Shown here: positions 1-64,000 of the stretch, one piece after another
Layout of the letters: each line of letters opens with the position of its first letter
How positions within the stretch are numbered: position 1 is the first letter of the stretch
Origin: Oceanospirillum linum
GTDB taxonomy: Bacteria > Pseudomonadota > Gammaproteobacteria > Pseudomonadales > Halomonadaceae
Reading direction: 5' to 3'
Length of the DNA stretch: 64,000 bases
NCBI RefSeq assembly: GCF_001995095.2
Contig: NZ_MTSD02000001.1
Coordinates: 62,001-126,000 of the forward strand
Notes under the pieces: model-generated
Told to the model about the DNA's origin: nothing
The model's database searches: none
The model's input: the letters and a program-made list of their open reading frames with translations, nothing else
Translations under genes and position numbers: made by a program

Positions 1-212
1 GGCGAAAAACTTACCTGGTAAATATGGCCACGGGCAATCAGCGGACAGACTACGTCTCCGTTAGCAATACCTGTATCGGTGTTGTACTGCTGCTGATCGG
101 CTTTGGCAGTGCACTGAGTGGCTTCAGCGCATTAAACCTGATTTTCGCGTTATCTGTTTTAGGCGTACTGGGTGCCGTAATGGCCTATGTACTGCCTGAA
201 GTTGAGCGCTAA
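1..212 (+). CDS. C-terminal fragment of an MFS-type transporter (cut by window start)
   Basis: The reading frame is open from the first base of the window, so the ATG at 24 is probably internal and this is the last ~70 residues of a larger protein. The fragment has a polar stretch with a Y-x-x-x-S-N-T motif, as in the loop before helix 11 of major facilitator carriers, followed by two hydrophobic helices and a short charged tail. An MFS efflux or uptake carrier is the best guess. The substrate cannot be read from this piece. Confidence 0.6.
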   Translation, partial: RKTYLVNMATGNQRTDYVSVSNTCIGVVLLLIGFGSALSGFSALNLIFALSVLGVLGAVMAYVLPEVER

Positions 213-279
213 AACCAAAACGCCAAAGCAGCATAAGCTATGGCGTTGAGCGGCGTTAAGGACAGTGGCGCAAAAGCGA

Positions 280-714
280 TCAATCGCAATCTTTACGAAA
301 TGCTTTGTGGCCATCTTTGCTGTGCTGCTTGATTTGAGCCAGTGCAGGTTTGATAACGCTGGCATCACCTCCGGCCTCCTGCAGCTGCTGCAGCAGTTCA
401 AGTAGTTCATCCATACCTTCCTGATAACGCTGAATATCAACAGATGCCACTGACTGGCCCTCATACTTCATCGGAATCAGTTTTTTCGCCTGTTTTGAAT
501 CGTTCAGCAAACCATTCAGATGCTGCTGCATCGCCGCCTGATCTGACTGTTTGAAACTGCTGACATAGTCCTTCAGTTCCTGTTTCATTGACTTCATCAG
601 ATCCCCCAGCTCACTGTCTTCGCAGTGAGCCGCATGGGCAAAAGTTTCAGTACTGGTTAACAGCATTAGACTGACGCTGGCAGCAAAAATAAGCTTTCGC
701 ATCTCTTTTATCAC
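280..714 (-). CDS. Cytochrome b562-family periplasmic protein
   Basis: The protein is 144 residues with an N-terminal signal peptide (basic start, hydrophobic core, cleavage near Ala-His-Ala). The mature part is rich in charged residues and fits a four-helix bundle. A Met near the mature N terminus (in DLMKSM) and a His near the C terminus (in KDGHKAF) sit where cytochrome b562 places its Met and His haem ligands. A Cys close to the mature N terminus and a Cys two residues from the end could form a disulfide joining both termini, which E. coli b562 lacks. The start is GTG at 714 behind AGGAG; an ATG at 702 is the alternative. The role is probably periplasmic electron transfer, but this is family-based and haem binding is not proven. 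It stands alone on its strand. Confidence 0.7.
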   Translation of the reverse strand: MIKEMRKLIFAASVSLMLLTSTETFAHAAHCEDSELGDLMKSMKQELKDYVSSFKQSDQAAMQQHLNGLLNDSKQAKKLIPMKYEGQSVASVDIQRYQEGMDELLELLQQLQEAGGDASVIKPALAQIKQHSKDGHKAFRKDCD

Positions 715-981
715 ACTAAATCTCCTGGAGATTTTTATATCTATCCAAATATTTCACTAAAAATAACGACCCTATCCAAAGAAATCAATCAGAAAAATAA
801 TTCATAATCAAGCTAAATGCTGAAATTGATCTTCGGTGCAACCCGGAAGGAGGGTAGGAAAAATTCGCTTTTATTTTTTTTGCCGCTATCATCGTCTCTC
901 GTATTAAAAAAGCCTGAAATACCCTACCTTTTGTAGGCAAATTATCTACTCGCATTGTAACTACAGAGGGAATGCCTGAAC

Positions 982-2748
982 ATGAAGCGTTCACCAGCAG
1001 AAGTACTGAAAACACCAAAAGTACTAAAGGCATCGGCAGCACCGAACGTTTCAGAAGCGCCACCTCTGTCTGAGGCCGGAAATTCAAGCAGCAGCCAGCC
1101 AACAGTCTGCAGACGTCGTCAACAGCACCTGACGCTTAAACGCCTGATTTTACTGCTGGCACTTTCCTCTGCAACCGTCACATTACTCAATAGTTTCTAT
1201 GCCAGCTATCAGGTACAGAAAGAACAACTGATTCAGCACGAGCTGGACAGTAATTTTGCCTATGCCACTAAGCTTGCCGCCACCACGAATAACTTCCTGC
1301 GTTCAGCCCAACAGCAACTGGCTTATGCTGCTGGCGAGCTGCAATACAGGATGGATGATCATAACTACCTGTTAAGACAAGCTGACCGCCTGCGTCTGCA
1401 GACAGACAGTTTTAACTCTGTGGTGATCACAGGCGCAGATGGCACGGTACTGGCCACCTCCCCGAATACACTGGAAATTATAGGTGAGAAGCTGAGGTCT
1501 GAAGGCGCCATTGAAGCTCTGAAAAAGCAAATTCCTCTGATCAGCGCACCCTATATCTCGGCAACAGGGCGATTACTGGTTGTTATATCTCAGCCACTGT
1601 TTGATCGTCAGGGCAGATATATTGGCTATATCGGGGGCTCACTCTATCTGAAAGAGCGTAGTATTCTTAACGATATGCTCGGCACTCACTATTATGAAGA
1701 TGGCTCTTACCTCTATGTGGTGGATAAAAATCAGCGCCTGCTCTATCACCCCAATAAAAGCCGTATTGGAGACGTTGTTACAGGCAACCGGGTCATCAGA
1801 CAGGTTATGAGCGGTAACGGTGGGTCGTTAAGTGTTATTAACAGCGAGGGAATAGAGATGCTGGCAGGGTTTGCGCCGGTTACGATCTCCCATTGGGGTA
1901 TCATTGCTCAACGCCCTCTGAAAGCAACGTTAGCCTCTCTGAACGACGTAGTCGCTCAGGTGCTTTACCGGTCACTGCCCATCACTATCATCACCTTTTT
2001 TACAATTTGGCTACTGGCAAGAATGATTGCCCGGCCACTGAAACAGTTAGCCGATACTGCCCGCACTATGGATCAACCACAGACCCATGAGCGACTGCAC
2101 CGAATTCGCTCCTGGTACTTTGAAAGCGGGGAACTTAAACATGCTATGGAGAAAGGCTTTAGCCTGCTGCAGCAACAGATAGGCCAGCTGCGACATGCCG
2201 CTTCAACAGACCCTCTGACGGGTGTTTATAATCGGCGCAGCCTGGATATTTTTCTGTCCCAACTGCAAGCGGATCATACCGAATTCACTATTCTGGCTCT
2301 GGATATTGATCACTTCAAACAGGTCAATGACCACTTTGGCCATGAAGCGGGTGACAAAGCCCTGACCAGTCTGACACAGAAGATGTCTGAACTATCCAGG
2401 GATGGCGATATTATCGCCCGCACCGGAGGGGAAGAGTTTGTGCTTGTATTACCATCGACCACGCAGAAACAAGCCCTAACGATTGCAGAACGCCTGAGAA
2501 TCAGTGTAGCCCAGATGCAAATTAATATTGTTGGTTCAATCAAAGTTTCGGTGGGTATTGCCAGTTCCCGTAAGAATACCTATACCCCGAAACAGGTATT
2601 GAAGCAGGCAGATCAGGCCCTCTATCAGGCAAAACACCGGGGGCGTAATCGCTGCGTAGTTTACAGGGAGCCCTCCTACGAAAAGTCCTGCACCACTGAG
2701 GAAAGCCGTACCTCACAGGCTGAGCACAACACCACAGAAGAAGCCTGA
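982..2748 (+). CDS. Membrane-bound diguanylate cyclase with periplasmic Cache-type sensor
   Basis: This 588-residue protein makes cyclic di-GMP from two GTP. It has a ~50-residue polar N-terminal tail, a first membrane helix near residues 53-72, a ~250-residue periplasmic region resembling a double Cache sensor, and a second membrane helix near 330-350. A HAMP-like linker leads into a C-terminal GGDEF domain. The catalytic motif is GGEEF at residues 482-486, so the enzyme should be active. An RDGD inhibitory site at 473-476, five residues before it, implies product feedback. The long basic N-terminal tail before the first helix is unusual. The ATG at 982 follows GAGGGAA. The ligand of the sensor is unknown. 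It converges with the DUF3833 gene 16 bases away. Confidence 0.9.
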   Translation: MKRSPAEVLKTPKVLKASAAPNVSEAPPLSEAGNSSSSQPTVCRRRQQHLTLKRLILLLALSSATVTLLNSFYASYQVQKEQLIQHELDSNFAYATKLAATTNNFLRSAQQQLAYAAGELQYRMDDHNYLLRQADRLRLQTDSFNSVVITGADGTVLATSPNTLEIIGEKLRSEGAIEALKKQIPLISAPYISATGRLLVVISQPLFDRQGRYIGYIGGSLYLKERSILNDMLGTHYYEDGSYLYVVDKNQRLLYHPNKSRIGDVVTGNRVIRQVMSGNGGSLSVINSEGIEMLAGFAPVTISHWGIIAQRPLKATLASLNDVVAQVLYRSLPITIITFFTIWLLARMIARPLKQLADTARTMDQPQTHERLHRIRSWYFESGELKHAMEKGFSLLQQQIGQLRHAASTDPLTGVYNRRSLDIFLSQLQADHTEFTILALDIDHFKQVNDHFGHEAGDKALTSLTQKMSELSRDGDIIARTGGEEFVLVLPSTTQKQALTIAERLRISVAQMQINIVGSIKVSVGIASSRKNTYTPKQVLKQADQALYQAKHRGRNRCVVYREPSYEKSCTTEESRTSQAEHNTTEEA

Positions 2749-2764
2749 CAAACGATGGTTAGCG

Positions 2765-3331
2765 TCACTTTGACGCTGGGGCCAGGGAAAAGGGAATTTC
2801 CTGTAACATCCGCTCCCGGGTGAAAAACAAGGTAACGGTACCCAGCTCAAAACCCCATTTTTTGATAACGGCCCGATTAATAATCACATCCCCGGGCTGC
2901 CAAAACATCCAGTCATCAAATTTAACCCGCCATATATTGTCACCGACAGGTAAGTCCATCGTATAAACCCAATTAAGAGCATTGCCGCGAACCTGCCCCC
3001 TGGCCTCACCGACAATATCACCAAAGACACCGGTATAATGACCATCCTCCCACTTAGTAATCACCCAGGTACGCTTGTCCTCCTCACCATCGTCATAAAG
3101 AAAGTACTCCTCCAGTGTCAGCGTTTCACCGTCCCAACGGCCATCGATCTCAACCTGAAACTGTCGGCGAACTGAACCAAACCTATCCTCAAAAACACCC
3201 CAGGCATATGTTTTACCCTTAAAATAATCCTCCAGCACCAACCGGGGGGCTTTATCTGAAAAGTCTTCAATCTTCATAGAGTTACACCCCGCCAGCACAA
3301 ACAATGACCATAACAATAGGATATATCGCAT
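2765..3331 (-). CDS. DUF3833 family lipoprotein
   Basis: The protein has 188 residues and begins with a lipoprotein signal peptide whose lipobox is LAGC, so it should be lipid-anchored in the cell envelope. The mature part is beta-rich, with many Trp, Tyr and Asp, and matches the DUF3833 family (phrases such as LEDYFKG and FDDWMFW are typical). No enzymatic motif is visible and the family function is not known. It is transcribed towards the diguanylate cyclase and stands alone. Confidence 0.8.
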   Translation of the reverse strand: MRYILLLWSLFVLAGCNSMKIEDFSDKAPRLVLEDYFKGKTYAWGVFEDRFGSVRRQFQVEIDGRWDGETLTLEEYFLYDDGEEDKRTWVITKWEDGHYTGVFGDIVGEARGQVRGNALNWVYTMDLPVGDNIWRVKFDDWMFWQPGDVIINRAVIKKWGFELGTVTLFFTRERMLQEIPFSLAPASK

Positions 3332-3516
3332 ATCCTTTTCTCTCCTTTCCCGGAATTAAGACCTATTGTCCGACTTATACGCTGGAAAGCCCGGGGCAGA
3401 TCGTTTTAGTGCTCAGATCACCTGCGACATTATGCTACGACTGAAAACCTCCCGTTTAAGCATGCAACAAGGCATAATGTTTTGATATTCAACGTATTAT
3501 TTTCAAATTTCACCCA

Positions 3517-4857
3517 GTGGGTATTTGCATGCACCAGCCATTGCCACTATCAACACCCGGACGTAACCTGATTCGCCTGACACTGATCCGGGGTATCGCG
3601 TGGACCGGTTTTCTGATATCAGTCATTATCGGCACTGAAGTACTTAAAATTCACCTGCTGGCCATTCCTCTGATCATGATCATTATCGTCATGGCCGCCA
3701 TGAATATGCTGACCTGGTGGCGACTGGGTCTGCCCTACAGAGTGACGGACTCAGAATACCTGTTTCACCTACTGGCAGATGTTATTGGCCTGAGCCTTTT
3801 CTTCTATTATTCCGGTGGTGCCAATAACCCCTTTATCTCCTATTTTCTGGTCCCTCTCACCATCAGCGCAGCAACTCTGCCCTGGATTTTCACCTGGATT
3901 ATCGCTGCAGCAGTACTCAGTTCTTACACCTTTCTGATGCAGTTCTATATCGCGGTTCCGGAGCTCAGTCACACTGGAGCCGGAATCAATCTCCATCTGC
4001 TGGGTATGTGGCTGAACTTTCTGCTGTCCACCGGGTTGATCACAACCTTTGTCTTTAAAATGGCACACACGCTCCGGCACAGAGAAAAAATGCTGGGTGA
4101 GGTTCGTGAGCAGGTGCTTCGGGACGAGCAGATTCTGGCGGTTGCTACTCAGGCAGCAGGAACCGCACACGAGCTGGGCACACCACTTTCCACACTAGCG
4201 GTCATGCTGAAAGATCTGAGCCGTGATTATCCGGATGATAAGCTACTGCAGGAGGATCTGGTACTAATGCGCCAGCAGGTTGACCGCTGTAAAGATAAGC
4301 TTCAGCTACTGACTCAACAGGCAGAGATTAATCGTGTCAGCCAAACACCTGTCTGTGATTTTATCGCCCCTATTATTGAAGACTGGCAAGTTCTGAGGCC
4401 AGAGGTAAAATTCAGTCTGGACTGCCAGAAAGAGCAGGTCATGCCTCTTTTGGAAAGAGATAAAACGCTGGAGCAAGCCCTGCTGAACCTGTTAAATAAT
4501 GCGGCGGATGTCAGCCCGCAACGTGTGGATATTAGCGTAAGCTGGGATAATGTAGAATGTGTTATCCGCATCAGGGATTACGGCCCGGGAATTGACCCCG
4601 ATGTAGCAAACCGGCTCGGCGAGGCCTTTATTTCGACCAAAGAAGAAGGAATGGGTATCGGTCTTTTTCTGACCCATGCCACCATTAATCGCTTTCAGGG
4701 CACAGTACGCCTGTATAGCCTGAAAAATAGCTCATCGAATGACCATCAAACAAAAGGCGGCACTCTCACCGAGGTCACATTACCGGTGATTCAGCCGAAT
4801 GCCGTCAGTGATCAAACAAGAGGACTCAACAATGAGCCCGCAAAACAATCTGAATAA
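3517..4857 (+). CDS. regB: Redox-sensing histidine kinase RegB/PrrB
   Basis: The protein is a 446-residue sensor kinase with six predicted N-terminal membrane helices and a cytoplasmic kinase core. The RegB quinone-site motif GGANNPF lies between helices. The H-box reads AHELGTPL with the phospho-acceptor His near residue 218. A Cys in a DRCKDKL context downstream matches the redox-active cysteine of RegB (Cys265 in Rhodobacter). HATPase motifs (LLNLLNNAAD, DYGPGI, GMGIGLFL) are intact. In this family quinone oxidation state controls kinase activity and tunes respiration-related genes to oxygen. The GTG at 3517 lacks a clear ribosome binding site, and ATG 3529 is as likely. The response regulator gene overlaps its 3' end. 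Confidence 0.9.
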   Translation: MGICMHQPLPLSTPGRNLIRLTLIRGIAWTGFLISVIIGTEVLKIHLLAIPLIMIIIVMAAMNMLTWWRLGLPYRVTDSEYLFHLLADVIGLSLFFYYSGGANNPFISYFLVPLTISAATLPWIFTWIIAAAVLSSYTFLMQFYIAVPELSHTGAGINLHLLGMWLNFLLSTGLITTFVFKMAHTLRHREKMLGEVREQVLRDEQILAVATQAAGTAHELGTPLSTLAVMLKDLSRDYPDDKLLQEDLVLMRQQVDRCKDKLQLLTQQAEINRVSQTPVCDFIAPIIEDWQVLRPEVKFSLDCQKEQVMPLLERDKTLEQALLNLLNNAADVSPQRVDISVSWDNVECVIRIRDYGPGIDPDVANRLGEAFISTKEEGMGIGLFLTHATINRFQGTVRLYSLKNSSSNDHQTKGGTLTEVTLPVIQPNAVSDQTRGLNNEPAKQSE

Positions 4858-5413
4858 CGCTGGCCTTAAAGAACCGGAACTGCGCAACAATACATTTCTC
4901 ATTGTAGATGACGATCCGGTGTTTTCTCAGGTCATGTCACGATCCCTGACCCGCAGGGGATACAACACAATTGTGGCTGAGTCAGCAGAAGAAGCTCTCC
5001 CCTTGATCGAACAGCATCAGCCCAGCCTGGCATCACTTGATCTTAAAATGGAAGGTGACACCGGCCTTAACCTGCTGCCTCGCCTGCTAAAACTGGTGCC
5101 GGACTGTAAGGTCGTTATTCTGACGGGCTATTCCAGCATTGCCACCGCAGTCGAAGCGATCAAACTCGGCGCGGTTAACTATCTGCCTAAGCCCGCCGAT
5201 ACAGATGAAATTCTTGCCGCACTGAAGCAAACCGGTGCCAACCCAAGTCAGGAAATTGCGGATAAACCCATGAGTGTTAACCGCCTGACGTGGGAGCATA
5301 TTCAAAAGGTACTGACAGAAAATGACGGTAATATTTCCGCCACAGCTCGCCAGCTGGGCATGCACCGCCGCACTTTGCAGCGTAAGTTACAGAAACGCCC
5401 TGTCCGTGAGTAA
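4832..5413 (+). CDS. regA: Redox response regulator RegA/PrrA
   Basis: The 193-residue partner of RegB has an N-terminal receiver domain (VDDDP acidic pocket, phospho-acceptor Asp near residue 70 in SLDLKME, conserved Thr in ILTGYSS and Lys in LPKPAD). A short C-terminal Fis-like DNA-binding helix-turn-helix ends in ARQLGMHRRTLQRKL, which is nearly diagnostic for RegA. The ATG at 4832 is chosen because AGAGGA precedes it. A longer in-frame start at 4799 lies inside regB and is less likely. The 26-base overlap with regB indicates translational coupling. A terminator hairpin follows at 5442-5474. Confidence 0.92.
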   Translation: MSPQNNLNNAGLKEPELRNNTFLIVDDDPVFSQVMSRSLTRRGYNTIVAESAEEALPLIEQHQPSLASLDLKMEGDTGLNLLPRLLKLVPDCKVVILTGYSSIATAVEAIKLGAVNYLPKPADTDEILAALKQTGANPSQEIADKPMSVNRLTWEHIQKVLTENDGNISATARQLGMHRRTLQRKLQKRPVRE

Positions 5414-5441
5414 TCACTTCAGCAGAAGACAGAGTGCAAAA

Positions 5442-5474
5442 ATCCGGTTGAGCATTTTAAGTGCTCAACCGGAT
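5442..5474 (-). terminator. Terminator between regA and the TMEM165-family gene
   Basis: A perfect 13-bp stem (ATCCGGTTGAGCA and its complement) encloses a 7-base loop. On the minus strand it is followed by TTTT, so it mainly terminates the gene at 5500-6078. It may also stop regB-regA reading from the other side. Confidence 0.85.
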
Positions 5475-5499
5475 CTCTGATCAATAAACGCCATATAAA

Positions 5500-6078
5500 C
5501 TAATGGCTCATAATCGCCTGGTCAGATAAAAGAACCCAGATACCGAGCAAAACAAAAACGCCACTGGCACCGATACGAATCCATTTCAACGGCAGCCGAT
5601 CCACCGCCAGATGACCAATAGCGACCACAGGTACATTAGCCAGCATCATCCCCACTGTTGTTCCCATTACCACCCAGAACAACGCATCAAACTGGGCCCC
5701 AAGAATAATAGTAGCAACCTGGGTCTTATCACCTATTTCTGCGATAAAAAACAGAACAACGGTTGCCAGAAAAGCACCATACTTCTCATAAGGGTTCTTC
5801 GTATCATCATCCAGCTTATCAGGAATCAGAATCCAGAGGCCAACCGCAATAAAAGAACCACCCACCAACCCGTTCAACCAGTCACCTTGTAACCAATCGG
5901 CTGCAACAGCACCCAACCAGCCCGCAATGGCATGGTTTGCCAGTGTAGCCACCAGAATACCCCAGATAATTGGCCAGGGTTTACGAAAACGGGATATCAG
6001 CAGAAATGCCAGTAACTGAGTCTTGTCACCTATTTCAGCAAGAGCGACAGAGAAGGTTGAAAAAAAGAAGGCTTCCAT
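5500..6078 (-). CDS. TMEM165/GDT1 family membrane protein, probable Mn2+ exporter
   Basis: The protein has 192 residues, six predicted membrane helices, and two copies of the family signature E-x-G-D-K-T (AEIGDKTQLL near the N terminus, AEIGDKTQVA in the second half). It therefore has the duplicated architecture of UPF0016/GDT1 cation transporters. Bacterial members such as MneA export manganese. The ATG at 6078 (MEAFFFST) is preferred over an in-frame start at 6126, since the added residues are not membrane-like or conserved. A candidate manganese riboswitch lies directly upstream, which supports Mn2+ as substrate independently of the protein family. Confidence 0.88.
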   Translation of the reverse strand: MEAFFFSTFSVALAEIGDKTQLLAFLLISRFRKPWPIIWGILVATLANHAIAGWLGAVAADWLQGDWLNGLVGGSFIAVGLWILIPDKLDDDTKNPYEKYGAFLATVVLFFIAEIGDKTQVATIILGAQFDALFWVVMGTTVGMMLANVPVVAIGHLAVDRLPLKWIRIGASGVFVLLGIWVLLSDQAIMSH

Positions 6079-6149
6079 AAAATTCACTTTAGGGGCCGGC
6101 AGAGAACAAACACTATGACACATCACACTGCTCCGGCCCCGGTTCAGTG

Positions 6150-6312
6150 CGTTGTGTCACAGGTCTCGTCAGGCCGCATTGCAGATCAATACGGCTGTTT
6201 ACACCATGGTCATGAGGACCAACTATGTTGATGTAAACCTCTGTCATATTCGTCTGGGATATTTTCAGAGAGAAAATATCAGACAAGAAGAGCGACTACT
6301 CCCCCGGGACGA
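6150..6312 (-). promoter_or_regulatory. Candidate yybP-ykoY manganese riboswitch
   Basis: Read on the minus strand, the leader holds GGGGGAGTAGTCGC near its 5' end, a hairpin with a 9-bp AT-rich stem, then ACATCAACATAG, a small GGTC/GACC hairpin inside a GTTTACA/TGTAAAC helix, and finally CTGACGAGACCTG. These are the conserved pieces of the yybP-ykoY class in the right order: the GGGGAGUAG box, the CAACAUA loop and the GA-GACC loop that dock to bind Mn2+. It lies 70-230 bases before a gene of the family most often controlled by this class. The call comes from motif reading by eye; a covariance search was not run. Confidence 0.8.
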
Positions 6313-6381
6313 GAAGAATACTAGCAGAACCCGGAATTTAATCCAGCACTATCAATGACAACAAGCTAAAAGAACGACCTG

Positions 6382-7054
6382 CTATTTATCGTCAAAATAG
6401 CGTTTGTAATCAAAACCTTGCACCCAATCTGGTTTAAACACCATAAGAGAGCTGAGCAGCATACCGTTCACCACAGCTTCCGGAGGCAGAATAACCGGCA
6501 GGAAGAGAAAGTACTCACCTGAAATCCGGGCAAAATCATAAGCTGTAGACCCCAGCCAAAGCACGGCCATCAAAGACAGCCCGGAAGCCAGAGCTGTCAG
6601 TGCACTACCGAAAAAACAACCCACAAAAAGAATAACAAAAAAGTTATCCGGCAGACGCTCATCTGCCCAACGGTAAATAAAGTAACTTGCAGCGACAGGA
6701 ACAACCGCTGAGGTCATAATATTAACCCCCCAGTAACTCAACCGGAGCCTTTCCTGTCCAGGTCAGTCCTATCAGGGCCAACACACTGGCCATTAAAGCA
6801 AAGGGCCAACGAAACATCACCGTTAATGTCATCGACATCAGAAAATGCAGGCTGACCAAGGGTGTAATATCCGCCTTAAGCTGCCAGAGCAGTGTCACAA
6901 AAACAGTAGCGCCTAAAAAAAGGTGCTGAAACTGAGTATCTGCCAGCAGTTTTTTCCACTCGGCGTAGCGGACAGCCTGAAAAAGCGCCATGACCGCTGC
7001 AATATTTGCAACCCAGACCCAAAGGCCTTCAATTTCAGTAGAGGAGAAGTTCAT
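6382..7054 (-). pseudogene. CbiM-like energy-coupling factor permease (COG3235), frameshifted
   Basis: Two overlapping frames, 7054-6722 and 6741-6382, give the N- and C-terminal halves of one ~220-residue multi-helix membrane protein of the CbiM-like COG3235 family. The first frame ends in VELLGG-stop. The second would read WGVNIMTSAVVP, and removing one G from the six-G run (complement of C6726-C6731) joins them as ELLGVNIMTS. The rest of both halves looks intact, with about six helices in total. This is either a one-base sequencing error, a recent inactivation, or slippage in the G tract. The family is thought to move metal ions or vitamins; the substrate is unknown. SD GGAAG precedes ATG 7054. 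It follows the outer-membrane gene at 84 bases and may share its transcript. Confidence 0.75.
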
Positions 7055-7138
7055 CTGTTATCTTCCACAAAAAAGTGCAGCGTTACACTAAAGCATCAGG
7101 AATATAGTTTTTTATTCAGCCGACCTGGTTTAACGCGA

Positions 7139-8278
7139 TCAGAACGCTTCACCTACCTGGAAATAGACATTGAAGCCATCTGCTTCCGCATCACCCAGTG
7201 CGTCACTATAGCCAAAATCCAGGCGCAGATTAACCCGCTGCTTCTGGCCCAGAGCATAACGACCACCAACCCCCAGAGCGTACTTCAATTCAGAAGCACG
7301 AACCTGGTCGAAGGATGGGAATACATCGCCAAAGCCACTAAAGACCGCCATACCCCATTTATCTGTCAAAATCCGACGCCACTCAACCTGGCTGGATAAT
7401 GCCAGCTCATCACGATAGCGATCCTGCAGTAACCCCCGAATGCTTTGAGCACCACCTACTGCAGGCATCTGGTCATAGGGAACATGACCACTTGCCGCTT
7501 TAATCTTGCCCTGAATGGCCAATACGGACCGAGAATTAAGAGGGATAAAGCGCCGATGCTCCAAACCAAAAAGATTAAAGTTATAGTCACTACCCCATGA
7601 TGTATCAAAGGTCAGAAATTCTGCCTCGCTAAATACCCCTTTTTGACTGTAAAAGCTGTTATCCCGGGTATCACGCTTTAACTGAAAACCTAAACCAAGC
7701 CGCGTAGACTGCATTTTCTCATTATTACCGGCCAGATAATCCTTAAGCTCTCTTGCGTCAGAAAGATCGGTATACTTGCGGTGTTGAAGGCTCATTGCAG
7801 GGCCAAAATAACTATCTTTTAATATGCGCCAGCCCGCCATAAAGTTAAGGCGGACGAACTCAGCTTCGTAGCTTTCTTCAGAACCCGTGCGACTGAGAGA
7901 ACCGATACCGTGGCTGGTAGAAACACTTTTACCGAAAGCCACGGACGGCTCCAGTAACATAGAACCCTCACTACGATACAAGCTGGAACTCAGCGCCAGC
8001 ATCACCTGTCCTTTTTGCGATAAGTAGCCAAAAGCACTCACTGTATCTTTTTTATTCTCACCCGCCTCCGGGTTTGGTATCGCCCAGATCACAGCAGCAC
8101 CGCCAGCAAACCCTGTATCCGGTGTACTGAACGCAACAGGGATAATAATCCGCTCCGCCTTCACCTGAGTGCTCATTAATACGCATGACAAACCAATCAT
8201 CATGACAAGACAAAAGGTCAAAAGACGGAAAGGCTCTTTTGGAATAATCACAGCAATATCCTTGGGATGGACTGACAT
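7139..8278 (-). CDS. BamA/Omp85-type outer-membrane barrel protein without POTRA domains
   Basis: This 379-residue protein has an N-terminal signal region (hydrophobic stretch near residues 18-40, cut after QVKAE or nearby). The rest consists of alternating amphipathic strands typical of the bacterial surface antigen (Omp85) barrel. A GGAQSIRGL segment near residue 280 matches the conserved (V/I)RG motif of the barrel's sixth loop, and the protein ends in Phe as outer-membrane proteins usually do. There is no room for POTRA repeats, so it is a barrel-only member rather than BamA or TamA. Function is unknown. It lies upstream of the CbiM-like gene on the same strand, so a link to nutrient uptake is possible but unproven. 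Confidence 0.75.
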   Translation of the reverse strand: MSVHPKDIAVIIPKEPFRLLTFCLVMMIGLSCVLMSTQVKAERIIIPVAFSTPDTGFAGGAAVIWAIPNPEAGENKKDTVSAFGYLSQKGQVMLALSSSLYRSEGSMLLEPSVAFGKSVSTSHGIGSLSRTGSEESYEAEFVRLNFMAGWRILKDSYFGPAMSLQHRKYTDLSDARELKDYLAGNNEKMQSTRLGLGFQLKRDTRDNSFYSQKGVFSEAEFLTFDTSWGSDYNFNLFGLEHRRFIPLNSRSVLAIQGKIKAASGHVPYDQMPAVGGAQSIRGLLQDRYRDELALSSQVEWRRILTDKWGMAVFSGFGDVFPSFDQVRASELKYALGVGGRYALGQKQRVNLRLDFGYSDALGDAEADGFNVYFQVGEAF

Positions 8279-8547
8279 TTAAACAGCAACACTCTCATTA
8301 CGAGTGCCGCTATTCTATTGGTGCATAGCAGCGGTTAAAAGATAAAAATTAACAGTCGTCACAGGAGGACTGACTCCGCAGCCCGTCGCTGATGTGATCT
8401 AAATACAAGCAAAGAAACGCCAGAGACAAAAAATAAAAGCAGGAAACAGATAAGTCAGGGAAAAGTGACAAAAGGAGAAGGAAGAACAAAGAACAAAAGC
8501 CGTTACGGCTCCGCAAAAAAACTAAGTCCTAATGACATATTTCGGGC

Positions 8548-8573
8548 AAAAAAAGCCTCCAATCCTTGGAGGC
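8548..8573 (-). terminator. Terminator of the Rsm-like sRNA
   Basis: An 8-bp perfect stem (GCCTCCAA/TTGGAGGC) with a 3-base GGA loop is followed by seven T on the minus strand. It is a textbook intrinsic terminator, and its loop doubles as a potential CsrA site. Confidence 0.88.
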
Positions 8574-8642
8574 TCTCTACATACGATAACAGTCCTTTCC
8601 ATGGACTCGCTTCCATTGCGCTTTTCTACATTTCCCCGAGAG
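8548..8642 (-). ncRNA. Rsm/CsrB-type small RNA that would titrate CsrA/RsmA
   Basis: The ~95-base region reads on the minus strand as a chain of hairpins with GGA in their loops: CGC-AATGGAA-GCG, AGTCC-ATGGAAA-GGACT, and the terminator with loop GGA. Another GGGGAAA lies near the 5' end, and CTCTC/GAGAG can close the whole structure. Six GGA triplets in under 100 bases plus a strong terminator is the pattern of RsmY/RsmZ/CsrB RNAs, which sequester the translational regulator CsrA/RsmA. A -10-like TAGAAT lies at 8653-8648. A GacA-type palindrome at 8698-8715 sits about 55 bases before the inferred start. No convincing protein is encoded here. The exact 5' end is inferred. Confidence 0.75.
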
Positions 8643-8697
8643 ACTTCATTCTAAAGCACCCTCAACGAACACAACAGAAGCGAACTGCCTTTTTGCT

Positions 8698-8715
8698 TGT
8701 AAGAGATATCCTACA
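8698..8715. promoter_or_regulatory. GacA/UvrY-type upstream activating site
   Basis: The 18-bp sequence TGTAAGAGATATCCTACA matches the GacA consensus TGTAAG-N6-CTTACA with one mismatch. In pseudomonads and relatives this element occurs almost only before rsm sRNA genes. Its position just upstream of the GGA-rich RNA at 8548-8642 makes both calls support each other. Confidence 0.75.
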
Positions 8716-8731
8716 AAAGGCTTAACTCTGA

Positions 8732-9586
8732 TCAGTTAAAAACGACCGTTTTATTCTCATGCACCAGAACACGATCCTCAATATGCCAACGCAAACCACG
8801 AGCCAGAACCGCTTTCTCAACATCTTTACCCAGGCGCACCATATCTTCGATAGTGTGCCGGTGGCTTACCCGTTGAATATCCTGGTCAATAATAGGCCCC
8901 GCATCCAGCTCTGCTGTCACATAATGGCAGGTAGCACCAATCAGTTTCACACCGCGCTCATAGGCCTGGTGGTAAGGCTTCGCACCAGCAAAAGACGGCA
9001 AAAAGCTGTGGTGAATATTGATGACACGTCCGGCATATTTCTGACATATATTCGGAGGCAGAATCTGCATATAGCGCGCAAGGACAACACAGTCAGCATT
9101 CGCCTCTTCAACCAGTTGCTCAACCTTATCGAAGGATGCCTGCTTGTTATTCTTATCCACCGGAACGTAGTGATACGGAATACCATGCCATTCCACCAGA
9201 TCACGAAAATCCTCATGATTGGAGATCACGCAGGGGATTTCAATCTTCAGCTCACCACTCTGCCAGCGATGCAACAGATCCACCAGGCAGTGCGACTCTT
9301 TACTGGCCATCAGCACCACACGCTTTTTCTGATCAGAATCTGAAATAAACCAATCCATTTCAAATTCACGGGCGATCGGCGAAAAAGCCGTACGGAACTC
9401 TTCCAGATCAAAGGGAACAGTATCAGCCCGAATCTCATGACGCATAAAGAACCAGTTCGCCATCCGGTCAGAGTGATGGCTGGCTTCGGTAATCCAGCCG
9501 CCATACATCGCCAGAAAGTTACTGACTTTTGCCACAATGCCTACCCGGTCAGGGCAGGAGATTACTAAGGTATATGTCCGTTCCAT
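8732..9586 (-). CDS. purU: Formyltetrahydrofolate deformylase PurU
   Basis: The enzyme hydrolyses 10-formyl-tetrahydrofolate to formate and tetrahydrofolate, balancing one-carbon units for purine synthesis. The 284-residue protein has an N-terminal ACT domain (TYTLVISCPDRVGIV) and a C-terminal formyl-transferase fold. The catalytic signature is present in NIHHSFLPSF, followed by GAKPYHQAYERG and the conserved Asp in ELDAGPII. The ATG at 9586 is chosen; the longer frame would need a TTG at 9595. The sRNA with its own promoter region lies just beyond the stop codon. Confidence 0.95.
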   Translation of the reverse strand: MERTYTLVISCPDRVGIVAKVSNFLAMYGGWITEASHHSDRMANWFFMRHEIRADTVPFDLEEFRTAFSPIAREFEMDWFISDSDQKKRVVLMASKESHCLVDLLHRWQSGELKIEIPCVISNHEDFRDLVEWHGIPYHYVPVDKNNKQASFDKVEQLVEEANADCVVLARYMQILPPNICQKYAGRVINIHHSFLPSFAGAKPYHQAYERGVKLIGATCHYVTAELDAGPIIDQDIQRVSHRHTIEDMVRLGKDVEKAVLARGLRWHIEDRVLVHENKTVVFN

Positions 9587-10062
9587 ATCTACCAATCAAC
9601 TCATTCAGTTCAGGGCGCCCGATTGGTTATTATCAAGGGGCTACAGCGGCCGCCGCCTAACCAGTTGATTCAACAACCCTTTAGACGGCAATTCGTAAAA
9701 ATTTCGGAGCCGGTATTCTACACCAAAAGACCTCTTTTGCACCTGCGCAAGGCAAAACCTGCTATACAGACTACAGCTTTAACCATCATGTCTGTCCAGT
9801 GCGTTTAAATCACATACCGGCAGTATAAAAAGAGTGCTAACCTGAATAGTATCACTTCAAGAAAAACGAAAACGCACCAAAAAAGGCCAAAGTAAAATTA
9901 AAATGCACATGGCGCACCAAAATAGATCACAGGAAATTCCAACCTTGTGCATAAAGCATCGCAACATGCTGAATTCTGGTGCTTTCCTGCCGGTAAAGTT
10001 TCTCGGTATTCTGGCCTGTTTTGTGCATCATGGGCATACCCCTTATCACAGGACAGCGCATA
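9587..10062. other. Intergenic stretch, no gene seen
   Basis: This 476-base gap separates the divergent purU and EAL genes. Both short open frames inside it have atypical composition and no recognisable product. It is AT-rich around 9790-9900 and should hold the promoters of both neighbours. I see no convincing operator or RNA element. Confidence 0.5.
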
Positions 10063-11412
10063 ATGGTTACAAAACAATATTTGTCCGACAGCCATCTACC
10101 ACCACCTGAACGTATCCGCCAATTAGGGATTCACCCTAATAGGATCGGCCAGGATCAGGGGCGTTTTTTCGGACATTTTTCAGGTTATGCCCTGCACAGC
10201 CACTATCAGCCTATTATTTCGCTGACGCACCAACGCACTGTCGGTTACGAAGCACTGATGCGCCCATTCCTGGGGCAAACCCAGGAGTCACCTTTGGCTC
10301 TTTTTGCCCGGTGCCATACGCCAACACAAATCTGCCACCTGGATCGGATCAGCCGCGCCCTACACCTGATGAACTTCCGACAGTTGGGTATAAAAGATGG
10401 TTGGCTATTTCTTAATATCCGGGGGGAAGAGATACGTCAGAGTAATATGGACGCCGCAGGAGTACGCCGTACTCTGGCGGAATTTGGCTTTCAGCCGGGC
10501 CAGATCGTTCTGGAAATTCTGGAAGACGCGGTCCATGACGAAATGCTTCTGGCTGAATTTGTTCAGGAATTCCGTAATGCCGGATTTCTGGTCGCCATCG
10601 ATGATTTTGGTACCGGTCAGTCCAACTTTGACCGCATCTGGAAGATCAATCCGAATATAGTAAAACTGGACCGCTCCATGGTACGTAACGCCCATCAGCA
10701 ACCCAGAGCCCGCCGCATATTCCCGCGCCTGGTCAGCCTGCTGAGGGAAACGGAGTCACTGGTTCTGATCGAGGGTATTGAAAACCAGGATGAAGCCTTA
10801 CTGGCCATGGATACAGATGCCGATATGGTACAGGGCTTCTATTTTGCCCGTCCCACCGCCGATGGTCAGGCACATCATGATTTGCCCGGCACCATAGATA
10901 AACTGCACAAAGAGTACGCTAGCCATCAGCGACAACGACGCGTTAACTTTCAGTGTCAGCTGACAACATTTGAAAACCTTATGACGACATGTGCCGACCT
11001 GCTTCGTCAGGAGCAAAGCTTTGAGCAGAGCAGCAAGTTGTTACTGGAACAGGAAGGCTGCCGCCGTATATTTTTACTCGATGGCGACGGCTGCCAAATC
11101 ACCCGCACTATCGCTCCGACCCATACTGAGAATAACAACCCATACCATCCTCTTAAAAATGCTCAGGGAGCAAACTGGGCCAGGCGAAAATACTTTCAGC
11201 GGGCGATCGAGTCCCCTGATCGCGTCTGCATTTCCCGGCCATACCTGGCACTGCCGGACGCCAGTATTGATGTTACATTCGCCATCGCCTTCAAACATAA
11301 CAACAAGCGTTATGTTCTGTGCTGCGATGTGGATTCACGTTACATCGATGACGCCGGAGATTTGTTGCAGCAGGGGAGAATGGTTTCCCAGTCCACCGGA
11401 TCGGATGAATAG
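10063..11412 (+). CDS. EAL-domain cyclic di-GMP phosphodiesterase with C-terminal accessory domain
   Basis: The 449-residue soluble protein starts with an EAL domain that would hydrolyse cyclic di-GMP to pGpG. The catalytic set looks complete: YEALMRP for the signature, Asn in LFLNIRG, Glu in LEILED, the DDFGTG pair, Lys in IVKLDRS, Glu in IEGIEN and Gln in VQGFYFARP. The last ~150 residues form a separate mixed alpha/beta region that I cannot name and that could be a GAF-like sensor. No membrane helix or GGDEF domain is present. The ATG at 10063 (MVTKQYL) follows AGGA at good distance. A longer frame starts only with TTG at 10021. Confidence 0.88.
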   Translation: MVTKQYLSDSHLPPPERIRQLGIHPNRIGQDQGRFFGHFSGYALHSHYQPIISLTHQRTVGYEALMRPFLGQTQESPLALFARCHTPTQICHLDRISRALHLMNFRQLGIKDGWLFLNIRGEEIRQSNMDAAGVRRTLAEFGFQPGQIVLEILEDAVHDEMLLAEFVQEFRNAGFLVAIDDFGTGQSNFDRIWKINPNIVKLDRSMVRNAHQQPRARRIFPRLVSLLRETESLVLIEGIENQDEALLAMDTDADMVQGFYFARPTADGQAHHDLPGTIDKLHKEYASHQRQRRVNFQCQLTTFENLMTTCADLLRQEQSFEQSSKLLLEQEGCRRIFLLDGDGCQITRTIAPTHTENNNPYHPLKNAQGANWARRKYFQRAIESPDRVCISRPYLALPDASIDVTFAIAFKHNNKRYVLCCDVDSRYIDDAGDLLQQGRMVSQSTGSDE

Positions 11413-11606
11413 CCCGATCCAAGCAACCGACTTTCTTTATCCAGAGAAAACACTAAACCATTATCCGGAGAGAACACAAACCACTTGTCCCTGAGCCTCT
11501 CTGTTTCACGACAGGCTGCAGATCTCAGGTTCGGATTGTCACGCCCGCATACAGAGTCTAATATGCCCTTTCATCTCATTGTCACAAGCCGACAGAGAAG
11601 GGAATT

Positions 11607-13133
11607 ATGACTGCCGTATTCGACACTGAAAAACAGCCCTTTCCACTGGTGATCCGCTCACTGGGCATCGACACGCATCAGGAACCCACTGTTTACCTGC
11701 GACGCAACAGCCATGTATGCCGGGCAGAGGGATTCACCACAGCATCAAGAGTGCAGATCGATAACGAGCACTCCCGTATTATTGCCACCCTGCATATTGT
11801 CGACAACGAGACCCTCCTCGCTCCCGGGGAAATCGGCCTGTCTAACTCAGCAGCAAAAGCGTTGAATGCCCCGGATGGCAGCATTGTCCATGTCTGCCAC
11901 CCAAAACCGATCCGCTCCCTGAGCCACCTGCGTCACAAAGTGTATGGCCACCGACTGAATGATGCACAGATGAAAAGCATTATTCAGGATATCATCGCCG
12001 GACTGTATGCTGACGTACATCTGGCAACCTTTATTACCGCCTGTGCCGGTGACAACCTGAATCAGGATGAAATTATCTGCCTGACCCGGGCTATGTTGGA
12101 AGCCGGGGAAAACCTGGATTGGCAGCAATCTCTGGTCGTGGATAAACACTGTGTTGGCGGGCTCCCCGGAAACCGAACCACCCCAATCGTCGTCAGCATA
12201 GTGACGGCCTGTGGTGGCATCATGCCTAAAACCTCATCCCGTGCAATCACATCCCCCGCCGGAACCGCTGACACCATGAGCACCATGACCGATGTAGAGC
12301 TGGATCTGGATGTGCTGAAACAGGTTGTCAATCAGGAAGGGGGCTGTCTCGCCTGGGGAGGCTCCGTCCACCTGAGTCCGGCTGATGATATCCTGATTCG
12401 TGCCGAACGGGAGCTTGATCTGGATAGCGAAGGTCAAATGGTTGCATCAGTGCTATCAAAAAAAATTGCCGCAGGCTCCAGTCATGTCCTGATCGATATT
12501 CCTGTCGGTCCGACCGCCAAAGTACGCTCTGACGAAGCTGCCAACCTGCTCTCCCGCCTACTGATCAATACCGGTGCGGCCCTGGGGCTGAAGGTTGAAG
12601 TCATCTGCACCGACGGAACTCAACCGGTCGGCCACGGTATCGGCCCGGCACTGGAAGCCGTGGACATTATCAAAGTATTAAAAAATGACATTGACGCTCC
12701 TCAGGACCTTAAAGAGCGTGCTTTGCTTCTGGCTGGAAAAATTCTTGAAATGGCGGGGCTGGCCCCCGCAGGCGAAGGCTGGGGAAAAGCCTGTAAAACC
12801 TTAGAAAACGGCACCGCCTGGCAGAAATTCCACCGGATATGCAACATGCAGGGCGGGTTTAAACAGCCCCCTACCGCCCACTATCAATACAGCTGGAGCA
12901 GTGAAACGTCCGGCAAGGTTACAGAGATCGACAACCGGCACCTGGCAAAGCTGGCCAAACTGGCAGGGGCTCCGGAAGATTTAGCCGCAGGTGTCACTCT
13001 GGATGTCAAACTTGGTCATACCGTCCTTCAGGGGGATACGCTGCTAATGATTCATGCAGAAAGCCCCGGCGCCCTGAACTACGCCATTGAGTTTCTGCAG
13101 GATCACAAAGATATGATACGGATTCAGGCCTGA
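11607..13133 (+). CDS. Thymidine phosphorylase family protein, long (AMP-phosphorylase-like) form
   Basis: The 508-residue protein belongs to the pyrimidine-nucleoside/AMP phosphorylase family. It has the extra ~90-residue N-terminal domain seen in archaeal AMP phosphorylase and absent from the ~440-residue DeoA. The phosphate-binding motif appears as DKHCVGGLPG near residue 180, followed by SRAITSPAGTADTM, and the C-terminal domain is complete. The reaction is phosphorolysis of a nucleoside to base plus (deoxy)ribose 1-phosphate, or of a nucleotide to base plus ribose 1,5-bisphosphate; sequence alone does not decide. GAAGGGA precedes ATG 11607. A PRPP-synthetase homologue follows 94 bases later in the same direction, which points to pentose-phosphate salvage. 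Confidence 0.85.
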   Translation: MTAVFDTEKQPFPLVIRSLGIDTHQEPTVYLRRNSHVCRAEGFTTASRVQIDNEHSRIIATLHIVDNETLLAPGEIGLSNSAAKALNAPDGSIVHVCHPKPIRSLSHLRHKVYGHRLNDAQMKSIIQDIIAGLYADVHLATFITACAGDNLNQDEIICLTRAMLEAGENLDWQQSLVVDKHCVGGLPGNRTTPIVVSIVTACGGIMPKTSSRAITSPAGTADTMSTMTDVELDLDVLKQVVNQEGGCLAWGGSVHLSPADDILIRAERELDLDSEGQMVASVLSKKIAAGSSHVLIDIPVGPTAKVRSDEAANLLSRLLINTGAALGLKVEVICTDGTQPVGHGIGPALEAVDIIKVLKNDIDAPQDLKERALLLAGKILEMAGLAPAGEGWGKACKTLENGTAWQKFHRICNMQGGFKQPPTAHYQYSWSSETSGKVTEIDNRHLAKLAKLAGAPEDLAAGVTLDVKLGHTVLQGDTLLMIHAESPGALNYAIEFLQDHKDMIRIQA

Positions 13134-13227
13134 GTCAGGCCATAACAGCAAACCCGGCAGTCTCAAACGACGACAAACAAAACAAAGGGCCTTTATACAG
13201 GCACTAAACAAGCAGAAGTACTGATTT

Positions 13228-14121
13228 ATGACTCCGATTCTATTCGACCTGAACGATGCCAGCAGCCTGAAAGCAGGGCTAACACAGCAACTGAATGCAG
13301 AAGAAGGGCAGCTGAACCAGCGGCGCTTCCCCGATGGCGAGAGCTACCTCCAGGTGATCACACCCGTTAAAGACCGTGTGACCCTGATACTCTGTACGCT
13401 GTATCAACCGGATGAAAAATTCTTACCCCTGATCTATCTGGCTGAAACGCTGAAAGAGATGGGTGCCCGTCAGGTAGTTCTGATCGCACCTTATCTGGCC
13501 TATATGCGCCAGGATAAGCGCTTTCACGAAGGCGAATGCATTACATCGATCTATTTTGCCCGGCTGATAAGCCAGAGTTTTGACCACCTAATTACGGTTG
13601 ACCCGCACCTGCATCGCTACCACTCTCTGGATGAGATATACACTATACCCAGTCAGGTTGTGGCTTCAGCGAAATCTGTCGCCCGATGGATCAGCCGGGA
13701 AGTTGAGCGTCCACTGCTGATCGGACCCGACATAGAAAGTGAGCAATGGGTTGCTGAAGTCGCTCAGCTGGCCAATGCGCCTTTTGAGGTTCTGCTGAAA
13801 GAGCGCCACGGAGATCGTGATGTCAGTGTCTCACTGCCTCACGTGGAGCGCTATCAACAGCATACACCCGTTCTGGTGGATGATATTATTTCCAGTGGGC
13901 GCACCATGATTGAAACCATTCAGCACCTGCAGGTCGCCGGGATGCAGAAAGCGGTCTGTATCGGCACCCACGGCCTGTTTGCAGACCAGGCCTACCAACA
14001 GATTCAAAAAGCCCACGTCGAAAAAGTTATTACCTGCAATACGGTTTGCCACATCAGTAACGGGATAGATATGGCCCCGGACCTGGCCGGAGCTGTACAA
14101 AATATTCTCACTGAACAATGA
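13228..14121 (+). CDS. Ribose-phosphate pyrophosphokinase homologue
   Basis: The 297-residue protein has the two-domain phosphoribosyltransferase fold of PRPP synthetase: FPDGE for the flexible-loop region, PYLAYMRQDKRF for the ATP loop, DPHLH for the metal site, and LVDDIISSGRTM for the ribose-phosphate loop. It is shorter than housekeeping Prs (~315 residues) and diverges in the metal motif (DPHLHR instead of the usual D-L-H-A), so it is a paralogue rather than the main Prs. It probably forms PRPP from ATP and a pentose phosphate. The pairing with the phosphorylase at 11607 suggests it uses the sugar phosphate released there. This is inference. Confidence 0.82.
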   Translation: MTPILFDLNDASSLKAGLTQQLNAEEGQLNQRRFPDGESYLQVITPVKDRVTLILCTLYQPDEKFLPLIYLAETLKEMGARQVVLIAPYLAYMRQDKRFHEGECITSIYFARLISQSFDHLITVDPHLHRYHSLDEIYTIPSQVVASAKSVARWISREVERPLLIGPDIESEQWVAEVAQLANAPFEVLLKERHGDRDVSVSLPHVERYQQHTPVLVDDIISSGRTMIETIQHLQVAGMQKAVCIGTHGLFADQAYQQIQKAHVEKVITCNTVCHISNGIDMAPDLAGAVQNILTEQ

Positions 14122-14151
14122 AAATAACAGCGCTCTGATGACTGGAAGTAT

Positions 14152-14179
14152 GAGCCCGTTTACCTACGTAAGCGGGCTC
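14152..14179 (+). terminator. Hairpin after the PRPP-synthetase homologue
   Basis: GAGCCCGTTTAC and GTAAGCGGGCTC form a 12-bp stem with one G-T wobble and a CTAC loop, 30 bases after the stop codon. It lacks a clear T run, so it may be a weak terminator or a 3'-end stabiliser. Confidence 0.5.
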
Positions 14180-14526
14180 AGGGTGTAACTTCCGTTACCT
14201 TAGGTTTCACCTGTGTAACCAAGGCTCTCCAGCAACACTGAATGCTCTGAAAACAATAACAAAATCCCCTGCTATTCCTACCCAAACGTCGCCGTAAGAC
14301 TACAAAATTACAGGCCTTCAGTTAAAAACACCAAATGTCATATCCACTAAAGAAAATGTCGCCTATTCATTAGAAAGCCAACGCCAGCTGGGCTAAAATC
14401 CTACCCTAGACTAAAGTTTACTCTCAAACACTATTGATTAACGCTGCGACCTTACTGAATTGTGGTTCGGGGCCATGCTTAATCGGGTGTTTCTTTGTTT
14501 TTCCTGCCGACTTAAAGGAAGTTGCC
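14180..14526. other. Intergenic stretch before the DUF3461 gene
   Basis: About 350 bases without a supported gene. It carries several GTAAC/GTTAC pentamers at 14185-14220 and then AT-rich sequence that probably holds the promoter of the DUF3461 gene. An open frame runs in from 14434 but it is only the 5' extension of that gene. Confidence 0.5.
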
Positions 14527-14919
14527 ATGAGTATGGAAGACGGCTTTGAAACCCTGAAAAAAATGGGTATCGAGAATGTCCGTGATATCGAAAAATTCAC
14601 CTCTCGCACCGAAGGTGACCACGACATTCTGAAAATCTATTTCCAGCGCCACCACGGTGACTGGTTTGCCAAGAGCAAAAAGTTCAAATTCCCACGGGTT
14701 CATAAAGACCGCCGTGTCAATGAAGGCCTGGTGACATACCGTCCGACCACAGAGCCGTCGGCAATTTATCTCCATGCAGTGGATGAACTTGAGAAGCTGG
14801 TTGCCACCGAGCAAAAAGCAGAAGATAAAAAAGAACTACTACTGGAAGAGATCGAGCATCTGGAAAAAGTAGTTCAGCGCAAAATATCAGATATTCGTCG
14901 TCAGATTGAAGAGCTGTAA
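14527..14919 (+). CDS. DUF3461 family protein
   Basis: The 130-residue protein is highly charged and has no signal peptide or membrane helix. The N-terminal half contains the typical DUF3461 phrases EKFTSRTEGDHDILKIYF and FKFPRVHKD. The C-terminal ~50 residues are a Glu/Lys-rich coiled coil. The family function is unknown; the coiled coil suggests oligomerisation. ATG 14527 is preferred because AAGGAAG sits 7 bases upstream. It ends in a strong bidirectional terminator. Confidence 0.85.
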   Translation: MSMEDGFETLKKMGIENVRDIEKFTSRTEGDHDILKIYFQRHHGDWFAKSKKFKFPRVHKDRRVNEGLVTYRPTTEPSAIYLHAVDELEKLVATEQKAEDKKELLLEEIEHLEKVVQRKISDIRRQIEEL

Positions 14920-14986
14920 AAGCTTACAGCCTGCACGGGTGAGCTAATTTAGTCCCCTCGTGTTCTGAATGACTAAGACGCACGAC

Positions 14987-15028
14987 AAAAAACGGAGCAC
15001 TTTCATAGGAAAGATGCTCCGTTTTTTT
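14987..15028. terminator. Bidirectional terminator, DUF3461 gene / SLC13 transporter
   Basis: A 7-bp CGGAGCA/TGCTCCG stem, extended by A6 on the left and T7 on the right, has a 15-base loop. It serves both convergent genes. Confidence 0.9.
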
Positions 15029-15066
15029 ATACCAGACCTTCACTTTTATTTTTAGTCCCGCCCGAA

Positions 15067-16470
15067 CTACAGCATCAACCAGCTGGCCACACCGATCAGG
15101 CCTATCATCGCGATATTCAGCAACGCCCCAGCCCGCATCATTTGCCGTTGCGGCACATAGCCCGAGCCAAACACGATGGCATTGGGCGGTGTTGCCACCG
15201 GCAGCATAAAGGCACAGGAAGCAGAAATGGCGATAACCGCTGCCAATATGACTGGCGACAACCCCATCGCCTGCGCAATGGAAACAAAAATAGGCACCAA
15301 CAACGCACTACTGGCCGTATTGCTGGCAATTTCAGTCAGCATGACCACAAAAGCGGTGATCACCAACATAAAAATAATCAACGGAGCCCCTTCCAAAAAA
15401 CCGCTGATCGACTCCGCCAGAAATACACTGGAACCGGTCGCTTTCAGAACAGCCGATAACGTCAGACCACCACCAAACAGCAGTAGAACCCCCCAGTCCG
15501 CAGACTGTTCAATATCCTTCCAGTTCACCAGCTTCAGAGCACACAATAATACGATGGCAAAGAGTGCAACCATGGCATCAAAGCTTTTGCTGATCCCCAT
15601 AAACTGCGAAACCGGCTTACTGAACAGCCACAGCGCCACAGTTACCAGAAAAACCCCTAAAGTAAGCCACTGCTGAGTGCCCATCGGCCTGGCATCACTA
15701 TCCATATCAAATGTACGTGACAGGTCCGGACGGAAGACCAGCCATAATAGCGCCAACATAACAGGAAACATCAAAAGAACTGCAGGTATACCGATCTTCA
15801 TCCACTCGGCAAAGCTAATACCGACAGCCGCCGCCGCAATGGCATTAGGCGGACTGCCAACCAGGGTGCCTATGCCACCAATATTGGCAGAGTAAGCGAC
15901 CCCCAGCAGCACAAACCAATAGGTATTACGGTTCTGCTCGTAGGGCAGACGACTCAGCATACCCAGCGCCAAAGGCAGCATCATAGCGGTTGTGGCTGTA
16001 TTTGAAATCCACATAGAGACAAACGCAGCGGTAAAAAAAAGCAACACACTGGCTAACAGCATTCTTCCCCGTGCAGCCCTGATCACCAGCCCTGCGATAC
16101 GCTCATCCAACCGCTGCTTATGTAACGCTGAAGCCAGCGCAAAACCGCCCAAAAAGAGGAAAATAATAGGATTGGCAAAGTTCTTCATCGCCTCCGGTAC
16201 GGTAAAGACACCGGACGCCACCGCCAGGATCGGCACCAGAAGAGCGGTTACCGTGATATGAAAAGTCTCCGTCATCCAGAGCAGAGCCACAGAAGTCAGA
16301 ATCGCCAGGCCGATTCTCAGCTGCAGATCCAGATCTGTGCCATAAAAAATGCCTAAACCTGATAATACCGACAATAACAAAGTGATATGAGTGCGTTGCA
16401 CGCTGATCGCTCCACATAAAGAGGCTGAAAAGGGCATTCTACCAAGCTTTGCCGCGAAAAAAGAATCCAT
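15067..16470 (-). CDS. SLC13/DASS-family sodium:anion symporter
   Basis: The 467-residue protein has about twelve membrane helices. The C-terminal half carries the family signature with SASCAFMLPVATPPNAIVFG, and a matching repeat earlier reads GTLVGSPPNAIAAA; these two hairpin regions form the Na+/substrate sites. SNTATTAMML and SNTASSALL are the paired S-N-T motifs. Likely substrates are C4-dicarboxylates, citrate or sulfate, taken up with Na+, as usual in marine bacteria. The exact anion cannot be set from sequence. The start at 16470 is uncertain by a few codons. Confidence 0.87.
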   Translation of the reverse strand: MDSFFAAKLGRMPFSASLCGAISVQRTHITLLLSVLSGLGIFYGTDLDLQLRIGLAILTSVALLWMTETFHITVTALLVPILAVASGVFTVPEAMKNFANPIIFLFLGGFALASALHKQRLDERIAGLVIRAARGRMLLASVLLFFTAAFVSMWISNTATTAMMLPLALGMLSRLPYEQNRNTYWFVLLGVAYSANIGGIGTLVGSPPNAIAAAAVGISFAEWMKIGIPAVLLMFPVMLALLWLVFRPDLSRTFDMDSDARPMGTQQWLTLGVFLVTVALWLFSKPVSQFMGISKSFDAMVALFAIVLLCALKLVNWKDIEQSADWGVLLLFGGGLTLSAVLKATGSSVFLAESISGFLEGAPLIIFMLVITAFVVMLTEIASNTASSALLVPIFVSIAQAMGLSPVILAAVIAISASCAFMLPVATPPNAIVFGSGYVPQRQMMRAGALLNIAMIGLIGVASWLML

Positions 16471-16632
16471 AAACCTATCCTGTCAGAAAATGAGATCAGA
16501 CAGAAACATTCCGGATACAGACATCGGTCACGCTCTCAACAAATTACAACATGGATAAATGGGCATTCTTTGAAAAAGTAAGTAATATCCATGCATAAAC
16601 CATATCGGGCCGAATCAAAAAAGAGGTTTACT

Positions 16633-17331
16633 GTGAACAAGCTAGCCACTGCCAAACGCTCACGAGCAATAACCACAGAGGAAGTTCTTCTGATTCTCTG
16701 CCACTCGGTAAATGAAGTACTGAACAACGCCGGTAACAAAAAGGTGGAATATTCACCTATGGTGCAGAAAATTAACAAAACCTGCCTGCGACCGGATATC
16801 GGTTGCTTTGTATTATTTGATGGCGGCTTTTCCGGGTTGGTTATTATCAACTTTACCGCAGAAGCCGCCATGGAGATCTATCGCAAATACCTGCTAAGTA
16901 TGGGGATGCCGGAAAGCGAGCTGGCCCAGTTCCACACCTCAGACGAGGTAGGCAATGTAATGGGTGAGATTATGAATCAGATCGTAGGTGACTTTACCAA
17001 CAAGGTACGCCACCAGCTAAGAACCTCTATCACCCAGAGCCAACCAAAGATGATGGCGATCAACAAACAGGTTCAGATCTCGGTCAACACAACTCTGGAT
17101 CAGCCCCAGTCCCGTCGGGTGACCTTTAACACCGAAGATAACAACATCTTCTACCTTGAACTCTCCATGGACAAAACAGAGTTTATTAAACTCCACGACT
17201 TTGATGAAGATGAACTGGAAAACCCGGATGATATTCTGGCAGATAACCCCCGGCACTCAGGAAAGCGTGCAACACCTGAGGCCCGGAGCAATAATGACCA
17301 TGATGACTTGATGAACGACCTGGGGATCTGA
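16633..17331 (+). CDS. DUF3334 family protein with CheX/CheC-like fold
   Basis: The protein is 232 residues from GTG 16633, which follows AAGAGG at 7 bases. An upstream in-frame ATG at 16591 lacks a binding site. Conserved DUF3334 text is clear, for example CLRPDIGCFVLFDGGFSGLVVI-like sequence and AAMEIYRKYLL. The segment GEIMNQIVGD fits the E-x-x-N-x-x-x-G pattern used by the CheC/CheX/FliY phosphatases of phospho-CheY, which suggests a phosphatase or adaptor in a signalling path. The C-terminal ~60 residues are acidic and probably disordered. No chemotaxis genes are adjacent. Function is inferred from fold only. Confidence 0.75.
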   Translation: MNKLATAKRSRAITTEEVLLILCHSVNEVLNNAGNKKVEYSPMVQKINKTCLRPDIGCFVLFDGGFSGLVIINFTAEAAMEIYRKYLLSMGMPESELAQFHTSDEVGNVMGEIMNQIVGDFTNKVRHQLRTSITQSQPKMMAINKQVQISVNTTLDQPQSRRVTFNTEDNNIFYLELSMDKTEFIKLHDFDEDELENPDDILADNPRHSGKRATPEARSNNDHDDLMNDLGI

Positions 17332-17631
17332 TCAGAACCCTTGTCTGGAAACAATCCAGTTCTGTCTGCCGGATACCACCAGATCCGGCGGGCAAACCAG
17401 ACCACCTGTCTCTCTCCCCTCCTTTCTTTGTAACCCCCTCCCTCTTTGTCTACCCGTTAAACCTATCCAGGCCTCGCATAATAAATCGCTGGACAATGTA
17501 AATAGCAACAAACAACATAAATAAACGATAATCAATCTCATTTAAGAGAAGAGATATTAAACGGAACAAAACCGGTATGTCAGGAAACCTTTGCTCCGCA
17601 TACCCCAAGCAACGCCGGAGTCCGCTTCGCC
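17332..17631. other. Intergenic stretch with fagA-fumC promoter
   Basis: Three hundred bases with no supported gene. The right half is AT-rich and contains the Fur-like site at 17526-17540. A short minus-strand open frame across it has no sign of being real. Confidence 0.5.
17526..17540. promoter_or_regulatory. Possible Fur box upstream of fagA-fumC
   Basis: CGATAATCAATCTCA fits the 7-1-7 Fur pattern TGATAAT-N-ATTATCA at 11 of 14 positions and lies 92 bases before fagA. Iron-regulated fagA-fumC operons are known in Pseudomonas, so the location is sensible. The match alone is moderate. Confidence 0.45.
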
Positions 17632-18054
17632 ATGCAGGAAATTCAGACATCAAGGGTGATACAGGGTTTACGCTGGAAAATTCGTTACGCTACCGAACCT
17701 GATAATCCGTCACTACTTCAGCTTTGGCTCAACATGGAGCACCGTTTATGCCAAACTCAGGACAGAGATGATCAATGGCAGCACCATCAGGGAATGCTCA
17801 ACCTTCTGATAGATTCATACAGTGATGAACTCAACCCTCCCCATTGGCGGGCATTGTGCCTGGACTGGTTCTGCAAGCCCCTCGGCAGTCTGAGCCGACT
17901 TGCCTGCAACCGTCAGCACCGGAATGAACTGAACCGGCTGATACAGGAAGTCAGTACGCTTTCTCATTTTTTCAAACCCGATTTCACCCGTTGTGAGCCT
18001 CAGGATCATGACATCTCAATCTCATCAGGAAAAAAATATGACAACACGTATTGA
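17632..18054 (+). CDS. fagA: FagA-like protein encoded upstream of fumC
   Basis: This 140-residue soluble protein has no catalytic motif. The segment PPHWRALCLDWFCKPLGSLSRLA resembles the conserved core of FagA, the protein encoded before fumC in the iron-regulated fagA-fumC-orfX-sodA operon of Pseudomonas. Its position directly before fumC, with a 17-base overlap, supports the match. The biochemical role of FagA is not known. There is no strong ribosome binding site at ATG 17632 (GGAG lies about 10 bases upstream). Expression is probably raised in low iron. A sodA gene is absent here. Confidence 0.6.
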   Translation: MQEIQTSRVIQGLRWKIRYATEPDNPSLLQLWLNMEHRLCQTQDRDDQWQHHQGMLNLLIDSYSDELNPPHWRALCLDWFCKPLGSLSRLACNRQHRNELNRLIQEVSTLSHFFKPDFTRCEPQDHDISISSGKKYDNTY

Positions 18055-19414
18055 ACGCGACAGCATGGGCGAACTGGAGGTACCTCAGGACGCCCTTTAT
18101 GGTGCCCAGACCCAAAGAGCAATTAACAACTTTCCTATCAGCGGCCAGGGGATGCCCACCTCGTTTATCCGGGCACTGCTACTTGCTAAAAAAGCCGCCG
18201 CCAAAGCGAACTCTCATCTGGGGCTACTGGATACTGAAATTGCAGTCGCCATCGCCAAAGCCGTAGATCAACTACTTGAACAGGATGACTTTACGGCCCA
18301 CTTCCCGGTTGATGTTTTTCAGACAGGGTCCGGTACAAGCTCGAATATGAACGCCAATGAAGTCCTCGCTACCCTGGCCAGTAAGATCTGCAACAAGCCG
18401 GTGTCCCCTAATGATCATGTCAATTATGGTCAAAGCAGTAACGATATCATTCCCTCAACTATTCATATCAGTGCCGCACTGGAGTTAAACGAAAAACTCC
18501 TGCCAGCACTAGCGCATCTGTCCGATACCATTACCGAGAAAGCCGCATCCGTCAGCCAGCATATTAAAACCGGCCGTACTCATCTGATGGATGCGATGCC
18601 GGTTCGGCTCGATCAATCTTTGCTGAGCTGGGCAACCCAGATCGATCAGAATCTTGAAGCTCTGAAGAATACCCAGCCAATGCTGCACAGCCTTGCCCAG
18701 GGGGGCACCGCCGTTGGTACCGGTATTAATGCTCATCCGGATTTTTCCCGACAATTCACCCTGGAGCTGAGTCAGCTAACTGGCCTGAAATTTGTACCGG
18801 CCATCAATCTGTTCACCCATATAGGGACTCAGGACATTGCCGTGTCTGTCTCCGGGCAGCTCAAAATGACCGCTGTTTCTCTGATGAAAATTGCCAACGA
18901 CTTACGCTGGATGAACTCCGGCCCCCTGGCGGGCCTTAGCGAGATTGAGCTGGAAGCCCTGCAACCGGGCTCATCCATTATGCCCGGTAAGGTAAATCCG
19001 GTGATCCCTGAAGCCACAGCTATGGTGGCAGCTCAGGTCATAGGTAATGATGCTGCGGTAACCATTGGCGGACAATCCGGTAATTTTGAACTGAATGTGA
19101 TGCTCCCGATGATCGCCCGAAACCTGCTGGAGAGCATTGCTCTGCTCGCCAACGCTTCACGGCTGCTGGCGGATAAGGCCATTGCCACCTTCACGGTCAA
19201 TGAGGATAACCTGAAGCAGGCTCTCGCCCGCAACCCTATCCTTGTCACCGCCCTGAACCCTATTATCGGCTATATGAAAGCGGCAGAAATTGCCAAGAAG
19301 GCTTATAAAGAAGGCCGACCGGTATTGGATGTTGCAGAAGAGAATACAGACCTTTCCCGGGAAGAGCTCAGCCAACTACTGGCACCGGAAAAACTAACCC
19401 GAGGTGGGCTCTGA
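18038..19414 (+). CDS. fumC: Class II fumarate hydratase FumC
   Basis: This TCA-cycle enzyme interconverts fumarate and malate. Class II is the iron-free, oxidant-resistant type. The 458-residue protein has the superfamily signature GSSIMPGKVNP, the substrate-site motifs TGSGTSSNMNANE and GRTHLMDA, and the full-length C-terminal domain. ATG 18038 (MTTRIERDS) is chosen because AGGAAA precedes it; a longer frame from 17993 lies inside fagA. The gene order matches iron-starvation control, where FumC replaces Fe-S fumarases. A strong terminator follows at 19477-19508. Confidence 0.95.
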   Translation: MTTRIERDSMGELEVPQDALYGAQTQRAINNFPISGQGMPTSFIRALLLAKKAAAKANSHLGLLDTEIAVAIAKAVDQLLEQDDFTAHFPVDVFQTGSGTSSNMNANEVLATLASKICNKPVSPNDHVNYGQSSNDIIPSTIHISAALELNEKLLPALAHLSDTITEKAASVSQHIKTGRTHLMDAMPVRLDQSLLSWATQIDQNLEALKNTQPMLHSLAQGGTAVGTGINAHPDFSRQFTLELSQLTGLKFVPAINLFTHIGTQDIAVSVSGQLKMTAVSLMKIANDLRWMNSGPLAGLSEIELEALQPGSSIMPGKVNPVIPEATAMVAAQVIGNDAAVTIGGQSGNFELNVMLPMIARNLLESIALLANASRLLADKAIATFTVNEDNLKQALARNPILVTALNPIIGYMKAAEIAKKAYKEGRPVLDVAEENTDLSREELSQLLAPEKLTRGGL

Positions 19415-19476
19415 TTCACATATTGCACTGGATACCACACTGTGAAACAAGGCGGCCCAGTTCGACCTATAGCAAA

Positions 19477-19508
19477 AAACCGGAAGTACAGGCGAGTACT
19501 TCCGGTTT
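19477..19508. terminator. Bidirectional terminator, fumC / radD
   Basis: A perfect 13-bp stem (AAACCGGAAGTAC and complement) has a 6-base loop. A-rich sequence precedes it and TTT follows. It serves the two convergent genes. Confidence 0.85.
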
Positions 19509-19545
19509 GATTCCGTAAACGGGTACCCATGCTGACACCCTGGAT

Positions 19546-21318
19546 CTAAAAAGCCTTTCTGTATCGTCCCTGATAATCAAAGATCCGATCCTGAATCTGC
19601 CAGTAATGTTTCTGTTTGCGGGCAACCACAAAATCCGGTGCCGTCAGTAGCGACTGCACCCGAACAACCTCCTCAATATCCTTAAAGTTCACCGGCGTCT
19701 GCCCTTTGGCCAATCGTCGACCGTACAACCTATTGAACACCGCCCGCTGAGCCGGCTTGGAAAAGTCGAAGGATTCCGTCAGTTCTTCACCATCTTCACC
19801 GTGATAGATGAGCTTCAGTTTGGAGCCATTGGGATTCAGGCTAATACCGGAACAGCGGATCACCATGGCATCTTTTAGTTTCAGGGCATCTTTCAGTTTA
19901 TCGTCCGGATCGATAATGGCGGTCTGGCACTGATGGCATTTACGGGCAGCGATATCGTTTTCCGCGCCGCAGTGCTGGCACGCTTTAAAACGGAAGCGGT
20001 AATCGCACTGGACTGGCGGCTGATCCGCAGCCAAAGGATCACCGTCATCATCAAGGCCGAGCAAGCCCTGACAACGGCGGCCATAGTGCTCAATCACCTG
20101 GCCCTGAGAATCCTTTTTGCCCCAGAAAATATTGGCAAAACCGCAACCGGGGCAGAAAACCTGTACCGGCTCGCTGTCGGGATTGGGTTTCTTCTCCCCC
20201 ACTTCCGGATGGTGCAGGTTGACGTTATTTCCGGCGTAATCGATCACCAGACAATCGGTTTTGCCCTTATCCAGCCGCAGACCACGACCGACAATCTGCT
20301 GATAAAGACTCACCGACTGAGTAGGGCGTAAAATAGCGATAAAATCCACGTGGGGCGCATCAAACCCCGTGGTCAGCACCGAGACATTAACCAGATATTT
20401 CAGCTCACGCTGTTTAAAGCGCTGAATCAGAGCATCCCGCTCTTTAAGCGCTGTCGCTCCGGTAATCAGCGCCGTTTGAGATTGAGGCAGGTAGCGGGTG
20501 ATCTCTTGCGCATGATCTACCGTGGCGGCAAAAATCATCACCGCTTGACGTTTCGCCGCCAGCTCCACCACCTGTTCAATAATGGCCCGGGTCACCCGCT
20601 GATGCTTACCTAACAGCTGGTTGACCTCTTTTTCTGCGTATTCACCAAAGCTATTCTGCGCCAGCGCTGAGAAGTCATACTGAGCCACCGCCGCGTCCAC
20701 CAGCTCCGGCCGGGTCAGATACCCCCGACGGATCATATAACTGAGGGGCAACTCATAAATACAGTGCCGGAAGGGTTTCGCCTGTTCGTCATCCGTACCA
20801 CGGACAAAGCCCCGATAGTGATAACGGTAGATCCAGCCCATACCCAACCGGTAGGGCGTGGCGGTTAAACCCAGTACCTTTAACGCCGGATTCTTCTCCC
20901 GCAACGGCTCAATAATACGCTGGTACTGGCTGGTATCCTCGCCGCTGACCCGATGACACTCATCGATGATGATCAGGGAGTATTCATGCTGAAACTGGTC
21001 CAGGTTGGCAGATACCGACTGCACACTGGCAAAGGTCACCTGATGCTGGCTTTCCCGACGCTTCAACCCCGCCGAGAAAATACCGCCGCGAAGGCCATAG
21101 CTCTGGTATTTAGCATGGTTCTGCTCCACCAGCTCCTTAACATGGGTCAGCACCAGAATTTTACGCCGTGCAAGACGCGCCAGCTCCGCAATCACCAGAC
21201 TTTTACCCGCCCCCGTAGGCAGCACAATCACTGCCGCTTCGTTGGATTTTCGAAAGTGTTTTAACGTTGCATCAACGGCTTCCTGCTGATACGGGCGCAA
21301 AGTAAAAGGCGTGGTCAT
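19546..21318 (-). CDS. radD: DNA-repair helicase RadD (YejH)
   Basis: The 590-residue SF2 helicase-like protein aligns with E. coli RadD along its whole length. Walker A is PTGAGKS, Walker B DECH, motif III LTATP and motif [12 protein letters not shown]. The RadD-specific region holds zinc-type cysteine clusters CPGCGFAN and CQHCGAEND...CHQC. It ends with the conserved [12 protein letters not shown] segment. RadD acts in recombinational repair and stimulates RecA strand exchange. ATG 21318 ([11 protein letters not shown]) matches the start of the family; the longer frame from 21393 adds unrelated residues. Confidence 0.93.
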
Positions 21319-21563
21319 AAATAGGCAGGCTTTTGCAAAAAAATCCGTTAGTGAAACGGGGATGGTAGCAAAAATTATCAGCCCAGGCCGCACAAAACTG
21401 ATTATTTATACAGATAGTGCAGGCAACCCCTGTGGTTCTTTTAGTTATCGTATCACCCCCAATAAAAGCATACTTGCGCTAATTTGCATTTATAATTACT
21501 ATAGCGCTCAAATTTAATAAAGCCTTCTGATAGTGAACAGCCTATCAGGCCTTACTTTTTACC

Positions 21564-21584
21564 GCCCGGCAGCCCACGCCGGGC
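21564..21584 (+). terminator. Terminator-like hairpin upstream of the amidotransferase gene
   Basis: GCCCGGC and GCCGGGC pair around a 7-base loop and are followed by TTTC. It ends 19 bases before the next start codon, so it might act as an attenuator or simply insulate the gene. Confidence 0.5.
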
Positions 21585-21603
21585 TTTCAGGGTTATAAAA
21601 ACA

Positions 21604-22302
21604 ATGAAGATTGGTATTTTGCTGTGCGGGGATGTACCTGCAGAACTCGTTGACACCTTTGGTAGTTATGCAGAGTGCCTGAGAGCACAACTCAAGCTAG
21701 ATGAGTGCGACTCCGTAACGGTCTGGGATCTTTACCAGGCCGGTGAACTACCGGATGATATCAACCAATGTGATGCTTATATCGTTGGTGGCAGCCCTTC
21801 AGGCGTCCACGATGATCTTGACTGGGTGCATCGCCTGCCTCAATTTATTCGCAGCGCCTTTTTCGGCAGGAAGAAACTATTTGGCATCTGCTTCGGCCAC
21901 CAGGTCATCAATCATGCTTTGGGTGGCGTGGTAAAGAGGTCTGAGAAAGGCTGGGGGCTGGGAGTTTATGACGTGCAGCTCCGGCAGGATATAGGCTCTC
22001 TGAAAGCGGGTCATAACCTACAGCTCATTGCTGTTCACCAGGATCAGGTGATCAGACCCGGTCAAGGTTTTGAAGTGGTTGCCGGCAACCGTTTCTGCCC
22101 CAATTACATCACTCGGTATAAGAACCAGGTTCTCACAGTGCAAGGGCATCCTGAATTCAATGGCCCGTTTTTCAATGCCTTGCTAAGCCATCGGACAGAA
22201 AAATTTAAGCCCGAAGAGATCAAAAAAGCACAGGTCACGGATGATAGCTTAATATGCAACCGCAGGTTCAATCGCGCTGTAAATGAGTTCCTGGCCTCCT
22301 GA
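21604..22302 (+). CDS. Class I glutamine amidotransferase-like protein
   Basis: The 232-residue protein has the class I GATase fold found alone, without a synthetase domain. The nucleophile elbow is GICFGHQ, and the His-Glu of the triad lies in VQGHPEF. IVGGSPSGV supplies the oxyanion-loop region. Stand-alone members of COG0518 hydrolyse glutamine or gamma-glutamyl compounds; the acceptor here is unknown. It lies on its own between radD and the NTF2-like gene, with no pathway context. Confidence 0.8.
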   Translation: MKIGILLCGDVPAELVDTFGSYAECLRAQLKLDECDSVTVWDLYQAGELPDDINQCDAYIVGGSPSGVHDDLDWVHRLPQFIRSAFFGRKKLFGICFGHQVINHALGGVVKRSEKGWGLGVYDVQLRQDIGSLKAGHNLQLIAVHQDQVIRPGQGFEVVAGNRFCPNYITRYKNQVLTVQGHPEFNGPFFNALLSHRTEKFKPEEIKKAQVTDDSLICNRRFNRAVNEFLAS

Positions 22303-22435
22303 TAGAATAGAAACATGCAGCATCATGCTCAGACATTCTCTGTAGTTATAGTGTGTTCGCAGCCAGATGCAGGCTCTGCCAGTTTTCCGTCAGGATCAGC
22401 GCTTTGCTGCCCGTTCGCAGCCCATTAACTGTTTT

Positions 22436-22819
22436 TCAATACATTGGGTTGCCGTTCTTGGTCTCACTTGGCACACTCTGAATCGAGTCCCAATGCTCCA
22501 CAATCTTACCGTTTTCATCAAACCGAAAGAAATCCATCGTCACATACTCGTCATTCCCCGGCCATCTCTGATGAGTATGAAGTGCAACCAGATCAGCTTC
22601 CGCCACCGCCCGCACAAATTCGATACTTTTACCCGGATAGTCTCTGGCCATTTCACTAAAGTACTCAATAAAAGCAGCCTTACCCTCACCTACTAACGGG
22701 TTGTGCTGTATATACTCGGCACCGACATACCGCTCTACCGCTTTGACCGGATCGCCGTGATAGGCGGTTCTGTAAAACTCAATTGCGTTCTGTTTGTTTG
22801 CTTCAAGATTCTGACTCAT
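22436..22819 (-). CDS. SnoaL/NTF2-like protein
   Basis: The 127-residue protein starting at MSQNLEANK has the compact cone-shaped NTF2-like fold: an N-terminal helix pair, then beta strands with YIQHNPLVGEGK and MDFFRFDENGKIVEHWD, which are typical of SnoaL-like polyketide-cyclase relatives. Members may be small isomerases, hydrolases or ligand-binding proteins; no specific substrate can be named. The longer frame to 22876 adds residues not seen in the family. It is followed on the same strand by a LysR gene further upstream. Confidence 0.78.
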   Translation of the reverse strand: MSQNLEANKQNAIEFYRTAYHGDPVKAVERYVGAEYIQHNPLVGEGKAAFIEYFSEMARDYPGKSIEFVRAVAEADLVALHTHQRWPGNDEYVTMDFFRFDENGKIVEHWDSIQSVPSETKNGNPMY

Positions 22820-22891
22820 CCGGATACACCTGCCATATGAAACCTGCCCATTAACATACACCCAACAAGCCGACAAAAAAACCGTCCTTAA

Positions 22892-23806
22892 TCAGGCAGC
22901 GGCTCCCTCTTTCAGTATCTGCTTATAACGCGCTTCAAACCCTTTCTTCAGCCAATCCATTAACGCACTGACCCGGTTAAGCTTATATCGCAGCGGCGGG
23001 CATACTAAATACACAGGCGTTGATTCTGCCCACTCAGGCAAAACCTCCACAAGCCGTCCATGATCAAGATCAGCCTGCACATAAACATCCGTCAAACGGG
23101 TAACCCCTAAACCAGCCATAGCAGCATGGCGCATAACCCGGCCACTGATCACTTTTATCCCTCCTTCTGCCCGAAGGGTTTGTTTTTCATCGCCATGGGT
23201 AAACACCCACTGATCAACACTGCCATAGACCAAAGGTAAACCAGCTAAATCGTTAGGGTGCTTTATTTCCCTATTCGCTTGCAGAAATTCAGGGCTTGCC
23301 ACATAGCGTGTCCTGATAGTACCAAGCTTACGGGCAAGCAGTGTGGAATCTGGCATATGCCCCAGCCGCACCACAAGGTCATAGTGTTGATCAATCAGAT
23401 CAACCTGTACGCTGGAGAAATCAAGATGAACTTCGATATTCGGGTGCTGTTTCTGAAACTCAATCACCAATGGCGCAATAAGCTGCTCCCCCAATAAACC
23501 TCCCACAGCGTTCATTCGGATAACACCTTTTAACTCATCCGTTGACTGACTGGCCCAAGTGGATGCCAGGGCAATTTCCTGTAGGGCATGTCGGGTTTTA
23601 CGGTAATACGCCTCACCTATTTCAGTAAGCCGTAGTTGGCGGGTAGCGCGGTAGAAGAGTTGTACTCCGAGTCGGGACTCCAGCTCCGTAACCTGCTGGC
23701 TTAGATTAGCTTTTGAATACCCCGTCGCCTCCGCTGCAGCGGTAAAGGTGCCAAATTCAGCCACATGATTAAACGCAGTGATGCCGCGCCAATAAATATC
23801 GTTCAT
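22892..23806 (-). CDS. LysR-family transcriptional regulator
   Basis: The 304-residue protein has an N-terminal winged helix-turn-helix (AAEATGYSKANLSQQVTELESRLG) and a C-terminal effector-binding domain of the CrgA-like subgroup. ATG 23806 (MNDIYWRG) is preferred over a TTG three codons upstream. It is divergent from the short-chain dehydrogenase at 23931, the standard layout for a LysR regulator and its target. The effector is unknown. Confidence 0.85.
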   Translation of the reverse strand: MNDIYWRGITAFNHVAEFGTFTAAAEATGYSKANLSQQVTELESRLGVQLFYRATRQLRLTEIGEAYYRKTRHALQEIALASTWASQSTDELKGVIRMNAVGGLLGEQLIAPLVIEFQKQHPNIEVHLDFSSVQVDLIDQHYDLVVRLGHMPDSTLLARKLGTIRTRYVASPEFLQANREIKHPNDLAGLPLVYGSVDQWVFTHGDEKQTLRAEGGIKVISGRVMRHAAMAGLGVTRLTDVYVQADLDHGRLVEVLPEWAESTPVYLVCPPLRYKLNRVSALMDWLKKGFEARYKQILKEGAAA

Positions 23807-23930
23807 AAATACCAAACAATGTTTTCATATTAGTTATATATATCATCATAATAGTCTTGTTCACAATGCGTCCAGAGTTATAACTGATACCGACAATTTC
23901 CCCCGGACTCTCAATACTGGAGCAGTGAAC

Positions 23931-24653
23931 ATGAAAAAAACCTTAGTAGTTATCACAGGTGCCAGCTCAGGCATTGGTGCCGCCATGGCAAAACGCTTCT
24001 CAGAAGAGGGACATCCGCTGCTATTGGTTGCCCGCCGCCTTAATAACATTCAAGCCCTTAACCTTCCTAACACCCTATGCCGGGAAGTTGATGTGACCGA
24101 TCGAGTCGCGTTTGACTCGGCGATCAAAGACGCGCAAGCACAGTACGGCCCCGTGGATTGCCTGATCAATAATGCCGGTGTGATGTTACTGGGACAAATC
24201 GAGTCACAGGACCCTGCCGAGTGGAGGAAAATGTTTGATGTTAACGTCCTCGCCCTGATGAACGGCATGCAAGCGGTGCTGGAGGATATGAAAGCACGTC
24301 ACTCCGGCACCATCATTAACATCAGTTCTATTGCAGGTAAAAAATCCTTTGCCAATCATGCCGCGTACTGCGGCACTAAATTTGCCGTATCGGCGATCAC
24401 CGAAAATGTGCGTGAAGAAGTGGCGGATTCAGGCGTACGGATAATGGCGATCTGCCCAGGTGCGGTAGAAACAGAGCTATTAGGGCATACAACATCCAAA
24501 GAGATCATCGACGGTTATGAAGCCTGGAAAACATCAATGGGTGGCGTCTTAGTACCAGACGATATCGCACGAACCGCTGTCTTTATGTATACCCAGCCAC
24601 AGGGGGTGAACATCCGTGATGTGGCGATCACCGCAACACGTCAGCAACCTTAA
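23931..24653 (+). CDS. Short-chain dehydrogenase/reductase
   Basis: This 240-residue classical SDR has the nucleotide-binding motif TGASSGIG, the NNAG motif, catalytic Ser in INISSIAG and Y-x-x-x-K in YCGTKFA. It is closest to the YdfG-like group of NADP-dependent oxidoreductases with wide specificity. GGAG lies 8 bases before ATG 23931. The divergent LysR gene probably controls it. A terminator lies after the gene at 24691-24720. Confidence 0.85.
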   Translation: MKKTLVVITGASSGIGAAMAKRFSEEGHPLLLVARRLNNIQALNLPNTLCREVDVTDRVAFDSAIKDAQAQYGPVDCLINNAGVMLLGQIESQDPAEWRKMFDVNVLALMNGMQAVLEDMKARHSGTIINISSIAGKKSFANHAAYCGTKFAVSAITENVREEVADSGVRIMAICPGAVETELLGHTTSKEIIDGYEAWKTSMGGVLVPDDIARTAVFMYTQPQGVNIRDVAITATRQQP

Positions 24654-24690
24654 AACGGGTTTAACAATAGCAGAACATCAGACCTCAACA

Positions 24691-24720
24691 TCATTCCCAC
24701 ACCTTCGTGGGAATGATTTT
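24691..24720 (+). terminator. Terminator after the short-chain dehydrogenase
   Basis: A 10-bp stem TCATTCCCAC/GTGGGAATGA with a 6-base loop is followed by TTTTT. It may also serve the convergent gene at 24724. Confidence 0.88.
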
Positions 24721-24723
24721 TGA

Positions 24724-25026
24724 CTACCCCTTCTGCTCCGTAGCATATGCGATATGATTTTCTACGCTCGGTAGTTTGACTGAAATACGACTCAACTCCT
24801 GCTGAATCATAAACATCAGCTGATTTCGGGCATCAGATTGCAGAAAGTCATCCAGACTATCCCCTCGGTCAAATACCAGTGTAATCTTCAGCGTCTCCGG
24901 AAAGTGCCTGTAATCAGCTTCGTGGGTCAGCCACTGAAAACCGTTAAATTCTTTCATAAAGTTTTCGCAGATATCCGTCAGAAAGAGACGAATCTGGTTA
25001 TCGGTTTTCTTGTCCGTTTTGCGCAT
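24724..25026 (-). CDS. Conserved small protein of unknown function
   Basis: The 100-residue soluble protein starts MRKTDKKTDNQ and is well conserved in marine gammaproteobacteria and pseudomonads, as far as I recall, where it is often mislabelled a Fis-family regulator. I see no helix-turn-helix. The central GFQWLTHEADY and LKITLVFD segments suggest a small alpha/beta fold. The longer frame to 25035 adds three residues. It is convergent with the SDR gene. No function can be given. Confidence 0.65.
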   Translation of the reverse strand: MRKTDKKTDNQIRLFLTDICENFMKEFNGFQWLTHEADYRHFPETLKITLVFDRGDSLDDFLQSDARNQLMFMIQQELSRISVKLPSVENHIAYATEQKG

Positions 25027-25579
25027 ACTGACCACCTCCCGAAAAGTATGCTGTCAGTATGGCAGAAAGCCGATAAAGACCACACCCGTTAACCCACTGC
25101 GTTGGTTCGACCTGAAAGTAGCCTGCAATTGCCTGAACTGTCCTGGAGCACGACAGCATAATGCCTCATCGTGATACATCCCCGTTGCAATATCCACAGT
25201 CAAACACAAACCTCGGCACAGTTTTTGTGAGAAAAAACGTCAAAAAACACTAACGCTCCCGACACGTTAAAAACAACACTAAAGGCAGCGCAACCGCTAC
25301 GCGCTGTGCCTGGCGATAAACTTTACACCGCGGGCAGCATTATTGCTTATTACAGGGGCTTTATGCACTTTCATGGTGCCAAAGCCATACGCCCAGCACA
25401 CCAAATCAGTGCAAATATTACTTTTTTTCTTGCTAAAACAATGGTAATTCACTGTTTTAAAAGCATTCCTTTTTTTACAGCGCGATTCTTGCATAGATCT
25501 AAATATACTGATTCAAATCAAATAATAACATCATACATAACGCCCAAGTTTTCCGATCTACGTGCGATGGAGATTGCCG
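25027..25579. other. Intergenic stretch with repeat copy, no gene seen
   Basis: About 550 bases. It includes copy A of an imperfect repeat at 25087-25123 and an AT-rich 300-base leader before the chemoreceptor gene. An open frame from 25306 to 25602 has no start signal and unusual composition, so it is not called. Confidence 0.5.
25087..25123 (+). repeat. Imperfect direct repeat, copy A
   Basis: The 37-bp sequence beginning CGTTAACCCAC and ending TAGCC matches 29452-29488 at about 29 of 37 positions. The two copies border the segment with the chemoreceptor, PACE pump and LysR gene. Confidence 0.5.
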
Positions 25580-27739
25580 ATGAAACAACTAGTCAGCCAT
25601 AACATGAACCTGTCTGCAGCAGAAAAACGCTGGCTGCCAGTCTTTGGCAGTAATGGCAAATTGAAATTAGGCTGGCCCTGCTTCCTGAATCGTCAGCTTT
25701 ATCCTGTGATTGAGCAGATTTTTGAAGGTATTGCGTCTACTCGTGTAGAAATTTTGCAGCAATGGGCCACCAGCCACTGGCAGCATTTGGATGAACTGGC
25801 TACTCAGTGTTCGGAGGCGGATACCTCTCAATGGTCAGATTTACTGCTCAGACGAAAAGATCAGGTTGGTGATTTTTCCGAGCTTTTTATCCTTGATGAT
25901 GAAGGCCAGGTTTTAGCCTCCACTCATGCAGCCCGTAAAGACCAGATGCACAGTGGCGGATTATTAACTCAGGCGTTACAGGAAGGTTTAAAAAAACCTT
26001 TCCTTCATGGCCCTTATACCGATCCGGTCACTCTGGAGTTAGGCGCGTCTACATCCAGTTTTCATGATGCCGTCACCCTGATGTTTTATCAGCCTTTAAT
26101 ACAGAAAGGTAAGGTGATTGGCTGTATTGCAGGCCGGGTTCCAAACGATGTTATCGGTGATCTGATTCAGCGGGAGGCCGGCCACGTTTACCCGGAATCG
26201 GGTGATAATTATATTTTTATGGTTAAGGCCGGGTTCGATACCCGTGTGCAAGTGGGTACGGCTTTATCCCGATCCCGCTTTGAGGACAGCACCTTTTCCC
26301 ACGGTGAAAACCTAAAACAGGGTATTCACACTGAATGGGGTACAGTGAGTGTTCAGAACCATACCGAGCTGGAGTTAAGGTTTACTGATCCTGCAACAGG
26401 CGAGTTGCACCCTGGGGTACGAGAAACCATAAAGAACGGCAGCAACCTCTTCATTACTTACCCAGGTTATTCAGATTACCGTCATATTCCGGTTATTGGT
26501 AAAGGTGTCACTTTCCAATTGCCAGGCTCACCGGACCGTTGGGGCATGATGTGTGAGGGTGACTTAGAAGAAGTGTATCGCCGCCGTTCAATCAGTGTCA
26601 GCCTGATGAAGACCTATCTGATGACAGTGATCGGGTTAATGGTAACCACCACCTTGTTACAGCACTTTTCACCTTTTGGTTTATTACCAACGTTAATGTT
26701 GAATGGATTAATGCTGGCTGTTTCTGCCTGGATCTTTGCCAACACAGGCCCTAAACGTGTCGCAGAACGTTTGCGAAAGACCACTCAGATCATCCGCACC
26801 ATTGCAGAAGGCGAGGGTAATCTGAAACAGCGCCTGGATACTGAAAACATGGCGCAGGATGAAAGTGGCAGCATGGGGCGCTGGATTAACAGTTTTATGG
26901 ATAGTCTGGATGGCATTATGGGGCAGGTCATCCATACGACGGGGGCAGTGCAGAACAATAACGAGATGATGTTGACCCGCACCCAGGAGGCCAGTCAAAC
27001 CAGCCGGGAAGTGAATGAGGTTGTCGGTAAAATGCTGACCCTGGTTGAAGATCAGTTAGGTGAAATCAACCAGGCATCACAAACCGCACAAACCATGAAA
27101 AAAGCGATGGATGATGTGGTTGATAACGCCCGCGAACAGTTTGAAGCGGCGCGCACCGGCACGTTAAGTATTCGTAAGGTGGTTGATACCACCGCGGCAC
27201 GGGTACAGAAGCTTGATAGCCGGATGAAAGAGATCGGCGATATTGTATCCATGATTACCGACATCACCAGCCAGACCAATCTGTTGGCGCTGAATGCAGC
27301 CATTGAAGCCGCCCGTGCAGGAGAAGCAGGCCGTGGTTTTGCCGTGGTTGCGGATGAAGTTCGTTCACTGGCCAGTCGCACCGCTGAAGCGGCATCGGAA
27401 ATTCAGACTACTGTATTTAGCCTGCAGGATGAAACCCGTGCTGCGGTAAACTTTATGGAAGAAGGCGTGAAAGAAGTGGATCAGCGCCTTAAAGAGGCTG
27501 AATCTGCCAGCTCTGAAAACACAGAGCTTCACCAGGCTGTTAGTCAGATGTTTGGCATTATTACGCAACTGCATGAACGCAGTCACTTTTATGGCTCATC
27601 CATCAGGCAGGTTGAAGTCGCATCCGGCGAAATGAGCCAGGTGATGGATGAATTACAAGACAGCGCCCATCAGGTGAAACACTCCACTCAAACCCTGCAA
27701 CAACTGGTCGGGCGTTTCACGGTCAGCGCAGACAGGTAA
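25580..27739 (+). CDS. Methyl-accepting chemotaxis protein with Cache-like sensor
   Basis: The 719-residue receptor is unusual in that its N-terminal ~340 residues contain no clear early membrane anchor. A sensory region of PAS/Cache type covers roughly residues 60-320, one or two membrane helices follow near 345-400, then a HAMP-like linker and the coiled-coil signalling domain. The tip is fully conserved ([20 protein letters not shown], then [15 protein letters not shown]). It should send signals to CheA/CheW encoded elsewhere. GGAG precedes ATG 25580 by 9 bases. The ligand is unknown. Confidence 0.88.
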
Positions 27740-27955
27740 ACCGCGTAGATCAGCAATAATATACACGCAAGTTTACGTTTAAGAATGTGACGTGATTTTA
27801 AAATACAGGAAAACTAAAAAATAAAAACACCCGCCTCGTATCATGCAGTGAAGCGTCCCAATGTTGGATGCCTAGCTTTATGTTCGCGGCGGTGTTCATA
27901 GGTTGGCCCGGAAACTGTGTTTTTACTGCACAGAAAGCACGACGAACTTGAGACT
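27740..27955. other. Short intergenic region, nothing found
   Basis: This gap between two convergent genes is AT-rich in its first 100 bases and contains no clear hairpin or gene. Confidence 0.4.
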
Positions 27956-28387
27956 CTAAACCAGAGCTGCAATTTTTCCTTTCGCAACCAATTGAGCTCG
28001 GATTGAGTCATATATCCAGTTGAATGCAATCGCGTAAAGTACGAAGAAAACAACAATCCCGGCATCCATCACCAATACAGTCCAAAAGCCAAGTTGAAGT
28101 ACCCACATCAGTAGCGGGAGCGACACCAGCATCAAACCCAGTTCAAAGCCTAAGCCATGCAGAATACGCGTTTTTTTGGTTCTTTTGCTGCGGTCAACGC
28201 CGTAAATCTTATCGTAACCGTAGTTGTAGACGTAGTTCCATATCATCGCAATCAATGACAAAGATAACGCCAAGCCTGCCATTTTCACTACCCCGCCACC
28301 CATAATGTAGGTTGCCGCTACGGCCATCAAAATCAAAGCAACTACTTCAAACAGTACCATGTGTAACATGCGTTCTTTATGTGACAT
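27956..28387 (-). CDS. PACE-family multidrug efflux protein (AceI-like)
   Basis: The 143-residue membrane protein has four helices arranged as two tandem bacterial transmembrane pair (BTP) units, the architecture of PACE transporters such as Acinetobacter AceI (chlorhexidine efflux). The acidic residue in helix 1 needed for proton coupling is present (HMVLFEVVAL). The WNYVYNYGYDK and FNWIYDSI motifs close each unit. The divergent LysR gene matches the AceR/AceI layout. The natural substrates are probably short-chain diamines, known for relatives only. Base usage in this pair looks slightly different from the neighbours, hinting at transfer. Confidence 0.88.
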   Translation of the reverse strand: MSHKERMLHMVLFEVVALILMAVAATYIMGGGVVKMAGLALSLSLIAMIWNYVYNYGYDKIYGVDRSKRTKKTRILHGLGFELGLMLVSLPLLMWVLQLGFWTVLVMDAGIVVFFVLYAIAFNWIYDSIRAQLVAKGKIAALV

Positions 28388-28478
28388 CTTTTTGCTCTCT
28401 TTATGTGTTTCTAGATTTTATGGGCTAATGACTTGGCCAGATAATATCTATTTAAGTGATAATATAAAGATAGTTAAC

Positions 28479-28493
28479 ATCACATTTAGTGAT
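28479..28493. promoter_or_regulatory. LysR-type operator candidate between the PACE gene and its regulator
   Basis: ATCACATTTAGTGAT is a perfect 5-5-5 palindrome containing the T-N11-A LysR pattern. A related half-site (AAGTGATAATA) lies 33 bases away, about three helical turns. It sits in the divergent promoter region. Confidence 0.55.
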
Positions 28494-28515
28494 AATAAGT
28501 ATTGAAGGATACCGA

Positions 28516-29397
28516 ATGTACAACATAGATCAGCTGAGAATGTTTGTGTATGCCGTTGAATTAGGATCATTTTCTGCCAGTGCCCGCGAGTTGGGCAAGG
28601 TGCAGTCGGCGGTGAGCCAAGGCATCAATAATCTTGAAATCGATTTTAATGTTCAACTTTTTGACCGTTCGACACGCAAACCAACCCTTACTGCGCAAGG
28701 TCAGCAGATCTTTAAGCAGGTCAAAGCAATTATTCTGCAGGTGGAAGATCTCAACTCTTCCGTCAATGCCATCAATAATCAAGAAGAAGGACTGCTACGT
28801 ATTGCATTAGATGATGCGCTGTTACTTCCTTCACTGTCTAAGGTGTTGGACAAATTTAGCCAAACATTCCCAGCGACAGAGCTTGAGTTAATGGCCGCAG
28901 CGAGTACCGATGTGAATCGCTTGGTGTCACAAGACCGCGCGGATATCGGCCTCATGTTTACCGACCTAGTTTTCCATGCGGACTCCGAACCGTGCTTTAT
29001 CGGCAACCTACCTTTTGTTGCTGTGTGCCATCCAAGCCATGCTTTGTCTAAGGTGAGTGTTGCTAAGTTGCCTGATTTAATCCCACATCGCCAGCTCATC
29101 CTACGAGGCAACAAAGGTAAGGTGATTGACCATTTTCCGGTGGTAGCAGGCAAGGTGTGGTGGGCGAACAGCTTTGTCGCCATTAAAGAGATGATTGTGC
29201 ATAGCTCAGTGGGTTGGGCGTATCTACCACGTTACTTAGTGGAAAATGAAATCCGACACGGCAAACTTAACCAGATTAACGTCTCGTTTGACCATAAAAC
29301 ATGGTCGCCTCCTGTCGATTTGCTGATATCCAAGAAAGCGACGAAAGGGCCAGGCTTACTGTGGCTGGAAGAGCATCTCAAAACTTTGCTCGACTGA
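28516..29397 (+). CDS. LysR-family regulator, AceR-like
   Basis: This 293-residue regulator has an N-terminal helix-turn-helix (SASARELGKVQSAVSQGINNLE) and a standard LysR effector domain. ATG 28516 (MYNIDQLRMF) follows AAGGA; the frame also opens at 28489 without a binding site. It is divergent from the PACE efflux gene, as AceR is from aceI, so it probably activates that pump in response to its substrate. Confidence 0.85.
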   Translation: MYNIDQLRMFVYAVELGSFSASARELGKVQSAVSQGINNLEIDFNVQLFDRSTRKPTLTAQGQQIFKQVKAIILQVEDLNSSVNAINNQEEGLLRIALDDALLLPSLSKVLDKFSQTFPATELELMAAASTDVNRLVSQDRADIGLMFTDLVFHADSEPCFIGNLPFVAVCHPSHALSKVSVAKLPDLIPHRQLILRGNKGKVIDHFPVVAGKVWWANSFVAIKEMIVHSSVGWAYLPRYLVENEIRHGKLNQINVSFDHKTWSPPVDLLISKKATKGPGLLWLEEHLKTLLD

Positions 29398-29451
29398 TTT
29401 GCCACAAGAAGTAATCCTGAACACCCACAATCTTACCTCGTCCTATTAACA

Positions 29452-29488
29452 CGTTAACCCACCGCGTCGCCACTATCTGAAAATAGCC
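29452..29488 (+). repeat. Imperfect direct repeat, copy B
   Basis: It begins CGTTAACCCAC and matches copy A at 25087-25123. It lies just after the LysR gene, in a 235-base region without a gene (29398-29632). Confidence 0.5.
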
Positions 29489-29632
29489 ATCAGCTGCTGC
29501 CCGCCTAAGCGACGGATAAGAGGTAAATTATAGATGTAACTACTACTTCTCCTACAAGCAAAAACCCTCGGTATGAGTTGGCGTATTAGTGCTTGGTATT
29601 CAACCCTGCTTTGCTTACCAAGTAGCGATCCC

Positions 29633-30442
29633 TTACTTAGGGACCGCCACCGCTTTAAAGCCATATGATTGCAAGATGATCTGACCTGCCGATGACAGAA
29701 TATACATCGCCAGCTGTGATGCGTGTTTCGGTGCGCCATCGCGCACGATCAAACCGTAGTCTGCCCCAACAGACAGCTCCGTCGGGACAGAAATAATCTG
29801 CAGGTCTTTAACCTGTTTCTTAGCCAGTACCGCATTGGTGCAGTAAGTCAGGAAAACATCCGCTTTCTTCTCACTCATCACCCAGCCGTACTGGTTTAAC
29901 CCTTTAGGGACTTTGGCACTGTCAGTACCGCCGGTAAGCTGCAGCGCTTTAAAGGAGAGCATTTCAAAGGAGCCGGATTTAATCTGCTCGGCTTTTTCGA
30001 ACAACCTCCAGGCGTAATCACCGCTTGGATCTGCTTTGGGGGTGGAAGTACCCACTTTGACATTGTCATCCAACAGGGTTCTCAGCAGGTTATCGCTGGT
30101 CAGGTTTAGTTCAGGCTGCGCCAGCGCGCACAACTGATTACCAGCAAACATAACCACCGGACTACCCCACTGCTGAGAAGCCAGCTTGCGAGGATGCGCC
30201 ATATTGGCAGAGGCAAAAACATCCGGTTGCGCGCCCTTCTCAATCGCTTTACGCAGTAGACCGCTGGGGCCAAATTTAGTATTTACGACCGTTTTGTATT
30301 CTTTCTCGTAGGCGGAAACCACATCACTCATGGCGGCCTTAAGGCTGCCCGCAGCATACAGGGTTAATACATCAGAATGTGCAGGTAATGAGTACATAAC
30401 AGATAAAGAAGCAACCAGTGTTGCAACACGTTTGCGGATCAT
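29633..30442 (-). CDS. Orphan molybdate-type periplasmic binding protein (ModA-like)
   Basis: The 269-residue protein has a signal peptide and the ModA-like pattern YAAGSLKAAM near the mature N terminus, FGPSGLLRKAIEKGAQPDVFAS, and a C-terminal SAGQIILQSYGF segment. It should bind an oxyanion (molybdate or tungstate) or a related ligand in the periplasm. No modB or modC permease/ATPase gene lies beside it, so it may serve a transporter elsewhere or have a different ligand. GAGGAG is 9 bases before ATG 30442. Confidence 0.78.
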   Translation of the reverse strand: MIRKRVATLVASLSVMYSLPAHSDVLTLYAAGSLKAAMSDVVSAYEKEYKTVVNTKFGPSGLLRKAIEKGAQPDVFASANMAHPRKLASQQWGSPVVMFAGNQLCALAQPELNLTSDNLLRTLLDDNVKVGTSTPKADPSGDYAWRLFEKAEQIKSGSFEMLSFKALQLTGGTDSAKVPKGLNQYGWVMSEKKADVFLTYCTNAVLAKKQVKDLQIISVPTELSVGADYGLIVRDGAPKHASQLAMYILSSAGQIILQSYGFKAVAVPK

Positions 30443-30623
30443 CAGAAGAAACTCCTCAGTCATTCAAACCCGGCTGACAATCAGACAACAGGGTTCTGCC
30501 GCACCAGTCAGGCATACATTTAGGAGATCTTTGATATGAAAGGGAGAGGTTCCGTCTCAAATCAGTCGCATCCTGCGCACTGCCTGACCATAAGGTCAAA
30601 GTTTGGAGCAATACTAACTGAAA

Positions 30624-30657
30624 GCCCCCAATGCAGGTATCTGCATCGGGGGCCTTT
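30624..30657. terminator. Terminator after the liv operon
   Basis: A 13-bp stem with one mismatch (GCCCCCAATGCAG / CTGCATCGGGGGC) has a GTAT loop and CTTTT on the plus side and TTT on the minus side. It lies 30 bases beyond livF. Confidence 0.8.
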
Positions 30658-30685
30658 TAGACTAAAACACTAGGCGTCAAACTGA

Positions 30686-31384
30686 TCAGCCACCCAGATA
30701 AGCCTTACGTACGTCTTCGTTCACCAGCAGATTATCACCAGTGTCTTCCAGTACGATCTTACCATGCTCAATAACATAACCGCGGTCGGCCAGTTTCAGC
30801 GCCTGGTTTGCGTTCTGCTCCACCAGGAAGATGGTGGTGCCTTCGCTACGTAGCTGATCGATGATCTCGAAGATCTGGTTAATGATGATCGGTGCCAGAC
30901 CCAGTGAGGGTTCATCCAGAATCAGCAATCCAGGATTACTCATCATGGCACGGCCAATGGCCAACATCTGCTGCTCACCACCGGACATGGTACCGGCACG
31001 CTGGCTGTAACGTTCTTTCAAACGCGGAAACAGCTCCAGCACGTGGGCCAGGCGCTCTTCATAGTTGGTATAGTTAAAGAAACCACCCATGGCGAGGTTC
31101 TCTTCAACGGTCATACCGGAGAAAACACGACGACCTTCCGGCACGACCGCTAGGCCGGTACGCATAATCTCAGACGTTGCCTTCTGGGTGATATCTTCAC
31201 CTTTCCAGGTCACCGTGCCGGATGATGCACGGGGATCACCACAGGCAGTCATCAGCAAGGTGGTTTTACCCGCACCATTGGCACCGATCAGGGTAACAAT
31301 CTCACCCTTCTCAACATTCAGGGATACGCCTTGCAGAGCCTCAATGGGACCGTAGTGCGTATGAACATTATCAAGTCTCAGCAT
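30686..31384 (-). CDS. livF: Branched-chain amino acid ABC transporter ATPase LivF
   Basis: The 232-residue ATPase subunit of the high-affinity branched-chain amino acid importer sits on the cytoplasmic face. Walker A is GANGAGKTT, the signature MSGGEQQ, Walker B LLILDEP, and the switch His lies in FLVEQN-type sequence as usual for LivF. It overlaps livG by one base (stop/start), so it is translationally coupled. It is the last gene of the operon. Confidence 0.94.
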   Translation of the reverse strand: MLRLDNVHTHYGPIEALQGVSLNVEKGEIVTLIGANGAGKTTLLMTACGDPRASSGTVTWKGEDITQKATSEIMRTGLAVVPEGRRVFSGMTVEENLAMGGFFNYTNYEERLAHVLELFPRLKERYSQRAGTMSGGEQQMLAIGRAMMSNPGLLILDEPSLGLAPIIINQIFEIIDQLRSEGTTIFLVEQNANQALKLADRGYVIEHGKIVLEDTGDNLLVNEDVRKAYLGG

Positions 31385-32151
31385 TACTCTTCTCCCAGAT
31401 AAGCTTTGATTACCTCAGGGTTGCCCTGAATTTCAGCAGGTGTTCCCGCTGCCAGTGGTTCACCCTGATTCACCACATAGATCTGGTCAGAGATACCCAT
31501 AACCAGCCCCATATCATGTTCAATCAGAAGAATAGAGATACCCTGCTCATCCCGCAGTTGGACAATCAGCTCATCCAGCGCCTTGGTTTCGTTCGGGTTC
31601 AGACCTGCCGCTGGCTCATCCAGCATCAGTAGTTTCGGCTCGGTTACCATGCAACGGGCGATTTCCAGACGGCGCTGCTGACCATAAGCCAGGTTTCCGG
31701 CTTCACGGTTAGCGAACTCCAGAAGGCCGACACGCTCCAGCCAGTGAGCGGCACGGTCCATCAGTTCCTGTTCGCTCTTTTTAAAGCCTGGCGTCATAAA
31801 GAAACCTTTCAGAAGGCTATGCTCGGCATGCATATGCTGAGCGACCAAAAGATTCTCAATCACGGTCATCTCTTTAAACAGGCGCACGTTCTGGAAAGTA
31901 CGTACCATGCCTTCCCGGGCGATCAGGTGGCCGGGCTTGCCCCGCAGCTCTTTGCCCTGGAAGATAACAGAGCCTGCAGTTGGAATATAAAAGCCACTCA
32001 CACAGTTGAAAACCGTGGTTTTACCGGCACCATTCGGGCCGATAACCGATACAATTTGCTTTTCTTTTACTTCAAGATCGACGCCGTTTACTGCCAGCAG
32101 GCCACCAAAGCGCATCGTCAAATCTTTTACTGTTAACAGATTATTAGTCAC
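31384..32151 (-). CDS. livG: Branched-chain amino acid ABC transporter ATPase LivG
   Basis: The 255-residue second ATPase has Walker [10 protein letters not shown], the LivG-type signature [13 protein letters not shown] and Walker B LLMLDEP. It contains the LivG insertion with [10 protein letters not shown] and the C-terminal extension IKAYLGEE. It overlaps livM by 8 bases. It forms a heterodimer with LivF that powers uptake of Leu/Ile/Val. Confidence 0.94.
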
Positions 32152-33397
32152 GTTTCAGCTCCAAATGCGGACGTTTCATCGGCAGCAGACCCTGTGGTCG
32201 CCAGATCATCATAAGCACCATCATCAGGCCGAATAACAGCATGCGGTATTCATCAAACTCACGGGCTAATTCAGGCAGAACGGTCATGGCAATCGCCGCC
32301 AGAATAACACCCAGCTGAGAGCCCATACCACCTAACACCACAATAGCGAGAATGATGGCAGATTCGATAAAAGTGAAGGATTCCGGGCTGATAAAGCCCT
32401 GTCGTGCCGCAAAGAAAGAACCGGCAAAACCCGCAAAAGACGCACCAATGGTAAACGCACCCAACTTAATTGACGTAGGGTTCAGGCCCAAAGACCGGCA
32501 GGCGATATCATCTTCACGCAGCGCCTCCCAGGCACGGCCGATCGGCATACGAATCAGACGGCGAATCACATAAACGGTGATCAGAACCAGAACCAGTGCC
32601 ATCAGGTACAGGAACATCACTTTGTATTCACTGCTGTAGCCGATACCAAAGAACTCATGGAAGGTTGTTGCCCCTTCTTCCGACGGACGGCGGCTGAACT
32701 CAAGGCCAAACAGCGTCGGCTTGGGAATACGTGCGATACCATTCGGGCCGCCCGTAAGCTCTGTCCAGTTATTCAGCAAAATACGGATGATCTCACCAAA
32801 GCCCAACGTCACAATCGCCAGATAATCTCCGCGCAAACGCAACACAGGGAAGCCCAGCAAGAAGCCGAACAGAGCAGCCAGACCACCGGCAATCGGTAGT
32901 GCTACCCAGAAAGAAACACCGAAGTACATGTTCAGCAATGCGTAGGTATAAGCACCCACGGCATAGAAGCCAACGTAGCCAAGATCCAACAGACCTGCCA
33001 GACCGACCACCACGTTTAACCCCAGACCCAACATCACATAGATCAGGGTCAGGGTAGCGATATCCACCGCACCACGGGAACTCAGGAAAGGAAAGATCAG
33101 CAGGCCGATGATCACAAACATCGTCCAGACACGTTGCTGCTGAGGCGTACGTAAAAAGCCCGGAAGCTCCATACGCTCATCACTGCGCATTTTGGTAGTA
33201 AAACGGCCAACCTGCTCCCGAAACAGCTGCAGCAGAAAGACCAGTACAACACCCACAAACAGGAATGTAATTTTGCCGGTTGAAGACGCTTCAACAACCA
33301 GGTTGATACCTTCTGAGGTCAGAGACATCCCCAGCAGGAAACCACCCAGCACCAGAGTAATCAAGGCGGCTACAAATGCAGAAGTCACACGAGACAT
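32144..33397 (-). CDS. livM: Branched-chain amino acid ABC transporter permease LivM
   Basis: This 417-residue inner-membrane permease has about ten helices. The N-terminal ~100 residues form the extra LivM domain, and the core contains the EAA-like loop ([16 protein letters not shown]) that contacts the ATPases. Its ATG shares bases with the livH stop (TAATG), so translation is coupled. It pairs with LivH as the membrane channel. Confidence 0.94.
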
Positions 33398-34323
33398 TAG
33401 ATTTTCTCCACCTCAGGTTTACCCAGAATACCCTGCGGCATAAACAACAGAATCAGAACCAGCAATGAGAAAGCAACAACGTCTTTATATTCTGCTGTCA
33501 GATAACCTGCTGTAAGACTCTCTGAAATACCCAGAATCAGACCACCCAGCATCGCACCCGGAATACTACCGATACCGCCTAATACAGCCGCTGTAAAGGC
33601 TTTAAGCCCGGCAATAAAGCCGATATAGGGGTTCACAACACCGTAGTAAAGTCCCAGCAACATACCCGCAACCGCCGCAAGAGCTGCACCGATAACGAAG
33701 GTCACTGCGATAACATTATTTGAATTGATACCCAACAGGTTGGTCATGCCAATATCCTGAGCACAAGCTCGGCAGGCACGTCCCATACGTGAACGGGTAA
33801 TAAACAGGGTCAGACCAATCATACACAGAACTGTCGTCACCATAATGATCACCTGCATGTAGGAGATCATAATATGGCTGCCTGAGGGGTCACCAAACAG
33901 AAAGCCACCCTGGATCATACTTGGCATCGCAATATCACGGGAGCCCTGAGCCAGACGAATATAGTTCTGAAGAAAAATAGACATACCGATAGCAGAGATC
34001 AGAGCAATCAGGCGTTTACTACCACGCAACGGTCTGTATGCAACCCGTTCAATGGAAAAGCCGTAAGCACTGGCTACCAGAATACTCACCGCCAGCGCCA
34101 TGGCGATAAGCAGGAAAGGATTATCAATACCCAGCATACTTAAACCCGCCAGGGCGATAAACGCGACATACGTACCGATCATATACACTTCGCCATGGGC
34201 GAAGTTGATCATGCCGATGATGCCATAAACCATCGTGTAGCCGATGGCGATCAACGCATAGGTACTACCTATGGTCAGACCATTAGCAATCTGCTGAAGA
34301 AAATAAAAAATAGACTCGGACAT
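33397..34323 (-). CDS. livH: Branched-chain amino acid ABC transporter permease LivH
   Basis: The 308-residue permease starts at [11 protein letters not shown] (ATG 34323, AAGGTG upstream). A longer frame to 34392 runs through the intergenic hairpin and is rejected. It has eight predicted helices and the conserved [17 protein letters not shown] and [10 protein letters not shown] segments. The loop with RACAQD contacts the ATPase. It is separated from the binding-protein gene by a hairpin that may lower its expression. Confidence 0.93.
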
Positions 34324-34351
34324 TGGTTGACACCTTGAGAGCAACGCTAAA

Positions 34352-34380
34352 CCCGAAGCCTGCTTTTGGCAGGCTTCGGG
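34352..34380 (-). terminator. Attenuating hairpin between livK and livH
   Basis: CCCGAAGCCTGC and GCAGGCTTCGGG form a perfect 12-bp stem with a 5-base loop, followed by TTT on the minus strand. Such hairpins allow the binding protein to be made in excess over the permease. Confidence 0.7.
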
Positions 34381-34439
34381 GGGAACGTTCACAGTGTACT
34401 TTGTAAGTGAACTGTTCGGTTCAATATTATTATGAAGAC

Positions 34440-35555
34440 TTATTTGGCAGGGGATTTAGTGCCATCAGCGTGCCAGTTGTAAACAACGAAGTTGAATGAG
34501 GTCAGGTCACCCTTTTCATCAAACTTAACGTCACCAATCGGCGTGGAAAATGAAGCTTTATGCATGTGCTCTGCAACTTCATAAGGATCGTTGCTGCCAG
34601 TTGCATTCATACTGTCAGCCATAACCTGAACCGCTGCGTAAGCAGGCATTACGAATGGGCCGGAAGGATCCTGTCCTTTCTTTTCAAACGCACTGACCAG
34701 ACCTTTGTTCTTAGGGTCCAGTTCAAAGCTTGGTGGTAGGGTAACCAGCAGACCTTCAGAAGCTTCACCGGCGATTGCAGAGATGTCTTTGTTACCAACA
34801 CCTTCAGGGCCCATAAATTTCACATCAAGACCCAGCTCAGCAGACTGACGCAAAATCAGACCCAGCTCAGGGTGGTAACCACCGTAGTAAACGAAGTCCA
34901 CATTGTTACGCTTCAGTTTAGCAACCAGAGCAGAGAAGTCTTTATCACCAGCAGTGATACCCTCAAACATCACAACATCAACACCCGCCTCTTCAACGGT
35001 GCTCTTAACAGCTGTTGCGATACCTTCGCCATACTGCTGCTTATCATGAATAACCGCCATGCGCTTAGGTTTTATGCTCTCAGCAACAAAACGACCCGCA
35101 ACAGGCCCCTGAAGGCTGTCCAGACCGATGGTACGGAAGATCAGTTCATAACCCTGCAGTGTGATATCGGGGTTAGTAGACGCCGCAGTTACCATCACAA
35201 TGCCTTCATCTTCATAGATATCAGATGCGGGCTGGGTTGAGCTTGAGCACAGATGGCCAACAACGTAGCTAATGCCATCATTTACGATTTTGTTAGCTAC
35301 CGCTACCGCTTGTTTAGGGTCACAAGCATCATCGTATTTAACGCCGACCAGTTTTTCACCGTTTACGCCGCCGTTTTTGTTGATCTGCTCGATCGCCATT
35401 TCAGCGCCGATAAACTGCATATCACCATACTGTGCAACAGGGCCGGAAACGGGGCCTGCAAGGGCAATTTTGATCTCAGCCTGAGCCAGAGAAGCGCCCA
35501 TCAATGCGGCGGAAACACCCATTCCAATAAGAGTTTTTTTCACCATGCTCTTCAT
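34440..35555 (-). CDS. livK: Branched-chain amino acid binding protein LivK/LivJ
   Basis: The 371-residue periplasmic binding protein has a signal peptide ending near SLAQA-E. The mature chain shows IKIALAGPVSGPVAQYG and the two-lobed type I periplasmic binding fold. A Cys pair spanning the N-terminal lobe (DDACD, HLCSS) is as in LivJ/LivK. It delivers Leu/Ile/Val, or a related amino acid, to LivHM. It is the first gene of the operon and has a long upstream region of 467 bases. Confidence 0.92.
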   Translation of the reverse strand: MKSMVKKTLIGMGVSAALMGASLAQAEIKIALAGPVSGPVAQYGDMQFIGAEMAIEQINKNGGVNGEKLVGVKYDDACDPKQAVAVANKIVNDGISYVVGHLCSSSTQPASDIYEDEGIVMVTAASTNPDITLQGYELIFRTIGLDSLQGPVAGRFVAESIKPKRMAVIHDKQQYGEGIATAVKSTVEEAGVDVVMFEGITAGDKDFSALVAKLKRNNVDFVYYGGYHPELGLILRQSAELGLDVKFMGPEGVGNKDISAIAGEASEGLLVTLPPSFELDPKNKGLVSAFEKKGQDPSGPFVMPAYAAVQVMADSMNATGSNDPYEVAEHMHKASFSTPIGDVKFDEKGDLTSFNFVVYNWHADGTKSPAK

Positions 35556-36022
35556 TATTATTTCCCATTTTATTATTGATAATTCGATTTCAGCTGAATT
35601 AACAGGGATCTCGTCTCAGCTGATTATTCTGATTTCTGAGAAAAAATGACTCACATTCCACCATTGATTCAACAGAACACCAGACCTTCGACTAAGGATT
35701 ATTCACTCAAATTCTGAGTTTTGTCTAGTTTGTATCGGTACAAATTTCATTTACAAGCCATTTCCGGCCAAAAATAAAACTAGTGAAGAAGCAAATACCA
35801 AGAAAATAAATCAGAATACAGACCAAAAAACAGATATATCAACTACATGAAGAATAAAACCAGGTATTTAGCTCCGTTTGTAACACTTTATTTACAACTC
35901 TTTTTTGTAGTGCATTTTTTTTAAATTCAGGTACTTAACAGTAAAAAAATTGGTCATTTTTTACGCAAAAGGCCGAGTTGTGAGCTAAGTTTTAGTCAGA
36001 CACTCAAAATCAGAGGTGGGCT
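35556..36022. other. Intergenic promoter region of livK and the DUF3135 gene
   Basis: A 467-base divergent intergenic region, very AT-rich from 35780 to 35960. It must carry promoters for both neighbours. I see no strong operator or RNA element. Confidence 0.5.
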
Positions 36023-36379
36023 ATGACAACCCAATTACCTTCGTTTGATGTGCTAATGGATCTGGCCCAAAACAACCCTGAACAACTGGAACAAATACGC
36101 AATGTCCTAAGTGAGGAGATTATTCAGAACGCCTCACCAAGAGCTCGCAATAAACTTAAGGGCATTATCTTTAGAGTAGATATGGAGCGCCAGCGTAGCA
36201 AAACTCCTCTGCAAAGCTGTATTCGTATTGCGGTTCTGATGCAGGCGTCCTATGGTCAGATGCGGGAAAAACTGGACCTGCTGTTCCAGGCACAACCTCT
36301 GCGCCTGGTACCCCCTACCGAGATACCTGAACCTGAACAAACAGATAACGTTTTGCCTTTCAGGTCAGCGAATAAGTAA
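36023..36379 (+). CDS. DUF3135 family protein
   Basis: The 118-residue soluble protein has the family opening LPSFDVLMDLAQNNPEQLEQIR and a helical core rich in charged residues. It has no catalytic or membrane segment. The function is unknown. GAGGTGGGC precedes ATG 36023. It sits between the liv operon and amtB, so a nitrogen link is possible only by position. Confidence 0.8.
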   Translation: MTTQLPSFDVLMDLAQNNPEQLEQIRNVLSEEIIQNASPRARNKLKGIIFRVDMERQRSKTPLQSCIRIAVLMQASYGQMREKLDLLFQAQPLRLVPPTEIPEPEQTDNVLPFRSANK

Positions 36380-36807
36380 CTGACGGGCCGTCTAAGTGAC
36401 TGAGCCTGTACCCCATCTTTTCGTGTGATAGCGGCGCATTCAATCTAATCCCATCAATAACCACCGCACCCAGTTAATATCACTAAAGAACCCACTAGTA
36501 CGAAGAATAAACAACCGTCAACAGGCACAGATATTCTTCCATTCTATTAAAAGCTACGTCTACTCTACTTACTGGCATGCATCCTGCTTTTTAAGGCAAT
36601 AAGCGCCTTTAGTTAGTGCATAAATGCACCGCCACGATGCAATAAAAAAGTGATAAAAATCATTAGGTTAGTACATCGGGCACCAAAAGATTATTTTCTT
36701 TGCGATATCACTCTACTTATTGGCGCACCACTCGTGCGCAAAACCTGTGCAGCACAGACTCAAAAACGCTCTGATATAGGGCATATAAAAAATACAAGGG
36801 GAAGCCT
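36380..36807. other. Intergenic stretch upstream of amtB
   Basis: About 430 bases. It carries the candidate sigma-54 promoter and a GTGCA-N4-TGCAC palindrome near 36615-36630. An open frame at 36650-36835 overlaps the amtB start and is not supported. Confidence 0.5.
36573..36588 (+). promoter_or_regulatory. Candidate sigma-54 promoter of amtB
   Basis: TGGCATGCATCCTGCT matches the -24/-12 consensus TGGCAYG-N4-TTGCW closely, with correct GG-N10-GC spacing. The inferred start near 36600 gives a leader of about 200 bases to amtB. Nitrogen-starvation control through NtrC would be expected. Confidence 0.6.
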
Positions 36808-38034
36808 GTGGAGACCATTTCTGTGGACACAATAAACAGTGCAGTTGAAACACTGATGCAGGGAGCAAATACGCTCTTTATTCTTATAGGAGCTATTCTG
36901 GTTCTGGCAATGCATGCCGGTTTTGCTTTTCTTGAAGTGGGTACGGTGCGCAAAAAGAACCAGGTGAATGCATTAGTCAAAATTATGACTGACTTTGGTT
37001 TTTCAACGTTAGCTTACTTCTTTATTGGCTATTGGATCGCCTATGACATCACTTTCTTCAGCAGTGCTGAGGTTCTGGCTGAGGCCAATGGTTATGCACT
37101 GGTGAAATTCTTCTTTCTGCTGACCTTTGCCGCAGCAATTCCCGCTATTATCTCGGGGGGTGTTGCTGAACGGGCTCGTTTCTACCCTATGCTAATGGCT
37201 TCAGCTCTGATTGTCGGACTGGTTTACCCGCTATTCGAAGGCATCATCTGGAACGGAAACTACGGCTTTCAGGATTGGCTGACAAACCAGTTTGGTGCAC
37301 CTTTCCATGATTTCGCCGGTTCTGTGGTGGTTCACGGCGTCGGTGGCTGGATCGCACTGGCAGCTATTTTGGTTCTGGGTGCCCGCGCCGGACGCTATCG
37401 TAATGGCAAGGTGGTTGCTTTCGCACCGTCGAATATCCCTTTTCTTGCCTTAGGCTCCTGGATTCTGACCGTTGGCTGGTTTGGGTTCAACGTTATGTCT
37501 GCACAAACTATTGACGGTATCAGTGGTCTGGTTGCGGTTAACTCGCTGATGGCGATGGTCGGCGGCATTATAGCCTCAATGTTTCTGGGTAAAAATGACC
37601 CTGGCTTCATTCATAACGGACCTTTGGCCGGACTGGTGGCCGTTTGTGCCGGCTCTGATATTATGCACCCTATGGGAGCACTGATCACCGGAAGTATTGC
37701 CGGTGCTCTTTTCGTCGTAATGTTCACCCTGGCGCAAAACAAATGGCCTCGCCTGGATGATGTACTGGGTGTCTGGCCTCTGCATGGGCTTTGCGGAGTC
37801 TGGGGCGGTATCGCCGCTGGAATATTTGGTCTGGAAGCACTGGGAGGACTCGGTGGTGTGACGCTGGCCTCACAGCTAATCGGCACACTGGCGGGTATCG
37901 TTATCGCCATTGTTGGCGGCTTCATCGTATACGGACTGGTACACAAAATAGCCAATATCCGCATGGACGAAGAAGAAGAGTTTAACGGCGCAGATCTCAG
38001 TATTCACAAAATTGGGGCAACCAGTGACGACTAA
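36808..38034 (+). CDS. amtB: Ammonium transporter AmtB
   Basis: The 408-residue protein has eleven predicted membrane helices of the Amt/Rh family and conducts ammonium across the inner membrane. The twin-His pore residues lie in FAGSVVVHGVGG and WPLHGLCGVWGG. Start codon GTG 36808 follows AAGGGGAAG. Unlike classic loci there is no glnK beside it, so the PII partner is encoded elsewhere. It begins METISVDTINSAV without an obvious cleavable signal. A terminator follows at 38071-38100. Confidence 0.93.
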   Translation: METISVDTINSAVETLMQGANTLFILIGAILVLAMHAGFAFLEVGTVRKKNQVNALVKIMTDFGFSTLAYFFIGYWIAYDITFFSSAEVLAEANGYALVKFFFLLTFAAAIPAIISGGVAERARFYPMLMASALIVGLVYPLFEGIIWNGNYGFQDWLTNQFGAPFHDFAGSVVVHGVGGWIALAAILVLGARAGRYRNGKVVAFAPSNIPFLALGSWILTVGWFGFNVMSAQTIDGISGLVAVNSLMAMVGGIIASMFLGKNDPGFIHNGPLAGLVAVCAGSDIMHPMGALITGSIAGALFVVMFTLAQNKWPRLDDVLGVWPLHGLCGVWGGIAAGIFGLEALGGLGGVTLASQLIGTLAGIVIAIVGGFIVYGLVHKIANIRMDEEEEFNGADLSIHKIGATSDD

Positions 38035-38070
38035 GCTCTGCTAAGCCCACCGCTCTTTGCTGGCAACCTG

Positions 38071-38100
38071 AACACCCGGCTTCCACTGCCGGGTGTTTTA
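38071..38100 (+). terminator. Terminator after amtB
   Basis: AACACCCGGC and GCCGGGTGTT form a 10-bp stem with a 7-base loop followed by TT and AT-rich sequence. Confidence 0.85.
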
Positions 38101-38214
38101 CTTTGAGCCCTGCTCTGCTTAAGCCTCTCTTTTCGCCGTGATTAAGGCAGGACAACACGCTGACGATTCATTAAAATCCCCTGCCTGTCCTTTATTGATG
38201 CCTCAGAGATACCC

Positions 38215-39510
38215 ATGCCTTCAGAATTCAGCGTATCTGATTCGACTCAGATCCCCCTCGTCCAAACAAGTTTAAAAGCCGAAGGGGCGATCATTGTTGG
38301 CGCCGGCCCAGCGGGACTAATGGCAGCTCAGGTGCTGCTGGAACAGGGTATTCCGGTTGATCTCTTTGAGGCGATGCCCACTGTTGCCCGTAAGTTTCTT
38401 TATGCCGGTAAAAGCGGCATGAATATCAGTCATGCGGAAGCCACAGAACAGTTTCTGACCCGCTACAGCACAAGTTCCGTCCAGCCAGCGCACCCTCACC
38501 TGCTTGAGTCGGTCAGACAATTTGATAACACCCAGGTTAAGCACTGGGTTGAGTCAATGGGAATCGAAACCTTTATCGGCTCATCCGGCCGGGTTTTTCC
38601 AACGGGAATGAAAGCCGCACCCCTGCTTCGCAGCTGGCTGCAGAAACTAAAGAACCTCGGGTTAAAGCTCCATACCCGCTTCTACTGGCAAGGCTGGCAG
38701 GGAGAACAGCTCATATTCAACACGCCTGCTGGCAAAACTCAGGTTACGGGCAAAGCCTGCTTACTCTCCCTCGGGGGCGGCAGCTGGAAAAAACTTGGCA
38801 GCGACGGTCTCTGGCAGAAGCCGCTCTCTGATCAGGGGATTGAGTTAACCAAGCTTCGTCCCAGCAACTGTGGTTTTCAGGTGAGCTGGCCAGCAGGCTT
38901 TGCAGATGAATTTGCCGGTACCCCTCTGAAGAGCGTTGCTCTCTCTTCAGTCACCCCCAGTGGTAACACTATCGCAAAAAGTGGTGACCTTATGATCAGC
39001 AGGAAGGGTATTGAAGGCGGGTTAGTCTATGGCGTCAGTGCCAGTCTGAGGGATCAGATCATTCAGAACGGTCAGGCAACACTGCTTATCGACCTCCTCC
39101 CTGCACGCTCCCAGGATGAGATCGAAAAAGCACTATACAACCGGGGAAAGCGCTCCATCAGTCACTGCCTGAAACAGCTGAAACTGAGTCCCGCTAAACA
39201 GGCGCTACTCAGGCAGTTAACCGATAAAGAGACCTTTCAGGATATTTCTCGATTAGCCGCAGCCATCAAGAAACTGCCTCTGCCACTAACCGAAACCCAG
39301 CCGACAGACAGGGCGATCAGCACTGCAGGCGGTGTCAGGTTTTCTCAGCTGAACCACCATCTGATGGCCACAGAGATACCGGGGTTATTTTTTGCCGGAG
39401 AGATGCTGGACTGGGAAGCCCCGACCGGCGGTTACCTGCTGACAGCATGTCTTGCCACAGGCCATCAGGCAGGTCAGGGAATGGTTGAGTTTATCCGGGG
39501 TAGCGTTTAA
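38215..39510 (+). CDS. TIGR03862-type flavoprotein (HI0933/YhiN-like)
   Basis: The 431-residue oxidoreductase binds FAD through VGAGPAGLMAAQ near residue 24, and the family signature is KFLYAGKSGMNISHAE, related to the K-x-G-x-SG-x-GRCN motif of HI0933/BaiN proteins. The C-terminal LFFAGEMLDWEAPTGGYLL motif marks the TIGR03862 subgroup. Substrates are not known for this subgroup. It stands alone after amtB. Confidence 0.85.
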   Translation: MPSEFSVSDSTQIPLVQTSLKAEGAIIVGAGPAGLMAAQVLLEQGIPVDLFEAMPTVARKFLYAGKSGMNISHAEATEQFLTRYSTSSVQPAHPHLLESVRQFDNTQVKHWVESMGIETFIGSSGRVFPTGMKAAPLLRSWLQKLKNLGLKLHTRFYWQGWQGEQLIFNTPAGKTQVTGKACLLSLGGGSWKKLGSDGLWQKPLSDQGIELTKLRPSNCGFQVSWPAGFADEFAGTPLKSVALSSVTPSGNTIAKSGDLMISRKGIEGGLVYGVSASLRDQIIQNGQATLLIDLLPARSQDEIEKALYNRGKRSISHCLKQLKLSPAKQALLRQLTDKETFQDISRLAAAIKKLPLPLTETQPTDRAISTAGGVRFSQLNHHLMATEIPGLFFAGEMLDWEAPTGGYLLTACLATGHQAGQGMVEFIRGSV

Positions 39511-39546
39511 TTCAGAATGCTCTGGCTTTCCTTAACACCAAAATCA

Positions 39547-40416
39547 CTATTTTTCCAGAAATAGCGCCGGATCCACTCGCGCTCCATTGAGTGTTACGGT
39601 CCAATGCAGGTGTGGGCCGGTTACACGGCCTGTTGCACCCACCTCACCCAACTTATCACCCGCTGAAACGGTATCACCGACTTTCAATGCCTCTGTTTCA
39701 GACAGATGGCAATAAAGCGTTGTCAGGCCTTGCCCATGATCAACAATCACCGTCTTACCATTAAAGTAATAGTCACCGATCGCCGCCACTTTACCATTGA
39801 GTGCTGACAGTACCGGAGTTCCCGTGGGTGCTGCGATATCCATGCCACTGTGGGGCTTGCGGGGTTTACCATTAAACACTCGTCGCAGACCAAAGGAGCT
39901 GCTGATCCTTCCTTCTGTTGGCTGTACAAGGGCGTCAGGCAAAGGGTGAATGACAGGCTTAAAAGTATCCATCGCCCCCCGAATCTCAGGTGTTTCACGC
40001 CACACACGCTGCAACTGCTCGGTACTCAGATTGACATGTTTATTCTTCACCGTCAGGCGCTGTTCCTGATATTTTTTATCCGTTACTTTAAAGTCCAACG
40101 GTTTGTCGCCATCCTTTGTTCGCCAAAACGCCTGATACTGGCCTGCTTTCAGGGAAAGCGGCAGGCCAACCCAGGCATACCAGGTATCATCCTGTTTTGC
40201 GGTAAAGACCCTTTTTTTCTGGAAAAAAACATGGGGCGGTGCATCACCTTTCTGAGGCAGCTTAATAACCGCAACCCCGCCGGGAACCCGGGAGTCCTCC
40301 GGAGTAAATCCGGCGTATACCCCACCAGCAAAAAACAGGCTAAACACAATGATCACAGCCGGGATTAGCAACCGGTAACGAGAAGCGTAAAGATAAAACC
40401 CTGAAGATAAAGACAC
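39547..40416 (-). CDS. M23 family metallopeptidase (peptidoglycan endopeptidase type)
   Basis: The 289-residue protein has an N-terminal membrane anchor or signal and a C-terminal M23 LytM domain. Zinc ligands are visible as H in PHSGMDI, D in MDI, and H-x-H in GPHLHW. It probably cleaves peptide crosslinks in peptidoglycan. GTG 40416 (MSLSSGFYL) is chosen because GGGAG precedes it; the longer frame to 40515 adds a Cys-rich piece without support. Confidence 0.85.
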   Translation of the reverse strand: MSLSSGFYLYASRYRLLIPAVIIVFSLFFAGGVYAGFTPEDSRVPGGVAVIKLPQKGDAPPHVFFQKKRVFTAKQDDTWYAWVGLPLSLKAGQYQAFWRTKDGDKPLDFKVTDKKYQEQRLTVKNKHVNLSTEQLQRVWRETPEIRGAMDTFKPVIHPLPDALVQPTEGRISSSFGLRRVFNGKPRKPHSGMDIAAPTGTPVLSALNGKVAAIGDYYFNGKTVIVDHGQGLTTLYCHLSETEALKVGDTVSAGDKLGEVGATGRVTGPHLHWTVTLNGARVDPALFLEK

Positions 40417-40532
40417 GGAAAAACTCCCTGAAAGCGAAATATAAACCCAGGCAAAGCATGGGCCGGGACAAAGACTATAGTGACAACAGTTTGCCCTAGA
40501 CAGAAAAGGTGTCAAGACAGCCGATGCCGGTA

Positions 40533-41435
40533 CTATGCAGGGGCGTCGGCATCAGATGCCTCCCGACACAACTGCAGCCAACGACTGACGCCGGCACTTC
40601 GGTATTTCTGTTTATGCAGAATAAAGTAGAACAGGCGACGGGTATTCCGGTGTGGTATTGCCAAAGGAACTAAGGCCCCTCGACTGAAAGCATCCTCAAG
40701 CGTAACCCGGGAGAGGCAGCCGAGCCCCATACCTGCTTCAACGGCCCGTTTAATCGCTTCGGTGTGCTGAAGCTCCAGTAACACGTTAAGCTCCGGCAAA
40801 ATACCACTCATAATCCGGTCAAAGGTCTGCCGTGTACCTGAACCGGTCTCACGCAGAATCCAGTTAGCTGACTTCAGAGCCTGATCATCCAACACCTTAC
40901 CGGCTGCTGCAAGGGGATGGTTACAGGATGCGAAAACCACCAACTCATCTTCCCGCCAGGGAATCACCTCCAGTTCAGGGTGTTGAATCTCACCCTCCAC
41001 TAGCCCTACATCCAGCTCAAAATTGACAACCTTACGGGCAATTGCAGCGGTATTCTCGACATCAAGGGTCACCTTGGCATCCGGCTGAGATGCCATATAT
41101 TGCGCCATCAGGTTAACCGCCAGATAGTTACCGATGCTCAGGGTTGCCCCTACCTTAAGATTCCCTGGTTGCTGATGCTGCTGCAGAGCAATTTCTAACT
41201 CCTGAGCCTGCGCCAGCAGGGATGCAGCCCGAGGCCGCAACAAGCGCCCCAGCTCATTCAGCTGCAAACGCTTACCAACCCGGTCAAAAAGTTGAATATC
41301 AAACTGCTGCTCAAGCTCTTTCAGAGCACTACTGGCCGCAGACTGTGACATTGAAAGATTCTGTGCAGCTTTGGTTATATTTTCGAAATGTGCTGCCGCC
41401 AGAAACACCTCCAGCTGCCGTAGGCTATACCGCAC
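40533..41435 (-). CDS. finR: LysR-family regulator FinR-like
   Basis: The 300-residue LysR protein has an N-terminal helix-turn-helix (KAAQNLSMSQSAASSALKELE). It is divergent from the ferredoxin-NADP reductase gene fpr. In Pseudomonas the divergent LysR neighbour of fpr is FinR, which activates fpr under superoxide stress, and the layout is identical here. Identity as FinR rests mainly on context. Confidence 0.78.
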   Translation of the reverse strand: MRYSLRQLEVFLAAAHFENITKAAQNLSMSQSAASSALKELEQQFDIQLFDRVGKRLQLNELGRLLRPRAASLLAQAQELEIALQQHQQPGNLKVGATLSIGNYLAVNLMAQYMASQPDAKVTLDVENTAAIARKVVNFELDVGLVEGEIQHPELEVIPWREDELVVFASCNHPLAAAGKVLDDQALKSANWILRETGSGTRQTFDRIMSGILPELNVLLELQHTEAIKRAVEAGMGLGCLSRVTLEDAFSRGALVPLAIPHRNTRRLFYFILHKQKYRSAGVSRWLQLCREASDADAPA

Positions 41436-41498
41436 CCTGCTCTCCTTTTTTAGAATATAAAGTCAATAAACCCCTAAGTCACACTCATTATTGATAAA

Positions 41499-41517
41499 AT
41501 TGATTACTAAAATCAAT
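41499..41517. promoter_or_regulatory. Palindrome between finR and fpr, probable FinR site
   Basis: ATTGAT and ATCAAT arms are separated by 7 bases (ATTGATTACTAAAATCAAT). It lies in the divergent promoter region about 87 bases before fpr. LysR regulators bind such dyads. Confidence 0.5.
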
Positions 41518-41603
41518 ATTAACTGTTTCTCCGATAGATAAGACAAGAAGTAAACTCTGCATAAATTACCTGATGCTATCGAAAGCGATTGCCGGAGAAT
41601 CAA

Positions 41604-42377
41604 ATGTCTGCATTTATTAAAGAGGAAGTCCTCAGTGTTCATCACTGGGATAATAACCTGTTCAGCTTCAAGACCAGCCGAGCTTCAAGTCTGCGCTTTA
41701 AAAATGGCCACTTTATCATGATAGGCCTTGAGGTTGAGGGTCGCCCTCTGATGCGGGCCTATAGCATCGCCAGTGCAAACTATGAGGATCACCTGGAGTT
41801 TTTCAGTATCAAGGTGCCGGACGGGCCTTTAACATCGCGCCTGCAAAGCATTCAGCCCGGCGATAAGCTGGTTGTTAGTAGCAAGCCCACAGGCACTCTT
41901 ATCAACGACCATCTGTTACCCGGTAAGAATCTCTACCTGATCAGTACGGGCACCGGGCTAGCACCCTTTCTGAGTATCATCCGGGACCCGGAGATCTACG
42001 AACAGTATGACAAAATTATTCTGACTCACGGTGTTCGCTACACCTCTGAGCTGGCCTATCAGGATCTGATTACAAAAGAGCTGCCGGAGCATGAATATTT
42101 TGGAGATCTGATACGGGAAAAGCTGGTTTACTATCCGACGGTGACACGTGAAGCTTATAAAAATGAAGGGCGGCTCACTGACCTGATGCGCAGTGGGAAA
42201 CTGTTCACCGACCTGAACCTGCCAGCTTTTGATCTGGATAAGGATCGTTTTATGATCTGTGGCGGACCATCAATGCTTAAAGAGACTGTTGAGATCCTTC
42301 AGGAGCAGGGCTTTACCGAGGCCAAAAACAGCTCAGCAGGCCATTATGTTATCGAACGGGCTTTTGTTGAGAGCTAG
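41604..42377 (+). CDS. fpr: Ferredoxin-NADP+ reductase Fpr
   Basis: The 257-residue flavoenzyme moves electrons between NADPH and ferredoxin or flavodoxin. The FAD-binding motif is RAYSIASANY, and the NADP-binding region has STGTGLAPFLSI and CGGPSMLKE. The family C-terminal aromatic segment is YVIERAFVES. ATG 41604 follows CGGAGA. Oxidative stress control by the divergent FinR-like regulator is expected. A strong bidirectional terminator follows. Confidence 0.93.
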   Translation: MSAFIKEEVLSVHHWDNNLFSFKTSRASSLRFKNGHFIMIGLEVEGRPLMRAYSIASANYEDHLEFFSIKVPDGPLTSRLQSIQPGDKLVVSSKPTGTLINDHLLPGKNLYLISTGTGLAPFLSIIRDPEIYEQYDKIILTHGVRYTSELAYQDLITKELPEHEYFGDLIREKLVYYPTVTREAYKNEGRLTDLMRSGKLFTDLNLPAFDLDKDRFMICGGPSMLKETVEILQEQGFTEAKNSSAGHYVIERAFVES

Positions 42378-42416
42378 AATAGCACTCCAAATGGTATAAG
42401 TCATCGCAGTAAAAAA

Positions 42417-42452
42417 AACAGCACCGTGAACTTTTTACTTCACGGTGCTGTT
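42417..42452. terminator. Bidirectional terminator, fpr / S4-domain gene
   Basis: A perfect 14-bp stem (AACAGCACCGTGAA and complement) has an 8-base loop, A-run upstream and TTGTTTT downstream. Confidence 0.9.
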
Positions 42453-42493
42453 TTGTTTTATAGCCCCTTTAAACTCATGCCTCTGCTCCCGGT

Positions 42494-42709
42494 TTACTCC
42501 GCCAGGGTAATATTAAGGATCTGCTGTTCAAAAACGATACGATCACCGGCAACAATTTTGCGCCTTTTACGAGTATCTGTTTCGCCATTCACCTGAACAC
42601 GCCCCTGCTCAATAGCCTGCTTGGCTTCACCACCGCTACTTACCAGGTTTTCAAATTTCAAAATCTTGTACAGTTCAACCGGTTCCCGGTTGATAATGAC
42701 ATCTATCAT
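42494..42709 (-). CDS. S4 RNA-binding domain protein, YbcJ-like
   Basis: The 71-residue protein consists of a single S4 domain (LYKILKFENLVSSGGEAKQAIEQGRVQVNGE), as in E. coli YbcJ and related ribosome-associated factors. It binds structured RNA; the precise target is unknown. ATG 42709 follows GAGG. It lies next to the arginase-like gene on the same strand, 61 bases downstream, and could share its transcript. Confidence 0.85.
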   Translation of the reverse strand: MIDVIINREPVELYKILKFENLVSSGGEAKQAIEQGRVQVNGETDTRKRRKIVAGDRIVFEQQILNITLAE

Positions 42710-42770
42710 CACGACCTCAACTAGAGCGCAAAAGCGCACAATATTTTTCTGATGGCCCGAATCAACGCCA

Positions 42771-43766
42771 TCAGACCTTAGCTATTTCATAAACCAGGCC
42801 AGCAGCAAGACGTGCTGTTCGGCCATCCGGATCTTCCAGAGGATTGCACTCCGCTATATCAACCAAAAGCAGAGGCACCTCTGCCCGTTGCGCCTCGTGT
42901 AGTATCAGTCTGAGCAGCCCCATACCAACTCGGGCATCGAGACCAAAGACAGAGGGTGCACTCACACCCGGAGCAGCAGCAATGGAAAAAAGATCAAGAC
43001 TCACCGACAGATAAAGATAATCCAGACTGGAAAGAAAACTCCGGATTTCCTGTTCAATTTCCGGAAAAAACGCTTCTCCACATTTCTGCTGCAAGCGCCA
43101 GTGCACGCCATAGGCTTCCGCACGGTCAAATTCTCCAGCGGAGGTTACCTGCTCATCCAGTCCTAAACAATAGCAGGGAAAATCGAGATTACGCTCTTTG
43201 CAATACTGTGCGATCTGCAAAAAAACAGACTGAGCATTGGGCTGAGGGTCAGCCTCCGACATAGCCAGCCGCGCACCCAGACTGACAATACCAACGGAAA
43301 CATCCGACGAACCGGCAAAGACATGACGTGACGCCCCCTGATAGCTGGCCCAGCCAACCTCAAGCCCACCCCCAAGAATGACCGGTGTTAACCCTATATC
43401 CAGCAAATGAGCGACATGTCCTGCCAGCTGGCTCTGGGCAATAATCAGCTGCTCCTCTTCACACCAGATATCTCCGGCATCATAGATATCACGCTTCTGA
43501 TGCCAGGCAAGATTTGCCAGTGCCCGGCGAATCACCAGAGGGCCATGGGCCGCCCCTGACCGGCCGGCACTGCGTTTTACCCCTTCATCCGTGGCAAAGC
43601 CGATCAATGCCATCGGTGCAAGCTCTCCGCTTTGCCGGGAACACTCTGACGAGTAATCCTCCAGTGCTTTTATGCGGCCACTCCAGAACTGATCAATATC
43701 AAAGGTGGCCTGATCTTTAAGACGCTTTCTCTTCCAAAGGGTCATATCCGTTTTTTTATACGTCAC
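42771..43766 (-). CDS. Arginase/formimidoylglutamase-fold protein lacking metal ligands
   Basis: The 331-residue protein aligns with the ureohydrolase family (HutG/arginase): GRSGAAHGPLVIRRAL near residue 69-84 and AAAPGVSAP near 264-272 are conserved. Yet the Mn-binding motifs are changed: GGGHE reads GGGLE, D-A-H-x-D reads G-A-R-L-A, and D-x-D reads S-L-D. Five of six metal ligands are lost, so ordinary hydrolysis of formimidoylglutamate or arginine is unlikely. The frame is intact and well formed, so the protein is probably made and does something else, perhaps binding or regulation. GGGAGG lies 5 bases before GTG 43766. No other hut or arginine genes are adjacent. Confidence 0.85.
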   Translation of the reverse strand: MTYKKTDMTLWKRKRLKDQATFDIDQFWSGRIKALEDYSSECSRQSGELAPMALIGFATDEGVKRSAGRSGAAHGPLVIRRALANLAWHQKRDIYDAGDIWCEEEQLIIAQSQLAGHVAHLLDIGLTPVILGGGLEVGWASYQGASRHVFAGSSDVSVGIVSLGARLAMSEADPQPNAQSVFLQIAQYCKERNLDFPCYCLGLDEQVTSAGEFDRAEAYGVHWRLQQKCGEAFFPEIEQEIRSFLSSLDYLYLSVSLDLFSIAAAPGVSAPSVFGLDARVGMGLLRLILHEAQRAEVPLLLVDIAECNPLEDPDGRTARLAAGLVYEIAKV

Positions 43767-43981
43767 CACAACCTCCCTAAGATAAAAATTGCTGGCCAGG
43801 CCTTAGTTCAACCGATATAACACCTCAGCCTGTTAACACTTTAGTCCATGATATTAAGAATAACGGATAAAGAATGACTCATGTCATACAAGAGCTGGCC
43901 AACAACATCCGAATCCTTTTTCTTGATCCTGATCGATTTATTGCCTTGTCATAAAGCTATAATGACCTGAAATAGGGCATC

Positions 43982-44542
43982 ATGAGACATCGCACGATGA
44001 CAGAACAAGACTTTTGGGACATTATCAATAACTCCCTGCAGCACAACGCTCCGGGATCTGAAGGCCAGTACCTGAGTATCTCTCAATCACTGGCAACATT
44101 ACTTCCTGAACAACTGATTGAGTTTGAAAACCATCTTGCACACCAGAAAAGCCGCGCATTCTGTTTCCCGGTACTGATGGCTAACTTTGCTCTTCAGAGT
44201 TACATCAATGATGATATCTTTGAAGACTTCCGCCTTTGGCTGATCTCATTTGGACAGGACAAATTTGAAGCGGTTCTGAATCATGCCGATCAATTGGCGG
44301 AATTCAGTAATGTTGAGGACCCGATCGAAGATATCACCGGGGAAGGACTGGTTTTTGCTGCCCAGGAGGCGTATGAAGCCGTAACAGGTCAGGACGACTT
44401 TCTGAAACGAGTCAGACCACAGCCCGACCCGGAGATCAACTACCCTTGGCCAGATAATCTGGGACAGCTGGAAGCGATGCTGCCAAACTTATTTAATAAG
44501 CACTGGGATAAAAACCGTACTTACGAACTGGGTCCGGAATAA
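43982..44542 (+). CDS. DUF4240 domain protein
   Basis: The 186-residue soluble protein has the DUF4240 pattern: TEQDFWDIINNS at the N terminus and AYINDDIFEDFRLWLISFGQDKFEAVL-like sequence in the middle. Proteins of this family are linked by association to polymorphic toxin or predicted defence contexts, but no activity is established. Start is ATG 43982 or 43997; the latter matches the family start better. It is convergent with the Phd-type antitoxin gene. Confidence 0.75.
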   Translation: MRHRTMTEQDFWDIINNSLQHNAPGSEGQYLSISQSLATLLPEQLIEFENHLAHQKSRAFCFPVLMANFALQSYINDDIFEDFRLWLISFGQDKFEAVLNHADQLAEFSNVEDPIEDITGEGLVFAAQEAYEAVTGQDDFLKRVRPQPDPEINYPWPDNLGQLEAMLPNLFNKHWDKNRTYELGPE

Positions 44543-44600
44543 CCCTCTGCACAGTATATTTCCAGGGAAGGAATTACCTGCAGAGTATCTGAGTAAGGAA

Positions 44601-44870
44601 CTATGTTGGATCAAGACTCTCAGTCTTATCAGTACTCTCTGCAGCAGTTCCCATATTACCCTGTGATTGTGGCTCGGATCGAAGAGACTCAGCCATTGCA
44701 GACATAGAAACGACCTGCAAAATATCATTAATGGAGTTCCAGTCTTCCTCTGAAATCATCACCGCCCGACCAGACTCACCCTCAATGAAAATAGTAGCTT
44801 GCTCTTGTACTGTCTGATCGACCCACTGCTCAGGTCGCCGGGCAAATTCTTTACTGGTTAGTTTCATCAT
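44601..44870 (-). CDS. Phd/YefM-type antitoxin, orphan
   Basis: The 89-residue protein has the N-terminal Phd/YefM fold (MKLTSKEFARRPEQWVDQ, then IFIEGESGRAVMISEEDWNSI). The C-terminal ~30 residues are polar and likely disordered, as in antitoxins. No toxin gene of Doc or RelE type lies downstream or upstream, so it appears orphaned. It could repress its own promoter. GGAG is 7 bases before ATG 44870. Confidence 0.75.
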   Translation of the reverse strand: MMKLTSKEFARRPEQWVDQTVQEQATIFIEGESGRAVMISEEDWNSINDILQVVSMSAMAESLRSEPQSQGNMGTAAESTDKTESLDPT

Positions 44871-45322
44871 TCATCAGCTCCGCTCTTCCGCACCAGGCCG
44901 AACCGTCACAGGTACAGTACATATCACAGGTTAACAGGCATAATCACTAGCTCTTAGCATAACGGCTAGGGTAAACCCTAATACTGAGTTTAGGTAAAAG
45001 ATCTTATTTTTTCATCCTTAATTCGCAAGACCACGACGCTGATCACAACTATACAAACTATAGAGGCATTTCATAAGACTCTTAATATTTTGCACCCTGA
45101 TGATGTCGCTTTGTAATCAGAGGCCTCCACGGAAAACGCCTCGATAAACGCTATACAGGCCTTGATGCATATCACACCAGAACAGATAACCTACTGAAGC
45201 ACGGGATTTTTCATCAAAAGCTCTCGTTTTTATCTATGATTAAAGCCTATAATCTTTTGGCTCCCAATCCGTCTTACGGAAAAGAAACTCTAAAACATCA
45301 GTAAAAGATGCAGGATCAGTCT
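44871..45322. other. Intergenic stretch, no gene seen
   Basis: About 450 AT-rich bases between divergent genes. A GAGGC/GCCTC pair near 45120-45145 could make a weak hairpin. I see no tRNA, sRNA or insertion sequence here. Confidence 0.5.
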
Positions 45323-45850
45323 ATGAGTCGACAATATATGACACTGGGGTTCTACCACGGCTTTAATAAGATGTTTCGCCCTACTTACGATATTTTCGAC
45401 TGCGAAGGAAATCCTGTGTATGCCGATACCAAAGCGATAAAAAAACTTATTGAAGATAACGTTATTTCAGACCCTACAGACCGGGACGGCCTGGAAAGAC
45501 ATCTGATTCATGAAGGTGTTCTGCACGCAAATGGACATCTGTTGGATGGCATCGCCCTGGATCGGGCAAAACAGGAGCCTCTTTCCGTGGATATCCCACC
45601 GATGGAAGATGAGAAACGCTTTGTACTTGCCTGGAGTACGTTAAATAAAATCCCGGTCCGGCGCGGTAAGTCTACCCGAGGGGTTAAACTCCCCATAGGG
45701 CAGTTTCCTGAAGGGACACCTATAATAGATATCCGTCGTCAATTGATACCTGTCTTTCCGGAATTTGATATAGAATTTGCCATCGAAGAGGGTGTTAACC
45801 TGATGCTGATTAAACGTCGTGAAGCCCTGCTCCAGGATCCGGCAGCCTAG
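45323..45850 (+). CDS. Unrecognised protein, 175 residues
   Basis: I do not recognise this gene. The protein starts MSRQYMTLGFYHGFNKMF and has no signal peptide, membrane helix or known motif. It is acidic to neutral, with a central stretch rich in Arg/Lys (VRRGKSTRGVK) and a C-terminal part that looks alpha/beta. ATG 45323 follows AGGA at 7 bases; a slightly longer start is at 45308. Codon use and length suggest a genuine gene. Confidence 0.6.
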   Translation: MSRQYMTLGFYHGFNKMFRPTYDIFDCEGNPVYADTKAIKKLIEDNVISDPTDRDGLERHLIHEGVLHANGHLLDGIALDRAKQEPLSVDIPPMEDEKRFVLAWSTLNKIPVRRGKSTRGVKLPIGQFPEGTPIIDIRRQLIPVFPEFDIEFAIEEGVNLMLIKRREALLQDPAA

Positions 45851-45886
45851 CTTTTTCAGGTAAAAAGATGAATAGCCTGATACCTG

Positions 45887-46243
45887 TCAGGCGAAACTCT
45901 GTTGCAACTCCGGCTTATTCCGATGACATGACGCGCTATCAGTAGTCCCCTTACGGTCAGACTGTACACGTCTCAGATCTGCCTGAAGAGATCGACAGGA
46001 CGATTTCAGCGTTTCAGCACGTTCAAGGCGGGCGCAGGTGATAAAGTGCTCCAATGTATTAATAAAAAATATCTCCGGATGACTTAACTCACTCTGTACG
46101 ACCAGAGCGTTAAGTGTATCCTGCAGACGTTTCGCTTCGTGCAGCAGATGTGCACGTAGCGATAGTGTCATTGCCTGCGTATCTGATGCCGCCAGTTCAC
46201 CGGAAAAACGATCAAACACCTGATTAATATAGCTCTGAGTCAT
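45887..46243 (-). CDS. Unrecognised helical protein, 118 residues
   Basis: The small protein from MTQSYINQVFDR is rich in helix and contains scattered Cys and His residues (ITCARLERA, SASCHRNK). It has no membrane segment. AAAGGTGA precedes ATG 46243; the longer frame to 46396 adds a Cys-rich piece that is not credible. It is convergent with the gene at 45323. Function unknown. Confidence 0.55.
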   Translation of the reverse strand: MTQSYINQVFDRFSGELAASDTQAMTLSLRAHLLHEAKRLQDTLNALVVQSELSHPEIFFINTLEHFITCARLERAETLKSSCRSLQADLRRVQSDRKGTTDSASCHRNKPELQQSFA

Positions 46244-46449
46244 GGAATCACCTTTGTTGCACACAGGTTTCGACCTGCCATTAAGTACAGACTGCCTTTT
46301 CAGCACCTTAGGCAAGACTAGAATGTACAGATGACATTTACATGACCAACAATCAGTATTTAGTGAAAAAAGCGAGCCAGAGCAGGCCTGACTCACTTCG
46401 CTTAACGCCGTCTTTTCAGAGAAATTGAGGCCCTGGATTCCAGGGCATT

Positions 46450-47214
<765 letters not shown>

Positions 47215-47279
47215 TTAATTCTGAAAACCAGATTTTGACTTAAACAATCAGGTTCTCGGTTTGGACAGGTGCCTATATC

Positions 47280-47307
47280 AAAAAAGCCGCTGAGAGCAGC
47301 GGCTTTT
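47280..47307 (-). terminator. Terminator between hpt and mtiP
   Basis: GCCGCT and AGCGGC form the stem with flanking A5/T4 pairing and a six-base loop. On the minus strand it is followed by TTTTTT, so it ends the hpt transcript and mtiP is likely transcribed separately. Confidence 0.85.
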
Positions 47308-47345
47308 CTGAACAACGCACACTACCGGAGTGCGAATTGAAAAAA

Positions 47346-47909
47346 TTACATACCTTTCGGCGCGTAGATACCCGGCGCATTGCGCAGAAAACCCTGAAAG
47401 TCCATGCCGTAACCAAACAGATAGCGATCTTCAACCTCAAGACCTGTGAAGCTTGCAGTCATCTCAGGACGGGCCTTGCGGTCATGAATCTTATCAACCA
47501 AAACGGCACTGTAAACAGCTTTTGCACCTTGCTCCTGGCAATAATCCAGAATGGCAGCCAACGTGTGCCCCTCGTCCAGAATATCGTCGACAATCAGAAC
47601 TGTCCGGCCTTCCATATTCACTTCAGGTGGAACGCGCCAGTACAGCTCACCACCGGTTGTTTCACCGCGATAACGCGTCGCATGGATATAATCCACTTCC
47701 AAAGGAAACTCAAGCCGAGTTAGCAGATGCCCTGTTGTGATCAGACCACCATTCATAACACAGTAAACCACTGGCAGCTTATCACCCAGTTGTTCAGTGA
47801 TATCCTCAGCCATCTTATCAAGCGCACGATCAACCTGCTCTTTCGTGCACAGGCAATCCGCTTCAGTAAAGACTTTTTTGATACGTTCCAGGTTATTTTC
47901 TACTGGCAT
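47346..47909 (-). CDS. hpt: Hypoxanthine-guanine phosphoribosyltransferase
   Basis: The 187-residue purine phosphoribosyltransferase has the PRPP loop VLIVDDILDEGHTL and a conserved CVMNGG segment. It joins hypoxanthine or guanine to PRPP. The order mtiP-hpt-nagZ matches the Pseudomonas locus. It is placed to use hypoxanthine from MtiP. A strong hairpin separates it from nagZ. Confidence 0.9.
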   Translation of the reverse strand: MPVENNLERIKKVFTEADCLCTKEQVDRALDKMAEDITEQLGDKLPVVYCVMNGGLITTGHLLTRLEFPLEVDYIHATRYRGETTGGELYWRVPPEVNMEGRTVLIVDDILDEGHTLAAILDYCQEQGAKAVYSAVLVDKIHDRKARPEMTASFTGLEVEDRYLFGYGMDFQGFLRNAPGIYAPKGM

Positions 47910-47952
47910 TGTTTAGTTCCAATGGTCTGTTTTGTGTCGTTAAATCATTAAA

Positions 47953-47992
47953 TCCCGGCGTTATACCCCTTTTATAGGGTACAGCGCCGGGA
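47953..47992. terminator. Hairpin between nagZ and hpt
   Basis: TCCCGGCG and CGCCGGGA pair, with an inner TACCC/GGGTA stem. There is no long T run, so termination is plausible but not certain. Confidence 0.5.
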
Positions 47993-48018
47993 TAAATTCA
48001 GTTTAATTACAGAATCGC

Positions 48019-49035
48019 TTAAACAAGCGCTTCCAGCTGATCCGCTACCCGGTTGTATCGGGGATCAGCATCCAACGCATCCAGTGTCGGCCGGGAGAGT
48101 ACACTCAATGCAGACAACCGCTGCACTGAGCGTGGGGAAAACTCATAATCTGCCAGGGCATCAATAACCTGAAGCGCACCCTCACGGTCATTACAGACCA
48201 AAATCATATCGCACCCGGCACCTAAAGCGGCATAAGCACGGGCAGAGTAATCGCCTGTAGCAGCAGCACCCGCCATACCCAGATCATCACTGAAGATCAC
48301 ACCTTTAAAACCCAGTTGGCGGCGCAGAATATCTTTTAGCCAATAAGGAGAAAAGCCAGCAGGCTCAGGCGCTACTTTTTCGTAGATCACATGGGCCGGC
48401 ATGACACCATCCAATAGCGGGCATAATGCGGTAAAAGGTTTCAGGCAGTGCTCATCAATCTCTGAAAAAGGACGAACATCAACGGGCAGATCAATATGAG
48501 AGTCTGCGGCCACATAACCATGGCCGGGGAAATGCTTACCTATCGCTGGCATGCCAGCTTCATGCAGGCCTTCAATCAATGCATCTGCCAAGCGGGTAAC
48601 AATCTCAGGGCGACCAGAAAATGCCCGGTCACCAATCACGTCGCTATTGCCGTAATCGAGATCGAGCACGGGTGCAAAAGTAAAATCCAACCCATAGGCC
48701 AGAAGCTCGGAAGCCATTAGCCATCCAGTATCCCAAGCAAGTTCCAGAGCGGCCTCCGGGTCGTTCATAAATAACGCACCCAAACATGCCATGGGTGGAA
48801 TACGAGTAAACCCGTCACGGAACCTCTGAACACGCCCTCCCTCATGATCCACTGCAATCAGGATTTCAGGACGTAACTCCCGAATACTCCGGATCAGATA
48901 CTCAAGCTGAGAAGGGTCCCGGTAATTTCGTGTAAACAGGATGATACCACCCACCAATGGATGCACGATGAGTTCACGCTCGTCATTGGTCAGCTCGAAG
49001 CCTTCCAAGTCAAGCATAATGGGCCCATGGGTCAT
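48019..49035 (-). CDS. nagZ: Beta-N-acetylhexosaminidase NagZ
   Basis: The 338-residue cytoplasmic glycoside hydrolase (family GH3) removes GlcNAc from anhydromuropeptides in peptidoglycan recycling. The catalytic loop KHFPGHGYVAADSHID supplies the His-Asp pair, and the nucleophile Asp sits in IFSDDLGM. Its substrate fragments can induce AmpC in relatives. Start ATG 49035. Confidence 0.94.
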   Translation of the reverse strand: MTHGPIMLDLEGFELTNDERELIVHPLVGGIILFTRNYRDPSQLEYLIRSIRELRPEILIAVDHEGGRVQRFRDGFTRIPPMACLGALFMNDPEAALELAWDTGWLMASELLAYGLDFTFAPVLDLDYGNSDVIGDRAFSGRPEIVTRLADALIEGLHEAGMPAIGKHFPGHGYVAADSHIDLPVDVRPFSEIDEHCLKPFTALCPLLDGVMPAHVIYEKVAPEPAGFSPYWLKDILRRQLGFKGVIFSDDLGMAGAAATGDYSARAYAALGAGCDMILVCNDREGALQVIDALADYEFSPRSVQRLSALSVLSRPTLDALDADPRYNRVADQLEALV

Positions 49036-49159
49036 AGCGATTATCCTGCGACAGAGAAATGAATAAACCGCGAAATTTAACAGAGAACCGGAAAGAAAAA
49101 AACCTCAGACGCTCTACAGGAGACCATATCGGCAGAAAATAGAGTACAAAACACTGTAC

Positions 49160-49711
49160 TCAGCCAATATAAACGGGGGTATAGGCGGCAGTATCTTCAA
49201 AAAGCAGCGCAATATCTTTCATACGCATCCGAATACAACCGTGCGATAGAGGCTCCCCCATAGGCTCGGTGTCCGCCGTGCCATGAAAATAAATATAGCG
49301 CCGCATTGTGTCGCAGTTACCGCCTCGGTTAACACCCGGCTCCAGGCCGCTCAACCACAGAATACGCCCCAAAATCCAGTCCCTGCCAGGGTTTTGAGCC
49401 GCCAGCTCCGGTGTGTAACACTCTTTTGTCCAGCGGCGTCCACGGAAAACCGCATTGACCGGATAGCCGGAACCAATCTTTGCCCGAATACAGTGCCAAC
49501 CCCGGGGGGTCTGCCCACTACCTTCCTGCTCACCGGCGCCGTTCAAAGCAGTAGAAACGGGAAAGCAGAGTACAAACTCTGCTTTTTGGACGACAAAGAC
49601 CTGCTGACGGGCAAAATCCACCTGCAACCAGCTTCCGTCAGGTGCGAACTCCTGCCAACGGGGAGCCAGCTTCGGCTCCGGTAACCGGGGAACAGATGGA
49701 TCAGGCATCAT
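49160..49711 (-). CDS. L,D-transpeptidase (YkuD domain)
   Basis: The 183-residue protein has the YkuD catalytic signature H-x(n)-S-H-G-C-I-R (HGTADTEPMGEPLSHGCIRM), where Cys is the nucleophile. It crosslinks or links peptides to peptidoglycan. There is no evident signal peptide, which is unusual and might mean an alternative start or a cytoplasmic role. Its start overlaps the psrA stop by 11 bases, so it is coupled to psrA. Confidence 0.85.
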   Translation of the reverse strand: MMPDPSVPRLPEPKLAPRWQEFAPDGSWLQVDFARQQVFVVQKAEFVLCFPVSTALNGAGEQEGSGQTPRGWHCIRAKIGSGYPVNAVFRGRRWTKECYTPELAAQNPGRDWILGRILWLSGLEPGVNRGGNCDTMRRYIYFHGTADTEPMGEPLSHGCIRMRMKDIALLFEDTAAYTPVYIG

Positions 49712-50372
49712 CCTGGTGCTCAGACGGTATCAGCTCTGGAATCGGGGCGGACATACCGGCAGAAACGAATGGTATCAAACGCTGAACCACATCACGGACA
49801 CGGGTCTGCTCATTAAAATCCTGCTCTGCAATGTCTTTCAGTGCATCAAGACTGGACATGGTAAATACCGCTGAGCCCAGCATAAAGTGTAGCCGCCAAA
49901 AGCGTTCCACATCAGGGAGATCACTGGACGCACTACGAACCATAGACGTAAAACGGTAAAAAATGCTGCCATACTGCTCCTGCAGATAACGGCGCATATG
50001 CCCCTGAGCCTGGGTATATGCCAGCCCCAGTAATCGCATAAAAACAGACAAACCGTTTCTTGTCGGACTCGGCATAGTAATGACGGTTGTCGTCAATGTT
50101 TCCAGCACCGCATTCAGAGGAATAGACTGCCCCTGATGGCGGCTTTCAAGAAGATCCATCTCCTCATTAAAGCGCTTGGAAAACGGATCCAGATAACGGG
50201 CAAAAACAGCCTGAATCAGCGCCTTCTTAGAGCCAAAATGGTAATTCACCGCGGCAAGATTTACTTTTGCTTTACTGGTAATTGTCCTCAGGGACGTCTC
50301 AGCGAACCCTTTTTCCGCGAACAGCATCTCCGCGGTATCCAGTATACGGCTGACGGTATCTAATTGAGCCAT
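49701..50372 (-). CDS. psrA: TetR-family fatty-acid-responsive regulator PsrA
   Basis: The 223-residue protein has a TetR N-terminal helix-turn-helix (SLRTITSKAKVNLAAVNYHFGSKKALIQ) and a C-terminal domain like Pseudomonas PsrA, a repressor of beta-oxidation genes relieved by long-chain fatty acids. Context (nagZ, lexA, topA) is the same as in Pseudomonas. AGAGGTG precedes ATG 50372. A PsrA-type operator lies in the upstream region, suggesting self-regulation. Confidence 0.87.
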   Translation of the reverse strand: MAQLDTVSRILDTAEMLFAEKGFAETSLRTITSKAKVNLAAVNYHFGSKKALIQAVFARYLDPFSKRFNEEMDLLESRHQGQSIPLNAVLETLTTTVITMPSPTRNGLSVFMRLLGLAYTQAQGHMRRYLQEQYGSIFYRFTSMVRSASSDLPDVERFWRLHFMLGSAVFTMSSLDALKDIAEQDFNEQTRVRDVVQRLIPFVSAGMSAPIPELIPSEHQDDA

Positions 50373-50479
50373 GCTCACCTCTGTCGATCACTTTGTATGC
50401 GGCATGACTAACTTCTGACCGGTATTCAATGCCATCACAAAACAGCATGACCAGCCTCAGCTAACCAAGGAGCGTTTAT

Positions 50480-50493
50480 CAAACGAATGTTTG
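50480..50493. promoter_or_regulatory. PsrA operator
   Basis: CAAACGAATGTTTG fits the published PsrA pattern G/CAAAC-N4-GTTTG/C exactly. A weaker second site (GAAAC-N3-GTTTT) is at 50565-50577. They lie 110-200 bases upstream of psrA, between it and lexA. Confidence 0.75.
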
Positions 50494-50722
50494 AAACATA
50501 AATAGAATTGTCAACAAAGTCAAGATACTAGGTAGGCTAAGACCCACAAGGGGAGCATAAAATTGAAACACTGTTTTAAAACACATAAAACACGCCAGGC
50601 AAACAATCCGGCCAGTGTGTAAAACATCGGTTATATCCGGCTCACATCCGACTGAAAAACCGAACCAAACATTCTCTATTTAAAGTCCTTCAAGGGCAGA
50701 CAAAAGCATATTTTTGTGTAAA

Positions 50723-50755
50723 CTGTATACAAGTACACACTGTATAAAATGACAG
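50723..50755. promoter_or_regulatory. Two tandem LexA (SOS) boxes
   Basis: CTGTATAAAATGACAG at 50740-50755 fits CTG-N10-CAG exactly. CTGTATACAAGTACAC at 50723-50738 fits except its last base. They sit 11-43 bases before the lexA start, as expected for autorepression. Confidence 0.9.
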
Positions 50756-50765
50756 ATGAGACATC

Positions 50766-51383
50766 ATGATTAAACTGACCAAACGCCAGCAGGAAGTACT
50801 CGACTTCATTACGTCACACATGGAGTCTACCGGGTACCCACCGACCCGGGCAGAAATTGCACGGGCATTAGGTTTCCGCTCGCCCAATGCTGCAGAAGAA
50901 CATCTGCGGGCCCTGGCCCGTAAAGGCGCAATTGAAATGATTCCCGGCACCTCACGGGGAATCAAGCTCCCTTCCCACGCCAACCAGGGCCTACCGGTGA
51001 TCGGCCAGGTTGCGGCTGGCAGCCCGATTCTGGCTCAGGAACATATCGATAGCTACTCCGGTGTCAGCGCCGACTTTTTCCGTCCTAAAGCCCATTATAT
51101 GCTTCGTGTTAAAGGTCTGAGCATGAAGGATATCGGCATCATAGATGGTGACCTCCTTGCGGTTCACCAGACCAGCGACATCCGAAACGGACAGATTGTG
51201 ATCGCCCGTATCGGTGATGAGGTGACGGTGAAGCGTTTCAAACAGGAAGGCAGCCTAGTGTACCTGATTGCTGAAAATGAAGAATTCGACCCTATTGTGG
51301 TAGATCTGGAAACTGAATCTCTGGCCATAGAAGGTATTGGCGTTGGCATCATTCGCGGCGGGTACGGGCAGGGACTTCAATAA
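50766..51383 (+). CDS. lexA: SOS repressor LexA
   Basis: The 205-residue protein has an N-terminal winged helix ([33 protein letters not shown]) and a C-terminal S24 peptidase domain. The self-cleavage site Ala84-Gly85 (QVAAGSP), the catalytic Ser119 (GLSMKD) and Lys156 (VTVKRF) are all present. It represses DNA-damage genes until RecA triggers cleavage. The sulA gene found next to lexA in pseudomonads is missing here. A terminator follows at 51433-51462. Confidence 0.97.
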
Positions 51384-51432
51384 CCCATATAGTTGCTCTG
51401 CCCATCACATATAAAACCCATCCGTCACAAAT

Positions 51433-51462
51433 AAAAAAAGCAGCCCGACGGCTGCTTTTTTT
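51433..51462. terminator. Terminator after lexA
   Basis: GCAGCC/GGCTGC stem with a CGAC loop, A7 before and T7 after. Bidirectional. Confidence 0.9.
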
Positions 51463-51486
51463 GGATGCAAAGCGCTGGTGCTAAGG

Positions 51487-51736
51487 TCAGTGGATAACAG
51501 CATTCTCCCCCGGCCCCTCTTCATCCTCCTCTCCCCATAAGCGATTATCCTGAATCGCCTTGTCGATCATCTCACGGGCAATATCAAAGCTTGCCCCCCC
51601 TCAGATGCTCAACAATCTCTGGTGCAAAACGGATACGCACCAAGGGCTCGCCCTGGTTATCATCTGCAGACTGCAAAATGACATCTCCATCGGCAAGCTC
51701 AACAATTTCAAGATACGGACTATCAGACAAGGTCAT
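51487..51736 (-). pseudogene. Small conserved gene (PA3009-like position), frameshifted at poly-G
   Basis: From ATG 51736, behind AAGAGGTA, the frame encodes MTLSDSPYLEIVELADGD and continues to HLRG, then hits a run of seven G (complement of C51594-C51600) and stops after ~50 residues. Removing one G lets it continue for 82 residues through ASFDIAREMIDKAIQDN to a natural stop at 51487. The product would be a small acidic protein with an alpha/beta start and helical end. Its location between lexA and the DUF6586 gene matches PA3009 in Pseudomonas. It is most likely a one-base error or slippage rather than a dead gene. Confidence 0.7.
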
Positions 51737-51778
51737 TACCTCTTAAAAAATTCGATGACACAAAGCATCCTGCTTGGA

Positions 51779-52285
51779 TCAAAATTCCTGCATGGTCTGG
51801 CGCAGATCATTAATAAAAGACTGCATATTTTCCAGCCACGAAATAAGTTGCTGCTGCTCCGAAAAAGAATCGCGGGCCAGTGGAATCAGAGGTGCTGCAG
51901 CTGACGGATCAACAACATCCGCTTGCTTCAGCTCCGGCAACCAGCAATCTCTGTAACGCCGGTTTAACTGACTCAGCCAACTGAAGCTATCTTTCTCCAG
52001 TGCCAGAATCCGGTTCAGGTGAGGGATAACACACCCCTTCATCTCTGCGGCCTGCCGAAGGTCGGTAGCCGTTTTCCACTCGCCCTGAGGCAGCTGTGCT
52101 GTTTCAGCAATTTCATAAAGCAGCGCCTGCATCACTCCCTGAAGATGAAAAACAACGGCGTCGGCATAAGCAGAAATATAGGCCGGGCGTATCAGTTCAT
52201 CCTGCTGGTCAACCTGATCAAATTGCTGTAACAATAACCGTGCAGAATAGAGTTTCTGCATCGTTCGTGACGCCATTGATGCCAT
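51779..52285 (-). CDS. DUF6586 family protein
   Basis: The 168-residue helical protein lies between lexA and topA exactly as the PA3010 homologue does in pseudomonads. It is Leu/Gln-rich with predicted long helices (ISAYADAVVFHLQGVMQALLYEIAE) and no membrane or catalytic motif. Function is unknown. It could be co-transcribed with the small gene at 51487. Confidence 0.8.
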   Translation of the reverse strand: MASMASRTMQKLYSARLLLQQFDQVDQQDELIRPAYISAYADAVVFHLQGVMQALLYEIAETAQLPQGEWKTATDLRQAAEMKGCVIPHLNRILALEKDSFSWLSQLNRRYRDCWLPELKQADVVDPSAAAPLIPLARDSFSEQQQLISWLENMQSFINDLRQTMQEF

Positions 52286-52328
52286 AGAAAACGAGCCCAG
52301 ATAAGAGTAACGGACAGATAAAAACGCT

Positions 52329-52354
52329 AAAAGGCCGGTCTGAACCGGCCTTTT
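52329..52354 (-). terminator. Terminator after topA
   Basis: AAAAGGCCGGT and ACCGGCCTTTT form an 11-bp perfect stem with a CTGA loop, 50 bases beyond the topA stop. Confidence 0.88.
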
Positions 52355-52401
52355 AGTCGCTGCTTTCGCGCACAGTTTAGCTGAAAATCACAGGATGTGA
52401 A

Positions 52402-55059
52402 CTAGCTTTTAGCAGTTTTTCGGGTTGCTTTTTTCTTCTCGCGGCTAACCCATTGACCACCTTCATAAAAAGCCTGCCAGCCTGTAGCCTTACCTTCCAC
52501 TTCCGTCATCAGATATTGCTCTTTATTTTTCCGACTGAAACGGATTACCGTAGGATTTCCATCAGGATCATGGGTTGGTCCCTCCATCAGGAAATTATAT
52601 TTCGGATCAATTTCAGCTTTATGCGGTAAAATTTCAACCAGCTGTGGCGGACGGGTCTCCCGGTTTTTCGGGAACTGGCTGGCCGCCAGGAAAAGCCCTG
52701 ATGCACCATCACGCAAAATATAATGATCTTCAACTTTCTGACACGCCAACTCAGGCATAGGCACCGGATCCATTTTAGGAGGTGCAGCCTCACCACTTTT
52801 CAGCAGTTTCCGGGTGTTTTTACAGGTTTCACTGGTGCACCCGAAATACTTACCAAACCGGCCGGTCTTCAGCTGCATCTCAGAACCGCATTTATCACAC
52901 TCAAGCACCGGGCCATCATAACCCTTAATCTTGAATTCACCGTTCTCGACTTCGTAGCCATCACAATCAGGGTTGTTACCGCAAACATGCAGCTTACGCT
53001 GTTCGTCGATCAGGTAACTTTCCATTGCCGTACCGCATTTTGGACAGCGACGCTTAGCGCGCAACGCCTGCGTTTCTGCCTCTTCATCCGCATCTGCGCT
53101 GATCGCTTCCTCTCCCGGTGTCAGATTGATCGTGGTTTTACAACGTTCCTTCGGAGGTAACGAATAACCTGAACAACCCAAAAACACACCAGTACTGGCC
53201 GTTCGAATCTGCATTGGGCGACCACAACTCGGGCACTCAATAGAGGTCTCAACGGCCAGGTTAGGACGCATACCGCCCTCTTCCGATTCTGCCTGTGCCA
53301 GCTGGTTACTGAAATCCTTGTAAAAACTGTTCAGCAGATTCTTCCAATCGTTCTTGCCTTCTGCCACATCATCCAGGGATTCTTCCATACGGGCAGTAAA
53401 ACTGAAGTCCATCAGGTCGCTAAAGCTTTCACTCAGGCGATCCGTAACGATATCTCCCATTTTCTCAGCGTAGAAACGACGATTTTCCAGGCGCACATAA
53501 CCACGATCCTGAATGGTCGAAATAATAGATGCATACGTTGATGGGCGACCAATACCTCGTTTTTCAAGCTCTTTTACCAAACTGGCCTCAGTAAAACGAG
53601 CCACAGGTTTGGTGAAGTGTTGCTTAGGCAATAACTGCTCAAGTGTCAGCAAATCGCCAACTTGCAGATCAGGTAGCGACTGGTCTTCATCCTTTTTACT
53701 GTTGGATGGCATAACTCGGGTAAAACCATCAAACTGCATAACACGACCCCGGGCACGCAGCTCAAACGGCCCGGCTTCCACCACAAGCGAGGTACTCATA
53801 AACTCTGCCGGCACCATCTGACAGGCAACAAACTGACGCCAGATCAATTCATACAGGCGCTCAGCGTCGCGTTCCATACTTTTCAGGTCAGTAGCTGAGC
53901 GAGTCACATCCGATGGACGGATCGCCTCATGCGCTTCCTGGGCACCCTCTTTACTGGAATAACTGTTCGGCACTTCCGGCAGATATTTTTTACCAAAATT
54001 ATCCGCAACATAATCCCGACAGCTCTCCACCGCTTCCTTACTCAGATTGGTGGAGTCCGTACGCATATAAGTGATATAACCCGCTTCATACAGACGCTGG
54101 GCCAACATCATGGTCTTTTTCACGCTGTAGCCAAGGCGTGTACTTGCCGCCTGCTGCAACGTAGATGTGATATAGGGTGCCGTTGGCTTGGTTTTAGTCG
54201 GCTTATCTTCCCGTTTAGCAACTTTAAACGGGGAAGCGTTCAGCACATCCAATGCTTTATCCGTCAGCTCTTTGCTGGTCGGACGGAAGCCTTTGCCATT
54301 CTCTTTAGTGACTTCACACTGAAACGCCATTTTGCCATCGCGATTCAGGTCAGCATGAATATCCCAATACTCTTCAGGAACAAAGGCCCGGATCTCACGC
54401 TCACGTTCAACGATAAGACGCACAGCAACCGACTGCACCCGACCGGCTGACAAGCCACGGGCAACCTTGGCCCATAGCAGCGGAGAAACCATATAACCGA
54501 CAACACGATCCAGAAAACGGCGTGCCTGCTGGGCGTTCACACGGCTCATATCCAGGCGGCCAGGCTCCTTAAACGCATCCTGAATTGCATTTTTGGTGAT
54601 TTCATTAAAAACCACACGATGGTAACGCTCGTCATCACCACCTATCGTTTCCCGCAAGTGCCAGGCGATAGCCTCCCCTTCGCGGTCCAAATCCGTCGCC
54701 AGATAGATCTGGTCAGCATCAGCCGCCAGTTTTTGCAGCTCAGAAACGACCTTTTCTTTACCGGGCAGGATCTTATAGTGCGCCTCCCAGTCGTGCTCAG
54801 GGTCAATACCCATACGGGCGATCAGCTGCTCGCGGGCTTTGCGTTTCTTGTGCACCGCTTTTTCTTCCGGGCTCATTTTGCGGGTAATTGCCGCCGCCTT
54901 GGCCCGCGCTTTGGCATCCACAGGCTGTTTAGCGCCACCACTGGTCGGCAGATCACGGATATGCCCCACACTCGACTTCACTACAAAGTCTTTGCCCAGG
55001 TACTTGTTGATCGTTTTAGCCTTTGCAGGAGACTCGACGATAACTAGTGCTTTTCCCAT
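52402..55059 (-). CDS. topA: DNA topoisomerase I TopA
   Basis: This 885-residue type IA topoisomerase relaxes negative supercoils. The TOPRIM domain begins [20 protein letters not shown] and contains [17 protein letters not shown] (acidic metal site). The active-site Tyr lies in [12 protein letters not shown]. Three C4 zinc-finger domains follow ([26 protein letters not shown]), then a conserved Lys-rich tail. Length and domain order are normal for gammaproteobacteria. Confidence 0.97.
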
Positions 55060-55677
55060 TGAGAGCGTCTCTTTATCTAAGGCTGTTCAGAAACAGTTTG
55101 ACCAAGGAAATTCGTACTACCGGCTAAATTAAGCAGCCTGAGCTGCGCTTCACACATCAATGGCCGGATAAAAGTACAAAAGTTAAAAATACAACGATTG
55201 AATGATCGTAACCTAACTAACACGGCCTTTACCCCAGGTTAAAGGAAGGCGGAACTCAGACAATAAAGCCCTCTTATCGTGCGTATTACAACTTTATATA
55301 GAGCACCTTTGTCAAGTGCTGCCTGAAAAGGGCGTATAAACTACCCCAGCAGAATACAGAGTTCCAGCCCCTGATTAAAAAAAGACTTTTTCTCATGCTA
55401 AAGCACCCACCTCAGCACAAGAAAGTCCGTCAATTCTGACCGTAGCACATTCCTAATGTATTACAGCAAACCAGATTCGGCCAGCTGCCTGAGAAAAAGC
55501 ATTGCAATTCTTGCAGTTACGGCCCAATCTTAAAGTGACGGCAAGGGGGGAAGTCAACACAATGTTCGCCTGCTTTCTCTCTGTCCTGCCGGAAATATAT
55601 CGCTCTGCCCCTAAATAAACTGGCCCCGAACCTGCAGGTGTTGTTCCGGTCAGATTTGTCGAACAAGGAGTGACAGC
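55060..55677. other. Intergenic stretch between topA and gap
   Basis: Some 620 bases without a supported gene. It must hold the divergent promoters of topA and gap. A short minus-strand open frame near 55453-55878 overlaps gap in antisense and has no start signal. No RNA element was recognised. Confidence 0.5.
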
Positions 55678-56688
55678 ATGAAGGTAACCCGCGTTGCTAT
55701 TAATGGCTTTGGCCGTATCGGCCGCAATATTCTTCGCGCCTATTTCGAAGGACATCATTCGGATAACCTGGAGATCGTTGCCATCAACGATCTGGGTGAT
55801 GCCGCAATCAATGCCCATCTGCTCCAGTATGACTCTGTGCACGGTCGCTTTACCTATGAGGTCAGCCATGACACTCATTCATTAACCGTTGATGGCCGCA
55901 GCATCAGTGTTTTTGCCGAACGTGACCCGTCCCGGCTTCCCTGGCAGTCACTTGATATCGATGTTGTTTTGGAGTGCACAGGACTTTTTACTCAGCGTGA
56001 GAAAGCCGCAGCTCATATCAAAGCCGGTGCAAAAAAAGTTCTGATTTCTGCACCTTCGCCGGATGCTGACGCGACCATTGTCTTTGGCGTTAACGATCAT
56101 ATCCTTCACCCGGAGCACCAGGTCGTATCGAATGCCTCCTGCACCACAAATTGCTTGGCCCCTGTTGTTCAGGTTTTGCATGAACTCATGACGATTGAAA
56201 GCGGTATCATGACCACTATTCATGCCTATACCAACGATCAGCACCTTACTGACGTATATCACACTGACCCGTATCGCGCGCGCTCTGCCACGGCCTCCAT
56301 GATTCCCACAAAAACCGGAGCTGCTGCGGCCATTGGTCTTGTTATACCGGAGATGGCCGGAAAATTTGATGGACTGGCAGTTCGGGTACCCACAAACAAT
56401 GTCTCTCTGGTAGACCTGAGCATCCAGGTCAAACAGCCTCTTACCGCTGAAGCCATCAACAAAGCCCTGGAGAAAGCCGCCCACCAATCGAAAGTCTTAG
56501 GCTACAATGGACTACCGCTGGTCTCGATCGACTTTAATCACTGCCCGGATTCATCTGTATTCGATGGCAGCCATACCCGGGTTCAGGGTAATCTGGTTAA
56601 GGTGATGGCCTGGTATGACAATGAGTGGGGGTTCTCCAACCGAATGCTGGATACCACTCAAGCCTTAATGGCCGCAAAATCGTCATAA
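55678..56688 (+). CDS. gap: Glyceraldehyde-3-phosphate dehydrogenase (type I)
   Basis: The 336-residue enzyme oxidises glyceraldehyde 3-phosphate to 1,3-bisphosphoglycerate with NAD(P). The Rossmann start is [12 protein letters not shown], and the catalytic Cys155 lies in SNASCTTNC with His in [10 protein letters not shown]. It resembles alphaproteobacterial-type Gap more than E. coli GapA; erythrose-4-phosphate dehydrogenase is a less likely alternative. Neighbouring pyk, 220 bases downstream, supports a glycolytic or gluconeogenic role. GGAG precedes ATG 55678. Confidence 0.9.
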
Positions 56689-56908
56689 AAATAAGCTATA
56701 CCACTCACAGACTTACAAGCGACAAGACCGGCGAAACGGGTCTTTTCAGTAAAAAGATAAAGACCCACTCCGCCGTACCAAACAGATCAGGTTTACCCTA
56801 AAAGACATGATCATATCTGAATACATGCACGCAATAGACTGAAAAAATTGCACCCGGTTTCACCTGAAGGCTAAGCCTTTACCCTGTAAGATTAAGGAAT
56901 CACATAGA

Positions 56909-58327
56909 ATGCGTAGAACTAAAATCGTTGCCACTCTGGGCCCTGCCACCGATGAAGCAGGTAAGCTGGCCCAGGTATTAGAATATGTCGATGTGGTACG
57001 CGTAAACTTTTCCCACGGCGATCCTGAAGAGCATCAGGCCCGTGTGGAAGCCGTTCGCAAAACGGCAAAAGAGATCGGCCGCTTTGTGGCCGTACTGGGC
57101 GACCTGCAGGGACCGAAAATCCGTGTCGCACGCTTTAAAGATGGCCCGATAAAATTGGCCGTGGGTGATAAGTTCACTCTGAATATGAACCTTGAAAGAG
57201 ATGCCGGCGACCAGAACCAGGTTGGTGTCGACTACCCTCAGTTGGCCGATGACGTAACATCCGGTGATACATTGCTACTGGATGACGGCCGGATTCAACT
57301 CAAAGTTGATGACGTCGTAAAGCCTGAGGTGATCTGTACGGTAACCGTTGGAGGAAAACTCTCCAACAACAAAGGCATCAACAAACAGGGTGGTGGCCTT
57401 TCAGCAGCGGCGCTGACCGAAAAAGATAAAAAAGATATTAAAACCGCCATCGCCCTGAATATGGACTACCTGGCTGTATCTTTCCCCCGTACCGGTGATG
57501 ATATGCGCGAAGCCCGCGCACTTTTAGGTAAAGCCGGGCAGGATATCAACCTGATCGCCAAAGTAGAGCGTGCTGAGTCTGTTGCGGACGAGGCGGTTAT
57601 GAATGACCTGATCCAGTCCTGCGAGGGAGTCATGGTTGCCCGTGGTGATCTCGGCGTTGAAATCGGTGACGCCCAGCTAATCGGCGTACAAAAAAAGCTG
57701 ATTCAGCGGGCCCGCAGTCTGAATAAGGTCGTCATCACGGCAACTCAAATGATGGAGTCGATGATTACCAGCCCCCTGCCAACCCGCGCCGAAGTCTTTG
57801 ATGTTGCCAACGCCGTTTTAGATGGCACCGATGCGGTAATGCTGTCAGCAGAAACCGCCGTTGGTGAATACCCTCTGGAAACGGTTCAGGCCATGGATCG
57901 TCTCTGTCGAGGCGCTGAACTGGAACGCATAACACAGCAATCCAACCACCGTATGCATGAAGATTTCAGCCACATCAACGAGGCTGTTGCTCTATCTGCC
58001 ATGTACGCCGCCAACCACCTGCAGGGTGTTAAAGCCATCGTCTGTATGATACGATCCGGCCTCACCCCATTGCTAATGTCCCGTATCCGCTCAGGCTTAC
58101 CGATTTTTGCCTTTACGGCCCAGGAAAAGACTCAGAACCGTGTCGCTCTCTATCGGGGTGTTACAACCGTTCCGTTTAATCACGCAAGTGCTGATCCGGA
58201 GTCGATTAGCAAAGCCATTGAAGAGTTAAAACGACGTAATGTTGTCACTCAGGGCGACAATGTCATCTTCACTCGCGGTGATCACAACGGCACCCACACC
58301 CTGACCATCGTCCAGATTGAAGATTAA
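56909..58327 (+). CDS. pyk: Pyruvate kinase
   Basis: The 472-residue enzyme converts phosphoenolpyruvate and ADP to pyruvate and ATP. Motifs are KIVATLGPATD at the start, VNFSHGDPEEH, the catalytic Lys/Glu region IAKVERAESV, and MVARGDLGVEIG. The C-terminal allosteric domain is complete, resembling the PykA (AMP-activated) type. It follows gap, and a strong terminator lies after it. Confidence 0.94.
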   Translation: MRRTKIVATLGPATDEAGKLAQVLEYVDVVRVNFSHGDPEEHQARVEAVRKTAKEIGRFVAVLGDLQGPKIRVARFKDGPIKLAVGDKFTLNMNLERDAGDQNQVGVDYPQLADDVTSGDTLLLDDGRIQLKVDDVVKPEVICTVTVGGKLSNNKGINKQGGGLSAAALTEKDKKDIKTAIALNMDYLAVSFPRTGDDMREARALLGKAGQDINLIAKVERAESVADEAVMNDLIQSCEGVMVARGDLGVEIGDAQLIGVQKKLIQRARSLNKVVITATQMMESMITSPLPTRAEVFDVANAVLDGTDAVMLSAETAVGEYPLETVQAMDRLCRGAELERITQQSNHRMHEDFSHINEAVALSAMYAANHLQGVKAIVCMIRSGLTPLLMSRIRSGLPIFAFTAQEKTQNRVALYRGVTTVPFNHASADPESISKAIEELKRRNVVTQGDNVIFTRGDHNGTHTLTIVQIED

Positions 58328-58378
58328 TTTCCGGTAGATCAGACAAAAAAACAAACCAAATCCCTCCCCCCGAAAAAC

Positions 58379-58410
58379 AAAAAGCGCTGAGAAAAATCAG
58401 CGCTTTTTTT
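58379..58410 (+). terminator. Terminator after pyk
   Basis: AAGCGCTGA/TCAGCGCTT stem of 9 bp with a GAAAAA loop and T7 tail. Confidence 0.92.
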
Positions 58411-58628
58411 ATGCCTTAAAAATGGGCGCAACCTGCTTCAGCTATGGGTTTTCTGCCTTTTTCATGTGCACGTCATAAAAATGATATAGAGCACTAAACA
58501 AACCATCACAAAACATTTGTATTCTAACAACAGATACAAAAAGCCATATCTTCGGCAAAAATTAACCCTTGAAAGAAAAAATCGGGCACGTTATTGTATA
58601 AATATACTTTGAACCCTAAACAAATATT
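58411..58628. promoter_or_regulatory. Promoter region of ectA
   Basis: AT-rich region before ectA with TATAAAT-type sequence near 58600. A consensus sigma-70 promoter with normal spacing is not obvious, which fits osmotically controlled promoters. There is no Shine-Dalgarno match before ATG 58629. Confidence 0.4.
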
Positions 58629-59135
58629 ATGAATAGTGACATTAGCGACTCGATTAGATTTACCCAACCCGAATTAAAGGATGGTCTTGCAGTTACAGAC
58701 CTTATCCAAAACTCACCTCCTCTCGATCTCAACTCAAGTTACTGCTACATGTTGTGCTGCTCCCTCTGGGCAGAAACATCTGTATGTACCTGGGATGGCG
58801 ATAAATTGATTGGCTTTGTTTCAGCCTTCATCCGCCCGGATCAACCTGAGGCTCTTTTCATCTGGCAGGTTGCTGTGCACGAGAGTGCACGCGGCAAACA
58901 GCTGGCAAAGCGTATGATCCTTGAGATCCTGAAGCGCCCGTCCAGTCAACCTGCAACCGTTCTGCACACCACAATATCACCGGATAACACTGCGTCCTGG
59001 CGTATGTTCGCCGGCCTGACCCGCGCTCTGGAATGCGAATCACGTACTTTCGATTTCCTGGATAAAGAGCTGCACTTCCACGGCCTGCATGAATCCGAAG
59101 AGCTGCTAGAGATCGGACCTTTCCGGCACCCGTAA
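58629..59135 (+). CDS. ectA: L-2,4-diaminobutyrate acetyltransferase EctA
   Basis: The 168-residue GNAT-family enzyme acetylates diaminobutyrate, the second step of ectoine synthesis. It contains the GNAT acetyl-CoA core with VAVHESARGKQLAKRM and matches EctA in length. Its start has no visible Shine-Dalgarno sequence. ectB follows after 104 bases and is likely on the same transcript. Expression should rise with salinity. Confidence 0.92.
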   Translation: MNSDISDSIRFTQPELKDGLAVTDLIQNSPPLDLNSSYCYMLCCSLWAETSVCTWDGDKLIGFVSAFIRPDQPEALFIWQVAVHESARGKQLAKRMILEILKRPSSQPATVLHTTISPDNTASWRMFAGLTRALECESRTFDFLDKELHFHGLHESEELLEIGPFRHP

Positions 59136-59239
59136 GCCCGGAAGAGCTATGGGCATAGCGCCCGTCCTTTTGAAGCCTGACCACCCCCGGCCAGGCGCGC
59201 AGCTAACACCCGATATCAAAAAATTTAAAACTGGAGCAC

Positions 59240-60511
59240 ATGATGATTTTTAAAGAGTATGAGTCCGAAGTTCAGAGCTATTCACGTTCTTTCCCTGTTG
59301 TTTTCACCCAGGCGAAAGGCAGCAAACTGTTCGATGAGAATGGCAATGAGTATCTTGATTTTCTGGCCGGTGCCGGCTCACTGAACTATGGCCACAACAA
59401 CCCAATCCTGAAAGAAAGCCTGATTGAGTATATCCAGAACGACGGCGTTGCCCACGGTCTGGATATGCACACAGAGGCTAAGGCAGGCTTCCTGGAGGCC
59501 TTCCGCGACATTATTCTGAAGCCGCGCGATCTGGATCATAAAGTCATGTTTACCGGCCCAACCGGTGCAAACTGTGTTGAAGCAGCCCTGAAGCTGGCTC
59601 GCAAAGTCACCGGCCGCCACAACATTGTCTCTTTTACCAACGGCTTCCATGGTTGCACTCTGGGCGCACTGGCAGCCACAGGCAACAGCCATCATCGTGG
59701 CGGTGCAGGCCAGCCTCTTAGCGGTGTGACTCGCTTGCCATATGATGGCTACCTGGGTGACAACTTTAATACCCTAGAGCTGTTCAAAAAAATGCTGACC
59801 GACAATTCAAGCGGCCTGGATATGCCTGCTGCCGTCATTCTTGAAATTGTACAAGGTGAAGGCGGTCTGAATACTGCGTCCGGTAAGTGGCTGAAAGAGT
59901 TGTCTATGATCTGTAAAGAGCATGGCATTCTGTTTATCGCCGATGACATTCAGGCAGGCTGTGGCCGTACAGGCACCTTCTTCAGCTTTGATCAGTTTGA
60001 TATCAAACCGGACATTATTACACTGTCTAAATCCCTGAGTGCCTTTGGTCTGCCATTTGCCGTTACTCTGTTTGACCGCAAGCTTGATATCTGGAAGCCA
60101 GGTGAACACAACGGTACTTTCCGGGGCAATAACCACGCTTTTGTCACGGCGAAAAAAGCTCTGGAAACTTACTGGGCTGATGACAAATTCGCAAGCCATA
60201 TTCATGCCCGCAGCGAACAGCTGAAACTGGCGCTGAATAAGATTTGCGATAACTATCCTGAACTGTATCGCAAAGGTCGCGGCCTGATGCAGGGTATCTG
60301 CTGCCCATCAGGTGATATCGCCGACGATATCACCTCACTGTGCTTTAAAGAAAACCTGATTATTGAAACCAGTGGACCTGAGGGTGAGGTTGTTAAGTGC
60401 TTCCCGCCACTGACGGTTTCAGAAGAAGAGATGGCACACGGCCTGAATATTCTTGAGCAAGCTTTCGATCAGTACTTCAGCGCCCACATGGAGCTGAAAA
60501 AAGCCAGCTAA
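59240..60511 (+). CDS. ectB: Diaminobutyrate-2-oxoglutarate transaminase EctB
   Basis: The 423-residue class III aminotransferase uses PLP to make L-2,4-diaminobutyrate from aspartate semialdehyde and glutamate, the first ectoine step. The PLP Lys lies in TLSKSLSAFG and the Asp in IADDIQAGCGRTG; GPTGANCVEAALKLAR is the cofactor-binding region. It begins MMIFKEYESEVQSYSR; the second Met may be the true start. A terminator at 60531-60559 separates it from ectC. Confidence 0.95.
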   Translation: MMIFKEYESEVQSYSRSFPVVFTQAKGSKLFDENGNEYLDFLAGAGSLNYGHNNPILKESLIEYIQNDGVAHGLDMHTEAKAGFLEAFRDIILKPRDLDHKVMFTGPTGANCVEAALKLARKVTGRHNIVSFTNGFHGCTLGALAATGNSHHRGGAGQPLSGVTRLPYDGYLGDNFNTLELFKKMLTDNSSGLDMPAAVILEIVQGEGGLNTASGKWLKELSMICKEHGILFIADDIQAGCGRTGTFFSFDQFDIKPDIITLSKSLSAFGLPFAVTLFDRKLDIWKPGEHNGTFRGNNHAFVTAKKALETYWADDKFASHIHARSEQLKLALNKICDNYPELYRKGRGLMQGICCPSGDIADDITSLCFKENLIIETSGPEGEVVKCFPPLTVSEEEMAHGLNILEQAFDQYFSAHMELKKAS

Positions 60512-60530
60512 GGCTAATTTCAGCAAGCGA

Positions 60531-60559
60531 AAAAAGAGCCGCCCAAGGCGGCTCTTTTT
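60531..60559 (+). terminator. Terminator between ectB and ectC
   Basis: AAAAAGAGCCGCC/GGCGGCTCTTTTT, a 13-bp stem with a CAA loop. It is a strong terminator inside the ectoine cluster, followed by a new promoter-like AT-rich region at 60610-60675. Confidence 0.92.
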
Positions 60560-60680
60560 GTTAAAGGCTACCGCGATACCGGCCAGCCTGCTTTAAGCTA
60601 ACGCTTTATAGCTTATGGTAAAGTAACGTCTAATAAACGATTGTTCGTTTTCTGTTTATTTCATTTTTTGAGGTATTAAC

Positions 60681-61085
60681 ATGATTGTTCGTCAACTGCA
60701 GGAAGTAGAAAAAACCGATCGCTGCGTAACATCCGATAACTGGAAAAGCGTTCGTATGTCCCTGAAAAATGATGGTATGGGCTTCTCTTTCCATATCACG
60801 ACTATTTTTGCAGGTACTGAAACACCGATTCACTATCAGAATCACCTGGAAACCGTTTACTGCATCAGCGGCTACGGAGAAGTAGAAACCCTTGATGATG
60901 GCAAGATCTACCCAATCAGCCCAGGCACCATCTATATTCTGGACAAGCATGACAAACATTTGCTGCGCGCCCACGAAGGCGAAGACATTGTATTCGCCTG
61001 TGCATTCAATCCGCCACTGAACGGCAAAGAAGTTCATGACGAGAATGGTGTATACCCTCTGGAAGCAGAAGAGGTTGCAGAATAA
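60681..61085 (+). CDS. ectC: L-ectoine synthase EctC
   Basis: The 134-residue cupin closes N-acetyl-diaminobutyrate to ectoine. It has the conserved start [14 protein letters not shown], the metal-binding cupin residues around [19 protein letters not shown], and the full length of the family. TGAGG precedes ATG 60681. It has its own probable promoter after the ectB terminator. A terminator follows at 61111-61142. Confidence 0.96.
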
Positions 61086-61110
61086 TCTCTGGTCATTCTG
61101 TATATCGGTA

Positions 61111-61142
61111 AAAAAGCCGCTGACTCAGGTCAGCGGCTTTTT
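61111..61142. terminator. Bidirectional terminator, ectC / EamA transporter
   Basis: GCCGCTGAC/GTCAGCGGC stem with a TCAG loop, A5 on the left and T5 on the right. Confidence 0.92.
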
Positions 61143-61171
61143 AGTATCCCTTTACTTTCACCTTATAACAA

Positions 61172-62068
61172 TCAGGCCTGATCAGAGACAGGATAACGCC
61201 TTGAACGCCACACCTTCTGCGCCCCTTCAATCACCAGTAACCCTACAGCCGCCCAGATAGCGATATACGTCAGCCACTCATGCTCAGCGATACTCTCCCC
61301 CAGCAGCAGCGAGACAAACACCAGCAACACAGGCTCAAGGTAGCTCAACAGGCCAAACAGACTGAAGGTCAGCAACTTAGCCGATAACAGATAGAAGATC
61401 AGCGCCAGCGCACTGATAAGCCCAAGACCAATAACCAACCACCAGAGTGATTCATTGTCGGAAAAAGCGACGGCATCACCTTCAATCAATGCAAACCAAA
61501 CCGCCACAGGCAAAAGCAAAAACATATCACACCAGATGCCCCCAAGATGATCATTGCCCTGCCAGCGGCGCAGCAGAAAATAAAACGGGTAACCGAGTGC
61601 CACGACAAAGGTTTCCCAGGAAACACCTCCTGTTTGCCAAACCTGATTCGCAACCCCGACTAAGGCAGCCACTACCGCTAAAATCCGCAGAAAGGACAGC
61701 TGCTCCTTATAAACAAACCGCCCAAGAACAACCATCACCAGAGGCATCATAAAGTACCCCAGGGAAACCGGCAGCCCCCGGCCATTAACCGGCGCCCACA
61801 TAAAGATCCATAACTGAACCCCCACCAGAAGGGCAGACAACGGCAGACCAACCCATAGCAGGGGACGCCGCTTTACCTCATTAAACAGAGATACCACCAG
61901 GCGCCACTCACCACTTAGCCACAGATAAAGGCTAACACCAGGCAATGTGAGCAACATCCTCCAGCCAAAAATCTGCTCAGCATCCAGCGGGCTCAACCAG
62001 ACCGGATAATAGTAGAGTAAGGCAAACATAAACGCAGAAGACAGTAATAACGTCACACCATTTGCCAC
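61172..62068 (-). CDS. EamA/RarD-family drug-metabolite transporter
   Basis: The 298-residue membrane protein has ten predicted helices formed by two EamA repeats, and is similar to RarD. GTG 62068 is chosen because a perfect AGGAGG sits 6-7 bases upstream; the longer frame to 62170 would start with a non-conserved basic extension. Substrate is unknown; relatives export amino acids or metabolites. Its location beside the ectoine genes may be chance. Confidence 0.83.
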   Translation of the reverse strand: MANGVTLLLSSAFMFALLYYYPVWLSPLDAEQIFGWRMLLTLPGVSLYLWLSGEWRLVVSLFNEVKRRPLLWVGLPLSALLVGVQLWIFMWAPVNGRGLPVSLGYFMMPLVMVVLGRFVYKEQLSFLRILAVVAALVGVANQVWQTGGVSWETFVVALGYPFYFLLRRWQGNDHLGGIWCDMFLLLPVAVWFALIEGDAVAFSDNESLWWLVIGLGLISALALIFYLLSAKLLTFSLFGLLSYLEPVLLVFVSLLLGESIAEHEWLTYIAIWAAVGLLVIEGAQKVWRSRRYPVSDQA

Positions 62069-62434
62069 AATCAACCTCCTGAATCTTTTCCGGAAAATAT
62101 CAAAGAAAAGAATATTAGTACCCTGATAAGTAAAAGCGGCGATATTAACAGCTTTCTGGCAAAGAGACATGAAATCTATAAATATCGTTTATTTTTCAAC
62201 AAGTTAATTATATTCTCCGCGAGAAATAGCATAGCGCACGAAAAAAAAATTACGCCCCGGAAAAACACCGCTCAACAATAGTCAGTCTACGGGCTTTATT
62301 TGACATTTATTTCGGGTAATCTGAGCAGTTTGGGCTAGCTAATGTGCCCAAACCCGTTATCATTGCGGGCTAGGGCATAAATCCTTGCAAAGCATCTATT
62401 TATAGACTCACAAACAGGTAATTTAAGAAGACTC
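62069..62434. other. Divergent intergenic region, EamA gene / MarR gene
   Basis: Some 366 AT-rich bases holding the promoters of both genes. I see no clear terminator, operator or small gene in it. Confidence 0.5.
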
Positions 62435-62917
62435 ATGCAATCGTACGAAGAAGTTCTTGTGGCTATCCGCCAAATTATTCGCGGTATCGATCTACATTCC
62501 AGAAAGCTTAATAAAAGCACTGGCCTGACCGGTCCGCAGCTGGTTATTCTGCAGGAACTTGAGAAAGGTGGTGAACACTACACTATCCGTCAGCTGTCTC
62601 AAATGGTGAATCTGAGCCAAGCCACGGTAACCACCATTCTGGATCGTCTTGAAGCTAAGGGACTGGTGGTTCGTCAGCGCAGCACTATCGATAAGCGCAA
62701 AGTGCACGTATTGCTGACCGACAAGGGCAACGAACTGTTGAGTGACTCTCCAACAGCCCTGCAGGAAGAGTTTATTACCAAGTTTCAGAGCCTTGAGAGC
62801 TGGGAGCAAAACTTACTGCTGTCCTCAGTACAGCGCATTGCCCAGATGATGAATGCTGAAAAACTGGACGCGGCCCCGTATCTGGAAGTCAGCAGCTTCA
62901 CTCAGGAAAAGAAATAA
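62435..62917 (+). CDS. MarR-family regulator, possible EctR
   Basis: The 160-residue protein has a winged helix-turn-helix with TIRQLSQMVNLSQATVTTILDRLEAKGLVVRQRSTIDKRKV, typical of MarR. It lies 1.4 kb after ectC. MarR-type EctR proteins repress ectoine genes in other halophilic bacteria, usually from just upstream, so a regulatory link is plausible but unproven. AAGAAG precedes ATG 62435. Confidence 0.75.
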   Translation: MQSYEEVLVAIRQIIRGIDLHSRKLNKSTGLTGPQLVILQELEKGGEHYTIRQLSQMVNLSQATVTTILDRLEAKGLVVRQRSTIDKRKVHVLLTDKGNELLSDSPTALQEEFITKFQSLESWEQNLLLSSVQRIAQMMNAEKLDAAPYLEVSSFTQEKK

Positions 62918-63123
62918 CAGAATCCCGGTACTTTTCCCTTTCAAGGTGAAGATTAAAAGTACCTGGGATAATAAAACAAACACCTCAGATAATCGCTCCG
63001 ATAAAGACGACGCCAACTACAACACTGACCCACAGTGCCACCCCGCCTGTAGATTAGCAGTGCACCTGTAGCCCGCGTCGTTTTTTGTTGCCTCTCTTCA
63101 GATCGATAATACAGGTTGCCGCT

Positions 63124-64000
63124 ATGGAACAACTTAATGCACCACAGGGCCAGTTCAATCTCAATCGCTTTCCTGTGAAGCCTAAAGACACCTTACGCGC
63201 CTGGGATGCAGCCGATGAGTATATCCTGAAGCATCTGGATAATAGCCTGATCGCCACCGACGGCAACATCCTGATCATGAATGACAGCTTTGGCGCACTC
63301 AGCACAGCCCTCGCCCATGCAAAGCCAACTATGCTGAGTGACTCCTACCTGGCGGAGCAAGGTTTAAAGCAGAATCTGGAACAAAATGACATTACCCCAG
63401 GTCAGGTCTGTTTTATCAATAGCCTGCAAACACCAGAAAAACCACTGGATCTGGTACTCATAAAAATTCCGAAAAGCCATGCAATGCTGGAAGAACAGCT
63501 ACACCGTATCCGCCCTTTTATCCGCCCCAGCACCATTATCATCGCCGGCGCAATGAGCAAGATGATTCATACCAACACCCTCAGACTGTTTGAGCGTATC
63601 ATCGGCCCGACCAAAACATCTCTGGCGGTCAAAAAGGCCCGCCTGATCTTTTCCGATGTAGAAGAGATGAGTTTGCCGGAGAACCCCTATCCGCTGACGC
63701 TGGATCTGAAAGGCGAGCAGTTTACCCGTAACCACTATACCCTGAGCAACCACGCCAATGTTTTCTCACGCGAGAGCATGGATATCGGCTCCCGCTTCTT
63801 TCTGCAAACTCTACAGCAGGAAAATATCGCATCTGATGAAGCCTTATCCATTATCGATCTGGGTTGCGGCAACGGTGTTGTCGGTCTTATCGCTGCAGAG
63901 CATTTCCCTAACGCACACCTGCATTTTGTTGATGAGTCCTATATGGCTGTGGATTCTGCACGCATCAACTTTCAGCGCGCCTTCCCGGAACGGGAAGCCT
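63124..64000 (+). CDS. rlmG: 23S rRNA (guanine-1835-N2)-methyltransferase RlmG, cut by window end
   Basis: The first 292 residues are visible. The N-terminal half is the degenerate methyltransferase-like domain of the RlmG/RsmC family (NRFPVKPKDTLRAWDAADEYIL is typical of RlmG). The SAM-binding motif of the catalytic domain is IDLGCGNGVVGLIAAE. The NPPF catalytic motif would come past the window edge. It methylates G1835 of 23S rRNA in E. coli. The start is ATG 63124. Confidence 0.9.
   Translation, partial: MEQLNAPQGQFNLNRFPVKPKDTLRAWDAADEYILKHLDNSLIATDGNILIMNDSFGALSTALAHAKPTMLSDSYLAEQGLKQNLEQNDITPGQVCFINSLQTPEKPLDLVLIKIPKSHAMLEEQLHRIRPFIRPSTIIIAGAMSKMIHTNTLRLFERIIGPTKTSLAVKKARLIFSDVEEMSLPENPYPLTLDLKGEQFTRNHYTLSNHANVFSRESMDIGSRFFLQTLQQENIASDEALSIIDLGCGNGVVGLIAAEHFPNAHLHFVDESYMAVDSARINFQRAFPEREA

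Follow-up and report, generated by a model that had tools for sequence, protein, structure and literature searches.

The DNA between purU and an Omp85-superfamily gene in the Oceanospirillum genome studied here very probably encodes a CsrA-sponge RNA. We propose, with a probability of about 0.9, that it is a stand-alone small RNA (sRNA) gene of about 95 nt belonging to the CsrA-sequestering functional class of RsmX/Y/Z and CsrB/C. The locus lies within the 64-kb stretch of DNA that was analysed (the window) and, read on the minus strand from 8715 to 8548, it comprises in order a palindrome, a spacer, the hexamer TAGAAT, about 95 nt of putative RNA, and a G+C-rich stem-loop running into seven T; the probable start falls at about 8641-8646 and the end is the T run (Table 1). 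The promoter-like element and the intrinsic terminator suggest an independent intergenic gene, which would be transcribed on its own from the minus strand.

Table 1. Features of the candidate sRNA locus, its neighbours and the second RNA of the same genome (window positions unless another contig is given).
Feature	Position	Strand	Remarks
Candidate sRNA body	8548-8646	minus	about 95-99 nt; intergenic, unannotated
GacA/UvrY-type palindrome	8698-8715		plus-strand reading TGTAAGAGATATCCTACA; minus-strand reading TGTAGGATATCTCTTACA
Putative -10 box TAGAAT	8648-8653	minus	from the sequence and the genus alignment; -35 region weak
Invariant 5' block CTCTCGGGGAAATGTAGAAAAGCGCAATGGA	8612-8642	minus	31 nt; carries the first GGA (8635-8633)
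Hairpin 1, CGC-AAUGGAA-GCG	8608-8620	minus	drawn on the alignment
Hairpin 2, AGUCC-AUGGAAA-GGACU	8591-8607	minus	drawn on the alignment
Terminator, GCCUCCA-AGGAU-UGGAGGC + U7	8548-8573	minus	ANGGA loop; drawn on the alignment
purU (formyltetrahydrofolate deformylase, by domains)	8732-9595	minus	upstream neighbour, outside the RNA
Omp85-superfamily gene	7139-8278	minus	downstream neighbour, outside the RNA
Second, longer CsrB-like RNA	G000:C220, about 62.34-62.54 kb; L014, 1518-1133	minus (L014)	box at 62711-62728 of C220

A GacA/UvrY palindrome is the usual upstream element of CsrA-sequestering sRNAs in gammaproteobacteria, and the conserved box of this locus is of that type: TGTAAGAGATATCCTACA differs from TGTAAGN6CTTACA at one position, and its centre lies about 65 nt upstream of the likely start. 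The -10 box reads TACTAT, TATGAT and TATTCT in three relatives, and a consensus scan of the locus returned no sigma-70 promoter. The stem-loop at the end of the RNA is absent from the list of a mechanical terminator scan, which gives another terminator at 8512-8496; our reading is that it was missed because its stem extends into the T tract. An earlier note on this DNA had described six GGA triplets in under 100 bases, several of them in hairpin loops, a strong terminator, and TGTAAG-N6-CCTACA about 55 bases before the start, all of it between an outer-membrane gene and purU. This description holds: the minus strand has the six triplets within 99 nt, three of them in loops kept in all six species compared, the stem-loop GCCTCCA-AGGAT-TGGAGGC with seven T is read at the locus, the near edge of the palindrome is about 52-57 nt from the start, and the flanking genes are purU upstream and an Omp85-superfamily gene downstream.

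Four of the six GGA belong to ANGGA motifs, three placed in the drawn hairpin loops and one in a stem arm, so that the RNA is predicted to display several loop-borne ANGGA sites, that of hairpin 1 less securely. Four GGA, namely the three in loops and one near the 5' end, are kept in 6/6 species, and the two in stem arms are absent from two or three of the six. Among 20000 dinucleotide shuffles, 451 have at least as many GGA (six) and 114 at least as many ANGGA (four); over both strands of the window, six GGA per 99 nt occur at ten places and four ANGGA at two, the sRNA locus included in each count. The GGA count taken alone is thus weak evidence, and the fold energy of the sRNA has a z of -1.99. 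The locus stands above chance because the box, the GGA loops and the terminator coincide and are conserved across the genus.

A DNA search of 58 genomes matched seven, the six Oceanospirillum genomes (own included) and G016, in which the match (27 nt, E 5.6e-4) covers the T run behind a hairpin with the following bases and was rejected. A 19-base sRNA probe found O. sediminis, O. maris DSM 6286, O. multiglobuliferum, O. beijerinckii DSM 7166 and O. sanctuarii; a further match in a Firmicutes MAG, where the remaining RNA is missing, was taken as chance. In the six-species alignment the invariant columns number 31/31 in the 5' block, 13/18 in the box, 23/26 in the terminator and 14/24 in hairpin 2, and mean pairwise identity is 28% in the DNA preceding the box, 47% across the spacer and 44% beyond the terminator. 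The box, a -10-like element, the GGA hairpins and the terminator are thus found in 6/6 Oceanospirillum genomes within flanking DNA that has drifted; the GGA loops and the palindrome, on whose conservation in close relatives the earlier note had staked its reading, are kept in every one. A covariance model built from the genus scores 124 bits at the locus and finds no further match in its own genome at E <= 0.05. Of 41 genomes, six have a match at this threshold. Three are all the Oceanospirillum in the sample, and the weak hits in the other three (E 0.017-0.047) resemble ordinary terminators when read, so that no convincing homologue outside Oceanospirillum is found among them.

Hairpin 2 is supported by compensatory changes: all of its five pairs are formed in the six species (100% of cells), three of the five show double changes, and the loop is ANGGA in 6/6. 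With only six sequences in the analysis, the covariation score is matched by 4/500 shuffles; the structure is less clearly set off from shuffles by double-change pairs (23/500) and by further pair types (103/500). The drawn structure has 96.9% of cells paired vs 25-40% in slid controls. The terminator loop varies by species between AAGGA, ACGGA and AUGGA, N being A, C or U. Hairpin 1, which takes the form CGCA-AUGGA-UGCG in three relatives, has no covariation support because three of its pairs are invariant and the fourth is unpaired in 3/6; in the minimum-energy fold of the window sequence it is displaced, and its GGA has an unpaired probability of 0.38. The first GGA (GGGGAAA) can occupy the loop of an RNAalifold hairpin with never-varying pairs, and its unpaired probability ranges from 0.32 to 0.82 across species. 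Single-sequence folds of hairpins 1 and 2 disagree among species, and the structure therefore rests on the alignment. As a separate observation on the 5' block (8612-8642), an AUG-UAG follows immediately after GGGGAA.

The pattern of variation also bears on what the RNA may do. CsrA binding requires only short GGA sites, and hairpin 2 varies around its loop as would be expected on that account. The 31-nt block exceeds the apparent need of CsrA titration, and an extra constraint on the 5' end is therefore possible: the block, CUCUCGGGGAAAUGUAGAAAAGCGCAAUGGA, may have a second function as a base-pairing seed or as the site of another protein, which would make the RNA both a sponge and a second regulator specific to Oceanospirillum, an extension that we consider unlikely. 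The same invariance beyond the need of GGA binding would suit an Hfq-type base-pairing sRNA under GacA control in which the GGA motifs are incidental, but a stem of hairpin 2 that covaries around a constant ANGGA loop, and a terminator loop whose N varies around a constant A-GGA, argue against that reading and leave it very improbable.

A comparably slight chance is given to the reading that the RNA is not free at all and acts in cis on the downstream Omp85-type gene, as its leader or as an attenuator. The RNA and this gene share one strand, and the terminator lies about 270 bases ahead of the Omp85 start codon. The neighbourhood in relatives tells against it. On the upstream side, purU, recognised by its Formyl_trans_N domain and an ACT domain slightly under the cut-off, precedes the RNA in 5/5 named relatives, with an extra frame, CBS-domain-like on reading, between the two in four of them. 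On the downstream side, which can be judged in four relatives (the available stretch of the fifth, L044, was too short and was left out), two of the four (L046 and L049) have an Omp85-like gene next to the RNA, L048 has a cbiM-like one, and in L045 the adjoining frame is different. The downstream gene thus varies while the RNA stays intact, which favours a free gene over a leader; attenuators are not known to carry GacA-type boxes or ANGGA loops. Least credible is a degenerating copy or unexpressed remnant, to which one might turn since no consensus promoter was found, when a 5' block invariant at 31/31 and a box at 13/18 stand in flanks and spacer of 28-47% mean identity.

For the assignment of the sRNA to a known family, the earlier note had called it Rsm/CsrB-type and pointed to the Rfam models; the designation stands for function and layout and is limited to these because no Rfam Rsm/Csr model matches. 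With all 4227 Rfam families run over the whole window at gathering score, only a Mn riboswitch elsewhere passes, and in the region 8300-8900 no Csr/Rsm family appears at E <= 10: RsmY (RF00195), PrrB_RsmZ (RF00166) and CsrB (RF00018) are all unlisted, and the sRNA reaches the gathering threshold of none of them. Weak matches of Phe_leader, ctRNA_p42d and GEBRO at the locus were rejected as terminator-like or chance. The single RsmY match in the own genome at E <= 1 lies away from the locus and scores 14.2 bits vs a cut-off of 57. RF00195 and RF00166 each pass their cut-offs in one of 58 relatives, in both cases G056, which is not an Oceanospirillum, and at its RsmY locus the Oceanospirillum model gives an E of 0.22. 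RsmY matches at E <= 1 occur in 47/58 relatives; we set them aside as evidence because many cover only the 3' end of the model and 9/14 control genomes match as well.

By description, one close likeness is to RsmX, RsmY and RsmZ of Pseudomonas, RNAs of about 100 nt with GGA in hairpin loops and a GacA box near the promoter; the sRNA shares this layout, but it has no detectable sequence relation to RsmY or RsmZ and a different neighbour, purU. CsrB and CsrC of E. coli resemble it as CsrA-titrating RNAs with an upstream inverted repeat. CsrB is longer, has more GGA and carries its box further upstream than the sRNA does, a layout found in a second Oceanospirillum RNA described below. In published reports, a palindrome is noted upstream of rsmX, rsmY and rsmZ (PMC2375449), and UvrY of E. 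coli binds to an inverted repeat of 18 nt located a long way upstream of the csrB and csrC promoters (PMC4682653). Marinomonas mediterranea is described with two predicted GacA-box sRNAs bearing ANGGA motifs, PpoS/PpoR-dependent by RNA-Seq, their levels falling in mutants of the kinase and the regulator (PMC8523701); its CsrB and CsrC are like the Oceanospirillum pair in box, ANGGA and terminator, a likeness of description with no sequence relation claimed. Other reports describe CsrR2, a small CsrA-related RNA predicted in Alcanivorax dieselolei that leaves six GGA unpaired and has a promoter of its own (PMC9788540), in a different neighbourhood (ferredoxin), and the newly described Csr sRNAs Pf1, Pf2 and Pf3 of Pseudoalteromonas fuliginea (PMC11882849, PMC9927453), likewise from a marine genus that is not among the model organisms; both are likened here by description. 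The prediction of sRNAs from ANGGA motifs and a terminator is an established method (PMC5568370).

The protein partners of such an RNA are present in the genome. The only CsrA match is a 62-aa frame close to solved CsrA proteins such as 1y00. A 216-aa response regulator scores 305.4 bits against the NCBIfam UvrY/SirA/GacA equivalog (cut-off 280), the TGA counted inside this match being the frame's own stop, and we read the frame after it as uvrC. A 983-aa hybrid kinase has BarA as its best match, aligning with residues 1-564 of the 918-residue E. coli protein at 36% identity and with residues 667-888 at 39%, and at 714 bits it stays under the NCBIfam BarA cut-off of 890, so that it is called GacS/BarA-like here; on our reading, its neighbouring frame resembles cysM. 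In Pseudomonas, gacS adjoins cysM. The genome thus encodes CsrA, a GacA equivalog and a GacS-like kinase that stays below the cut-off of the BarA model, in keeping with the GacS/GacA pathway that the earlier note had proposed. Its appeal to adjacent genes of cyclic di-GMP synthesis and breakdown carries less, and we do not take the nearby EAL gene as specific evidence of c-di-GMP control. As a side observation, csrA of O. sanctuarii contains CTCTCAGGGAAATGTATAA at its 3' end (L043, G004; 1583-1601, minus strand), and this sequence is close to the 5' block. An origin of the sRNA from the csrA 3' end was dropped because, in this comparison of O. sanctuarii with the own genome, the end of the own csrA has no similar stretch.

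Activation by GacS/GacA and sequestration of CsrA are established parts of Csr/Rsm regulation, and a corresponding route is proposed for Oceanospirillum. The GacS/BarA-type kinase would phosphorylate GacA, and phosphorylated GacA would bind the palindrome, whose centre lies about 65 nt before the start, and switch on transcription from the promoter next to it. The four conserved GGA sites, three of them presented as loop ANGGA, would then bind CsrA dimers, and the sRNA would draw CsrA away from its mRNA targets, acting alongside a second, longer CsrB-like RNA. By analogy with known CsrA systems, motility, biofilm and carbon control may be among the processes affected.

The second RNA emerged from a scan of the own genome in which sites within one mismatch of TGTAAGN6CTTACA were read by eye with 250 bases on each side. 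Seven such sites exist vs three for the reversed control, and among them one besides the sRNA box precedes a GGA-rich region. The candidate is about 200 nt long with 16 GGA and a terminator, its box, similar to that of the sRNA, starts about 187 nt before the placed RNA start, and it scores 32.9 bits against PrrB_RsmZ, below the cut-off of 44. A DNA search finds it in 6/6 Oceanospirillum, with short matches only in three, and a GacA-type box lies upstream of it in all six. It occurs as two tandem copies in O. sanctuarii and has about 25 GGA in O. beijerinckii, in which the RNA start was not placed, and in O. multiglobuliferum.

The box was also assessed as a predictor. The degenerate pattern TGTANGANATNTCNTACA has two sites in the 3.78-Mb own genome, each upstream of a GGA-rich RNA, a count that is partly circular because the pattern was drawn from Oceanospirillum boxes, some of which it nonetheless misses. 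It occurs in 28/61 genomes of the family vs 0 for the reversed-pattern control. Other genera offer a fairer test, and 43 of 46 sites outside the genus were examined for GGA density within 450 nt. A density of six or more GGA per 100 nt is reached at 18/43 sites vs 2/91 background segments, and at least four ANGGA at 7/43 vs 2/91, the box sites being scored on the better of two sides and the background segments on one. More than half of these sites have no GGA-rich neighbour; at some of the positive ones, on reading, the GGA-dense stretch begins about 160-200 nt past the box. Three loci from other genera of the family (L079, L090 and L093) show shorter GGA-rich RNAs nearer a GacA-type box, and the Oceanospirillum sRNA model gives no match to them at E <= 1. 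In practice, searching with the degenerate box is a way to locate further RNAs of this kind in related genera.

The CsrA-sponge class is well known, and our understanding of the pathway is unchanged by a further member. For the marine genus Oceanospirillum, the sRNA would fill in the missing RNA component of the Gac/Csr pathway, and with its longer partner it would form a two-RNA system in each of the six genomes. Rfam-based annotation would miss both RNAs of the window genome because both fall below the Rfam thresholds. The papers searched combine Oceanospirillum with CsrB nowhere and with CsrA once (PMC8262984), and none yielded a Csr RNA for the genus.

Two further observations concern the window downstream of the Omp85-superfamily gene. 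The Mn riboswitch (RF00080, 64.4 bits; 6090-6316, minus strand) overlaps the start assigned mechanically to a frame at 6126-5500, which encodes a membrane protein that is MntP-like on reading. A CbiM homologue (6382-7054, minus strand) occupies two frames, 6722-7054 and 6382-6741, and the matching stretch is a single open frame in L046, L048 and L049.
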